The translations under genes and the position numbers were made by a program. A DNA stretch of 47,232 bases from NCBI GenBank assembly GCA_030602565.1, contig JAUVZL010000001.1, positions 1-47,232 of the forward strand. Reading direction: 5' to 3'. The notes under the pieces are model-generated. The model was not told where the DNA came from. It searched no databases and saw nothing but the letters and a program-made list of their open reading frames with translations. Below, in pieces: positions 1-47,232 of the stretch. Source of the DNA: Candidatus Stahliibacteriota bacterium (lineage in GTDB: Bacteria > Hydrothermota > Tepidihabitantia > SM23-42). Within the stretch, counting starts at the first letter, position 1; every line of letters begins with the position of its first letter.

Positions 1-2
1 GT

Positions 3-2033
3 GTGAGTGATTCAGTGTATGGTGTGGTTAGTGGTGTATCTGGTGGTGTATTATTAGACAGTGTGGTTAATTTTCCCTTGGTGGTAGCTGGTGGTGTGGT
101 GTCGTCGCAGCCGGATTATTTTAGGGTTGTGGTTGATTCTGTGGGTTGTGAGGTGAGTTATCAGTATCGGGTGTATGAGGGTGGTGTAGGGGTTATCGAT
201 TATGCGGTGGTTTTAGGACCGCCGTCAGCAGTGTGTTCATTGCGTGTATTAGGTCGTCGTGAAGCGGTTTCATTAGAGTGGTTGCCCGATGAAAGTGCAT
301 CTGGTTATCGAGTATACCGTGGGTTATCCATGGGTGGTCCTTATAGTTTATTGAGTAGTTATTTAGGTGTGGTGAGTTCTTATGAGGATTATACAGTGCA
401 GCCGGGTGTGGATTATTATTATTATGTGGTGGCTTATGATTCATCGATGAATATCAGTATACCTTCAGATACAGTATGCGGCAAAACAAACCCTTTGCTT
501 GCTCCGGGTTGGCCGCAGCGAGTATATGACTTTTTGTTTTCATCACCCAACTTCGCGGATATCGATCCTTTTTATCCGGGTTTAGAGGTTGTGGTTTGTG
601 GCAAGGAAGGCTATGTCTATGCCTGGCACTGTGATGGCACACCGGTCATAGGTGATGGAGTACTTTTCGACATTCACCCAGCCGAGGTTTGGACATCACC
701 GGCAATTGGTAATGTTAATAATGATGGTCTGTACGAAATCGTCTTTGGAGTACGACGTGCAACTAACAATCTTTATTTAATTAATAATCAAGGTGTGTGT
801 TTGCCAGGTTGGCCAAAATCAGTCTCTGGCAGGATGATTGGCTCGCCTGTTCTTGCTGATATTGATGAGGACGGTGATCTAGAAATTTTCATCTGGACCC
901 TGTATTCAGACATTTATGCTTTTCATCATGATGGCACGGGTGTATATTCGCCAGATGGGTTGTTGAAGAACATGCCTGGTATTGCCTTTGGCACACTGGC
1001 TATTGGCGACATAAACCGTGACGGTGATATGGAAATTGTATGTTGTGGTGGCAGTGGTTCGGATTCATTATTTGTCTGGGATCGGTATGGTAATTATCTT
1101 GCGCCGTTTCCTATCTACATACAGTCCGGTGGTCTACCTTACTCTGCGGTACTCGGCGATGTATTGGGTGACGAGCGTCTTGAGATCTGTTTTTATGCTG
1201 ATAATACCGAAGGTGTTTACCTGGTAGACGCGGATGGTTCAATTAAATGGTTTAATGCGATAGGTGATGTTGCGGATATTGAAGGTAGTCCAGTTATCGC
1301 TGACATAACCGGCGATGGTAAACCCGAATTGATATGTTCTTATAAATCTGGTTTCACGGTTTTGGATTCCTTAGGCGATGCTCTGGCTGGTTTTCCTGAT
1401 ATTACTCATGATGCCAAATTGCCAGTAGTTGGTGATGTTGATGGTGACAGTGATTTTGAGGTCATTCTTGGATCGAGTGATTGGAACCTGTATGCCTATG
1501 AGAACAATGGCACACAAGCATCAGGGTTTTCTATTCAATTTGGTAATCGCATCGACGCATCGCCGGCAATATTTGACATAGATTGGGATGGTCGGTTAGA
1601 ATTGATGACCGGCGGTAATGACTATACCTTTTCGGTTTTTGACCTTGAAACAGCGGCAATTGAGTGGCCTAAGTTCCGCTATGATATCTACAATACAGGG
1701 ACTTATAGATCAGGTTTTCTGCCAGGTATTCTTGATGTTAACAGACTTAGCTCGATTAATAATCCTTACATAAAGGTCATGCCGAGTATTTTTACTGATT
1801 ATACATCCATTATATTTAGTCCGATTCAGGGCTCAAAGAATTATAAAATCAAGATATATGATGTAACAGGTAGATTGATTAGGCAATTTGACTACCCGAC
1901 TATAAGACTATCCAACCAGGTTACCTGGATTGGTGATGACGATCTTGGTCGTAATGTATCAGCCGGTGTTTATTTCGTAACCCTTGAACAAGCCGAAACC
2001 CGGACTACCAAAAAAATCATAAAGATACGATAA
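3..2033 (+). CDS. Secreted FN3 / FG-GAP beta-propeller protein with C-terminal sorting domain (5' truncated)
   Basis: The frame is open to the left edge, so the true start lies outside the window. In order it shows a Val/Gly/Ser-rich segment, a fibronectin type III-like domain (about residues 75-160), at least six FG-GAP/VCBS-like repeats with acidic calcium-loop patterns such as ADIDEDGDLEI and GDVDGDSDFEV (about 170-560), and a C-terminal module (about 595-676) with DVTGRLIRQF and SAGVYF. That last module is the pattern of T9SS type A/FlgD-like sorting domains. The likely role is an exported or surface protein; the ligand is unknown. The first 160 residues contain no lysine and are encoded by very G/T-rich codons, unlike the rest of the gene. 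Domain reading is by eye. Confidence 0.85.
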   Translation: MSDSVYGVVSGVSGGVLLDSVVNFPLVVAGGVVSSQPDYFRVVVDSVGCEVSYQYRVYEGGVGVIDYAVVLGPPSAVCSLRVLGRREAVSLEWLPDESASGYRVYRGLSMGGPYSLLSSYLGVVSSYEDYTVQPGVDYYYYVVAYDSSMNISIPSDTVCGKTNPLLAPGWPQRVYDFLFSSPNFADIDPFYPGLEVVVCGKEGYVYAWHCDGTPVIGDGVLFDIHPAEVWTSPAIGNVNNDGLYEIVFGVRRATNNLYLINNQGVCLPGWPKSVSGRMIGSPVLADIDEDGDLEIFIWTLYSDIYAFHHDGTGVYSPDGLLKNMPGIAFGTLAIGDINRDGDMEIVCCGGSGSDSLFVWDRYGNYLAPFPIYIQSGGLPYSAVLGDVLGDERLEICFYADNTEGVYLVDADGSIKWFNAIGDVADIEGSPVIADITGDGKPELICSYKSGFTVLDSLGDALAGFPDITHDAKLPVVGDVDGDSDFEVILGSSDWNLYAYENNGTQASGFSIQFGNRIDASPAIFDIDWDGRLELMTGGNDYTFSVFDLETAAIEWPKFRYDIYNTGTYRSGFLPGILDVNRLSSINNPYIKVMPSIFTDYTSIIFSPIQGSKNYKIKIYDVTGRLIRQFDYPTIRLSNQVTWIGDDDLGRNVSAGVYFVTLEQAETRTTKKIIKIR

Positions 2034-2041
2034 GTTGTTAT

Positions 2042-2293
2042 CAGGTTGACCGAGAATGGCGAAATTTAATAACATTTCCCAGCCTCCTCTACTGTCATCG
2101 TCCGACTTGATCGGACGATCCAGACTGGATTCGCCGGTTGAACCGGGGAATGACAAAAAAACTCGGGATTCCTTACAAGCTATGACGAGCCCAAAGGCCT
2201 GCCTGTGCGTTTGCACCTGTCTGCCGTGCCACCGGCACAGGTAGACGCAGACAGGCTCTACTCCTACAAATTTCGACATTCTCAGTCAGCCTG
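2042..2293. mobile_element. MITE-like element, family A, copy 1 (252 bp)
   Basis: The element fills the gap between two convergent genes. Its ends are imperfect inverted repeats of about 26 bp: left CAGGTTGACCGAGAAT, right (reverse complement) CAGGCTGACTGAGAAT, both followed by a GAAATTT block. It is flanked by the direct repeat TTAT (2038-2041 and 2294-2297), as expected for a 4-bp target duplication. The interior holds further hairpins (2099-2118, and an inverted repeat around 2200-2256) and no plausible gene. The TAA stop of the downstream minus-strand glycosyltransferase lies within the right TTAT copy. A second copy of the same family is at 31442-31605. Confidence 0.8.
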
Positions 2294-3730
2294 TTATTCC
2301 CTGACCATTACAGTCACCCGGCGGTCAAATCCAAAGAGCCATAAATCCCCAAGCTGCGCACCTAATTCTTCGTTATTAATAAGGTACACCTCATAGCACT
2401 GCTTTGCATATCTTTGTGGATTATAGATGTCCTTATAGTATACCGGGGCATCAGTGAATTCGAAATTCGAAACCAATATACCTCGCTCGTAAATATCCAG
2501 ATACCCTTGTTTAACCAAATCCAATGCAGTCGCATGGACGAGTAATGTTTTACCAGAAAGCGGTAGATTATTGTCCTCAGGACGAATTATCTCCCGGCTA
2601 CTCAACCAGGGAAGCATCTTCCTTGCCCGTTCCCAGGGATGACCCTTTGGTATTACAATCTCGAGATTAATATAATAAAGGATATTCGGTGGAACTACCG
2701 CGTATATGTACGTAACTTCTTCCATTTCAGCAAAACGATGAACAAACATACCTGTTTCTTGTGGCACGACACTTTTGTATTTGATTGTCCTATAACCAAA
2801 TGCTAATGACATTAAAATTAGGCTGGCAAAGATTGGGATTCTAAATTTACCGAGACGCTTGATTATCTGAGCACCTGGTATAGCCAAAAGCGGCACAATC
2901 GGGTAGGCTAACCTGAAATACGGATAGTAGAAGCCGAGCGTCAGAAAAAATATGATAGTCGTGATGAATACGTATATGTTCCATTTGTTCAGTCCTTTCA
3001 TGTCAGTAAAGAGCCGTATCAAGGCAAGGAGCAATGGTACCGGTGCAAATATCAAGAGGTAAAACAAGAATTTCAAGTGATTTACCCCAAGAAAACTGAT
3101 ATGGCGTGTACTGAGCTCAGGCAGGTGGACGAATTTAATAAGCAAGAGGAAGTATGGTAAAATGAGGAGTACTGGCAGAACAAGCGAATAGAAGAACCAT
3201 TTAGTTTTGAGGCTTTTCTTATGTAGGAAACCAATTATAAGATATGAAATGAACAGAGGGAATGCCGAGTATTTGGTGTACGAAGCAAGAACAAGAAACA
3301 ATCCAGCATAAAGAAACTGGCTGTCTTTATTCAGTTTTAGACCCCTGAAAAAGAAAAGAAGAGATGCAAGAAAGAAACAAAGAAAAACCGCATCACTCAA
3401 GCCGGATTTTGAGAAGAAGAGAAAGAACTCGGTTGAGGCGAAAAGGATAACCGCGATAATGGCATCCTGGGTTGTAGATAACAGCTTTGACAGGTGGAAG
3501 ACAATAAACACTCCCAGGCAAGAAGCGATCAGTGCAAAGAGATGTAAGATGAATGCCTTAGACCCAAAAATTCTAAAAGCACCTGCAATGAGTAATTGGT
3601 ACAGGGGAGGGGTCTGAAAGTTGAATGGTTTACCTTGATTGCCAAAACTCGCTAACCATTGGCTTTGCAGGGCAAAGACGCCTTCATCCCAGTCTATTAA
3701 GCTTGACTCGCCGAGATGAACGACGTTCAT
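2294..3730 (-). CDS. GT39/ArnT-like integral membrane glycosyltransferase
   Basis: A polytopic membrane protein with many hydrophobic helices and the N-terminal luminal-loop motif DWDEGVFA, which matches the acidic D-E motif of dolichyl/undecaprenyl-phosphate-mannose transferases (PMT_2/GT39, GT83). It would transfer a sugar from a polyprenyl-phosphate donor at the outer face of the inner membrane. The first ATG (3730) leaves out a hydrophobic helix that is clearly encoded upstream (KQKYLLLFVIFAIIL, down from about 3778) and that this family normally has. No ATG, GTG or TTG exists in that extension. A non-standard AUA at 3776-3778, with GGCGGA 7 nt upstream and overlapping the previous stop, is possible. 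Donor and acceptor are unknown. Confidence 0.8.
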   Translation of the reverse strand: MNVVHLGESSLIDWDEGVFALQSQWLASFGNQGKPFNFQTPPLYQLLIAGAFRIFGSKAFILHLFALIASCLGVFIVFHLSKLLSTTQDAIIAVILFASTEFFLFFSKSGLSDAVFLCFFLASLLFFFRGLKLNKDSQFLYAGLFLVLASYTKYSAFPLFISYLIIGFLHKKSLKTKWFFYSLVLPVLLILPYFLLLIKFVHLPELSTRHISFLGVNHLKFLFYLLIFAPVPLLLALIRLFTDMKGLNKWNIYVFITTIIFFLTLGFYYPYFRLAYPIVPLLAIPGAQIIKRLGKFRIPIFASLILMSLAFGYRTIKYKSVVPQETGMFVHRFAEMEEVTYIYAVVPPNILYYINLEIVIPKGHPWERARKMLPWLSSREIIRPEDNNLPLSGKTLLVHATALDLVKQGYLDIYERGILVSNFEFTDAPVYYKDIYNPQRYAKQCYEVYLINNEELGAQLGDLWLFGFDRRVTVMVRE

Positions 3731-3777
3731 AAGAATGATGGCGAATATTACAAATAATAAAAGATATTTTTGCTTTA

Positions 3778-4122
3778 TTACTTTTTCCGCCAGTATAAAA
3801 TCCTACCGCAATTAGGACAGGTGATGATTTTTTCACTTCGCGCTAACAATTGGGTCGGTAGCCTTTGGAAACAGCCAAAGCAAAAACCGTTGTCAACCGG
3901 CGCAATCGCACGCTGATACCGTTTTCTCAAACGCTCATATATATCGGCTGTTTCGCGCGGCAATTTCTTCAACAGATCCGTTCTTGTTTTGATTAGGGAT
4001 TGTTTTTCTTGTTCTTCCACCTTGAAACCGATTTTTTTGTACGTCGGTTCATCCATGTCATTCAACAAATTGTCAAGGTCGAAGAGTAACTTGAGATGCA
4101 TCTCGACTATTTCGGTTGACAT
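3778..4122 (-). CDS. Coiled-coil protein with C-terminal C4 zinc ribbon
   Basis: About 114 residues. The N-terminal two thirds are predicted helical and charged (KKIGFKVEEQEKQSLIKTRT). The C-terminus has two CxxC knuckles, CFGC and CPNC, separated by about 20 residues, which is a zinc-ribbon layout like the small COG1579-type or DksA-like proteins. The start is placed at the ATG at 4122, not the upstream in-frame codon, because AAGGAAAG precedes it and the upstream PTS gene stops at 4124. Function is not known; a nucleic-acid or RNA-polymerase-binding role is only a family-based guess. Confidence 0.75.
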   Translation of the reverse strand: MSTEIVEMHLKLLFDLDNLLNDMDEPTYKKIGFKVEEQEKQSLIKTRTDLLKKLPRETADIYERLRKRYQRAIAPVDNGFCFGCFQRLPTQLLARSEKIITCPNCGRILYWRKK

Positions 4123-4123
4123 A

Positions 4124-4591
4124 TTACTTTCCTTTTTTGAGGCCTTTTTCGACCTGGTCAATCAAGGTGATGAATTCCTCTGGTGTCTGTGATTTACCGA
4201 TTAGTTTCTTCTTAATGAGTTCTTTTGCGATTTGAACAATCTTGCCTAAGGTAATCAGGTATTGGTTGCCCGGATCTTGAGGTGGTGCGATTATTAAAAA
4301 AATCAAAGAGACCGGTTTTTTGTCGATAGCATTGAATTTTATGGGTTTAGTCGTCCGACCCACCGCGATTTCTAATTTATCGACCGCCAGGGAGCGACAA
4401 TGGGGGATAGCAATAGCTTTGCCGATTCCGGTTGAACCAAGTTCCTCGCGCTTCAATAATGTTGACAGAATGAGTTCTGCATCCACCCCCTGTTTAATCG
4501 TATATACCAGGTCTTCGATGACTTTGTTTTTCTTACCTGGTTTAAGAGATAGAGTTATTCTATCCTTTGATAGTAGACTTGCAAGATTCAT
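4124..4591 (-). CDS. PTS EIIA type 2 domain protein (PtsN/fructose-IIA family)
   Basis: A 155-residue single-domain protein. The phospho-acceptor histidine lies in GKAIAIPHCR (His about residue 64), the conserved site of PTS_EIIA_2 domains. The surrounding pattern KREELGSTGIG and the C-terminal LGKIVQIAKEL also fit. With no EIIB/EIIC gene nearby it more likely acts as a regulatory PtsN-type phosphocarrier than in sugar uptake; this is inference. A strong AAAGGAGG site precedes the ATG. The zinc-ribbon gene begins 1 nt after its stop, so the two are probably cotranslated. Confidence 0.9.
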   Translation of the reverse strand: MNLASLLSKDRITLSLKPGKKNKVIEDLVYTIKQGVDAELILSTLLKREELGSTGIGKAIAIPHCRSLAVDKLEIAVGRTTKPIKFNAIDKKPVSLIFLIIAPPQDPGNQYLITLGKIVQIAKELIKKKLIGKSQTPEEFITLIDQVEKGLKKGK

Positions 4592-4610
4592 CTAACCTCC
4601 TTTAAAAAGC

Positions 4611-4718
4611 AAACACCTAAAAGTCCAAAATGCCTAAATTGCCTAAATTTTTAGGTATTTAGGTGTTTACCCCGTTTAGATAGCACACATCTAACGGGGT
4701 TTAGGTATTTAGGTATTT
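4611..4718. repeat. TTTAGGTATT-type tract, copy 1, interrupted by a palindromic element
   Basis: The gap between argS and the PTS gene consists of degenerate repeats of the type CCTAAATGCCTAAA / TTTAGGTATTTAGG. The left and right parts are inverted relative to each other. Similar tracts occur at 13360-13438 and 32861-32929. The tract is split at 4670-4699 by the family B palindrome. No gene is seen here. Confidence 0.75.
4670..4699. repeat. Family B inverted-repeat element, copy 1 (CCCCGTT-AGAT)
   Basis: A 30-bp palindrome with arms CCCCGTTTAGAT and ATCTAACGGGG, flanked on both sides by TTTA (4666-4669 and 4700-4703). Removing the element and one TTTA restores a continuous GGTATTTAGGTG-type repeat, as expected for an insertion. 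A longer copy lies at 32938-33001. As a hairpin it could also slow transcription between argS and the PTS gene. Confidence 0.65.
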
Positions 4719-4724
4719 TATTCA

Positions 4725-6299
4725 CTACATCCTCTCGGGACACGAAATACCAAGTATTTCAAGTCCGCTTTTTATTGTTTTTGCTGTTTTGTTGATCAAC
4801 GCAAGACGGGCTTGCGTAAGTTCTTTATCCTCGTTTATCACTCGCCGCCTCTGGTAGAATGAGTGGAATATCCGGGCAAGCTCAATGAGATAATAGGTGA
4901 GCATGTAAGGTTCAAAATTACGTGCCGCATCTTCGATTACTTCAGGAAATTTTAGAATTGCTTTAACGAGGACAATTTCTTCTGTTTCCTTTATTAGATT
5001 TTTAGCAAAACTGCCGCCATATTCAATGCCCTGTTCCTGAGCTTTCCTTACGATACTCCTTATTCGTGCATGAGCATACTGTACATAAAAAACAGGATTT
5101 TCATCTGACTGTTCCAATGCAAGGTCAAGATCAAAATCCAGGGGCTGGGAATTCGACCTCATCAGCAAGAAAAATCTGACCACGTCTTTTGGAACATGCT
5201 TTAGTAATTCTTTTAGTGTTTTTATTGCTCCTGCCCGCTTGCTCATCTTTATCAGTTTCCCTGCCTCCTTTAAGTGTACCTGCTGGACAATGAGTATTTC
5301 AAGTGTATCACGAGGATATCCTATTGCTATTATTCCGCATTGCAGACTCTTTATCTGAGCTTGATGGTCTGGTCCCCATATATTGATGAGCCTATCATGC
5401 TGCCGCTTCATTTTATCAAGGTGATATGCAATATCCGGTAGCAAATATGTGTGGCGGTTGTCAGACGTGATAATGACCCGGTCTTCATTATCACCGAATT
5501 TCGTTGTCCTTATCCAAACCGCACCGTCTTTCACATAGGTCAGGTTTTTTTCTTGAAGTAGACTAAGCACATCGTCAACATAGCCCTTTTGGTATATGGA
5601 GGATTCTCGAATCCAATTGTTGAATTCGACGCCAAACTCTTGTAGTATTCGCTTATGTCCTTCTGTAAAATAGTCAATTGCATACTTTTTTATCTTCTTG
5701 ATGTCCTCAATACCTTTTTCTTTAACCTCTTTAGCCAGATCTATTATGTACTCGCCATGGTAACCACCTTCTGGTATCTCGGCGGTTTTGCCATTCAGTT
5801 CCCTGATTCTTTGTCTGACGCTTTGGGCAAGGAGGGTTGATTGTCTCCCTCCATCATTGACATAGTACTCAGAAACTACGTTGTATCCAGTTCGCTTCAG
5901 TAGCCTGGCAAGCGAATCGCCAACTGCAGCAGCACGTGCACTTGCAATGTTGATTGGTCCGGTCGGGTTTGCGCTGACAAATTCGATCATAATTTTTTGT
6001 CCTTTTCCGATATTGATTTCTTCTGGTTCGCTGAATACTTTTTCGAGCACGTAGCTATTGCTGATTGTAAAATTGATAAATGCCGGTTTGTGTACAGAAA
6101 TGCTTTTTATCATGGGATCCTGGATGCGTGAAGCAATTTCCTGTGCTGTTTCATACGGCGGCATTTTCCTCTGAGCAGCGATTCGGAACGCGATATTCGT
6201 TGAATAATCCCCCGGTTTTTCTTTAGGTACATAATCAATGACAATTTTTTCTTCCGGAAAAAGCTTTTGCAGAATATCTTTGAGCTGTTGTCTAATCAC
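4725..6299 (-). CDS. argS: Arginyl-tRNA synthetase
   Basis: A class I aminoacyl-tRNA synthetase charging tRNA-Arg. It shows an Arg-tRNA-synt N-terminal domain (1-90), a Rossmann catalytic core with EYYVNDGGRQ, KMSKR (about residue 352, a KMSKS match) and a C-terminal DALR anticodon domain ending GLEILGISCPERM. Length 524 is slightly short for the family. The HIGH signature is strongly altered: PTGPINIASAR stands where most ArgRS have PTGPLHVGHAR, so both histidines are missing. The start is GTG at 6299, overlapping the rsfS stop by 8 nt. It is in one operon with rsfS, the LytR_C gene and the GlmU-like gene. Confidence 0.97.
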   Translation of the reverse strand: MIRQQLKDILQKLFPEEKIVIDYVPKEKPGDYSTNIAFRIAAQRKMPPYETAQEIASRIQDPMIKSISVHKPAFINFTISNSYVLEKVFSEPEEINIGKGQKIMIEFVSANPTGPINIASARAAAVGDSLARLLKRTGYNVVSEYYVNDGGRQSTLLAQSVRQRIRELNGKTAEIPEGGYHGEYIIDLAKEVKEKGIEDIKKIKKYAIDYFTEGHKRILQEFGVEFNNWIRESSIYQKGYVDDVLSLLQEKNLTYVKDGAVWIRTTKFGDNEDRVIITSDNRHTYLLPDIAYHLDKMKRQHDRLINIWGPDHQAQIKSLQCGIIAIGYPRDTLEILIVQQVHLKEAGKLIKMSKRAGAIKTLKELLKHVPKDVVRFFLLMRSNSQPLDFDLDLALEQSDENPVFYVQYAHARIRSIVRKAQEQGIEYGGSFAKNLIKETEEIVLVKAILKFPEVIEDAARNFEPYMLTYYLIELARIFHSFYQRRRVINEDKELTQARLALINKTAKTIKSGLEILGISCPERM

Positions 6300-6663
6300 T
6301 ATCGTAAGCTACCTGCGGAGCATCTCCCCAGAGTCTGCCCAAACCGTAGAATTGCCTTGTTTCATCTGAAAAAACATGGACGATTACATCAATGAAATCT
6401 ATCAGAACCCAATTACCAGATTCAAGCCCTTCGATATGGGTAGGTTGCTCATATTCGATAAGCGACTCAGCTATTGTTCGATTGTGAATCTCGGACAATC
6501 CAGTGCAGATTACAAAATAGTCGGTAATCGGTGACAGCCCCTTTAAATCAAATATAATAATGTCCTGTCCTTTTTTTTCATCGATAAGTCTTGCCAGACA
6601 TTTAGCTAACTCTTCAGTTTGTAAAACTTTGGTGCGGGCCGTTTCAGAACTCCTTTTCGACAT
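6292..6663 (-). CDS. rsfS: Ribosomal silencing factor RsfS
   Basis: The RsfS/Iojap domain covers almost the whole protein, with DYFVICTG, LIDFIDVIVHVF and the C-terminal FYGLGRLWGDA signature. In characterised bacteria RsfS binds ribosomal protein uL14 and blocks subunit joining when nutrients are short. The start is taken at ATG 6663 (MSKRSSETAR), inside the 3' end of the LytR_C gene (20-nt overlap). The longer frame reaching back to 6741 has a hydrophobic leader foreign to the family. Its last codons overlap argS. Confidence 0.93.
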   Translation of the reverse strand: MSKRSSETARTKVLQTEELAKCLARLIDEKKGQDIIIFDLKGLSPITDYFVICTGLSEIHNRTIAESLIEYEQPTHIEGLESGNWVLIDFIDVIVHVFSDETRQFYGLGRLWGDAPQVAYDSD

Positions 6664-7096
6664 CCGGGAAAATCTTTTTGTAGTCTTTTCCAATAATAAG
6701 GGTAATCTCAAGATAGAGAGCAGGGTCAATATCCTTGTCAATGTTCTGGCAACCTATTTGCTTGGCGAAATACTTCGCGTTCATCATGTTCTCTTTACTT
6801 CGTTCAAGTACTACTGTTTCCTCAAAGTCCGGATTTTTTGTGTTACCAACGTTAAGGACGTTAAACCCCTTTTTTCTGAGGATATTTGTTACTTTAATCG
6901 CTAACCTGTCCACGCCGCAACCATTGAGGACTTCAATTCTTATATTGGCATTCTTTTTGTATATTTCCTGAGGGTCTGTTTTTGTAAATATGAGCGCCAA
7001 AGATATAAGGAAAATACCGAGCAACACAATCAATATGTAGATGAGAATCCTCCCGGTATGTGGTTGTCTCAATTTGGTGCTCGGTTTATCCGACAT
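6644..7096 (-). CDS. Membrane-anchored LytR_C domain protein
   Basis: 150 residues with a short basic N-terminus, one transmembrane helix (about 17-40, ILIYILIVLLGIFLISLALI) and an extracytoplasmic LytR/CpsA C-terminal domain beginning IRIEVLNGCGV (about 51) and containing KKGFNVLNVGN. This stand-alone domain often sits beside rsfS in diverse bacteria. A cell-envelope role is assumed; no catalytic activity is known. The ATG at 7096 overlaps the upstream gene by 11 nt. Confidence 0.85.
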   Translation of the reverse strand: MSDKPSTKLRQPHTGRILIYILIVLLGIFLISLALIFTKTDPQEIYKKNANIRIEVLNGCGVDRLAIKVTNILRKKGFNVLNVGNTKNPDFEETVVLERSKENMMNAKYFAKQIGCQNIDKDIDPALYLEITLIIGKDYKKIFPDVEKEF

Positions 7097-7853
7097 GAGC
7101 TTTAATTGCCTTTATTATGCGGCGCGCCCTAACTAAATCGGATTGGGAGTTAATCCCCATGATTTCTTCTTCGTCATTTATTCTAAATCCAACGATTTTC
7201 TTTTTTTGCCTGTGCAATTCCTCGACGATATCAGTGATGTAGAGCTCACCCTGCCGGTTCTGGGGATTGATTTTACCCAAAGCCGCGAGAATCGCCCGCT
7301 TGTTTCCATAGTATGCGCCCACGTTGATTTCATTGATTCTTCGCTGTTTAGGTGTTGCGTCAGTGTGTTCAATGATCCTTGATACCCGATTACGTTTGTC
7401 CTTCAATACCCGACCATAACCAGAGGGATTTTTCATAAAACAGGTCAGGATCGTCAAATGAGCTTTTGTCTGTTGGTGATAGTCGATGAGTCCTTTAATA
7501 GTTTTCTCACGCAGTAGAGGAACATCGCCATTGAGTATGAGAACAGTAGTATAGGTGGCAATTTCAATACCTTTTTTTGCCGCATCCCCGGTGCCCAGAG
7601 GGATTGGCTGCACCGCGTATTTCACCGCATTGCCGAGTTCTTGCTCGATGTTTTTCCTATTCTTGCCGATAACAACGATTATTTCAGCGCATTTAATATT
7701 CTTGACTTTGTCAATCACAAAAGAGATAATGGTTTTACCGAGGATTTTGTGGAGGACCTTGGGGGTTTTTGAATACATGCGTTTACCAAGACCAGCGCCC
7801 AGTATTATGGTACTGAATTCATTCATCGCCCGGGACTTCTTGTGCATGGACAC
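7086..7853 (-). CDS. GlmU-type NTP transferase, uridylyltransferase domain only
   Basis: This matches the N-terminal pyrophosphorylase half of GlmU: LGAGLGKRM (nucleotide loop), KTPKVLHKI, GTGDAAK, NGDVPLL, GYGRVL and RQGELYITDI. It would form UDP-GlcNAc or a similar NDP-sugar. At 255 residues it lacks the left-handed beta-helix acetyltransferase half. The start is uncertain: GTG 7853, ATG 7847 or ATG 7826 (MNEFSTIILGAG aligns best with the family). The promoter -10 box ends only 6 bp before GTG 7853, so a leaderless GTG start is plausible. First gene of the operon running to argS and perhaps beyond. Confidence 0.88.
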   Translation of the reverse strand: MSMHKKSRAMNEFSTIILGAGLGKRMYSKTPKVLHKILGKTIISFVIDKVKNIKCAEIIVVIGKNRKNIEQELGNAVKYAVQPIPLGTGDAAKKGIEIATYTTVLILNGDVPLLREKTIKGLIDYHQQTKAHLTILTCFMKNPSGYGRVLKDKRNRVSRIIEHTDATPKQRRINEINVGAYYGNKRAILAALGKINPQNRQGELYITDIVEELHRQKKKIVGFRINDEEEIMGINSQSDLVRARRIIKAIKAHVG

Positions 7854-7858
7854 ACGTA

Positions 7859-7886
7859 AATATAATCAAATATGAATATCTGTCAA
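7859..7886 (-). promoter_or_regulatory. Vegetative promoter for the GlmU-like/rsfS/argS operon
   Basis: On the minus strand, -35 TTGACA (7881-7886), a 16-bp spacer and -10 TATATT (7859-7864). The -10 ends 6 bp before GTG 7853 and 12 bp before ATG 7847. Neither has a Shine-Dalgarno sequence. Confidence 0.75.
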
Positions 7887-7897
7887 GGGAGAGAGTC

Positions 7898-7925
7898 TTG
7901 ACTTATTTGAAAATTTGAATATTAT
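7898..7925 (+). promoter_or_regulatory. Vegetative promoter for the 7929-9970 gene pair
   Basis: -35 TTGACT (7898-7903), 16-bp spacer, -10 TATTAT (7920-7925). The tandem ATGATG begins 4 and 7 bp downstream, where transcription should start, so the mRNA is predicted to be leaderless. It is divergent from the promoter at 7859-7886. Confidence 0.75.
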
Positions 7926-7928
7926 CTA

Positions 7929-9005
7929 ATGATGAAAAGATATGCAGTATTAGCCGTTCTTCTTTTAATCTGCTGCAATGAACTACCGATCGGCGAGGAA
8001 GAATATAATATTAGAGGTAATTTTGATGCTCAGGAGCTTGAACTAACCTTGAATAATACCCTTACTGAATCTGACCCGTACGCCTACCTTGGCAAATCAC
8101 CTAATTTGATTGTTGGTCAGAACAATGACTATGAGTCGAGGATACTCTTAAAATTCGATTTTGCGGATACCTCATATCAGGGCCTCGATGAAATTAAATT
8201 GATTATGCACACTAATCTGAATTTTAACAATGATACCATAAGGGTGAGTATTCACTTGGTGGTCCATGAATTCGACGAGGAACAGGTAAATTGGTTTCAA
8301 AGGATGAGCGGCGAGCATTGGGAAAGCGAAGGCGGCGATTTTGACGACGATTCTTTACGTTTTGCAGAATTGAAAGGTGATTCTCTGCTTATTACATTCA
8401 ACTATATTGAGCTCGATGAAATCATTAGTGCGGACGGTATGATAATAATCCCGGTTGACTCTGGTTTTCGCCATTTCTATTCAAAAGAAGGCGGTTACGC
8501 GCCCAAGTTTTTGCTCATCAAGAACGATGTTACTACATCCATACAATTGAGCGATGATTGCCACATCGTCACTGGACCAGAACCATTTTATACAGAAAGC
8601 TGGATAGGCTCTGGTATACCGTATCGTAACTATGTCAAGTTTGAATATGATTCCATCTTAGATGATAAAAAAGCGGTCTATGCTGAATTGACCTTTAGAC
8701 CTGAACATCATTTTGTCATGCGCGACTCTATTGAAATCGGTGTTAAGCAATTGCTTGAACCGCTTGATGATTTCAATACTGAAACAGGACCGCTCATCGC
8801 GCTTGAAAGGTTCGCCGCCGACGACACGGTGTTCAATATTGATATTGTGCGACATATCCAACATATTATCGAGCATCCGGATTCTAACTTCGGTTTCTTC
8901 ATAGTTATGTCGCCTGAAAATTATGAGATTGCCAGCTATAAAATAACACATGGTTCACACACCCTAAAAGTGGGTTATATCTTACCGCCCCAGGGTAGGT
9001 ATTAA
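7929..9005 (+). CDS. Exported protein, possibly DNRLRE-like lipoprotein
   Basis: 358 residues with a signal sequence MKRYAVLAVLLLICCNE; the Cys pair at its end could be a lipidation site but is a poor lipobox. The body is acidic and beta-rich. ESRILLKFDFAD followed by LDEIKLIMHTNL resembles the DNRLRE or secreted CBM-like beta-sandwich proteins, possibly twice (about 50-185 and 215-350). Two ATG codons (7929, 7932) are possible; the second gives a more usual signal peptide and coincides with the predicted transcription start. There is no Shine-Dalgarno. It overlaps the next gene by 1 nt (TAATG). Function unknown. Confidence 0.75.
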   Translation: MMKRYAVLAVLLLICCNELPIGEEEYNIRGNFDAQELELTLNNTLTESDPYAYLGKSPNLIVGQNNDYESRILLKFDFADTSYQGLDEIKLIMHTNLNFNNDTIRVSIHLVVHEFDEEQVNWFQRMSGEHWESEGGDFDDDSLRFAELKGDSLLITFNYIELDEIISADGMIIIPVDSGFRHFYSKEGGYAPKFLLIKNDVTTSIQLSDDCHIVTGPEPFYTESWIGSGIPYRNYVKFEYDSILDDKKAVYAELTFRPEHHFVMRDSIEIGVKQLLEPLDDFNTETGPLIALERFAADDTVFNIDIVRHIQHIIEHPDSNFGFFIVMSPENYEIASYKITHGSHTLKVGYILPPQGRY

Positions 9006-9970
9006 TGGGCACATTGCTAATTTTTCTTATTAATGCATCTATATTTTCGCTTGGTGGTATCGGCGAAGACAATAGCATATTCAAAGATCCATTTCTCGGG
9101 ATAAGGGGCAAAGCGCAGATTGAAATCGCTTTGCGTCCTGAAATTAACATACTCAATAAGGGCTCAGACTTCCGAGGGCTATTCTGGACCAACCCTTTCA
9201 CCTTGAGCTTGGCGATTCCTATTGCCAAAGGTTTTATTTTTGGCGTAGGTAATCAAACAAGATTTACTCAGTCGTTCGATATCTACTTTAGTGAAGATAA
9301 CCTGGACATGCATTTGAAAGGGAAAGGAGGCATTGAGGAAGTCTATGTCAACCTCAATAATGATTTTGGCGTGGGTGAAGTTGCTTTGCGTGGCTCGTAC
9401 CTGTTTGGCAATGCATCTGAAATCTGGCATTACTATATTGCTAACTATTATCTGGTCGACTCTTTTTTGTACAGGTATGAGGGAAAGATTTTTTGTGCGG
9501 GGCTTAAACTGAGAGCCAAAGAGCTGTTCAATATCCATTTGTTTTGCGAAGGCTTTGGCGATGTTGTGATGGAAAAACAAAACTCTGACACGACGATTGA
9601 TTTGCCTACCCGAGTATCACTTGGTATTGTTCCCCGGCAAAAAATCCTGGGCGGGACATTAGCCTTGTCTCTGGAACGTTCTTTTTGGCCAGATGATAAC
9701 CAGGTAAATGCATTTCGGTCGCCATATAGGTTTAAACTGGGTATTTCCAAAGAGAAACTTGGAGTCAGTTACTTTTTCAACCCCTGGTATTTGGAGGACA
9801 TAACCGAGCATGGCATTGATATATTACTGGTGACGCCAATCAGACGGGTTGGCGCGTTGACCTTTGAGCTTGGGCTCTCTATTAAAAATAAAGGCTCATT
9901 GAGAGAGCTGAGGATTAGCCCTGAGATGAAACTTGTCTTGACTGAGCTCTTTGCTCGAAGAAAGAAATAG
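9005..9970 (+). CDS. Putative outer-membrane beta-barrel protein
   Basis: 321 residues, short hydrophobic N-terminus, then alternating amphipathic strands with many aromatic and glycine residues (FIFGVGNQTRF, VALRGSYLFG, RFKLGISKEKLGVSYFF). The likely location is the outer membrane, as a small barrel. No close family recognised. Translationally coupled to the exported protein before it. Confidence 0.65.
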   Translation: MGTLLIFLINASIFSLGGIGEDNSIFKDPFLGIRGKAQIEIALRPEINILNKGSDFRGLFWTNPFTLSLAIPIAKGFIFGVGNQTRFTQSFDIYFSEDNLDMHLKGKGGIEEVYVNLNNDFGVGEVALRGSYLFGNASEIWHYYIANYYLVDSFLYRYEGKIFCAGLKLRAKELFNIHLFCEGFGDVVMEKQNSDTTIDLPTRVSLGIVPRQKILGGTLALSLERSFWPDDNQVNAFRSPYRFKLGISKEKLGVSYFFNPWYLEDITEHGIDILLVTPIRRVGALTFELGLSIKNKGSLRELRISPEMKLVLTELFARRKK

Positions 9971-10036
9971 CGGAGTGCATTCTGCCATAATAGACACATA
10001 CCTTAGTACTTGAGAAAACTTATCTGACGGTTCAAG

Positions 10037-11299
10037 ATGAAACATAAAATCATGATACTCGATGACGAAGAGAGTCTTATTAAGTGGCTTTCCTATGCAT
10101 TAGAGCAAAAAGGCTACGATGTTTTTGCTACTACCGAACCGAAAACTGCGCTACAGACGTTAAGAGAAGAAAAATTTGACATCGTTATCAGCGATATCAG
10201 AATGCCAGAAATTGACGGCTTTACATTCTTAAAAAAGGTCAGAAAGATCTATCCTGATATACCGGTTATCTTCATCACTGCGTACGGTTCTATGGAATCA
10301 GCGATTAATGCACTGCGGGACAAAGCAAGCGACTATATTCTCAAACCATTTGGCATTGATGAATTACTTCTGCGCATAAGGGCTAATACGATCAAACCAC
10401 AAGAATCATCTTATCAGACTATTGGAAAAAGCAAGCAGATCAAGGATGTACTTGATTTGGTTGGCAAAATTGCCAATACTGACAGCACGGTCCTCATCCT
10501 TGGTGAATCAGGCACCGGTAAGGAATTAATAGCCCGGGAGATTCATAACTTGTCAAAACGCTCAACAAATAATTTCATCACGATATCATGCGCCGCGTTG
10601 CCTGAAACTCTGCTGGAAAGTGAATTATTTGGTTATAAGAAAGGTGCGTTTACTGGTGCGGTTACAGATAAACAAGGATTGGTCAAAGTTGCTGACAAAG
10701 GGACTTTTTTTCTGGATGAAATCGGTGATGCGCCTTCAACTATACAGATGAAGATTCTGCGATTGTTAGAAGAAAAGGAAATAGTGCCGCTTGGTTCTGC
10801 AAAGCCGATACGCGTTGATGTGCGTTTGGTTGCCGCGACTAATAAGAATCTTTTGGATGAAGTTAGACAAGGTAGGTTCAGGGAAGACCTCTATTATCGG
10901 CTTAACGTCATCCCGGTTGTTCTGCCGCCATTAAGACAACGCCGCGAAGACATCCCGTTGCTCGCTGAGCATTTCCTGAAATTAGTATGTAGCAGAGAGA
11001 ATTTAGGGGAGAGGAAGTTCGCAAAAGCTGCTCTCGATGTTTTGAAAAAGCGTGATTGGCCAGGCAATATAAGAGAATTGCGTCATGCCATTGAAAGGGC
11101 AGCAATCTTAAGTGATTCATATTATATAAAAGCTGGACATCTTAGTATGCCAATAGGTAAATCCAGGAAAAGTCTTGATGAATTACAGGAAGCCGAAATC
11201 CAAATGGTTTTGGAAGAATGTGGCGGCAATGTCCGCAAGGCAGCAAAGCTACTCGGTGTGGGTCGGGCAACATTGTATAGAAGGTTAAGAAAAGATTGA
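10037..11299 (+). CDS. NtrC/PilR-type sigma-54-dependent response regulator
   Basis: Three domains: a receiver (1-115; acidic pocket DDEE, phospho-acceptor Asp53 in ISDIRMP, Lys in YILKPF), an AAA+ sigma-54 interaction domain (about 130-355; Walker A GESGTGKE near 156, the sigma-54-contacting GAFTGA near 203, FLDEIGD Walker B) and a C-terminal Fis-type HTH (about 385-420, KAAKLLGVGRATLYRRL). It activates RNA polymerase-sigma-54 after phosphorylation by a histidine kinase that is not in the window. A near-perfect sigma-54 promoter and palindromic sites lie directly downstream, before a type IV pilin. A PilR-like role at that promoter is therefore likely. Confidence 0.93.
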   Translation: MKHKIMILDDEESLIKWLSYALEQKGYDVFATTEPKTALQTLREEKFDIVISDIRMPEIDGFTFLKKVRKIYPDIPVIFITAYGSMESAINALRDKASDYILKPFGIDELLLRIRANTIKPQESSYQTIGKSKQIKDVLDLVGKIANTDSTVLILGESGTGKELIAREIHNLSKRSTNNFITISCAALPETLLESELFGYKKGAFTGAVTDKQGLVKVADKGTFFLDEIGDAPSTIQMKILRLLEEKEIVPLGSAKPIRVDVRLVAATNKNLLDEVRQGRFREDLYYRLNVIPVVLPPLRQRREDIPLLAEHFLKLVCSRENLGERKFAKAALDVLKKRDWPGNIRELRHAIERAAILSDSYYIKAGHLSMPIGKSRKSLDELQEAEIQMVLEECGGNVRKAAKLLGVGRATLYRRLRKD

Positions 11300-11373
11300 A
11301 GATAGGAAGATAGGAAAAGATTGAAGATAAGAAGTTATGAAGATATGAAGATGAGAGGATGAGAAAAGATTGG
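11293..11373 (+). repeat. GAAGATATGAAGAT-type purine-rich repeat tract
   Basis: A degenerate tandem of GAAGATA/GAAGTTATGAAGAT units starting at the regulator's stop codon. Related tracts occur at 13052-13090, 14288-14341, 14537-14563 (inverted), about 31487-31560 and about 43800-43850, always between genes. Confidence 0.6.
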
Positions 11374-11416
11374 TAGTTGCCTGATTTATCAGGCTGCTCG
11401 ATGAATCGAGCGACTA
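11374..11416. repeat. Cruciform-type repeat, family C, copy 1
   Basis: Two adjacent perfect hairpins, GCCTGAT-TT-ATCAGGC (11379-11394) and GCTCGAT-GA-ATCGAGC (11396-11411), enclosed by TAGTTGC...GCGACTA. This forms a three-way-junction-like palindrome. A related copy with TGTAGTCGC...GCAACTACA ends lies at 41644-41717. Confidence 0.65.
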
Positions 11417-11470
11417 CAATTGAATATGAAACGGTGATAAAGAGAGGGGATGAAGTCAGGAAGATAAATC

Positions 11471-11514
11471 GAGACTTAAGTGTCTCAAAATGAGACGGAT
11501 GTATTTAATGAGAC
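11471..11514 (+). promoter_or_regulatory. Enhancer-like palindromic activator sites upstream of pilin
   Basis: A perfect dyad GTCTCA-AAA-TGAGAC (11482-11496), plus an additional GAGAC (11471-11475) and TGAGAC (11509-11514), i.e. four half-sites. The dyad centre lies about 77 bp upstream of the -24 element at 11566, the usual place for an NtrC-family upstream activating sequence. The adjacent regulator is the obvious candidate to bind it. Assignment is inference. Confidence 0.65.
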
Positions 11515-11564
11515 ACCTGCATCAGCTAAAGTCTTGAAAAACCATGAGTTATTTCTGTTGTAAC

Positions 11565-11580
11565 TGGCACGGTTATTGCA
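11565..11580 (+). promoter_or_regulatory. Sigma-54 (-24/-12) promoter of the type IV pilin
   Basis: TGGCACGGTTATTGCA matches the consensus TGGCAC-N5-TTGCA exactly, with GG and GC in the proper 10-bp spacing. Transcription should start near 11591, giving a leader of about 265 nt before the pilin ATG. That leader holds CTGATA-type repeats (11684-11721), a GGTTAC/GTAACC hairpin (11749-11763) and nothing else I recognise. Confidence 0.9.
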
Positions 11581-11855
11581 CTATTATATAATAAAGTGAT
11601 TGATCTTTAACAACTTATCTGTTGACAAATGCCTAATTATGGATATGTTTTGATAAGGCTTTGTGCTTTTTCTATTTATCCCTGATAATCTGATATTCTG
11701 ATAAACTGATACCCTGATCTGTGCCTCAAAGCCTGAGTTTTAAAATCGGGTTACTTCGTAACCATACGTAATGCCGGGGCATAATAGAATTGATTTGAGA
11801 TTTTTGTTCCGTGTGAATCTGTGGTTTGCGCGGCGCGAAAACAAAGGAGGAAAAA

Positions 11856-12389
11856 ATGAAGAAAGGTTTCACTTTGATCGAGCTGATGGTTGTGGTGGTA
11901 ATTATCGGTATTTTGGCGGCTATTGCCATCCCAAATTTCATCAGTATGCAGAAAAGAGCAAAAGAAGCATCGACCAAGAATAATATGCACACAAGTCAGC
12001 TGGCGGCTGAAGACTTCAGCACAATCACTGAGGGGATCTATGCGAATGATTTTTCCATAACAGTAGGTGCAATAAGAACCGTAGTTTATGGTCCGCTTGA
12101 TCCTCTTGCCAATGACCCGAGGTCAATCGGCGGTATTGCTACTGGTAGTCCAACCCCACCTGATATTCTCTTACCAACAATTATGCGTAATCCGATCGTG
12201 GGAGCAAATGCAACATTCACGACTCCCTGTATTGCAGGACATGACGTTGGAACGGCCGGAACATTAGGTTATGAGGCCTATGACGTAGACGGTAATGTAA
12301 CTGTGACTGTAGGTGCTGCAATGTCCTATCAGATAAACGGTGACGGGGTTGATGACTTACTCCCGTTAGTGCTTACATCAGGTCAATAA
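11856..12389 (+). CDS. Type IV pilin (major pilin candidate)
   Basis: A class III leader, MKKG, is cleaved by prepilin peptidase before FTLIELMVVVVIIGILAAIA, the hydrophobic alpha-1 helix with Glu5. The C-terminal domain is about 140 residues, with two cysteine-containing stretches. The start at 11856 is fixed by AAAGGAGG just upstream and the short leader; the longer frame from 11826 is not needed. Its own sigma-54 promoter lies upstream and a strong terminator downstream, so it is a separate, probably highly regulated transcript. No assembly ATPase or secretin gene is in the window. Confidence 0.93.
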   Translation: MKKGFTLIELMVVVVIIGILAAIAIPNFISMQKRAKEASTKNNMHTSQLAAEDFSTITEGIYANDFSITVGAIRTVVYGPLDPLANDPRSIGGIATGSPTPPDILLPTIMRNPIVGANATFTTPCIAGHDVGTAGTLGYEAYDVDGNVTVTVGAAMSYQINGDGVDDLLPLVLTSGQ

Positions 12390-12415
12390 TAAGGTTTCTG
12401 CTTTGCAGAGCTATA

Positions 12416-12461
12416 CCAGGGTAAAGATATCATTATATCTTTACCCTGGCTTTCTGTTTTT
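12416..12461 (+). terminator. Rho-independent terminator after the pilin
   Basis: A perfect 15-bp stem CCAGGGTAAAGATAT / ATATCTTTACCCTGG with a 4-nt loop (CATT), followed by CTTTCTGTTTTT. The stem spans 12416-12449. Confidence 0.88.
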
Positions 12462-12479
12462 AGTACAAAAATAAATACC

Positions 12480-13043
12480 ATGTTCAGTATATCAGTACAT
12501 CATGGGCAGAATTTCGGATTCACCTTGATTGAATTGATGGTCGTTGTTGCAATAATTGGAATCCTTAGTAGCATAGCTATACCCAATTATATTGCCTTAA
12601 GAAGCCGGGCTCTTGAAGCCAGTGTAAAAGCAAATATGCATTCAGTACATATGGCGGTTGAAGTATATGCAACTTTATCAGGCGGCATATACCCGGGTGA
12701 TTTGGATACGCGGATCAATCAGGTTAACCCGGAAATCGGCGGCAATACTGGCAATATGTCGCTTGCTGCAGGTGTACGCGTGCCACCATTTCCTGCTAAT
12801 GCATTGATCAGTCCGCATCCTGGTTTCAAAAATCCTTTCATGGCAGCCAGCAATGTTATTGATAATTTGCTCGTGGGATTTCCGCCAATTCCGCCAGGAC
12901 CACCTACAGGACCTCAAGGCTGTGTTTACTATTCTTCATATCTACAAGACGGAACAACGCCGAGTGGACCAGGACAACCTGCATATTCTTACCGCATTTC
13001 CGCCTTTGGTGCAAAAACCCCGATCCCCGTAGTTTTACCATAG
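12480..13043 (+). CDS. Second type IV pilin-like protein
   Basis: A leader of 13 residues ending NFG precedes FTLIELMVVVAIIGILSSIA, so it is a prepilin-peptidase substrate. After alpha-1 it resembles the first pilin (SVKANMHSVHMAVEVYATLSGGIY versus the related stretch in the upstream protein) but has a different, proline-rich C-terminus. It lies behind the terminator at 12416-12461 and has no visible Shine-Dalgarno or clear promoter. Expression may depend on read-through or be low. Likely a minor pilin or a duplicated copy. Confidence 0.88.
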   Translation: MFSISVHHGQNFGFTLIELMVVVAIIGILSSIAIPNYIALRSRALEASVKANMHSVHMAVEVYATLSGGIYPGDLDTRINQVNPEIGGNTGNMSLAAGVRVPPFPANALISPHPGFKNPFMAASNVIDNLLVGFPPIPPGPPTGPQGCVYYSSYLQDGTTPSGPGQPAYSYRISAFGAKTPIPVVLP

Positions 13044-13142
13044 CTTACAAGAAAAGAATGAAGATAAGAAGATTGGAAAATGGAAGAATAAATCCAAGGG
13101 ATTGGAAGGGAAACAACTTATGAAACCTTTGGTTTGGAAGGG

Positions 13143-13314
13143 ACCCACACACCTTTTTCAGTCTGTCTAATGATAACCAAGCGCTTAACCAGTGTACATA
13201 GTGCAAACTGTGCGCTCCGAAAATAGATAAGTAAAGGTGTGGGGTGGAAATGAGCCCGCCACAAATCATGTCGGGCTGGAAGTTAGTGCTGGGCGCCTCT
13301 CGAAAAACTCGAGA
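13143..13314 (+). other. Intergenic region with candidate structured RNA
   Basis: No ORF of merit lies between 13044 and 13465. This part contains nested inverted repeats: an outer stem ACCCACACACCTTT (13143-13156) with AAAGGTGTGGGGT (13233-13245), an inner AGCGC/GCGCT (13180-13184, 13212-13216), AGCCCG/CGGGCT (13253-13277) and TCTCGA-AAAAC-TCGAGA (13298-13314). It matches no RNA family I can name. It could be a small RNA, or simply stacked repeat remnants. Confidence 0.3.
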
Positions 13315-13359
13315 CCTTCGGCTGGAACAGTTTTAATTCCCTTCATTTTTAGTTATTTA

Positions 13360-13438
13360 TTTGCCTTTAGGCATTTAGGTATTTTGGACTTTTAGGTATT
13401 TGTTTGTCTTTAGGCATTTTGGATTTTTAGGTGTTTGT
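13360..13438. repeat. TTTAGGTATT-type tract, copy 2
   Basis: Degenerate repeats of TTTAGGCATTTAGGTATTTTGG form. They align in inverse orientation with the tract at 32861-32929, sharing GGTATTTTG and TTTAGGTATTTGTTTG. Non-coding. Confidence 0.7.
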
Positions 13439-13465
13439 ATCTTCTCGGGCGACTACATTTTTTGT

Positions 13466-14287
13466 TTAGTCGGCTTGGAACGTCGAATACACCTCGCTAT
13501 TGCGCAGTAAATAGTGACATCCGTGCGGTTCAATCGGAATTGAGTCGATAATGCCATAGGTAATTAGCTCTTTCAAATTAAACGGTTTACGACCTGTCAG
13601 TTTTGTGAACTCCGCTATTTTTTTATTCAGTAATTCAATATCTAATTTCATCTTTATTTTTTTAATGTACATCTCGGCAATTGCTTTCTCCTCAGGATTT
13701 TTTGTATTATTATAGAGATCCAGCCACAAGGCAAGTGCGGGCTTTAAATCTCCGAGCCTATAATAGGTAACAAATGCGGCCCAGCGCTTTGGCATCTCCG
13801 GAGCATTTGGTTTTTGTGCTGAGATTCGAAAATAGGCTTGTGCAACATTATACTCTCTCAAGAATACATAATGGATAAAGCCATACATAAATGGAAGACG
13901 CCAATCTTCAGGATTTGCCTGCATCCCTTTTTTCATTAACATCCGTGCCTGATCTGGTCTTTGCGCATCATGGGTCAACATTAATCCACCAAGGGTATAG
14001 GCATAGAGAAATTTCCCGTCTAAAGTCGTGAGAATATCGAGAATATGATACAAGAATTCGAACTTTGCGTCGGTCATCCGGTGTTCACCATAATACTGAA
14101 TGAAGCGAAGCCAGACCAAGTCTGATAAGGGTGCATAAAATCCCATTGATAAAGCCCTGAGCGCGGTTCCGGACGGAAAATACATCAGCTCTCCAATCAA
14201 TTCATGTGGTGATTTGCCAAGGTCAATACGGTACGAGAAATTGGCGATGATGATGAGGAGCAGGATGATAACAATGATGTTCTTCAT
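13466..14287 (-). CDS. Membrane-anchored TPR-like protein with pseudopilin-like tail
   Basis: 273 residues. An N-terminal hydrophobic segment (MKNIIVIILLLIIIANF) serves as an anchor or signal. A helical body follows (about 40-200) with TPR-like pairs such as NVAQAYFRISAQKPN and YYRLGDLKPALALW. The last about 45 residues (TGRKPFNLKELITYGIIDS, IPIEPHGCHYLL) resemble the C-terminal GxxP...L..G.i..iP.dP.G..Y pattern of type II/IV pseudopilins. There is no Shine-Dalgarno before ATG 14287. It lies beside the pilin locus on the other strand; a role there is only suggested. Confidence 0.65.
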   Translation of the reverse strand: MKNIIVIILLLIIIANFSYRIDLGKSPHELIGELMYFPSGTALRALSMGFYAPLSDLVWLRFIQYYGEHRMTDAKFEFLYHILDILTTLDGKFLYAYTLGGLMLTHDAQRPDQARMLMKKGMQANPEDWRLPFMYGFIHYVFLREYNVAQAYFRISAQKPNAPEMPKRWAAFVTYYRLGDLKPALALWLDLYNNTKNPEEKAIAEMYIKKIKMKLDIELLNKKIAEFTKLTGRKPFNLKELITYGIIDSIPIEPHGCHYLLRNSEVYSTFQAD

Positions 14288-14341
14288 GATAGACTTGAAG
14301 ATGTGAAGCTATGAAGATACGAGGCTGTGAAGCTATGAAGA
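14288..14341 (-). repeat. GAAGCTATGAAGAT-type tract
   Basis: Tandem TGAAGATGTGAAGCTATGAAGAT-like units directly upstream of the minus-strand TPR-like gene. An inverted relative lies at 14537-14563, so the two flank the decayed gene between them. Confidence 0.55.
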
Positions 14342-14536
14342 TTAGAAGCAGAAACTTTCAGCTTTTCTCTCCATCGCGTTGAGTTTTGCAATAATTGTCT
14401 CATATGTATTGCCCATTTCTTCGTATAATTCTCGGTCTATATATTCGCAGGCAAGGCAAAAATCGAACCAAGTTTAATAAACCTCTAAATCCCGAAAATG
14501 CCTTAGTGTCTTCCTTTTTGCTTTTGCTGTACTCAT
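14342..14536 (-). pseudogene. Decayed four-helix-bundle (23S rRNA intervening-sequence type) protein
   Basis: Conceptual translation from ATG 14536 gives 20 residues ending RHFRDLEVY, the usual N-terminus of four-helix-bundle/IVS proteins, then a stop. Directly after the stop the same frame continues as TWFDFCLACEYIDRELYEE... through MERKAESFCF and a TAA at 14342, matching that family's C-terminus. The central about 60 residues (helices 2 and 3, normally with RRAAxSIPxNIAEG) are missing. So this is an internally deleted remnant. It is flanked by inverted purine-rich repeats. Confidence 0.75.
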
Positions 14537-14563
14537 ATTCTCATAACTTCCTATCTTCATTCT

Positions 14564-15331
14564 TTATTTGAATTCTCTCCGTTCAAAGATAATAATCGCC
14601 AAATAAACAAGGAAAATCGTGTAAATCAGCCCATAACAGATTGAAAACAAAAGCTGGTCTGGATGCAGCGGCAGTCTGTGTACCAGATCGATCCTTAGGT
14701 TGAAATTCTCCAGGTTTGGCAATATGTAATAGAATCCATAGGCAAGATACTTCATTGCGGGTATCTTAACCTGGTCAGCAAATAGCTTCAGGTCAGGACT
14801 GGCGTGGCCAATGATAAAGAAAAGAATACCCATTATTGCGCTCAATGCGGGCGAAGAAAAGGATGAAAACAACAGCAGGATCCCGAGTAAAATCATTATT
14901 TCTAAAATCAAGAATGGTATTGCAATCAGCAGAGAAAAATCAAATGAACCTTCATAAAGAAAGATCACGAGTTGCTGAATGGCTGCCATCGCGCATACCA
15001 GTATTATGATAAGTAGTAGTAATCCCAAGAACTTACCGATGATGATTTCACTCCTTCGGACAGGTTTTGTTATTACCGTATAAATTGTGCGTTTCTCAAT
15101 ATCTTTGTGGATGAGTGTTGAACCTATTATTATAACGACCAAGACCCCAAAGAGCGCTGATACTGCAAGGCCAAAATCCCTAAGTATTCGTGGTGCTTCA
15201 CCCAGAGCAAACGGTTCAAGAAAGATTGAGACAACAATCAATAGGATACTAAATATTACAAGTAGTAGAAGAATTTTCTGACGCAGGCTTTCTTTGAATG
15301 TGTTTTCAATTATCGCCCAAATTCTATTCAT
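14564..15331 (-). CDS. ABC transporter permease (ABC-2/NosY-like)
   Basis: 255 residues with about six transmembrane helices and the typical layout of ABC-2 exporters: cytosolic start MNRIWAIIENTFKESLRQK, TM1, a long first loop with FALGEAPRILRDFG, then KDIEKRTIYTVITKPVRRSE before TM3, which is characteristic of the NosY/CcmB-like family. It pairs with the ATPase whose 3' end it overlaps by 8 nt. Substrate unknown. Confidence 0.88.
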   Translation of the reverse strand: MNRIWAIIENTFKESLRQKILLLLVIFSILLIVVSIFLEPFALGEAPRILRDFGLAVSALFGVLVVIIIGSTLIHKDIEKRTIYTVITKPVRRSEIIIGKFLGLLLLIIILVCAMAAIQQLVIFLYEGSFDFSLLIAIPFLILEIMILLGILLLFSSFSSPALSAIMGILFFIIGHASPDLKLFADQVKIPAMKYLAYGFYYILPNLENFNLRIDLVHRLPLHPDQLLFSICYGLIYTIFLVYLAIIIFERREFK

Positions 15332-16070
15332 TTCTCTTTATCTGTTTCACAAACCAATCTTCGAGTGTAATTTCATCGGTTTTAAGCCCTTTCTTCAGAA
15401 GTTTGTTTAACTCGCCAACCTTTATGATTTGCCCCTCTATTATTATGCCAATGCGGTCACATACAGCCTCCGCGTCTGGAAGTATGTGGGATGAGAAAAA
15501 GACTGTGTTACCTTTTGCCTTTTGCTCAAGGATTATATCCTTTATTTCTTTTCTTCCGATTGGATCGAGGCCGGTAAGTGGTTCATCCAAAATCAACAGT
15601 TCTGGTTCTGCCACCAGCGCCTGCGCAATACCAATGCGCTGGAGCATACCCCTGGAGTATTTGCGTAACTGCAATCTGACTGCATGTTTTAACCCTACTT
15701 TTTCAAGTAGCCCCAAAATACCTGATTTATAGTTCTTTTGATTGCTGAGCAGAGCAGAGATTTTCAAGAATTCATAGCCGGTGAGATGTTCATAAAAATA
15801 GGGTGATTCAGGTAGAAAACCTATACGTTTTTTCACTTCGAGCGCATTGGCAGGGTGTTCGAAAATCTTAATACTCCCGGAGTCAGGTCTAATGAGCCCG
15901 GTGATGATCTTTATCGTAGTTGTTTTGCCAGCTCCATTTGGGCCCAGAAATCCGAATATCTCTCCTTTGTAAATTTTCAGTGAGACATCTTTGAGAACTT
16001 GTTTTTTGTTTTGCCAGAAATGGTTTTTAAATGACCGACAAATGTTCTTTAATTCAATAGCCACATCCAT
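15324..16070 (-). CDS. ABC transporter ATP-binding protein
   Basis: All nucleotide-binding motifs are present: Walker A GPNGAGKTTT, signature YSRGMLQRIGIAQA (an LSGGQ variant usual for ABC-2 exporters), Walker B LLILDEPLTGLD and switch His in FFSSHILPDAE. It powers the permease encoded next to it. The ATG at 16070 lies only 9 bp beyond the -10 box and lacks a Shine-Dalgarno, so a near-leaderless transcript is predicted. Confidence 0.93.
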   Translation of the reverse strand: MDVAIELKNICRSFKNHFWQNKKQVLKDVSLKIYKGEIFGFLGPNGAGKTTTIKIITGLIRPDSGSIKIFEHPANALEVKKRIGFLPESPYFYEHLTGYEFLKISALLSNQKNYKSGILGLLEKVGLKHAVRLQLRKYSRGMLQRIGIAQALVAEPELLILDEPLTGLDPIGRKEIKDIILEQKAKGNTVFFSSHILPDAEAVCDRIGIIIEGQIIKVGELNKLLKKGLKTDEITLEDWFVKQIKRNE

Positions 16071-16078
16071 TTCTTGAA

Positions 16079-16106
16079 ATTATACTCATAAAGACCGCTT
16101 TGTAAA
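16079..16106 (-). promoter_or_regulatory. Promoter of the ABC exporter operon
   Basis: Minus strand: -35 TTTACA (16101-16106), 16-bp spacer, -10 TATAAT (16079-16084). The ATG at 16070 follows 8 nt after the -10. Confidence 0.7.
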
Positions 16107-16126
16107 CAAATATTTCACTATCACCC

Positions 16127-16154
16127 TTGACATTTTGGGGATTTTAACTACAAT
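16127..16154 (+). promoter_or_regulatory. Promoter of the PPIase-galT-glgA genes
   Basis: -35 TTGACA (16127-16132), 16-bp spacer, -10 TACAAT (16149-16154). It is followed by a classical leader with AAGGAAGGAGG before ATG 16182. Confidence 0.75.
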
Positions 16155-16181
16155 ACTAATCTAAAGGAAGGAGGTTCTAAG

Positions 16182-18152
16182 ATGAATCTGATACTGCTTA
16201 TATGCATGGCATTGCCACAAGATTATATTAACCTTGTTTTGAAAGGTGAATATGATGAAGCAATAAATTATTGTGAGCAAAAGATTGAAAAAGGGAAGAA
16301 AGTCTATGATTGGACTTTGGAAAAGGGGGATCTTTATTTAACCAAAATCGGATATTTTGACAAAGCGGTTGAAGTCTATAAGGGTTTGATAGAAAGCCGC
16401 AAGAAAAAGGACGGTTGGTTGTATTATCGCTTAGCATTGGCTCATGAAATGAACGAGGATTTCTTGAGTGCGGCTAAGGCTTATGAGATAGTTGCCACAA
16501 GATATCGCAAATTCCCAATCGATTCATTTGCCTTAAGCGGTGTGGAACGCTGTTTTAAGAAGAATTACCAGGATTTCGTTGCGACGATAAATGACTACAA
16601 GATAACCAGGCTTGAGCTGGACGAAGAGATGTCAAAACGTTTCGGGGGTGGCGCGCGTGATGATAAATCTGTTCTCGATGGCATGATACTCAGTAGACTG
16701 ATTTTTGAGAATTCAATGAATTACCGTATAGATACCACACAATTTTTCCAGGAAGCAATGATTAACCAAAGAAAGTCCTTGCTGCTTGAAGAGGTTTATA
16801 CAGTTGAAGTGGTTGAGGGCGCTAAGCCAAGTGAAAGAGAGATGAAGAAATTCTATAAGAACAACAAAAACTACTTACTCAAAGCTGAGATCAGAGGGAA
16901 AGAAATAGTTGTTGAATCCGAAAGCCTGGTTAATTTCCTGCTCGATTCGCTGAAAAGACATGTCGAAAGTTTTGACACGCTTGCCAAGGTCTATTCCACT
17001 GCCCATTCAAGTAAGAACAAGGGCAATATGGGTGTGGTTTTCAAAGGTGTAAAACCAGAGCCGGTTGATAAGATGTTATTCAAATCAAAGCTGAACGAAT
17101 TAATTGGGGTTATACCCTTTGATGAAAAATATGGCATCTATATAGTAACCGATCGCAAACCTGAACGGTACCGGGATTATGAAAAAGTAAAGAGTCAGAT
17201 ACAAGCACAGCTCAAGGCAGAAAAGCTCAAGGGGATAGAAGAGAAATTCATTAGGAAACTGAAGAAGAAGGCAAAGATCAAGATGTACGAAGGAGATATG
17301 AGTGATCTGATTGAGTCCACTGATGACCCTGTGGCAATAGTCATAAATGGGAGAGAAATCCGAAAAAGCGATGTCGAAAAGAGAAATGAATCACAGCCCA
17401 ATTTCGGTCGGGTTGATTTGACACAACCAGACGAATTCGAAAAACTGTTAAACACGATCATTGAAGATGATCTTAAATTTGAATTTGGTGAGCGAAACAA
17501 ATACTTTCTATATGATGGTTATATAACCAAACTGCAGACCACGCTAAAGCAGACAATGGAAAATGGTTTGTACGGAAAAGTTGTTGTCGAAGCAGCAAAA
17601 GTGGATTCGCAAGAAATAGTGGATCTGTATGATGAACGAAAGGAAGACTTTAAGGTTGAAGAGATGGTTGAATGTCAGGAAATTGTTGTCGACAATAAGG
17701 CAAAGGCTGAGGAACTGAGACAGCTCGTTATCGAAAACCCAGCGCAGATGGATTCGCTTGCCAAAGAACATTCAATCGCACCGTCAAAAAAACGCGGTGG
17801 TATCACCGGTCCAATAAGAAGGAATGTACGTTCCGAGAAATTTGAATCTATTGTGTTTAAGCTCAAAGATGGAAACATCAGTGCGGTTTTCAAAAACGAT
17901 GATGGAAACTACACTTTTGTAAAAGTCCTTAAGTACACTCCCAAAGGGTATAGGACACTTGATGAGCTGTGGCAGAACATCGAAGCTAATTTATTGAGAG
18001 AAAAACAACGGAACTTAGCCAATAGCTTTATTGAAAACATACGTGAGGGAGCAAAGATCGAGATATTCCTGAGTAAACCTGAACCAATAGAGGAACCCAG
18101 AGAGGAAGAAAGCGATAAGCCAAATGACGAAGGAGCGGGTACACAGGAATAA
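16182..18152 (+). CDS. Periplasmic PpiC/SurA-type peptidyl-prolyl isomerase with N-terminal TPR region
   Basis: 656 residues. A very short signal-like N-terminus (MNLILLICMALP) is followed by helical TPR-like repeats (about 15-140), a SurA_N-like helical part, and two parvulin domains (about 230-320 and 490-590). The second is better conserved (CQEIVVDNKAKAEEL, IAPSKKRGGITGPI, FKLKDGNISAVF). The tail is Glu/Pro-rich. It probably acts as a periplasmic folding chaperone for outer-membrane proteins, consistent with BamA and the Skp-like protein in this window. Strong Shine-Dalgarno. Overlaps galT by 1 nt. Confidence 0.85.
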   Translation: MNLILLICMALPQDYINLVLKGEYDEAINYCEQKIEKGKKVYDWTLEKGDLYLTKIGYFDKAVEVYKGLIESRKKKDGWLYYRLALAHEMNEDFLSAAKAYEIVATRYRKFPIDSFALSGVERCFKKNYQDFVATINDYKITRLELDEEMSKRFGGGARDDKSVLDGMILSRLIFENSMNYRIDTTQFFQEAMINQRKSLLLEEVYTVEVVEGAKPSEREMKKFYKNNKNYLLKAEIRGKEIVVESESLVNFLLDSLKRHVESFDTLAKVYSTAHSSKNKGNMGVVFKGVKPEPVDKMLFKSKLNELIGVIPFDEKYGIYIVTDRKPERYRDYEKVKSQIQAQLKAEKLKGIEEKFIRKLKKKAKIKMYEGDMSDLIESTDDPVAIVINGREIRKSDVEKRNESQPNFGRVDLTQPDEFEKLLNTIIEDDLKFEFGERNKYFLYDGYITKLQTTLKQTMENGLYGKVVVEAAKVDSQEIVDLYDERKEDFKVEEMVECQEIVVDNKAKAEELRQLVIENPAQMDSLAKEHSIAPSKKRGGITGPIRRNVRSEKFESIVFKLKDGNISAVFKNDDGNYTFVKVLKYTPKGYRTLDELWQNIEANLLREKQRNLANSFIENIREGAKIEIFLSKPEPIEEPREEESDKPNDEGAGTQE

Positions 18153-19153
18153 TGCCGGAACTTCGTAAAGACCCAGTTTTAGGACGTTGGGTTATCATCT
18201 CGACAGAACGGGCAAAACGGCCAAAAGATTTCAAATCAACACCTGAGAAAAAAGTAGTGCCGCCTGAGTCATGCCCTTTCTGTCCAGGTAATGAGACTGC
18301 AACACCCCCTGAAATAATGGCATACCGCCCTGATAATACTAAGCCAAATACGCCAGAATGGACCTTAAGAGTCATCCCCAATAAATTCCCTGCTTTGTTC
18401 ATCGAAGGAGATATCAGCCGGCGTGGTGAAGGCATTTACGATCGGATGAATGGTATTGGCGCCCATGAAGTAATAATAGAATCCCCTGACCATTCAATGG
18501 ACCTCGCGGATTTGGAAATTGAACACTTCCAGAACGTCATGTACGCTTACCAAGAAAGGATGCTCGATTTGAAGAAAGATCAAAGACTGCGCTACACCAT
18601 GGTTTTCAAAAACTTCGGCGCGGCGGCAGGTGCTTCACTTGAGCATAGTCACTCTCAATTGATTGCTACGCCGATTGTCCCCAAGCGAGTAATGGAGGAA
18701 ATGGACGGCGCTAAACGCTACTATGAGTACCGCGAACGGTGCATTTTTTGCGATATTGTGGTTCAGGAAACCAAAGACAGAAAGCGCTTGATCAACGAAA
18801 ACAATTCATTTATCCTGATATGCCCGTTTGCTCCGCGTTTTCCATTTGAGACCTGGATATTACCGAGGAATCATATCTCCAACTTTGAGGATGCTTCGAG
18901 AGATGAGCTTGATGATCTTGCTTCGATTCTCAAGGATTGCCTGTTGAGGATGAAAAAGGCACTCAATACACCTCCGTATAACTATGTCATACACACGGCA
19001 CCAATTACCCTGCGCGGTATTGATTTTTACCATTATCACCTGGAAATCATACCGGTTCTTACCCATATTGCTGGATTTGAGTGGGGCACAGGGTTCTATA
19101 TAAATCCGACCGGACCTGAACAATCTGCGGCATACCTTAAGAATATAATATAG
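18152..19153 (+). CDS. galT: Galactose-1-phosphate uridylyltransferase
   Basis: HIT-superfamily GalT, 333 residues. It has a zinc-site CPFC near residue 43, the active-site HSHSQ (about 164-168, the second His being the uridylylated nucleophile in the family) and second-half motifs PFAPRFPFETWI and HYHLEIIP. It interconverts UDP-glucose + Gal-1-P and UDP-galactose + Glc-1-P; related enzymes in such bacteria may use ADP/UDP-sugars more broadly. Coupled to the PPIase gene by TAATG and 20 bp from glgA, so sugar-nucleotide and glycogen metabolism are linked. Confidence 0.93.
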   Translation: MPELRKDPVLGRWVIISTERAKRPKDFKSTPEKKVVPPESCPFCPGNETATPPEIMAYRPDNTKPNTPEWTLRVIPNKFPALFIEGDISRRGEGIYDRMNGIGAHEVIIESPDHSMDLADLEIEHFQNVMYAYQERMLDLKKDQRLRYTMVFKNFGAAAGASLEHSHSQLIATPIVPKRVMEEMDGAKRYYEYRERCIFCDIVVQETKDRKRLINENNSFILICPFAPRFPFETWILPRNHISNFEDASRDELDDLASILKDCLLRMKKALNTPPYNYVIHTAPITLRGIDFYHYHLEIIPVLTHIAGFEWGTGFYINPTGPEQSAAYLKNII

Positions 19154-19173
19154 CTATATAACCCTTAACGATA

Positions 19174-20568
19174 ATGGCTATGAAGATCGCTTTTATTGCA
19201 TCTGAAGCAACACCTTATGCAAAGACTGGTGGACTTGCCGACGTTGTTGGTGCTTTGCCGATTTCACTGAGACAACTCGGTTTAAAAGTCACGGTTTTCT
19301 TACCAAGGTATAAAGAGATAAAAGGCACTCTGTGCGACCACATCTCAATAGCAATGGGTGAGAAATATGACATCAGTGTGTACAAAGATGATGACTTTTA
19401 TTTTATAGACTACCCTGACTTTTTTAATCGCGACGGGCTTTACGGAACTGAAAAAGGAGATTTTCCAGATAATTGTGAGCGTTTTACACTGTTTTCCAAG
19501 GTGGTCTCACAGCTTATTCTAAAAAGTTCGTATGATATAGTCCATTGCCACGACTGGCAGACCGGTCTGATCCCATTGTACCTAAAACTCGGCAAAAGCC
19601 GAGCGAGGAGCGTTTTCACCATCCATAATTTGGGCTATCAGGGCCGCTTTCCTGCGCAGAAATTCCCGATTCTTGGGCTCGACAACGGTTATTTCACACC
19701 CAGTGGTATCGAGTATTATGGAGATATTAATTTCTTAAAAGCCGGTATACTGTATAGTGATGTCGTGACCACTGTTTCAGAGAACTATGCTCAGGAAATT
19801 CAGACTCCAGAAATGGGTTTTGGTCTTGGCGGTGTACTGCGGACAAGGCAGGCAAGCTTGATCGGGATTGTCAATGGTATTGATTATGATCAATGGAACC
19901 CTGAAACTGACGATTTGATCTATAATAAGTACGCTGATTTCAGCGGAAAGCAAAAGAATAGACAAAGACTAATGGATGAATGCGGCCTTGGGGGCACACG
20001 GCCATTGATTGGTATGGTTTCCCGAATCGCCGGACAGAAGGGGTTTGATATATTGGTTAAGGCATTTGACTCGATCATTGATATGGGTTTTAATATGATA
20101 ATCCTCGGTTCTGGTGACGAGAGCTTTCAAAAGAAATTGACTACTTTTTCCACTGTTCATCCGCAGCGGGTATCGGTTAATATCAAATTTGATAACAAAC
20201 TCGCCCATCGCATATATGCGGGCAGCGATTTCTTTCTCATGCCGTCCAGGTATGAGCCCTGTGGTCTTGGTCAACTCATCAGTCTCAGGTACGGCACCAT
20301 ACCAATTGTGCGGCATACTGGTGGATTGGCTGATACGATTACTGATTATGATCCCGTATCTGCTAAAGGTAACGGTTTTATTTTTACTGAATATTCAAGC
20401 AAACATCTGGTTACTGCTTTGTCAAGAAGCATGATGATTTACAATTGTCGAGATGCTTTTGAAAAACTGTCAGAGAAATGTATGACCATCAATTTTTCAT
20501 GGGGTGAATCTGCAAAGAAATATGTTCAATTGTACAAAAATACAAGGCTATCTGGTACGGAAGAATAG
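19174..20568 (+). CDS. glgA: Glycogen synthase (GT5)
   Basis: 464 residues with the N-terminal ADP-glucose-binding KTGGLADVVGALP, HCHDWQTGL, VFTIHNLGYQG and the C-terminal PSRYEPCGLGQL and GGLADTI typical of bacterial/plant starch synthases. It elongates alpha-1,4-glucan from ADP-glucose. The start may be ATG 19174 or the second ATG 19180 (MKIAFIASE), which better fits the family. Follows galT closely. Confidence 0.95.
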   Translation: MAMKIAFIASEATPYAKTGGLADVVGALPISLRQLGLKVTVFLPRYKEIKGTLCDHISIAMGEKYDISVYKDDDFYFIDYPDFFNRDGLYGTEKGDFPDNCERFTLFSKVVSQLILKSSYDIVHCHDWQTGLIPLYLKLGKSRARSVFTIHNLGYQGRFPAQKFPILGLDNGYFTPSGIEYYGDINFLKAGILYSDVVTTVSENYAQEIQTPEMGFGLGGVLRTRQASLIGIVNGIDYDQWNPETDDLIYNKYADFSGKQKNRQRLMDECGLGGTRPLIGMVSRIAGQKGFDILVKAFDSIIDMGFNMIILGSGDESFQKKLTTFSTVHPQRVSVNIKFDNKLAHRIYAGSDFFLMPSRYEPCGLGQLISLRYGTIPIVRHTGGLADTITDYDPVSAKGNGFIFTEYSSKHLVTALSRSMMIYNCRDAFEKLSEKCMTINFSWGESAKKYVQLYKNTRLSGTEE

Positions 20569-20614
20569 TCTTTAGAGGTTAAACCATTAACCACCAAACA
20601 TACGTCTAATAATA

Positions 20615-21136
20615 ATGAAAGGCGATGAAGATGCTATTTATGTTAAGAGTTTTAAGGGCGGTGATGAGAAAGCATTTGATCACCTCTATGAGAAATATCA
20701 GATATCTATACACGCTATTTGCTATAGATATACCAGGAATGAAGCTGATGCCCGTGAACTCACCCAGGACGTTTTTCTCAAGGTCTATAATAACCTTAAT
20801 AAGTTCAGGGAAAAGTCGAAGTTCTTCACATGGTTGTATAGGATTGCGGTTAATACCTGTTTTTCATTCAAACGCAAACACAAAGAGCCGCTTTTGGACT
20901 TGGCACCGGCAAAAGAATCAGTGGATTTAGGAAAGCGAGTGAGGATGAAAATAGCAATTGACAATGCTCTATTAAAACTGCCCAAACGACAAAAGCTGTG
21001 TTTTATACTGCGCCATTATGAAGGTCACACTTTTTCCGAAATAGGTGATATTATGGGTATTACTACTGGCGCGGCCAAGGCAAACCATCATCATGCAGTC
21101 AAGAAACTTAGAGTTTTACTGGAGGCGTGGACATGA
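20615..21136 (+). CDS. ECF-type RNA polymerase sigma factor
   Basis: 173 residues with region 2 (NEADARELTQDVFLKVY, with FTWLYRIAVNTC) and region 4 (LPKRQKLCFILRHYEGHTF then SEIGDIMGITTGAAKANHHH). No region 3, so RpoE/ECF class. It directs transcription of an unknown stress or envelope regulon. A small hairpin (GGTTAA/TTAACC, 20577-20592) lies before it; I see no consensus vegetative promoter. It overlaps the anti-sigma gene by 4 nt. Confidence 0.93.
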   Translation: MKGDEDAIYVKSFKGGDEKAFDHLYEKYQISIHAICYRYTRNEADARELTQDVFLKVYNNLNKFREKSKFFTWLYRIAVNTCFSFKRKHKEPLLDLAPAKESVDLGKRVRMKIAIDNALLKLPKRQKLCFILRHYEGHTFSEIGDIMGITTGAAKANHHHAVKKLRVLLEAWT

Positions 21137-21684
21137 GAATCTGCCAGGACTTTAAAGATAGGGTTATTGATTACATAGAGCACGCTATGCCTCAAGAAGA
21201 GCGTAACAGGTTTGAGCAACATTTGAATAGCTGCGAGCATTGCCAAAAAGAGTATACCAGAGTTAAGAAACTCTATGAGCTTCTTGATAAGGATGTTGTG
21301 CCAGTACCTGAACCGGCTTTTTTTGATAAACTAAAAATCAGTGTCAGACAACAAGAAATCCGACTGCGTAAGTTCAGGGTGTCAAGGTTGGTAAAGGTCC
21401 TGATACCAGCTTTTGCGGTTGTCATGCTTGCGTTGTATGTTTTACGTCCCGAGAAGACGGTCAGGATTTCTGTACCGACATCTGTTCTGCTTGAGGATGA
21501 GACCATTGCCGAAATCAGCCTTGGCGGCATTATTGACGACAAGTTGGTCAATGACCTAATCGTTGTCGAAGACAATTTACCGATTGATATTGATGAGACG
21601 ATCCCTGAATTAAGCGATGAGGAAAAGGCTGAATTTATTGAGATTTTAGATAAGGAACTGAGTAAATTGCAGGAGGATGTATGA
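21133..21684 (+). CDS. Zinc-finger anti-sigma factor
   Basis: The start is ATG 21133, in an ATGA overlap with the sigma gene and with GGAGG 7 nt upstream. The N-terminus carries the ZAS/zf-HC2 pattern (RICQDF, then HLNSCEHC, i.e. HxxxCxxC at about residues 34-40), followed by one transmembrane helix (about 90-107, LIPAFAVVMLALYVL) and an acidic extracytoplasmic tail. It should hold the adjacent sigma factor at the membrane until a signal arrives. Confidence 0.9.
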   Translation: MRICQDFKDRVIDYIEHAMPQEERNRFEQHLNSCEHCQKEYTRVKKLYELLDKDVVPVPEPAFFDKLKISVRQQEIRLRKFRVSRLVKVLIPAFAVVMLALYVLRPEKTVRISVPTSVLLEDETIAEISLGGIIDDKLVNDLIVVEDNLPIDIDETIPELSDEEKAEFIEILDKELSKLQEDV

Positions 21685-22130
21685 AGAAATTGTTGATTTT
21701 CTTAGGATTGACTGTGTTCTGTTTAGCCCAGCCATTTAATGATGATGATCCTCGAGCGATAATCGAGAAAGTAAAAATCTACCGACTTACCCAAGAACTC
21801 GATTTGACGACTGAACAGGCTGTTCGATTTTTTCCTAAACTGAACGATCTACAAAAAATTGAGCGCAAATTTGGTGAGGATAAAATGAGAATTATTCATG
21901 GATTGAAGGAGCTCCTTAAAGAACACGCATCTGATGAAAAAATCTTAGAAGTAGTTGCCAAATTTGAGGAGTTGCAAAAAGATAAGTTAACCAAGCAAAT
22001 AGAAAAGATGAAGGAAATTTGGCAGATACTAACCCCGGTACAGAGGGCGAAATTCCTGATTTTCCAAGAAGAATTTAACCGAGAAATTCGGGAAATGATT
22101 AAGAAAATAAAGAAACACCGAAAACCCTAA
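21681..22130 (+). CDS. Spy/CpxP-like periplasmic helical protein
   Basis: 149 residues: signal peptide MKKLLIFLGLTVFCLAQ, then an all-helical charged body with LTTEQAVRFFPKLNDLQ and LTPVQRAKFLIFQEEF. That is the LTxxQ...LTPeQR pattern of CpxP/Spy/zinc-resistance-associated proteins. It overlaps the anti-sigma gene by 4 nt. In other bacteria this trio (ECF sigma, membrane anti-sigma, Spy-like protein) senses envelope stress; the Spy-like protein may be sensor or chaperone. Confidence 0.75.
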   Translation: MKKLLIFLGLTVFCLAQPFNDDDPRAIIEKVKIYRLTQELDLTTEQAVRFFPKLNDLQKIERKFGEDKMRIIHGLKELLKEHASDEKILEVVAKFEELQKDKLTKQIEKMKEIWQILTPVQRAKFLIFQEEFNREIREMIKKIKKHRKP

Positions 22131-22147
22131 GTCTCTGCTTGGATAGC

Positions 22148-23083
22148 TTATTGGACTTTTTCGATAAGGGCTCTGAGATCGTTGTTCAGGAATTCTGACA
22201 ACTTAATCTCATCGGTAACCGTTGTTACCTTTTTGTCTATCTCCTGGTTTTTCTCAACATCTTTTATTGAAATGGTGTAATCGATCTTGCCTGCTTGTTT
22301 CGTGACCTTACCAACAATTATGTAGTCACACTGGAAGTAGACACCTATTGCGTGAGCTTGACTATCATTAATGTTCACCCCGATATGACGTTTAATAATC
22401 TCGCTCTTCACGTCTATCTTGCTTATGAATTTGAACTTACTGAAAATGCTGACGACCTTGTATAGTTCATCTTGGCAACGTTCACCAAGATCCGCATTAG
22501 CTGCCTCAGTGTTCTCTTCGCGAAACGGTAATATCACAATATACTTCTTCAGTTCTCCGGTCGGTAGGGTTTGAGGACCATACTCAAGATTTAGCTCATC
22601 AATGACTAAATCAGTTAGGTCTAATTCACTGGAAGCATAGAAAACGTTCTCAGACAGGTCAAGAATTACAGTAAAACCTTCTTGCTGAGCGATTTTACTG
22701 ATTGCTTCATTTATTTTATTCAAGAGTGGTGCCATCAGTTCGTCATTTTTCTGCTCTACTTTGCCGCCGTCACCAAAAAATTCTGCCAGGAACTTATTAT
22801 AGGAAATTTTCTGCGTTTCTATTTTATCGAGTTTTCTCAATCTCGCCTTTTCAGAAAGCATGAGTTTTTGATCGTCAAGCTCGGCTTTAATATTTTCGAT
22901 TCCTTGCCTCATGGTTGCAGCTGAATCGCGTTGTGTTTTAATAAAATCATTCAGCTCAATATTCGCTGCGGCAGTTGCCTGGTATTGGTTAAAGATTCGG
23001 TCAGAGTCAACAACACCGGTCTTTGATTCGGCGGCAAACATTAGGACAACGAAAATGGCAAGAATAAGGGGAAACTGCTTCAT
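22148..23083 (-). CDS. OmpH/Skp-like chaperone with C-terminal LpoB/CsgG-like domain
   Basis: The signal peptide MKQFPLILAIFVVLMFAAES is followed by a Skp/OmpH-type region (about 25-165: VDSDRIFNQYQA, a long coiled coil, then AISKIAQQEGFTVILD). It continues into a roughly 130-residue C-terminal domain beginning KKYIVILPF, with QCDYIIVGKVTK, resembling the alpha/beta fold of LpoB/CsgG/TolB-N-like proteins. Typical Skp ends near 160-180 residues, so this is a fusion. The start at 23083 is set by GGGAGG directly upstream. It lies right behind bamA, the classic context. Confidence 0.8.
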   Translation of the reverse strand: MKQFPLILAIFVVLMFAAESKTGVVDSDRIFNQYQATAAANIELNDFIKTQRDSAATMRQGIENIKAELDDQKLMLSEKARLRKLDKIETQKISYNKFLAEFFGDGGKVEQKNDELMAPLLNKINEAISKIAQQEGFTVILDLSENVFYASSELDLTDLVIDELNLEYGPQTLPTGELKKYIVILPFREENTEAANADLGERCQDELYKVVSIFSKFKFISKIDVKSEIIKRHIGVNINDSQAHAIGVYFQCDYIIVGKVTKQAGKIDYTISIKDVEKNQEIDKKVTTVTDEIKLSEFLNNDLRALIEKVQ

Positions 23084-23097
23084 ATAACCTCCCAAAA

Positions 23098-25296
23098 TCA
23101 GAACATACCAAAAGGATTGATCTGGAAGTGAGGTTCAAAGCCAGGTTGCTCACGATCCAGACCATAACCCATGTCAAAACCAAGGATCCCCATCATCGGT
23201 ATTTCAATGCGTACGCCCACACCAACTCCTCGATAGAGATTATGTAAGTTAACATCTTTGTACGACTCAAAAGCATTTCCTGCGTCATAGAACATCAGGA
23301 ATGATAGGCTTGGTGAAAGTTTCAGTTTAAGTTCTAAATTGTTTATTAACAGCGCACTACCGCCAACACGTCGACCGTCGAGTTCCGGGGAGAGGGAGCG
23401 ATCTGAATAACCTCGGACACCGTCATCACCGACGCCTCCAGCGTAAAACTTTTTATAGAGCGGTACTTCATCAACACTCGTTACAACGCCTGCCTTTATT
23501 CTGGCCATGAGCACAAATTTCCAGTATATAGGCAAGTAGGTCCGTGCCTCAAATGTGATTCGATTATAGTCAATGTTGGCGAACAAGAACTTTTTGGCGA
23601 TATCAGCGCGTAACGCCATATACGAACCGCTCGTCGGGTTAAAGATAAAGTCCCTTGAATCTCGCGTAAGCGTGAACGAGTTTGATACGGTCCATTTTGG
23701 TATCGTGTCATTAAAAAGACTATAACCACTACTCGGTGCCGTATATGAAGATGCAATATCGAGGATCCGAGTTCTTTCCGCGCGGAGCGTATAGCCGAGC
23801 CTGGTATAGTCCAGATAGAAAGGAAATGAAACGCGACCGGCAAAACCAATATCACGTTTTGTATAATAATCCCAGAATCGGTTTGTATAATATAGGTCGA
23901 GTCCAGCACTAGTCCTTGTGCTAAAAAGCCACGGTTCAGTATACCCGATTTGAAGATTCGTTAGTCTGCCACCTAACTCAATCTTGGTGTAGAGTCGCTG
24001 TCCTTTTCCCCACATGTTGGGGTGTGAGAGTTCAAAATAACCAGTCAATTTATCCTGGGCTGAGTATGAAATGCCGGCACCTACAGTGGCGACACCTTCT
24101 TTCTCAGTTAGTTTGTAAATCAAATCTATACGGCCGCTATCATCTGGGACTCCGGTTAAAGGTTCAACGTTATCAAAAAAACCGAGGTTGAAAACTTCCC
24201 GCAGGCTTCTAATAACGTCTGAACGTCGGAATATCTCTCCGGGGATAGTTCTTAGTTCTCGCCGGATGACGTTTTCTCGGGTGCTATAGTTACCAGTGAT
24301 TATCACGCGGTTGATGGTTGCCGGTGATGATTCTTCGATAACATATTCAATATCTATGAAACTATTACGGGCATTTTCATTTGGCGCGATTGAACAGTAT
24401 ATATAACCTTCGTCAGCATAGACTCCGAATAATTCCTGATAGGTTTCTTCAACTTTGCTGAGATCGTACACATCCCCGCTTTTGTATTTCAGTACTCTGC
24501 TGAGTTGTTGTGTACTGAATATTGAGTTGCCAGTAAAACTAACATCACCGACATAATATTGTTCATTCTCTTCGATATTTATTGTGATGATAAAGCGATC
24601 TGCCACGACTTCGATTATTGGCTCATCTATTTTTACATCCAAATATCCATTGTCTTTATAAAAGGATTTGATTTTTGCAACATCCTCTTCAAGTTTGACT
24701 TCATCTAACTTGCCACTGCGCAGAAACGCTTTAGGTTTGTTTTGCATCATCTTTGTAATCTTTGAATCAGCAAAAGCATTGTTCCCGGTAATCTCTATTT
24801 TGCCGATGCGTGGTTCAATACCTTCTTCAATAATGAAAAACAGATCGATTTTGTTGAGCGAGTCAATTATTGAACTATCCTGGACCGTCGTGTAATAGAA
24901 TGACTTTTCTTTATACAGATTTAGGATGTTAGTCTTTGCTTCGAATACGTCTCGGTCAGTAACTACCTGTCCAATTCTCCATTGGAGCTTTTTTCTCAGG
25001 TCTTTCTTTTTCACTTTGGCATTACCGATGAACTCAGGTCTGCTGTTAAGGAACGGTGCTTCTTCAACGGTGATGCTGAAAAAAATACCGTCACCTACTA
25101 TCGTTGTATCAATCGCAATATAGTTGAATAATCTAAGCCGAGAAAGATTTTGAAGCGCTTTTTGTATATCTGAGCTTCGAAATTCTTCGCCGGTTTTAAG
25201 CCCCGATGTTTCTATTATCAATTGTGGGTCAGCCCATTGCGCATCGACATCAATATCGATGATTTTGTAGCTAAGTAAAAAAAGGAGGAGGATCAC
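23098..25296 (-). CDS. bamA: Outer-membrane assembly factor BamA
   Basis: 732 residues: short signal-like start, about five POTRA domains (about 8-405; e.g. RPEFIGNAKVKKKDLRKKL, ITGNNAFADSKITKMM, FTGNSIFSTQQL), then a 16-strand Omp85 barrel with FYAGGVGDDGVRGY (VRGF/Y loop-6 motif) and a C-terminal phenylalanine. It inserts beta-barrels into the outer membrane, served by the Skp-like protein behind it. The GTG start overlaps the clpC stop by 4 nt (GTGA), so its expression is coupled to clpC. Confidence 0.96.
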   Translation of the reverse strand: MILLLFLLSYKIIDIDVDAQWADPQLIIETSGLKTGEEFRSSDIQKALQNLSRLRLFNYIAIDTTIVGDGIFFSITVEEAPFLNSRPEFIGNAKVKKKDLRKKLQWRIGQVVTDRDVFEAKTNILNLYKEKSFYYTTVQDSSIIDSLNKIDLFFIIEEGIEPRIGKIEITGNNAFADSKITKMMQNKPKAFLRSGKLDEVKLEEDVAKIKSFYKDNGYLDVKIDEPIIEVVADRFIITINIEENEQYYVGDVSFTGNSIFSTQQLSRVLKYKSGDVYDLSKVEETYQELFGVYADEGYIYCSIAPNENARNSFIDIEYVIEESSPATINRVIITGNYSTRENVIRRELRTIPGEIFRRSDVIRSLREVFNLGFFDNVEPLTGVPDDSGRIDLIYKLTEKEGVATVGAGISYSAQDKLTGYFELSHPNMWGKGQRLYTKIELGGRLTNLQIGYTEPWLFSTRTSAGLDLYYTNRFWDYYTKRDIGFAGRVSFPFYLDYTRLGYTLRAERTRILDIASSYTAPSSGYSLFNDTIPKWTVSNSFTLTRDSRDFIFNPTSGSYMALRADIAKKFLFANIDYNRITFEARTYLPIYWKFVLMARIKAGVVTSVDEVPLYKKFYAGGVGDDGVRGYSDRSLSPELDGRRVGGSALLINNLELKLKLSPSLSFLMFYDAGNAFESYKDVNLHNLYRGVGVGVRIEIPMMGILGFDMGYGLDREQPGFEPHFQINPFGMF

Positions 25297-27692
25297 TTCT
25301 CTTTAAATTCTATTTTATCGCCAGACCGAACAAGGCGGATGCGTTTACCATCTTTGATATTACCTTTTAAGATTTCCTCAGAAAGGGGGTCTTCTATCAA
25401 ACGGCGTATTGTTCTCTTAATGGGACGTGCACCGAATTCAGGGTCAAAGCCTTCCTCGACCAAAAGCTCTTTGGTTGACTCTTCAAGCTCAAGCATCATT
25501 TTTCTTTCGCTGAGGCGTTCTTCAACTTCGGCGATTAGTATGTCGACTATTTTCTTCATGTCTTCTTTGTTCAACTGCCTGAATACTATTATTTCGTCGA
25601 CTCTGTTTAAAAATTCAGGTGAGAAGATCTTTTTGGTTTCATCCAAAAGCCTTGTTTTCATTTTGTCATAGGAAACATCAGTCGAATCCTTTGCAAAACC
25701 CAAACTATCACCCTTTCCGATCTCAGCAGTTCCAATATTCGATGTCATGATTACTATTGTGTTTTTGAAATCGATTTTGCGACCGTAAGAATCAGTAAGC
25801 TGACCATCCTCGAGTATTTGCAGCAAGATGTTGAAGACATCAGGGTGGGCTTTTTCTATTTCATCGAACAGCACTACTGAATACGGCTTTCTTTTAACTT
25901 TTTCAGTGAGTTGGCCGCCTTCCTCAAAACCGACATAACCGGGAGGCGCACCGATAAGCCTCGATACATTGAACTTTTCCATATACTCCGACATATCAAG
26001 AGCAACCAGAGAATTTATGTCGCCAAAGATGAATTCAGCAAGCCGCCTTGCCAATTCTGTTTTACCAACACCCGTGGGTCCCAGGAAAATGAATGAACCG
26101 ATCGGTCGTCTGGGGTCTTTTACGCCTGCTCTACTTCGTCTAACTGCCTTTGCTATGGCGGTAATAGCTTCCTTTTGTCCAATTACTTTCTTGCTTACTT
26201 CGTCTTCCATTTTGAGTAAGCGCTTAGATTCTTTCTGTTCTATCTTGGCTACCGGGATACCGGTCCACCTGGATACAACGAAAGCAATATCTTCCTCAAG
26301 TACAGTTGGACGCGGCAACTTTTTATTTTTTTCCATGACCGCCAGTTGCTCTTTGAGCTTTTTCTGTTTGTCGCGAAGCTTTGCCGCCTCTTCAAATTTT
26401 TGATCAGCAACTGCTTTTTCCTTCGCTATTATCACCGCGTCATACTCTATTTCTAAATCGGATAGTCGTTCATCTTTAACTATTTTGGACAGTTTGACTT
26501 TAGCGCCTGCCTCATCTATGACATCGATCGCCTTATCTGGCAAGTAACGATCTGTTATGTAACGATTTGACAGACGTACCGCTGCTTCCAGCGATTCGTC
26601 AGTATAAGTGATGTGATGGTGCTCTTCATATCTTTCTTTTAAACCGTGCAAGATACTGATTGTTTCCTGAACCGTAGGTGGATTTACGATAATAAGCTGG
26701 AACCTGCGTTCAAGGGCACCGTTTTTTTCTATATATCTTCGGTAGTCTTCGAGAGTAGTTGCACCTACACATTGGAGTTCACCTCTTGCCAGGGCTGGCT
26801 TCAACATATTTGAGGCATCTATAGCACCTTCAGCAGCACCAGCACCCACAATGGTGTGAAGCTCGTCAATAAATATTATGATGTCCTTATTCTTGGTGAC
26901 CTCATTTATGACAGCTTTTAGCCTTTCCTCAAACTGACCGCGGTATTTTGTACCAGCAACAATGGACGCCATATCAAGGGCAACCACACGTTTTTTCTTA
27001 AGAGAATCTGGTACATTAGCTGCGACGATATCCTGGGCAAGACCTTCGACGATTGCGGTTTTGCCAACACCGGCTTCACCGACTAATACGGGGTTATTCT
27101 TTTTTCGACGCGATAATGTTTGAATAATCCTTTCTATTTCATTTTCCCGACCGATGATTGGATCGAGTTTGTCATCCCGGGCAAGCTGAGTAAGGTCGCG
27201 TGAAAACATCTCTAAGGCAGAACTTCGGGGCTTGGTCTTTGTTTTGCCAGATACTACACTCTCGGGGCGGAGGAGCTGAATGATTTCATTTTTCAGGGTA
27301 TCATAATCCATGCCCACAGACTCTAATATTTGAGCACCCAGGCTTCCCTGGGTTCTTATAATACCAAGTAGAAGATGCTCAGTCCCTACATATGAGTGTC
27401 CGAAGTTCTTGGCTTCTTCCATAGCATAGTTCAGGCACAACCTTGCTTCATTGCTGAGTTGGACATCTATCTTACCACCAGGACCGATGTTGATTGAGTT
27501 TTCAATGCCTTTGCGTAACTCACTGAGTTCAATACCCAAATTTATTAAAACCATGGCACCAACCCCTTCGCCTTCCTTAATCATTGCAAGAAGGAGCTGC
27601 TCTGTACCAATAAAGCTTTGCTTTGTCCTAAGCGCCTCGTCACGGGCAAGGTGCAATATTTTCCTAACTCTTTCAGTAAACCGTTCTTGCAA
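25293..27692 (-). CDS. clpC: ClpC-type AAA+ unfoldase
   Basis: 799 residues: Clp_N repeat domain (1-145), AAA1 (Walker A GEAGVGKT near 206), a UVR linker ([14 protein letters not shown], about 425-445), AAA2 (Walker [10 protein letters not shown] near 536), and the LGF tripeptide (about 663) that docks into ClpP. It unfolds proteins for degradation by ClpP, which is not in the window. Start is TTG 27692, supported by AGGAGGA 4 nt upstream. First gene of the clpC-bamA-Skp-like operon. Confidence 0.96.
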
Positions 27693-27714
27693 CTAATCCT
27701 CCTTTATTTTGCAT

Positions 27715-27742
27715 ATTCTATCCATAATTGCAATTCTGTCAA
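27715..27742 (-). promoter_or_regulatory. Promoter of clpC-bamA-Skp-like operon
   Basis: Minus strand: -35 TTGACA (27737-27742), 16-bp spacer, -10 TAGAAT (27715-27720). A Shine-Dalgarno-led TTG follows at 27692. I see no clear CtsR-like direct repeat. Confidence 0.78.
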
Positions 27743-27812
27743 GCTATTTTCCATGTAATTTAGACAATTTTGTACGGGATTTGTTAAGTGTCTTGTGTGT
27801 TAAGCTGCTTAC

Positions 27813-29435
27813 CTACAACCCTTTGAGTTTTGCCCTTAGACCCTTATTTTTAGAATCAAATTCAAGGGCTTTTTTATAGGCTGCTCGTGCCTTTTCAGGC
27901 TCCCCAAGTTTTATATAAACGTCACCTAAGTGTTCAAGGATTACCCCATCTTCAACAATATCTGCAGCACGCTCCAGCTCTTCCAAGGCGTCTTCATACT
28001 TACCCATTTGATAGAATACCCAGCCCCGTGAATCAATATAATACGCATTATTAGGATCAATCAATAATGCCGCGTCTATCAAATCAAGTGCATGTTCAAG
28101 GCGCTCGTTTTTTTCAGCATAGGTATAACCAACATAATTCAATGCCACGGCATTAGTAGTATCTATTTTTATAATTTCTTGGAATATCTCAAATGCTTCT
28201 TTCTTTTTATCAAGTCGCTCACAAAGGTTTGCCAGGGCTTCCAGGGTTGAAAGGTTATCCGGGTCTTTTTTAAGGGCTTTGTGATATTGGAAATAGGCTT
28301 GCGTGGTTTTCCCTTGCATCTCTGCACTGACGCCCAGGAGATAATATACTTGAGTCAGGTCTGCACCGTGATACCCGGCTTCAGTAAAAGCATATTCTGC
28401 AGTTTTGAAATCCTTTAAATCAATAGCAATGAATCCGAGGTATACCCATAATTCAATGAAATCAGGGTTAATTTTAAGAGCGCTGGTGATTTCCTCTAAT
28501 GCTATTTTATAATTGCCTTTGTCAAGGTGGATCTTGCCAGCATAAAATCTTGAATAGGTATCTAGAGGGTCAAGGCGAGAGGCAATGAGAAATTCATCCA
28601 AAGCGTGGTCTAACTCTCCTGTTTTATAAAATGCATAACCCAGGCTTCTTCTGACATGGCCATCAAAATGGTCGAGCTTGAGCACAGTATGTGCCATTTG
28701 TATTAGAGCATCATATTGGTCAGTATCTGAGTAAAGATCGATTAGTCTCTTGCCGACCGTCAGAACGAGAGAATCATGTTTTAGGGTTCTCGCATAGTAG
28801 TAAATGGCTGAATCTTTTACATTGAGTAGATCAAAACCCGTACCAATCCCAATCAAAGCAGTTATGTCAGTAGTATCTAATGCATAACCTTGTCTATAGT
28901 ATTCAATTGCAGCATGGTGGTCATTTGTCTTACCGGCAATTGAACCGAGTCTTACGTATGTATCTGGTGTTTTTAGGGTATCTGGCATGACAAGCAAAAT
29001 ATCCGTTGCTGTTTTGAAATCCTGTATCCCTTCATAAAGGACTGATAGACTGTTATATATATCGATATTCTCGGGCGCTAAATTTAGTGCCTGCTCATAG
29101 TATTTGATTGCCATGCGCAAGTCGCCTTTTCCAATATTGCCAATTGCGAGAGTATTGTAGATAGTCAGTTCTTCAGGAAAAAGCGCAAGCCCTTGTTTTG
29201 CAATAGCAATACCCCGGTCAAATTCCTTTAGTTTATACAATGCATTTGCTAATGTTGTATAGATCTCAGGGGTTTCCGGAGCTAATTCCATAACTCTTTC
29301 GTAATACGTAATCGCTTCAGCAATATTGCCTTCGAGCTCCAGATTGTTGCCAATGCTGAATAACTCGTAGGCTGTCTCAGAATTGGTGAGCAGAATTACA
29401 CTTACTAAAACTCGACAAATATCGACAATAACCAT
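27813..29435 (-). CDS. TPR-repeat protein
   Basis: 540 residues. After a hydrophobic start (CRVLVSVILLTN) there are about a dozen tetratricopeptide repeats with the usual spacing (e.g. GNIAEAITYYERVMELAPE, GDLRMAIKYYEQALNLAPE, GKYEDALEELERAADIVED). Probably exported, acting as a scaffold in the envelope. Its start overlaps the end of the outer-membrane protein gene by about 30 nt, so the two are cotranscribed. Partner unknown. Confidence 0.85.
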   Translation of the reverse strand: MVIVDICRVLVSVILLTNSETAYELFSIGNNLELEGNIAEAITYYERVMELAPETPEIYTTLANALYKLKEFDRGIAIAKQGLALFPEELTIYNTLAIGNIGKGDLRMAIKYYEQALNLAPENIDIYNSLSVLYEGIQDFKTATDILLVMPDTLKTPDTYVRLGSIAGKTNDHHAAIEYYRQGYALDTTDITALIGIGTGFDLLNVKDSAIYYYARTLKHDSLVLTVGKRLIDLYSDTDQYDALIQMAHTVLKLDHFDGHVRRSLGYAFYKTGELDHALDEFLIASRLDPLDTYSRFYAGKIHLDKGNYKIALEEITSALKINPDFIELWVYLGFIAIDLKDFKTAEYAFTEAGYHGADLTQVYYLLGVSAEMQGKTTQAYFQYHKALKKDPDNLSTLEALANLCERLDKKKEAFEIFQEIIKIDTTNAVALNYVGYTYAEKNERLEHALDLIDAALLIDPNNAYYIDSRGWVFYQMGKYEDALEELERAADIVEDGVILEHLGDVYIKLGEPEKARAAYKKALEFDSKNKGLRAKLKGL

Positions 29436-30178
29436 AACTTATCTGGATCCTTTATTATATCGTTATTCAAGAGATTATAAGCTAATTCCAAACCGATTCT
29501 TTTACCGTTCTTACTATAAAAAGTGTTTACCTGAAAGAGATGCTGGTGATAGTAGGAAGTGTCACCTTTTGTAATGTGGAATGTCGGGTACATATCAAAG
29601 CCGATATTATTCTTCCTGAATATGTTCACAACGGGTTTCAGGATAATTTCATAGTTGTAATCGGCACCAGCGTTAATATCCCAACCATGATAACCCCAGT
29701 GCGGATAACTTCCCAATTCAACACTCCATATGAACTTTTTTGAACTATGCAAACGATTTGATTTATGGAAATCAGGATCGGCAATCTGTATTCTGAATCT
29801 GTTGAATACTGGTGTTCCTTCTACCTCAAAATCTATATCGTGTATACAGTCATGCATGAAATAGGTGGCGACCATCAATCTTTTTAAAAGCAGATCAAAC
29901 CCGCCTACAATGTAGTAATGCGCATACCTTGGATCAAGAGACACACCCCCGGTCTGCATTGCCATATCAAGGTCGTCACGATAGCTCATAAAAAAAGAAA
30001 AGTCTTTATGCTTGACCATTGTACAATAAAGATCAACTGAAGCGTCCATATTGTAAAGGGTAGTATCGCTATTTAGGTATTTGCCGATAAAAGCGCGGCC
30101 ATGGAACTCAAGCGACAGATCTAAAGCAGATAGGGTACAGACAAATGATAATAATACCAGAATTCGGAGTATTTTCAA
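29405..30178 (-). CDS. Putative outer-membrane protein
   Basis: Signal peptide MKILRILVLLSFVCTLSALD if translation starts at TTG 30178, whose TTGA overlaps the rimO stop. The body has alternating beta-strand-like segments and ends in an aromatic residue (LLSIFVEF), as barrel proteins do. The track from 30196 would add six non-family residues. No family recognised. It links rimO to the TPR protein in one transcript. Confidence 0.65.
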   Translation of the reverse strand: MKILRILVLLSFVCTLSALDLSLEFHGRAFIGKYLNSDTTLYNMDASVDLYCTMVKHKDFSFFMSYRDDLDMAMQTGGVSLDPRYAHYYIVGGFDLLLKRLMVATYFMHDCIHDIDFEVEGTPVFNRFRIQIADPDFHKSNRLHSSKKFIWSVELGSYPHWGYHGWDINAGADYNYEIILKPVVNIFRKNNIGFDMYPTFHITKGDTSYYHQHLFQVNTFYSKNGKRIGLELAYNLLNNDIIKDPDKLWLLSIFVEF

Positions 30179-31425
30179 CTTATGGTCTCGGCACAAACAT
30201 CACATCCAAACACATCAGAGAACCGAGCTGTGCAGAATTTTCCGATTCTGAGGTCAGTATTTTTCATGAGCACATTGCTGTCGATATCAGGACATGCGTG
30301 TTCAGTATGACCAACATACTGGCTATTCTTATGGTGGACAAGCGTCTTGTATACCTTGCCAAGCCTCGACCTGTTGTTTTTTTCAATGAGTGACTGTTGA
30401 AGCGCTACGATCTGTTCGTATCTTTGATTGATGATTGACTCGGGTACTTGTTTAAACTCAGCAGCTTGTGTTCCATGTTCACAAAAATAAGAAAAAACTC
30501 CAAGCCAGTGTATTTTAGTTTCTTTAATAAAGTTCAATAATTCCTTGAACTCATCAGCTGTTTCTGTTGGAAAACCAGCGATTACTGTTGTTCTGATAGA
30601 AATTCCATCAATTGCCTCTAATTTTGCGAATAATTCTTGAATACGCTGTTTTGTCGCACGCCGATTCATTAATCGTAAAATCCGATCATTTATATGTTGA
30701 ATTGGCAAATCAATGTACTTGCATACTTTTTTGTTTGTTCTGATTTCATCTATTATCTCATCATTAAGACTCATCGGGTGCGTATACATTATCCTTATCC
30801 ATTCAATGCCTGGAATCTTAGAAATACCTTTTATCAACTCGACAAGCATTGGTTTGTCGTACAGGTCTTGTCCATAGGCAGTTGTGTCTTGGGCAATAAG
30901 TATGAGTTCTTTAACACCAATTTCTGCAAGTTCTGCAGATTCCCTTAGCAGGGTGTCGAAATCAGCGCTTTTGTATGCACCTTTTATCATCGGGATAGTG
31001 CAATATGAACAACGATTAGAACAACCATCAGCTATTTTTAGATATGCGTAACCTTGGGTGGTTAGTAGACGTGCACGCGTAATTTTGGCATTTGTCTGTA
31101 TTGTACGTAAAAGCTGTTCGTTTTGTTCAAGGGAGAAAAACCCGGCAACCCCTGGGAATGCGTCTTTTAATCGTTTAGCATAACGGTTAACTGCACAGCC
31201 ATGCACATAGATTTTCTTATTACTGGCAATGGCTAATGCCTTTTTGATTTCTTCCTCAGTTTCTACAATTGCCGGTTCAATAAATGCACAAGTATTAATA
31301 ATTATGACATCACTGTACTCTGGTATTGCGCAGATTTCCACACCTGTTGCGCCAAGCGCGCCAAGCAGCTTTTCTGAATCTACCAGGTTTTTGGGGCAAC
31401 CAAGGGAGATGAGATTGACCTTCAT
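30175..31425 (-). CDS. rimO: Ribosomal protein S12 methylthiotransferase RimO
   Basis: 416 residues, three domains: UPF0004 N-terminal [4Fe-4S] domain (MKVNLISLGCPKNLVDSE, with NTCAFI), radical SAM core (CSNRCSYC about residues 137-144, the CxxxCxxC cluster) and a C-terminal TRAM-like part. LGCPKNLVDSE is diagnostic for RimO rather than MiaB. It adds a methylthio group to the conserved S12 aspartate. A MITE-like element (31442-31605) sits just upstream of its ATG. Confidence 0.95.
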   Translation of the reverse strand: MKVNLISLGCPKNLVDSEKLLGALGATGVEICAIPEYSDVIIINTCAFIEPAIVETEEEIKKALAIASNKKIYVHGCAVNRYAKRLKDAFPGVAGFFSLEQNEQLLRTIQTNAKITRARLLTTQGYAYLKIADGCSNRCSYCTIPMIKGAYKSADFDTLLRESAELAEIGVKELILIAQDTTAYGQDLYDKPMLVELIKGISKIPGIEWIRIMYTHPMSLNDEIIDEIRTNKKVCKYIDLPIQHINDRILRLMNRRATKQRIQELFAKLEAIDGISIRTTVIAGFPTETADEFKELLNFIKETKIHWLGVFSYFCEHGTQAAEFKQVPESIINQRYEQIVALQQSLIEKNNRSRLGKVYKTLVHHKNSQYVGHTEHACPDIDSNVLMKNTDLRIGKFCTARFSDVFGCDVCAETIS

Positions 31426-31441
31426 TAATTAGGCGTCTATA

Positions 31442-31605
31442 CAGGCTGATCGAGAATTAGGAGTAGGGCGTTTACGCCCGCCGTATTTTGAAGTTTTGAG
31501 GTTACGAGGCTCAGAACATCTGAACTTCTTAGCTTCATAAGTTCATCTTTTCCCAGTTAACTAGAGGCTCTACTCCTACAAATTTCGACATTCTCGGTCA
31601 GCCTG
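31442..31605. mobile_element. MITE-like element, family A, copy 2 (164 bp)
   Basis: The ends are inverted repeats: left CAGGCTGATCGAGAAT then TAGGAGTAG, right (reverse complement) CAGGCTGACCGAGAAT then GTCGAAATTT and GTAGGAGTAG. The left arm has lost the GTCGAAATTT block. It is flanked by the direct repeat TATA (31438-31441, 31606-31609), a 4-bp target duplication. The right arm is identical to that of copy 1 (2042-2293) over about 40 bp except for one or two bases. The interior differs from copy 1. The stop codon and last residues of the thioesterase lie inside the right arm. Confidence 0.8.
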
Positions 31606-32010
31606 TATACTACTGATTCTGATTAACTTAGCCTGAGCCCGGGCGATCAAATTATTGTTTTTATCCACGATTTCTGCATCGGCAATAACAAGTTGGTGCT
31701 TTACGCGCACTACTCTGGCACGTGCTGTGTATGTTTCATTGACCTGCATTGGGGTTCGTATGCGCACGTTCAATTCGCCGGTCACGCATTTCAAGTTGTC
31801 CTTTAGATAGGCAGCCCAGACTGTCATTTCATCAAGGATTGTACAGATGATACCGCCGTGGACAGTATTGTGATAACCTTGAGTCCACAAAGGAAGCTCA
31901 ATAAGCGCCTCCACACTGCCATCGCATTCTTTAATGCTCAGCTTAAGACCGTTCGGGTTATCAAAACCGCAGGCAAAACATTTTTTGTCCATGAAGAACT
32001 CAGTATTCAT
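31576..32010 (-). CDS. PaaI-type hotdog thioesterase
   Basis: A hotdog-fold acyl-CoA thioesterase. CFACGFDNPNGLKL at the N-terminus is typical of one PaaI subgroup, and HNTVHGGIICTILDEM carries the HGG motif and catalytic acid. The start at ATG 32010 overlaps the end of lolA by 11 nt. The last residues (about QADRECRNL) and the TAG stop are encoded by the terminal repeat of the adjacent MITE-like element, so the native C-terminus was replaced or extended by the insertion. Confidence 0.85.
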   Translation of the reverse strand: MNTEFFMDKKCFACGFDNPNGLKLSIKECDGSVEALIELPLWTQGYHNTVHGGIICTILDEMTVWAAYLKDNLKCVTGELNVRIRTPMQVNETYTARARVVRVKHQLVIADAEIVDKNNNLIARAQAKLIRISSIQADRECRNL

Positions 32011-32620
32011 CAACCTGAGTCCCTTCAGGTGGTTTGAATTCAAAAAGGCTCTTTGGCATTGTTTTGTCTATTTCAATCTTATCGAAACTGAACTTACTCT
32101 CCTGACCAGCCTGGTCTTGAATAGAAATCGCCTGTATCTCATATTTGCTTTTGTGAATGGCTATTATTATTTTTGTATATATGTCAGTCTCCTCTATAGG
32201 AAGCAGGGCAATCTGAACTGTGTTTTCCTTTTCTGATATGAGTTCAATATTGAATCGCTTGTCATAGTCTTTTAAGAAAATATCAGGGCTTATCTGGGCC
32301 GGTATCTGACCAAGGCTCTGTCTGATTGCGCGGTTTTTCTCAGGCATGTATATCCAGAGGGATGAACTGTCGCCAACATAGATTTGTGCCGGGTCGCCGA
32401 TTTCCATTCTGAAGAAATTGGGTCTTTTAAAATATATCTTACCCTCAAACAACTGGCATGTCCCTGATAATTCGTCACACAAAACTTGTGTGAATTCCGC
32501 ATAGAAGCTATTGAGATCATTGTATTTCTCAGTAGTCTTATCTATTATTTCATCCAGGTCTACGGCAAACAAGTGCTGGGTAATGAAAAATAACAGAAAA
32601 AACAGCAGTTTAACTTTCAT
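32000..32620 (-). CDS. lolA: Outer-membrane lipoprotein carrier protein LolA
   Basis: 206 residues: signal peptide MKVKLLFFLLFFITQHLFA, then the LolA fold with NSFYAEFTQ, GKIYFKRPNFFRMEI, DSSSLWIYMPEKNRA and C-terminal KSLFEFKPPEGTQV. It shuttles lipoproteins across the periplasm from LolCDE to the outer membrane. AAAGGAGATG precedes the ATG. A 26-bp palindrome (32637-32662) and a probable promoter (32786-32813) lie upstream. Confidence 0.9.
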   Translation of the reverse strand: MKVKLLFFLLFFITQHLFAVDLDEIIDKTTEKYNDLNSFYAEFTQVLCDELSGTCQLFEGKIYFKRPNFFRMEIGDPAQIYVGDSSSLWIYMPEKNRAIRQSLGQIPAQISPDIFLKDYDKRFNIELISEKENTVQIALLPIEETDIYTKIIIAIHKSKYEIQAISIQDQAGQESKFSFDKIEIDKTMPKSLFEFKPPEGTQVDEY

Positions 32621-32636
32621 GGCATCTCCTTTTTCT

Positions 32637-32662
32637 AGAGTTCCGAATTTATTCGGAACTCT
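32637..32662 (-). promoter_or_regulatory. 26-bp perfect palindrome upstream of lolA
   Basis: AGAGTTCCGAAT-TT-ATTCGGAACTCT, 12-bp arms, 17 nt from the lolA start, ending just before the Shine-Dalgarno. No U-tract follows on the lolA strand. It may be an operator for a dimeric repressor or a hairpin in the lolA leader. It might also be a short repeat element. Confidence 0.55.
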
Positions 32663-32785
32663 TCGATTCCAGTGATTTAGGAAAGATTACGGCGATGATA
32701 AATGTCCAGAAAATCACTGATATCATTCTTTAATCATTGTAATTGAGGGAACTTTGAATATTTTCTCAAAGCGCCCTTTTAGTTA

Positions 32786-32813
32786 AGCTTATCCAGATAC
32801 CTAAGAATGTCAA
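32786..32813 (-). promoter_or_regulatory. Probable lolA promoter
   Basis: Minus strand: -35 TTGACA (32808-32813), 16-bp spacer, weak -10 TAAGCT (32786-32791; keeps the key TA...T). It would give a leader of about 160 nt containing the palindrome at 32637-32662. Confidence 0.5.
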
Positions 32814-32860
32814 TATACAGACAGAGGGCTCAAGAAGGCTCAAGGAGGGCGGAAAGAGTA

Positions 32861-32929
32861 AATGCAAATACCTAAAAATCAAAATACCTGAATGCCTAAA
32901 GGCAAACAAATACCTAAAAACTGCTTTAC
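32861..32929. repeat. TTTAGGTATT-type tract, copy 3
   Basis: Inverse orientation of the tract at 13360-13438 (AAATACCTAAAAATC, TGCCTAAAGGCAAAC, AAATACCTAAAAACT). It is followed directly by the family B element. Non-coding. Confidence 0.7.
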
Positions 32930-32937
32930 TCAATAAA

Positions 32938-33001
32938 CCCCGTTAGATAACTGTCTCCGTCGAAACTCCGCACTATTAAAACCACCATGTATCTAACGGG
33001 G
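32938..33001. repeat. Family B inverted-repeat element, copy 2
   Basis: 64 bp with terminal inverted repeats CCCCGTTAGATA / TATCTAACGGGG and flanking TAAA direct repeats (32934-32937, 33002-33005). Same ends as the 30-bp element at 4670-4699 but a longer interior. No ORF. Confidence 0.65.
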
Positions 33002-33005
33002 TAAA

Positions 33006-33228
33006 TCTCCGCAATGCGTGAGCAGGCAGGCGAGTTCTCGACTTCGCTCGCCTGTCTCGAACAAGGTGAGAGGAACAGTAACTCCTTACTCTTCGAGTAA
33101 GTCCCACAGAAGGGGGGCGCATCGAGAAGTTCCTTCTTAAAAAGGGAGAGGGTGTATTAATATTGGTTACTTTCCTCTCCCTTAAAAAAATAACCTTGAC
33201 AAATGAAGAAATCTGAGGAGAATTGAGT
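33006..33228. other. Non-coding stretch with stacked hairpins before cheW
   Basis: No gene seen. It contains CAGGCGAG/CTCGCCTG (33027-33054), CTTACTC-TTC-GAGTAAG (33085-33101) and AAGGGAGAGG/CCTCTCCCTT (from about 33139 to 33183). These are probably repeat remnants. A TTGACA at 33196-33201 has only a poor -10 (GAGAAT) 16 bp later, overlapping the cheW ribosome site, so I do not call a promoter. Confidence 0.5.
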
Positions 33229-33774
33229 ATGAGCCGTAAGACCCGTAAACAACGCACCAAGAAGAAAGCTCACAAAGTAAAGGAACGTAAAGACACCGGG
33301 ATGCCGGTTGAAAAAAATAAATCCAAGGAACACAGTTTTGCAGTTTTTGATGTTGGTAAGGAGAAATTCGCGATAAATCTCGACTCGGTAACGGAAATCC
33401 TCCACACCTTCAAAATCGTATCAGTACCACATCTTCCCAGGATGTTTTCTGGAGTAGTGAAATTGCGCGGTGAATCGGTTCCTCTCATTGATCTGCAGAC
33501 TTTACTGAAAGAGGAAAAAATCGAAACCGAAATAAGGCCTTGTCTAATAACTAAAGTTGGTACCAAAACAATGGGTTTTTTGGTTGATTCAGATGTCGCC
33601 ATTATTACCACTGGACAAGGAAAATTGTATCCATTACCAGATAGTTTCGCAAGAGAAGAAGGCGAGTTCTTAGAAGGCATTTTTTGGACAGACAAAACCT
33701 TTGTAGGGATATTGAAACCAAAGGAAATGGTTGAAGTACTCGCTCAATGGAGGCAAGAAAATGAAAAAATTTAG
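33229..33774 (+). CDS. CheW-like adaptor with basic N-terminal tail
   Basis: A CheW fold from about residue 37 ([20 protein letters not shown]) with [18 protein letters not shown]. It couples chemoreceptors to CheA. The first about 35 residues are extremely Lys/Arg-rich ([20 protein letters not shown]) and unlike normal CheW. ATG 33229 is chosen over TTG 33223 because GAGGAG lies 8 nt before it. The 3' end overlaps the receptor gene by 14 nt. Confidence 0.88.
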
Positions 33775-35335
33775 TGTGCCGATTTCAATTGCCGGCTTTA
33801 TTCTACAGGTTCTTTTCTTTTTCTTCTTTGTCAAAAGAATCGGCTATTGGCACCAGACCTGGTATGTTTTTTCACTCTTCGCTTTAGCGCTTTTACTGTA
33901 TAATATATTCATCGACAAGAAACCTTCACTAAATAAATATAGTATACTCTATTTTGCCGGTACGGTGATTGCTGGTGTTTTATCAGGGGTAATACTCGGC
34001 TATGAGATGCTTGCGATTACCTGGTTGATTATTGCTGGTGTGATATCTGGTGTCCTTGTTGCGACTGTACATTATCACCTTGTCCATCTTTTCCTGCCGG
34101 GTGGACTGGAAGCGCTTGGTTTTAGTCACTTCATTGAGGTAAGCATGACATTTTTTTCATGCGCTTCATACCCTATGCTGCTGTATATCCCCTTCACAAT
34201 AAATAACGCAGTAATTCTTGCCTTCATCATATTGGGTGTATCCATGCTTGTTGGTATTGCATTGACGGTACCGATTAATAGATCTACGCAGATTATTTCA
34301 GGTGCGATTCAGGATTGGCAGCATATTGAGAAGCTTCCTTTAATCAGGATCACGATAATTAAAGATATGACCGCTATCATCAACGATTTTCTAAGCAAGA
34401 TAAGAGGTTTGCTTGATGGCTTGAAAGATATGGGTAATGAAATAAAAACCACTTCTGAGGATCTTTCCTCGGTTTCAGAACAGATGAATGCTTCGCTCGA
34501 GGAAGTCTCTTCTGCTATTCAACAGATAAGCAGAGGGGCGCAGGAACAATCTTCGTCCATCACATCCATAGCACAGTCGATTGAACAGCTCAGCAATTTA
34601 ACTTCATCAATATCTTCCCAGGTGAAAATGGCATCTGTGTCTTCAAGGAGGACAAACACTTCGGCTAAGCACGGTATGTCGCTGTCGCAAAAAGAAGCGA
34701 AAATATCCAAGGAAATCTTTGAACAGACAAAATTTATTACTGAGAAAATGAATGAATTACGGGATCAGGCGACCGAGATCCAGAAAATACTTGACATCAT
34801 TACCGGGGTAAGTGAGCAGACCGATCTCCTTGCGCTCAACGCTGCGATCGAAGCGGCACGTGTTGGCGAACAGGGAAGAGGGTTTGCAGTCGTCGCAGAT
34901 GAAATTAGAACACTGGCAAATGAAACACAACATTCATCAGCAGTCGTTGAGAATTTGATCGCTGAAATTAACAAATCAATCCAGGAACTAAGTTCCTTAC
35001 TCAATGCAGAGCGTGAAAAGATAAGTGAGTCTAATAGACTTGCCGCTGATACAGAAGCGCAGTTCACCGGTATTGTCAAGGCAGTTGACTTGATTACCGA
35101 TATGATATCAAGGATTAACCAGGCAGCAATTAATCAGGCAGATAATACAAAAGACCTGGTGGGTCAAGTTGAGCAAATCGCACAGGTATCTGCAGAAACT
35201 GCTGCATCGACTGAGCAAGTATCAGCATCTGTGCAGGAACAGACAGCTTCAATGGAAGAATTCACTTCCACGGCAAAGGTTTTGTCTTCTTTTGCGAGCA
35301 AACTGGAGAAACTTCTTACCAGTATAAAAAAATGA
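33761..35335 (+). CDS. Methyl-accepting chemotaxis protein, multi-TM, no periplasmic sensor
   Basis: About 525 residues. The N-terminal about 180 residues form about six transmembrane helices with short loops (start [17 protein letters not shown]); there is no ligand-binding loop or HAMP clearly visible. The remainder is a long coiled-coil signalling domain with the hairpin tip [20 protein letters not shown], where it contacts CheA/CheW. The start is ATG 33761, after GGAGG, inside the cheW 3' end. It is followed in ATGA overlap by a second cheW. Confidence 0.93.
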
Positions 35336-35757
35336 ACTATTTTCTAAGATTTACTATTGGCAACATAAAACTTGCGGTGCCAGTTGACGAAGTTGGTGAA
35401 ATCGCCCGACCCAAAGAAATCACCAGAAAAGGGAAGCTTGCCAAATATTTCATTGGTTTCATTAAATTTCGCAAAGAGACGGTACCAGTTTTTGATTTGC
35501 GCGAGTTTTTCGGAATCAAACCAGTTAAACGGTTTGAAGTCATCATTTCTGATATTAATAATTCAAACATCGGCGTTAAGGTTGATAAGGTTCTTGGGAT
35601 AATAACCTCACAAGAACTTCAGTCATATCCCGATTTTGTGAAACCTAAAAAGTATCTGGAAGGCTTTATCCCACATGATGGTGGTGTAATCCAGGTTCTC
35701 TCACTCGGAAAATTGATTTCCGGGCAGAGACTGAGGGCAATACGTAAATATCTATGA
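35332..35757 (+). CDS. CheW-like adaptor
   Basis: 141 residues that are almost exactly one CheW domain ([52 protein letters not shown]). It overlaps the receptor gene by 4 nt. With the upstream CheW this gives a receptor flanked by two different adaptors; no CheA, CheB, CheR or CheY is in the window. Confidence 0.9.
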
Positions 35758-35805
35758 TTGGATAGTCAATACTTACAGATGGCAAAACGGAGGAAAGGAG
35801 CATAT

Positions 35806-37344
35806 ATGAAGAAAGTCACAAGCGTAGTCTTTGCACTCGTCTTGATGGCGTCTGCACAGAACCTAATACAGAACCCGGGTTTTGAAACCTGGTCCGGAGG
35901 AATGCCTGACTATTGGGAAAAGGGTGATTCAATTTTCATTTTTCAGGAAGATGTAATCGTCCACACCGGTTATTTCAGCGCTAAAGATAGTCTCATAACA
36001 CAAGCTCAAGCAACCGCTGATTTGTATCAGGCAAGGTTCGTTGTCCAGGAGAATACGCAATACAATTTTGGTTTTTGGGTTTATGATAATGACCCAGCAG
36101 GAAGGGTACGACACGGTATTGACTGGTACCCATCTGGTTCAAGCTGGTCCACTGACTATTCAGTTGACTCAAACGCCTGGCAGGAGCTTTCCTTTACTGC
36201 TACCTCACCGAGCGGTGCAGATTCGGCGCTGGTAATGATAAGAGCCTACGATGTTGCAGTAAACTGGGATGGAGATGCAATATTCTACATTGATGATGTT
36301 TCCTTTGCAATGCCGGCAACTCAGCCACCGGTAATCATCAGAGTATGGCACATACCGATAAACCCTGGCTCAGGCGAGGTGGTCCATGTTTATGCTAAGG
36401 TTGTCGATGATGGTACTATTGTTGCCGACACACTATTCTATGGAATCAATAATCTTAATAGCCCAGTAAAAATGTCTCACACCAGCGTTAGTAATGACAC
36501 GTTCATGTTCCAGGTACCAGGACAGGCTGCAGGAGACACTGTTTTCTACTATCTGGAATTTATCGATAATGATGGCCTTGCTACTGTGTCAGATACCCAC
36601 GCCTTTTATGTCGGTGAAACTGGAATATCCATAAACGAAATCCTCTATGATACACCAGGCATTGACTCTGCCTGTTTTGTTGAGCTTTATGGTCCCGGGG
36701 GTGCCAGTCTTAACGGCTTCGTACTTGTTGGTGTAAACGGACTCAACGGAAGTGACTATGTGTCTATTGATTTAACTGGTAATTCCATACCAAACGATGG
36801 GTTTTTCGTTATCGCCCAGGATTCAGGAGTAGTTAATTATGATTTTGTCACCAGCAATGCTAACTTGCAGAACGGACCTGATAATGTTGAATTAAGGTTG
36901 AATAACGTTGCGGTCGATGCGTTGGGCTATGGTACACTCAACGGTTGGTTCTTTACCGGTGAATGGCGACCAGCTCCAGATGTGGGATGCAATCATTCTC
37001 TTGGTCGATACCCAGACGGATATGACACTGATGACAACTCTATTGATTTTCATGATTACACAGCGGTCACCCCTGGCGAACCCAACCCCCCATTCAGTGT
37101 GCATGAAAACAAAGGAGCGCAGATCAATCTGCCGGCCATCACGAATCCAGTTCGTACCGGTGTTCTCTTTGCTTCGTTGGTCAAGAGAATTGATGCTTAT
37201 CCTATTATTGTTTACAATCCCTTAGGACAAGTCGTCGTTGAAGTAGCAAATCCCAGAACAACAATGAATTTGCCGTGCGGTGTTTATTTTCTAAAACTAA
37301 AAAATGTCGGACCGGGTTGTCGAAAAGTAGTTATTGTCAAATGA
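35806..37344 (+). CDS. Secreted protein with CBM-like and lamin-tail domains and sorting-like C-terminus
   Basis: The start at ATG 35806 follows GGAGGAAAGGAG. Signal peptide MKKVTSVVFALVLMASAQ, then a carbohydrate-binding-module-like beta-sandwich (about 20-170, NLIQNPGFETWSGGMPDYWE), an Ig-like part (about 180-280), a lamin-tail domain (about 285-420; ISINEILYDTPGID, FVELYGPGGASLNGFVLVG), and a C-terminal module with VYNPLGQVVVEV and CGVYFLKL, related to the sorting domain of the first gene. Probably secreted and surface-retained. Possibly in the cheW-mcp-cheW transcript (48-bp gap). Confidence 0.8.
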   Translation: MKKVTSVVFALVLMASAQNLIQNPGFETWSGGMPDYWEKGDSIFIFQEDVIVHTGYFSAKDSLITQAQATADLYQARFVVQENTQYNFGFWVYDNDPAGRVRHGIDWYPSGSSWSTDYSVDSNAWQELSFTATSPSGADSALVMIRAYDVAVNWDGDAIFYIDDVSFAMPATQPPVIIRVWHIPINPGSGEVVHVYAKVVDDGTIVADTLFYGINNLNSPVKMSHTSVSNDTFMFQVPGQAAGDTVFYYLEFIDNDGLATVSDTHAFYVGETGISINEILYDTPGIDSACFVELYGPGGASLNGFVLVGVNGLNGSDYVSIDLTGNSIPNDGFFVIAQDSGVVNYDFVTSNANLQNGPDNVELRLNNVAVDALGYGTLNGWFFTGEWRPAPDVGCNHSLGRYPDGYDTDDNSIDFHDYTAVTPGEPNPPFSVHENKGAQINLPAITNPVRTGVLFASLVKRIDAYPIIVYNPLGQVVVEVANPRTTMNLPCGVYFLKLKNVGPGCRKVVIVK

Positions 37345-37362
37345 ATCACGCGGTAGCGGGGT

Positions 37363-39573
37363 TTATTTAACTTCATATTCAGGCATTTTGTACAGAATGC
37401 CAGTAAGGACACTTGCTTTGTTAAAAAGCGAAATACCTCTACTCCCTGGGTAGACGACGATTTCAACATCCTCTATTATGCCTGATGCTTTTTTTGCGGC
37501 GTTAAGAGCATCGAGGAAATCGCCAGTTTCATCAACCAAACCGACTTCGCTAGCATGCGTGCCTGAGTAGATTCTACCCTGACCCAAGGAATCTACTTTG
37601 CGTTGAGTAAGTTTCCTTCCTTGAGCAACACGTTTTGTAAATTTATCGTAATACCATTTGACTTCTTTATCATATAGCGCCATTTCTTCTTCAGTATTAT
37701 GTCGCAACCCCCAGAAAGCATCACTGTGTTCACCTTTCTTAACATAATCCCACGTAATACCCAGCTTCTCATATAAGCCTTTGGTAATAAGGTTTACACC
37801 AAAAACACCAATCGATCCAGTTATCGTATTGTTATTTGCGTAAATTTTGTCGGCAAGGCATGCTATATAATAACCCCCTGAACCAGCAACATCACCCATT
37901 GACACAATTACTGGCTTGGTATCTGCACATTGCTTTACTGCATAAGCAATTTTTTCAGAAGCAAATGCATCACCGCCACCAGAATTAATTCTTAAAATCA
38001 CAGCTTTAATCTGGTCATCTTCAGCTATCCTATTGAATATCTCGGCATATTTTTCACCACCAATTAAACTCGATTGGAAAAAATCCGGTTTTCCCTGCCC
38101 AGGTACAATTGAACCTTCGGCAATTACTAATGCTATCTTCGGCTTGTCAGAATGCCATGTTTCATCAACGGTTTTTTCGCCAATGATGTCACTAAAATCA
38201 ATAACCGCCATTTTGCCGTATTGCCCATGCAAGTAATCGTCAAGCTCAAATTCATATAATACTGTATCAACTAAACCATGATTGAGTGCTTCCTCACTGT
38301 TAAAATAACCAGCGCGGTTAATCAACTCTTCTATTTCATCTACTGGTTTACCCCGCGCCTTAGATATTTTCTCTATTACCGGGTAATAGAGGTCATCAAG
38401 GAGCTTGGTTATCTGTTCGCGATCCGCCTCTGACATACTCGTCCTTTCGAGTGTTTCAATGGCGGACTTGTATTTGCCAACATGGCTTACATCAATTTCA
38501 AGACCTAATTTTTCCAGGGTACCTTTGATATAGGGTTTCCTCATTGCTAACCCCGGTATTTTTATGCTACCTAAAGGCGACAATAATATCTCATCACCGA
38601 CACAAGCCAAGCCATAAGTTAAAGTACTGTGATAGTTATCTGCAAAGAACACTATTTTTTTAGCTGAGTTCTTTAATCTGGTTAGAGTATTGCTCAATTC
38701 TTCAATCTGAGCAGCACCAAGCTTGCTATTCTTTACCTTTACGACCACAACATGGATATCATCTCGATCTTTCAAAGATTCCAGATTATTGAGTAATTTT
38801 GTATAGCCTTGTTCCGCTTTTAACGGAATACCAAAAAAAGATTTCCTTCTGATTTCTGGGTAATCACCACTCAGGGTGAGGACTGTAATCTTGTTTTTTT
38901 TTGGTATAAGTGTCTCGTATGTTTGTGCTGACAACAGAAGTCCACCACTGAATTTCTTGTCTTGTTCGCAATATGACCCAGCGATTTTGATTTTTCCAAA
39001 GGAAAGCTCAAGACCAGTATTCCATTTGAAATCTTCGTCCGCGCGAAAATATAATTTCATGCCCTTGACCGGCATAAACATGGCACCCCAATAATAAGTA
39101 AATATGCTGTCGATCCCCTCGTATTCAAGATCACAACTTAGTGTAAGATATTCCTTAAAAGGTCTAATACTTATACCGCCGAACATGTGGTATTTTTTAC
39201 CGATTGTTGTCTTATAACCTAGGGCAAGTTTTTTAGTTACTCGAGTTTCCACACCAAAGATGTGCTTTGAAATATCGCCGAATTGGTAGGCGTATCCAAA
39301 AGAAAAAGCACCCGGTAATTTATATCCAGAACCTATTTCATAATGGGTAGAATCATCGGTGATCTTTTTCATTCCCAGTCCCAGGTTTGCTAATGAGATA
39401 CCGGCTACAATGATGTTTGGGTTCGGTTGATAAGTACCAAAAATCTCAGCACCTTTATTTATGCCTAATCCAGCCGGATTCGAGAAAACACTGAGCGAAC
39501 GCATTGGCAGTGTGCTAAAATTCGCTTCATAAAAAGGGCTAGTTGTTATCATCAAAATGAGCATGAGTGTCAT
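37363..39573 (-). CDS. sppA: SppA (67K-type S49 peptidase) with N-terminal outer-membrane-barrel-like extension
   Basis: 736 residues, clearly longer than usual 67K SppA (about 580-620). The last about 500 carry both S49 halves: the general-base Lys in VGKYKSAIETL (about 371) and the nucleophile Ser in GDVAGSGGYYIA (about 564) with NTITGSIGVFG. The first about 230 residues have a weak leader, then FSNPAGLGINKGAEIFG and repeated glycine/aromatic strands (FSFGYAYQF, KLALGYKTTIGKKYHMFGG), as in FadL/PorV-type barrels. It degrades signal peptides or membrane proteins, here perhaps tethered to the outer membrane. AGGAGG precedes the ATG. Confidence 0.88.
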   Translation of the reverse strand: MTLMLILMITTSPFYEANFSTLPMRSLSVFSNPAGLGINKGAEIFGTYQPNPNIIVAGISLANLGLGMKKITDDSTHYEIGSGYKLPGAFSFGYAYQFGDISKHIFGVETRVTKKLALGYKTTIGKKYHMFGGISIRPFKEYLTLSCDLEYEGIDSIFTYYWGAMFMPVKGMKLYFRADEDFKWNTGLELSFGKIKIAGSYCEQDKKFSGGLLLSAQTYETLIPKKNKITVLTLSGDYPEIRRKSFFGIPLKAEQGYTKLLNNLESLKDRDDIHVVVVKVKNSKLGAAQIEELSNTLTRLKNSAKKIVFFADNYHSTLTYGLACVGDEILLSPLGSIKIPGLAMRKPYIKGTLEKLGLEIDVSHVGKYKSAIETLERTSMSEADREQITKLLDDLYYPVIEKISKARGKPVDEIEELINRAGYFNSEEALNHGLVDTVLYEFELDDYLHGQYGKMAVIDFSDIIGEKTVDETWHSDKPKIALVIAEGSIVPGQGKPDFFQSSLIGGEKYAEIFNRIAEDDQIKAVILRINSGGGDAFASEKIAYAVKQCADTKPVIVSMGDVAGSGGYYIACLADKIYANNNTITGSIGVFGVNLITKGLYEKLGITWDYVKKGEHSDAFWGLRHNTEEEMALYDKEVKWYYDKFTKRVAQGRKLTQRKVDSLGQGRIYSGTHASEVGLVDETGDFLDALNAAKKASGIIEDVEIVVYPGSRGISLFNKASVLTGILYKMPEYEVK

Positions 39574-39590
39574 AATTCCTCCTTTTGGTT

Positions 39591-39618
39591 ATTATATATA
39601 AGCGTTAGCAGAAATCAA
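39591..39618 (-). promoter_or_regulatory. Promoter of the barrel-SppA gene
   Basis: Minus strand: -35 TTGATT (39613-39618), 16-bp spacer, -10 TATAAT (39591-39596). It is followed by a Shine-Dalgarno-led ATG at 39573. Confidence 0.72.
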
Positions 39619-39635
39619 GACGTTGTAGATAAATA

Positions 39636-40478
39636 TTAATTTAAAGCATTCATGGCTTGTTTCCAAGCTTCTTTCGGAACATACCGGTACGGTGCTTTTA
39701 TGAATTCCGCGGCCGTGAATATTAGGGGTTTAGACGCTTTGTATTGATTCATCGGGTTGATAAGAATACCCTGAGTTTGTTCAACTATTTGAGGGGCACG
39801 GCATTGATAAGGGAACCTTAAAATGACGCCTGGTAAATAATCATTGGCAAAGATATTATCCCAGATCAACAAAGGTCTTTTCATTAATTCGGTTATCTTT
39901 TTTAGATGACTTAAATCAATCCTTTTAGAGACGACTTTTGGGCCGGTCCAAAATATCATTATGGATTTGTCTAGCTCTTTTGTAATCGTCTCTATATACC
40001 TGGTTTTCCTGAAACCCCGATATTGAGTGGGACAAAAAAACAACGTGGGTCTTGGGATTTTCTTCCTAAGAAAATATAAAAGCTCATTAGCAGTGGCGGC
40101 CTGCTTTTCTGCAGTTTTCTTATCCACTCTTACAGTAATATCATCATAAAAGAGACTGAACTGGGATATACCGATTTCAACCATTGAGTGTATCTTGTTT
40201 ATGATTCTTTTTGCGTCTGGCTTTGACATAGGGGAGAGGGCGTAATTGAAGTGCACGTTTCGAGCAGAACTAAGCGCATTCAGTTTTTTGAATTCCTTCA
40301 TTTTTTTTGCCGGATAAAGACAAAGCCACTTTTTTCGATGGTAGATATCCTTTTTTGGCCCATATACATATGTATTAAGACCAAGTGCCGAAAGAAATTC
40401 TATCAGATCAAGGCGCTCGCGGAAAGTATAGGGTTTACGATAAAAACCTTCAACAACGCCAAAGAACTTACTTCCCAT
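39636..40478 (-). CDS. GH84-type beta-N-acetylglucosaminidase domain protein (no signal peptide)
   Basis: About 280 residues consisting only of the NAGidase/GH84 catalytic barrel: FFGVVEGFYRKPYTFRER, LGLNTYVYGPKKDIYHRKKW, the catalytic Asp pair in SLFYDDI (about 112-113), FFCPTQYRG, FWTGPKVVS and LLIWDNIFANDY. The family hydrolyses terminal beta-GlcNAc (O-GlcNAcase, hyaluronidase-like enzymes) through substrate assistance. ATG 40478 directly precedes the domain, overlapping the lipoprotein gene by 11 nt; the longer frame adds nothing family-like. No export signal is seen, so it is probably cytoplasmic, unusual for bacterial GH84. Confidence 0.85.
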   Translation of the reverse strand: MGSKFFGVVEGFYRKPYTFRERLDLIEFLSALGLNTYVYGPKKDIYHRKKWLCLYPAKKMKEFKKLNALSSARNVHFNYALSPMSKPDAKRIINKIHSMVEIGISQFSLFYDDITVRVDKKTAEKQAATANELLYFLRKKIPRPTLFFCPTQYRGFRKTRYIETITKELDKSIMIFWTGPKVVSKRIDLSHLKKITELMKRPLLIWDNIFANDYLPGVILRFPYQCRAPQIVEQTQGILINPMNQYKASKPLIFTAAEFIKAPYRYVPKEAWKQAMNALN

Positions 40479-40746
40479 CTTTGAGTTCTTGCAGGAGTTC
40501 AAGCCATACTTCAGGTTCATCAGTCAACTCAGCCAATGTTTTGTTGAGGTCTAAACCATATCTCTTGCTCAGAGCTCTAACCGAATCCTCAATCCATGGT
40601 TCTTGACCGATCCTATCTCTTAACGCTTTTTCTGCCTTTATGTATTCAACGAGGCCAGTATGTGTTTTTTTTCTGGTGCAACCGCAGAGCAAAAGGGATA
40701 GGATTATCAAATAGGTGATGAATGAATATCGTCGCGTCAGCGCCAC
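40468..40746 (-). CDS. Small lipoprotein
   Basis: 92 residues with a basic start, hydrophobic stretch and lipobox LLCGC (Cys about 23), then a short helical charged domain (EYIKAEKALRDRIGQEPWIE). GTG start at 40746, overlapping the sppA stop by 10 nt. Lies between the 36K-type sppA and the GH84 gene in one transcript. Function unknown. Confidence 0.75.
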   Translation of the reverse strand: MALTRRYSFITYLIILSLLLCGCTRKKTHTGLVEYIKAEKALRDRIGQEPWIEDSVRALSKRYGLDLNKTLAELTDEPEVWLELLQELKDGK

Positions 40747-41564
40747 AAGAAACTCAGTTTGGGCATGAGCAAGCGCTCCACTGGTTCAGTGAAGAAATCG
40801 ATGAAACTCATGTGCTTTGGAGGGTAAACGAGCAAAGGTTTTTTAATACCCACCAGGTCACCAGTGATTTCTACTGCATCCTCAAAAGAGCCCAGTGTAT
40901 CTACTAAGCCGGCTTCTTTAGCCTGGCAGCCGGTAAGGATTCTACCATCAGCAAATTTGAGAACACTATCTTTAGAAAGGTCGCGCGCCTGTGCAGTCGC
41001 CTCGACAAATTGCTCGTAAACATCCATCACGACATCACGTAATAGTCCCTTTTCTTTCTTGCTCATCTTTCTAAATGGTGAGCCGATGTCTTTATGCTCC
41101 CTTGACTTTATAACCTCAAACTCAATGCCGATTTTATCCAGTAAATCTTTAAATACTGGAAATTCCATGATTACGCCGATTGATCCAGTTATTGTCCCGG
41201 GGTTAGCGACGATTATGTCAGCGGGTAGGGAAACGTAATAACCACCTGAAGCAGCTACTGCACCCATTGATACAACAACCTTTTTCTTAGCCTTTACCTT
41301 TTTTACTTGCTCGTAAATCTCTTGAGATGCCGCGACCCCACCGCCTGGTGAATCAACGCGAATGAGAACTGCTTTGATCGAAGGATCTTCGCCAAATTTT
41401 TTGAGATCTCTAACGACGTGCTTGGAAGATGTTATTACATTTTCTATTTCAACAACACCGATATTACCACCATAGCTCATAGATTTCATGCCGAAGCCAA
41501 TGGCTAAACCAATTATTATGGCGGCTGCAACGATTACTATGATGACAATGTGAATTGTTTTCAT
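40737..41564 (-). CDS. sppA: SppA (36K-type) signal peptide peptidase
   Basis: 275 residues: N-terminal membrane anchor (IVIIVIVAAAIIIGLAIGF) and one S49 domain with the nucleophile Ser in AVAASGGYYVS (about 106), TGSIGVIME, and the general-base Lys in SREHKDIGSPF (about 158). It cleaves residual signal peptides in the membrane. A second SppA, barrel-fused, is encoded 1.2 kb downstream. Shine-Dalgarno GGAGG before ATG 41564. Confidence 0.93.
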   Translation of the reverse strand: MKTIHIVIIVIVAAAIIIGLAIGFGMKSMSYGGNIGVVEIENVITSSKHVVRDLKKFGEDPSIKAVLIRVDSPGGGVAASQEIYEQVKKVKAKKKVVVSMGAVAASGGYYVSLPADIIVANPGTITGSIGVIMEFPVFKDLLDKIGIEFEVIKSREHKDIGSPFRKMSKKEKGLLRDVVMDVYEQFVEATAQARDLSKDSVLKFADGRILTGCQAKEAGLVDTLGSFEDAVEITGDLVGIKKPLLVYPPKHMSFIDFFTEPVERLLMPKLSFLWR

Positions 41565-41580
41565 GATACCTCCATCGTAG

Positions 41581-41608
41581 ATTCTAACCCAATAACCTTA
41601 AGTGTCAA
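41581..41608 (-). promoter_or_regulatory. Promoter of the sppA-lipoprotein-GH84 operon
   Basis: Minus strand: -35 TTGACA (41603-41608), 16-bp spacer, -10 TAGAAT (41581-41586). Confidence 0.77.
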
Positions 41609-41643
41609 TAACCTAAGTAATTGTTCAAAACTTGGTGGACTAA

Positions 41644-41717
41644 TGTAGTCGCACGATTCATCGTGCAAAATGTCTTGAAATTTAAAACAAATATGCGCCA
41701 TAAATGTCGCAACTACA
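41644..41717. repeat. Cruciform-type repeat, family C, copy 2
   Basis: Ends TGTAGTCGC and GCAACTACA, with an inner perfect hairpin GCACGAT-TC-ATCGTGC (41651-41666) next to the left end. It shares plan and sequence with 11374-11416. No target duplication could be fixed. A fragment (GGGCGACTACA) is at about 13447-13458. Confidence 0.6.
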
Positions 41718-41795
41718 AGTTTCCACCGAAAATTGAACAGTTACTAACCTGATATGTATGAAATAAACGGTGTCTGTACATCGATATTCTATTGT

Positions 41796-42551
41796 TTATT
41801 CTCTAAGGACGGTCTCAAGTGAACGTCTAAGAATAGCTATGTCAACTTTTGTTACGAGTTTGCTCTTGTATGCAAATGATATCTTGCCGGTTTCTTCAGA
41901 TACAACAAGACAGATTGCGTCGCTCTGTTCAGATATACCTAAGGCGGCGCGGTGTCTCAATCCGTATCGACCGCTGAGACTTGGGTTTTCGCTAAGGGGC
42001 AACACGCAACCCGCGGCAACCAATGTATCACCCTGGATGACGCAAGCTCCATCATGGAGTGGCGTATCCGGGAAAAAGATCGTTCTCAATAATGAAGAAT
42101 TAACCTGCGCATCTATTTTAACACCGGTATCGATAATATCCTTTAAGCCGATGCTTTTTTCTATCAAGATGAGGGCGCCAATTTTATCTTCAGACATTTT
42201 CTTTATGGCATCAACAATTTCATCGACCGTTGACGACTCTTCAACCTTCAGGAAGAACTTGATAGAACGCTGTTTTCCGATACGTGCTAAGGCATTCCTG
42301 ATTTCTGGTTGGAAGACGATTACGAACGCAACAACCCAAACCGCCAGTATCGACCGCATTATCCAGGAGAATGCCATCAGATCGAGCCAGCGTGCGATGA
42401 ATGAAATGATAAAGAACAACGCAAGGCCCACCAGTATAGGCGTTGCCTTGGTACCTTTGACAAATTTAAAGAATTCATACAGCAGCAAGGCGACAAGGAC
42501 AATATCGACGATGTCAAAAGCGCGGACTGTGAGAAATCCGAAAAGCTTCAT
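41796..42551 (-). CDS. cdaA: Diadenylate cyclase CdaA
   Basis: 251 residues: three transmembrane helices (about 10-95) and a DAC domain (about 105-240) with the catalytic LHDGACVIQ (DGA about 165) and YGLRHRAALGIS (RHR about 200). It makes cyclic di-AMP from two ATP at the membrane. The ATG overlaps the folP stop by 4 nt, the usual folP-cdaA arrangement in several phyla. No glmM or CdaR gene follows. Confidence 0.95.
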   Translation of the reverse strand: MKLFGFLTVRAFDIVDIVLVALLLYEFFKFVKGTKATPILVGLALFFIISFIARWLDLMAFSWIMRSILAVWVVAFVIVFQPEIRNALARIGKQRSIKFFLKVEESSTVDEIVDAIKKMSEDKIGALILIEKSIGLKDIIDTGVKIDAQVNSSLLRTIFFPDTPLHDGACVIQGDTLVAAGCVLPLSENPSLSGRYGLRHRAALGISEQSDAICLVVSEETGKISFAYKSKLVTKVDIAILRRSLETVLRE

Positions 42552-43726
42552 TTTTTCACCTTATCGATGAGCATGGCAACCTTCTTTGCTGGCAAGACGT
42601 CATGCACCCTCAGAATATTTGCGCCATTCCTTATAAGAATCGTGGCAAAACCGAGCGTGCCTTCAAGTCTTTGTTCTGGAGGAATATTGAACGGCTTGCC
42701 GATAAATGATTTTCTTGAATGACCGATCAGAATTGGCAGATCAAAGTCAGTCAACTCACTCAGCCGATTAGCTATTTCATAATTATCTTCAAGCCGCTTA
42801 CCAAAACCCAGACCAGGATCAATTATCATATGTTTTCTGTCGACCCCGTGCTGAAGCGCAAGGTCAATTCTATTTATGAAATAATCATATATTTCACCCA
42901 TTAGATCATCATAACGGGGATTAACCTGCATATTTTCGGGTGTCCCTTTGATATGCATCATTACAAGGGCGACGCGATTTTTTGCAACGACCTTTGCCAT
43001 TTTTTTGTCGAGAGACAACCCGGAAATGTCATTGACGATTTTTGCACCTTGATCGATTGCATAAGTAGCAACGTCTGCCTTGTAAGTATCTATGGAAATA
43101 GGAAGCTTCGTGCTTTTGGCAAGGTTAGGAAAAAAAATCTTCAACCGATTGATTTCTTCTTTCTTAGTCAGTGGTTCTGCACCGGGTCGAGAAGACTCAG
43201 CACCAATATCTATGAAATCAGCACCATCTTTCTCCATTTGCTCCACCGCTTTTTTGAGCGCGTCGATCGTGGTGTAGCGACTTCTCTGGTAAAATGAATC
43301 ATGCGTAATGTTTATTGCACCCATAATATACGTGCGATCGAAAATGATTCTTTTACGACCCAGCATTAGACTCGGGGTGGTCTTTTGGGCAAGGATTTTC
43401 CCTAATTCCCTGGTTATTGACTCTATCCATGGTTGTTCTTCAAGCCGCTGTTTTATTTTTTGCAGCTCTCTGCGGTTGGCGAAAAGGATAGCTGATACCA
43501 TTTTCCCTTTACCACCAGCATATGCACTTTTGGGGATAGCAAGATCAGCTCCGCAAATGAGCGCTGTTTGTTTAAGAACATTTGCCTGTGCACAGGAAAG
43601 GCCGTCGAATTTATAAACTAAGTATTGCGCCTTGCTCACAAATATTGGATAAGCCTCTTCATCGACGCCGATTTGCTTTAGTTCTTTTACTATTGTATCG
43701 GGATTACCTAATGCTAATTTCCTCAC
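42548..43726 (-). CDS. folP: Dihydropteroate synthase with N-terminal extension
   Basis: 392 residues. The C-terminal about 260 form the DHPS TIM barrel: GAINITHDSFYQRSRY (pterin/pyrophosphate loop), ADFIDIGAESSRPGAEPL, KIVNDISGL and PILIGHSRKSFIG. It condenses dihydropterin pyrophosphate with p-aminobenzoate for folate synthesis. An additional about 125-residue N-terminal domain (LKQTALICGADLAIPKSAYA and a second half) is not in classic FolP but occurs in some deep-branching homologues. In the first loop the usual TPDSF is THDSF. GTG start, 6 bp after the -10 box, no Shine-Dalgarno. Confidence 0.93.
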   Translation of the reverse strand: MRKLALGNPDTIVKELKQIGVDEEAYPIFVSKAQYLVYKFDGLSCAQANVLKQTALICGADLAIPKSAYAGGKGKMVSAILFANRRELQKIKQRLEEQPWIESITRELGKILAQKTTPSLMLGRKRIIFDRTYIMGAINITHDSFYQRSRYTTIDALKKAVEQMEKDGADFIDIGAESSRPGAEPLTKKEEINRLKIFFPNLAKSTKLPISIDTYKADVATYAIDQGAKIVNDISGLSLDKKMAKVVAKNRVALVMMHIKGTPENMQVNPRYDDLMGEIYDYFINRIDLALQHGVDRKHMIIDPGLGFGKRLEDNYEIANRLSELTDFDLPILIGHSRKSFIGKPFNIPPEQRLEGTLGFATILIRNGANILRVHDVLPAKKVAMLIDKVKK

Positions 43727-43731
43727 GCTAT

Positions 43732-43760
43732 ATTATATATCTAAATCACAAATAAGTCAA
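43732..43760 (-). promoter_or_regulatory. Promoter of folP-cdaA, predicted leaderless
   Basis: Minus strand: -35 TTGACT (43755-43760), 17-bp spacer, -10 TATAAT (43732-43737). Only 5 bp separate the -10 from the GTG start at 43726, so the transcript should begin at or near the start codon. Confidence 0.72.
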
Positions 43761-43856
43761 GATTAGAGGGCAGGAGAGGGCGAAAAGAAGGCAGAATAGG
43801 GCAAGATTACGATGAAGATTTGAAATTATGAATTTGAGAAGATTAGCAACAAAATC

Positions 43857-45218
43857 TTACATGAAATAGGTTGCTGGATTTATACCATATTTCTGTGCGT
43901 AGATTGGTTTAATAACTTTTATTCCACTGTTCATTGATAGATCAATGACTTTGCCGGCAACCTTCTTTCCATCTTTATCAAGGATGATTTTGACTATTGG
44001 CTGGTCAGAATATCCTTGATTTTGTCTGATGACCAAAGCTATCTCACCATTATCAAGTTCAAGACAACTGCCGATCGGGTACAAACCTAGTAATTGAATA
44101 AAGACTTTAGTCAATAAGGGATCAAACCAAACATTCCTCAACTTCCACATGACGCGTAATGCGAAATGGGGTAGGTAGGGCACTACTTGATACATTCTTG
44201 GCGTTGTCATTGCATCATACGAATCACAGATCCGGACGATGCGCGAAAAAAGGATTGGGCTTTCATTCTTGTTATGGATGGGATAACCACTACCATTATA
44301 ATTCCAGTGGTGTTGATATGCAATCGTCATGGAAATCAAACCGGTTTCATCAAGCCCTCGTGCTTTCACAATCTCCTTGATACCGTAATCAGAGTGTTTT
44401 TTTAAGAGCTCCCATTCTTCATTGGTCAGTCGTTCTGATTTATATATAAGTTCTCTGGGAAGTGCCACCTTGCCTATGTCATGCAGAATGCCGGCTGAAC
44501 CGAGTTTGGCAAGACTCTTTTTGCTCAAACCTATCCGTTGACCCAGGGCAAGAGCGAGTATCCCTACATTGAGCGAGTGGTTGTATGTATAATCGTCAAG
44601 GTTCTTAATTGCGGTAAGCGTAAGCAAACCAAATTCATCTTGCGTCAGTGAATCAATAAGGTTATAGATAATGCGCCTGGAGCTTTTGACGTCTATCGGT
44701 TGATTCATCCAGAGGTTTTGCATTAGGTTTCTGGTGACTTTCAAGGCTTTGAAGTATGTCCTTTTTATCCGTTCGCCTTCTCTTAAGAAATCAGGAACCT
44801 CATCTTCTTCGGTCGAGAATTCGACTAAAATGCGTTTGAACCCTGATGAAGAATAGCCGTTTGTGAATTCTTCTTTTTTCTTTTTGAAAAGAGACGCGAA
44901 AATGATCATCTCTTCCTGGTCGATTCCAGGTAAGAAGCTGAGTGATTTGATACCAAGTGTCTTCAACTTATCATGGATGAATTGAAGGCTTGCATAACCG
45001 TCGATTTCAAACCTTAACCGTTGTTTATTAAAGAATACATAATCCATATATCGAACCAGCTGTACGCGGCTGTAGATATTAAGCAAAGTCTTTAAACTGT
45101 ATACTATTTTTTTTGCGGCAGTTTGGACAACAGCATTGTTGAGATCATAGACTTGAACTGCCTTAACCAAAGCGTAGAGAAGTGCTATGATGTCGGTGCC
45201 GAATTTATGAATACTCAT
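43857..45218 (-). CDS. HD-GYP domain phosphodiesterase-like protein
   Basis: 453 residues. The N-terminal about 165-residue domain (LVKAVQVYDLNNAVVQ, FEIDGYASLQFIHDKL, SLSFLPGIDQEEMIIF) is homologous to that of the upstream HEAT protein. The HD-GYP domain follows (about 190-380: HSLNVGILALALG, ILHDIGKVALP), then a C-terminal region. HD-GYP proteins hydrolyse cyclic di-GMP. The signature HHExxDGxGYP is altered here to HHWNYNGSGYP, so activity is uncertain. It overlaps the HEAT gene by 4 nt. Confidence 0.92.
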   Translation of the reverse strand: MSIHKFGTDIIALLYALVKAVQVYDLNNAVVQTAAKKIVYSLKTLLNIYSRVQLVRYMDYVFFNKQRLRFEIDGYASLQFIHDKLKTLGIKSLSFLPGIDQEEMIIFASLFKKKKEEFTNGYSSSGFKRILVEFSTEEDEVPDFLREGERIKRTYFKALKVTRNLMQNLWMNQPIDVKSSRRIIYNLIDSLTQDEFGLLTLTAIKNLDDYTYNHSLNVGILALALGQRIGLSKKSLAKLGSAGILHDIGKVALPRELIYKSERLTNEEWELLKKHSDYGIKEIVKARGLDETGLISMTIAYQHHWNYNGSGYPIHNKNESPILFSRIVRICDSYDAMTTPRMYQVVPYLPHFALRVMWKLRNVWFDPLLTKVFIQLLGLYPIGSCLELDNGEIALVIRQNQGYSDQPIVKIILDKDGKKVAGKVIDLSMNSGIKVIKPIYAQKYGINPATYFM

Positions 45219-46750
45219 TTTTTCCTCAAAGCCATTTCACAAGCACTGCTAATGTTCTTATTTCTTCTTTTTGCACCACGTCTCAGGATATCCAGGACAT
45301 GCCCAGTGCCGATATCGGCGAGTGACATGGCAGAGAGTTTTCTCATAACACTGTACCTTTTGCGCCTGAAAAACACCCACTTGAAAAGCATTTTCCGCAA
45401 CTGGGTAATAACTTCATGTCCCCCATTAGCAACGAGGCAGTTGAAGTATTCCCTTTGCTCAGCAAAATCAAGGTTACGAAAAGTTTTACTCTTGATTCTG
45501 CTCAGCAAATCATAGTAGATGACCGTGTACTTGAGCCGGGTTAGTGATTGAAGTGCTTTTATGCGTACTATTTCCTCATCGTCATCCAGGTATTTTGCAA
45601 TACGTACGGCTTTATCCATTTCCGTTAATACTGCAATGATTTCCATCCTGATTGCGGCATTATGGTGGTTCATTAATGGTTCCAGTAGCGTGATCGTTTC
45701 ATTTGATTTTATGGAACCAAGTATTGCAATGGTGTTAACGAGCACGTCAATATCCTGATCCTGAAGCAATGTTGCCAAGGCGGTAGGGTCATCCTGCGCC
45801 ACGTATGCAACTGCTTTACGTAAGTCCTGCAATCGCTCCTTAAGTTTGCCGAAAGTCATCAACCTGACAAGATAGGGTATTGATTTTTTGGAAAAGAAGC
45901 TGATAAAGTTCATAAATTCGTTAAAGGTTTCTTGATGCGCGGTATTTATCACGTCTTTGAACCCAACGATGATTGCTTCGGTCTCGAATTTTGCAACTGG
46001 GTTTATGTCTGGATATTCGCTCAACTTGTTTACGATCCGGATTGCATCGTAGAAATTCCTGTTGTCAATACATAGTTCTAGTAACTCTTTAAGAATATCA
46101 ATAATCTCGTGCACTTTCTCGGTGTTTAGATAACTAATTAAAGTCGTTATTGCAAACGGTATCGCTGAGGTTTGTTCAGCTTCAGCTATTTGGTTCTTTA
46201 AAGTCTGCAATTCTTCTGGTGCTAAATCAGGTTTAATAGGAACGTTTAAGTCAATATTTTCCCGCGCGATAATTTCTCTGAGTTTAGCATCATAGTCAAT
46301 GTCCATCTTGGTGAAATCAGGGACCTTGTAATCGATTACTTCATCTTCTTCCTCGACTACATAAAAGTTTATGTGCTCGAAATCTCCCTCCCAAAGCTCC
46401 AAAGCAATGTCTTCATCTTTTGAGATCTTGCTGATTATTCTGAGAAATTTGATCAGTTCATGAAAGGAAAGACCGCTGATAAAACTGATGTTCCTTATGC
46501 CATTACGGAATAACCGAAAGGCGATGCTGGTTTCCTTCTCGTCTTCTTTATACACTGTTTTTCCGCGGTTGCTTATCATAAATTGATCAATTTGGTATTC
46601 AATAACTGGATGGTCCTTCAGATATATCGCCATCTTTTCATACAGCGGATTATAGAAGTTTCTTGCTGAAGGATGATTTATATGGTACATTTGGATTGCC
46701 TTGACTGCCTTTGCCAAGGATTTCATGATATCTCGAGGATCACTTTCCAT
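45215..46750 (-). CDS. HEAT-repeat protein sharing the HD-GYP partner's N-terminal domain
   Basis: 511 residues. The N-terminal about 130 (LAKAVKAIQMYHINHPSARN, IAFRLFRNGIRNISFISGLS) match the first domain of the following HD-GYP protein. A helical middle (about 180-290) and HEAT-like repeats (about 290-500; DIDVLVNTIAILGSIKSNE, AAIRMEIIAVLTEMDKAVRI) follow. No signal peptide, so cytoplasmic; probably a protein-interaction scaffold with the HD-GYP protein. ATG 46750 lies 12 bp after the -10 box with no Shine-Dalgarno. Confidence 0.85.
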   Translation of the reverse strand: MESDPRDIMKSLAKAVKAIQMYHINHPSARNFYNPLYEKMAIYLKDHPVIEYQIDQFMISNRGKTVYKEDEKETSIAFRLFRNGIRNISFISGLSFHELIKFLRIISKISKDEDIALELWEGDFEHINFYVVEEEDEVIDYKVPDFTKMDIDYDAKLREIIARENIDLNVPIKPDLAPEELQTLKNQIAEAEQTSAIPFAITTLISYLNTEKVHEIIDILKELLELCIDNRNFYDAIRIVNKLSEYPDINPVAKFETEAIIVGFKDVINTAHQETFNEFMNFISFFSKKSIPYLVRLMTFGKLKERLQDLRKAVAYVAQDDPTALATLLQDQDIDVLVNTIAILGSIKSNETITLLEPLMNHHNAAIRMEIIAVLTEMDKAVRIAKYLDDDEEIVRIKALQSLTRLKYTVIYYDLLSRIKSKTFRNLDFAEQREYFNCLVANGGHEVITQLRKMLFKWVFFRRKRYSVMRKLSAMSLADIGTGHVLDILRRGAKRRNKNISSACEMALRKK

Positions 46751-46761
46751 GATTCTAAAGG

Positions 46762-46789
46762 ATTATAAGTAATTATTCGTCCTAGTCAA
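46762..46789 (-). promoter_or_regulatory. Promoter of the HEAT/HD-GYP pair
   Basis: Minus strand: -35 TTGACT (46784-46789), 16-bp spacer, -10 TATAAT (46762-46767). Expected leader only about 5 nt. Confidence 0.77.
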
Positions 46790-46797
46790 TAAAGTTG

Positions 46798-46825
46798 TTG
46801 ACTACTTCTATTTTCTGTATATAAT
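46798..46825 (+). promoter_or_regulatory. Promoter of rpmH-rnpA, predicted leaderless
   Basis: -35 TTGACT (46798-46803), 16-bp spacer, -10 TATAAT (46820-46825). The rpmH ATG starts 7 bp downstream of the -10, the expected transcription start. Back-to-back with the HEAT promoter. Confidence 0.8.
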
Positions 46826-46831
46826 TCATGG

Positions 46832-46966
46832 ATGAAAAGAACCTATCAACCGAGTCGCAGGAAACGGCAAAAAAAGCATGGATTTCGTAAACGTATAAAA
46901 ACAAAAAGCGGGCGTGATGTTCTGAAGAGAAGGAGGAAGAAGAAGCGAACGCGGTTAGCCGTTTAA
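46832..46966 (+). CDS. rpmH: Ribosomal protein bL34
   Basis: 44 residues: [20 protein letters not shown] onward, ending [11 protein letters not shown], unmistakable L34 of the large ribosomal subunit. It was too short for the supplied reading frames and was found by translating by hand. No Shine-Dalgarno before the ATG; the start lies at the predicted +1 of a strong promoter. rnpA follows after 13 bp. Confidence 0.97.
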
Positions 46967-46979
46967 GGACAACAGAATA

Positions 46980-47232
46980 TTGGTTTCTCGGAGCGGTGCA
47001 TGTAATAAAAGCAATAATCGGGTCAAGAAGTTTGGTCTATCTGAAGCGGAAAGACTCAAGCAGCAGGTAGTAAAGCAATTGTTCGCAAAGGGCAATAGGT
47101 TCCATTGCGGACAACTAACAATAATCTACTTGCGGTCAAAGAAGCAAGCGGTTAGTTTTGTCGCCTCCAAGAAGATTGGCTGCGCGGTTGAGCGGAATAA
47201 GGTTAAGCGAAGAATTAGGGAGGCATATCGGA
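46980..47232 (+). CDS. rnpA: RNase P protein component (3' truncated by window end)
   Basis: The frame reads KKFGLSEAERLKQQ, LTIIYLRSKKQAVSFVASKK and IGCAVERNKVKRRIREAYR, the RNR basic helix that binds the 5' leader of pre-tRNA. No ATG or GTG is in frame; TTG 46980, with AAGGA 10 nt upstream at the rpmH stop, is the probable start. The gene runs off the right edge. Order rpmH-rnpA is the near-universal one. Confidence 0.93.
   Translation, partial: MVSRSGACNKSNNRVKKFGLSEAERLKQQVVKQLFAKGNRFHCGQLTIIYLRSKKQAVSFVASKKIGCAVERNKVKRRIREAYR

Follow-up and report, generated by a model that had tools for sequence, protein, structure and literature searches.

An SppA-type peptidase fused to a predicted outer-membrane β-barrel in Candidatus Stahliibacteriota and several other bacterial phyla

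Introduction

The SppA peptidase is usually regarded as a protein of the inner membrane with the task of clearing signal peptides. The locus considered here, part of a 47,232-nucleotide stretch of contig JAUVZL010000001.1 from a Candidatus Stahliibacteriota bacterium (the window), raises the question of whether some SppA enzymes reside in the outer membrane instead. An earlier note made from the DNA alone had described one gene product of the window as some 230 residues of barrel-like sequence with an NPAGLG hallmark, followed by a full two-domain SppA with both catalytic residues, and had placed it in the outer membrane or tethered between the two membranes, i.e. in a topology not known from SppA. 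We have followed up this proposal with structure models, profile comparisons and searches across bacterial phyla.

Results and discussion

The gene and its surroundings

According to the ORF listing, ATG is the start codon of the fusion ORF (37363–39573, minus strand), and the features of its product are summarized in table 1. The host is a diderm, with two Omp85 genes (one inside the window, a BamA-type match at 23146–24018) and the SprA translocon. The window also contains a small SppA gene; the hydropathy of its product peaks at residue 6, with a value of 3.24. The two SppA genes are separated by an ORF (39636–40520) for a GH84-type β-N-acetylglucosaminidase (NAGidase, E 1.4e-80), which covers the GlcNAcase NCBIfam model only in part. 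In the neighbour on the other side of the fusion, ORF 35758–37344, a CBM_4_9 domain is accompanied by a lamin-tail match below threshold and by a type IX sorting tail that is borderline.

Table 1. Features of the barrel–SppA fusion gene and the associated small SppA gene (window coordinates; residues refer to the fusion protein).
Feature	Coordinates	Strand	Basis
Barrel–SppA fusion gene, 736 aa	37363..39573	−	ORF, domain matches, structure models, phylum distribution
Ribosome-binding site AGGAGG, upstream of the fusion ATG	39577..39583	−	direct sequence reading
Putative short hydrophobic export signal without basic n-region, residues 1–12	39538..39573	−	sequence
N-terminal plug with NPAGLG motif, residues 13–41	39451..39537	−	conservation; both models
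Predicted 14-strand β-barrel, residues 42–215	38929..39450	−	two agreeing models, Foldseek, strand alternation
Short linker joining the last strand of the barrel to the first of SppA, residues 216–227	38893..38928	−	full-length model
SppA N-terminal domain, residues 228–470	38164..38892	−	Pfam, TIGR00705, full-length model, Foldseek
Catalytic Lys369 (E. coli K209)	38467..38469	−	phmmer alignment; conservation in relatives
SppA C-terminal domain, residues 475–711	37441..38151	−	Pfam, TIGR00705, full-length model, Foldseek
Catalytic Ser565 (E. coli S409)	37879..37881	−	phmmer alignment; conservation in relatives
Small SppA, 275 aa, ordinary inner-membrane type with N-terminal transmembrane helix	40737..41564	−	TIGR00706 231.6 bits; hydropathy maximum

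A two-domain SppA with a barrel in place of the helix

Residues 251–713 of the fusion protein match the two-domain SppA model TIGR00705 with 338.9 bits (cut-off 311.45), and the Pfam S49 family is matched twice. In a phmmer alignment with E. coli SppA, K369 and S565 fall on chain positions 184 and 384 of 3bez, corresponding to K209 and S409 in the full numbering, and this dyad is invariant in all 31 aligned relatives. The whole model, when compared with the E. coli structures 3bf0 and 3bez by Foldseek, shows the SppA fold with target TM-scores of 0.85–0.87. Judging from the sequence, the protein is a complete two-domain SppA with a conserved Ser/Lys dyad, and proteolytic activity is predicted. 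It shares with E. coli SppA (protease IV; MEROPS S49) the two tandem S49 domains, the fold and the positions of the dyad; the E. coli enzyme, however, has an N-terminal inner-membrane helix where the fusion has a 14-strand barrel and a predicted outer-membrane site. As TIGR00705 scores the fusion as an ordinary SppA, annotation pipelines hide this difference. The small Bacillus-type SppA (TIGR00706; 3rst, 4kwb), of which the host has a copy in the window, possesses the same catalytic domain, but is single-domain, helix-anchored and devoid of a barrel; it is reported to be an octamer with active sites built between protomers (PMC7568657).

No curated family matches residues 1–249 above its cut-off, the nearest being PorV_fam (18.6 of 90 bits) and Porin_4 (14.8 of 27 bits). 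Structure prediction is more informative. AlphaFold2 models of the barrel part alone (23 sequences; pLDDT 76, pTM 0.70) and of the full-length fusion (31 sequences; pLDDT 84.9, pTM 0.81) contain the same 14 antiparallel strands within residues 42–215, as well as a short helix at residues 35–38. The NPAGLG motif occupies residues 32–37, and its N32 and P33 are invariant in 31 of 31 relatives. Every Foldseek match to the barrel with E ≤ 0.001 is a membrane β-barrel (mainly porins and VDAC/TOM40 types, and designed barrels), with the best TM-scores, modest as they are, reaching 0.54 for both the 14-strand Omp33 and FadL. An independent, alignment-based check agrees: the in/out hydrophobic alternation of the strands averages 2.63, about 6 sd over the mean of within-strand permutations (2000 draws; mean 1.16, sd 0.23, maximum 2.05). 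Both models thus yield a barrel, and a globular N-terminus was rejected on these grounds. According to these predictions, the N-terminus is a 14-strand barrel of the outer-membrane type. The earlier note was, indeed, right about the order of the parts and the presence of both catalytic residues; only the extent of the barrel needs refining, as it extends to about residue 215, with a linker of no more than ~12 residues behind it.

The fusion lacks a transmembrane helix, its hydropathy maximum being only 1.32, compared with values of at least 1.6 in 70 of 73 unfused two-domain SppAs. The barrel occupies the position of the helix in other SppAs, about 12 residues from the first SppA strand. Signal peptides of fusion homologues elsewhere are more canonical than that of the window protein. 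The barrel, the homologues' signal sequences and the missing helix together support the predicted placement in the outer membrane and, with it, a topology unlike that of known SppAs, which sit in the inner membrane by an N-terminal helix. Tethering between both membranes, also envisaged in the earlier note, finds no support, a second membrane anchor being absent. It might be argued that the protein is not an outer-membrane one at all and that an unrelated all-β domain is attached to an SppA of the periplasm or inner membrane; the export signal is short and unusual in the home family (the family of the window's genome), and the locations are predicted. However, the 14 amphipathic hairpin strands, the plug motif, fold matches exclusively to membrane barrels, canonical signal peptides in distant homologues and the absence of an inner-membrane helix make this very unlikely.

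Relationship to PorV-type barrels and type IX secretion

Barrels of the PorV/PorQ family (NF033709, PF19572) and the FadL type share with the fusion the N-terminal NPAGL motif, 14 strands and an N-terminal plug, but the fusion barrel is much shorter (~215 residues), scores below the family cut-off and has a protease attached. Similarity to FadL (2r89) is limited to a Foldseek match that is not the top one (query TM 0.54, rmsd 10.3), and there is no FadL Pfam match. When aligned with same-phylum PorV by hhalign, the barrels of families f6, f7 and f9 give 91.5% and those of f1/f2 58.8%, in both cases over short stretches, with reversed controls at no more than 5.4%.

The host genome has a large type IX secretion system, comprising SprA, 18 PorV-family matches and about 130 sorting-tail matches. 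SprA is present in 61 of 61 relatives, and the neighbouring ORF has the borderline sorting tail mentioned above. These circumstances, along with the weak profile similarity to PorV, would fit a processing role in the type IX system, with a PorV-like shuttle barrel joined to a cargo-trimming peptidase. We nevertheless rank this explanation low and consider it improbable: many SprA-bearing relatives have lost the SppA part, the barrel lies far under the PorV cut-off (18.6 versus 90 bits for NF033709), and fusions are common in Myxococcota, which are not known to have a type IX secretion system.

Distribution and origin of the fusion

The architecture is widespread. Within the window's phylum, full-length matches are present in 96 of 147 genomes, which represent 29 of 37 families, and inspection by eye revealed the same plug and barrel in eight further families. 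Fusions occur in at least 50 of 96 sampled Myxococcota (counted from listings as matches extending into the barrel in a frame of at least 780 aa) and, as counted from the listings of phylum searches, in 26 of 49 Calditrichota and 21 of 61 Neomarinimicrobiota genomes, as well as in one Poribacterium. A scan of named genomes likewise recovered them in Poribacteria, Calditrichota, Neomarinimicrobiota, Myxococcota and WOR-3, whereas the SppAs of the sampled Bacteroidota, Cyanobacteriota and Verrucomicrobiota are helix types and those of Planctomycetota signal-peptide types. Scanning with a single protein gave no matches; it was the alignment-based scan of genome contigs that found the fusions. We did not find a description of a barrel–SppA fusion in the open-access literature (including that on S49 architectures and on Myxococcus SppA and outer-membrane proteomes), where a paywalled report could be missed. 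The architecture is real and conserved, and within its known protease family it represents a variant that the searchable open literature does not describe.

This distribution also bears on whether the gene is an artefact. A separate barrel ORF in a relative, G003, might suggest that two genes were wrongly joined during assembly or are accidentally read through, but 96 genomes of the phylum, as well as members of other phyla, show the single frame, and the G003 state is a clean secondary deletion. A misjoined gene was therefore rejected, and we attach practically no weight to this explanation.

The barrels of fusions from several phyla are, by profile comparison, homologous: f1/f2 versus f6/f7/f9 gives 99.4%, Myxococcota versus f6/f7/f9 99.1% over 245 columns, and t810 versus Caldithrix 100%. 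Reversed controls against unreversed profiles reach at most 5.4% (two reversed profiles match each other, as they must). In the SppA tree, helix-anchored types form one supported clade, and the fused ones fall outside it, among soluble types. The latter, from Planctomycetota and Poribacteria, stand near the fusion but have only an export signal and no barrel. The tree needs five label changes, and several of its rows are long. The fusion may have a single origin, with which the SppA tree is compatible. A longer fusion (~810 aa), present in f2, G003 and G010, has its nearest counterparts in Calditrichota for barrel and SppA alike, and because both of its parts resemble the Calditrichota form, it was probably acquired by transfer. 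Such a second fusion of ~810 aa is present at loci L041, L042, L044 and L045, and the genomes G003, G010, G023 and G025 have it in addition to a barrel-only gene.

Loss of the SppA part in the home family

About 15 of the 23 home-family genomes, several of them single-contig assemblies, show a barrel-only state, with the barrel gene at the same locus or elsewhere. The case is clearest in the sister species G003, whose barrel is 89% identical to that of the window. Here (L032, 5570–6480) a deletion of 1411 bp has removed the SppA part; it runs from TACAAAAT to TACAAAAT, a pair of 8-bp direct repeats. Two 2-bp homopolymer deletions are present as well, and the remaining barrel gene encodes 235 aa in an open frame (dN 0.052, dS 0.18). 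The barrel tree requires 4–6 changes of state, implying that SppA was lost more than once or that paralogy followed its loss. Two further genomes, G002 and G013, have the fusion plus a separate barrel.

As the SppA part is missing from so many genomes, it is expendable in the home family and its activity there is non-essential. The barrel, being kept where SppA is lost, probably has a role of its own besides anchoring, and this weighs most against viewing it as an anchor alone. It can be proposed that the function resides chiefly in the barrel: this would be a small channel or carrier transporting peptides or other compounds, and an optional SppA would cut incoming material or clear the pore. 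The barrel-only relatives speak for this, as does the open barrel frame left in G003 after the deletion; the association of the fusion in f6, f7 and f9 with genes for a ferredoxin, a BFD/sarcosine-oxidase A3 protein and a DAO-type oxidoreductase would fit amino-acid use. On the other hand, the dyad never varies where SppA is present, several phyla have retained SppA, and the oxidoreductase neighbours are limited to a few families. We thus regard this alternative as possible, though somewhat doubtful.

Putative function

The explanation we consider likely is that the fusion is an SppA-type serine protease facing the periplasm, with its N-terminal FadL/PorV-style barrel of 14 strands as an outer-membrane anchor in place of the inner-membrane helix. 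Both its location and its substrate are inferred. Signal sequences and Omp85 genes suggest that the protein would be exported via Sec and its barrel folded by the BAM machinery. Since the number of strands is even and the last strand leads directly into SppA, both ends of the barrel would be periplasmic in the model, and SppA would lie on the periplasmic side, no more than about 12 residues from the outer membrane. The SppA part may assemble like E. coli SppA; some assembly is to be expected, as the active sites of Bacillus SppA lie between protomers (PMC7568657). On the inner face of the outer membrane the enzyme would break down peptides, together with polypeptides that are damaged or left over, and the small helix-anchored SppA would do the same, complementary job at the inner membrane. 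A further step, in which the barrel serves as a conduit delivering incoming peptides to the SppA chamber at its periplasmic mouth, would make the fusion a one-chain device for peptide import and digestion at the outer membrane in several phyla, but we deem this unlikely.

Because the barrel–SppA design recurs in several phyla, the outer membrane is probably the site of action of an entire class of SppA enzymes. If the large two-domain SppA class that is common in Myxococcota, Calditrichota and several uncultured phyla does sit there, signal-peptide clearance cannot cover its job. Sister genomes in which the same barrel occurs with and without the protease represent a natural experiment, and cultured Myxococcota would allow direct testing of location and substrate.

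Gene neighbourhood offers no clue to function that is conserved across the phylum, only clusters at the family level. In f6, f7 and f9 (L166–L171) the fusion is located between a 4Fe-4S ferredoxin gene and genes for the BFD/sarcosine-oxidase-A3 and DAO oxidoreductase proteins (the BFD gene was not seen beside the fusion in L171). In family f5 (L165, 544–4894) the fusion gene overlaps by 8 bases with the start of a gene for an LptD_2 outer-membrane protein.
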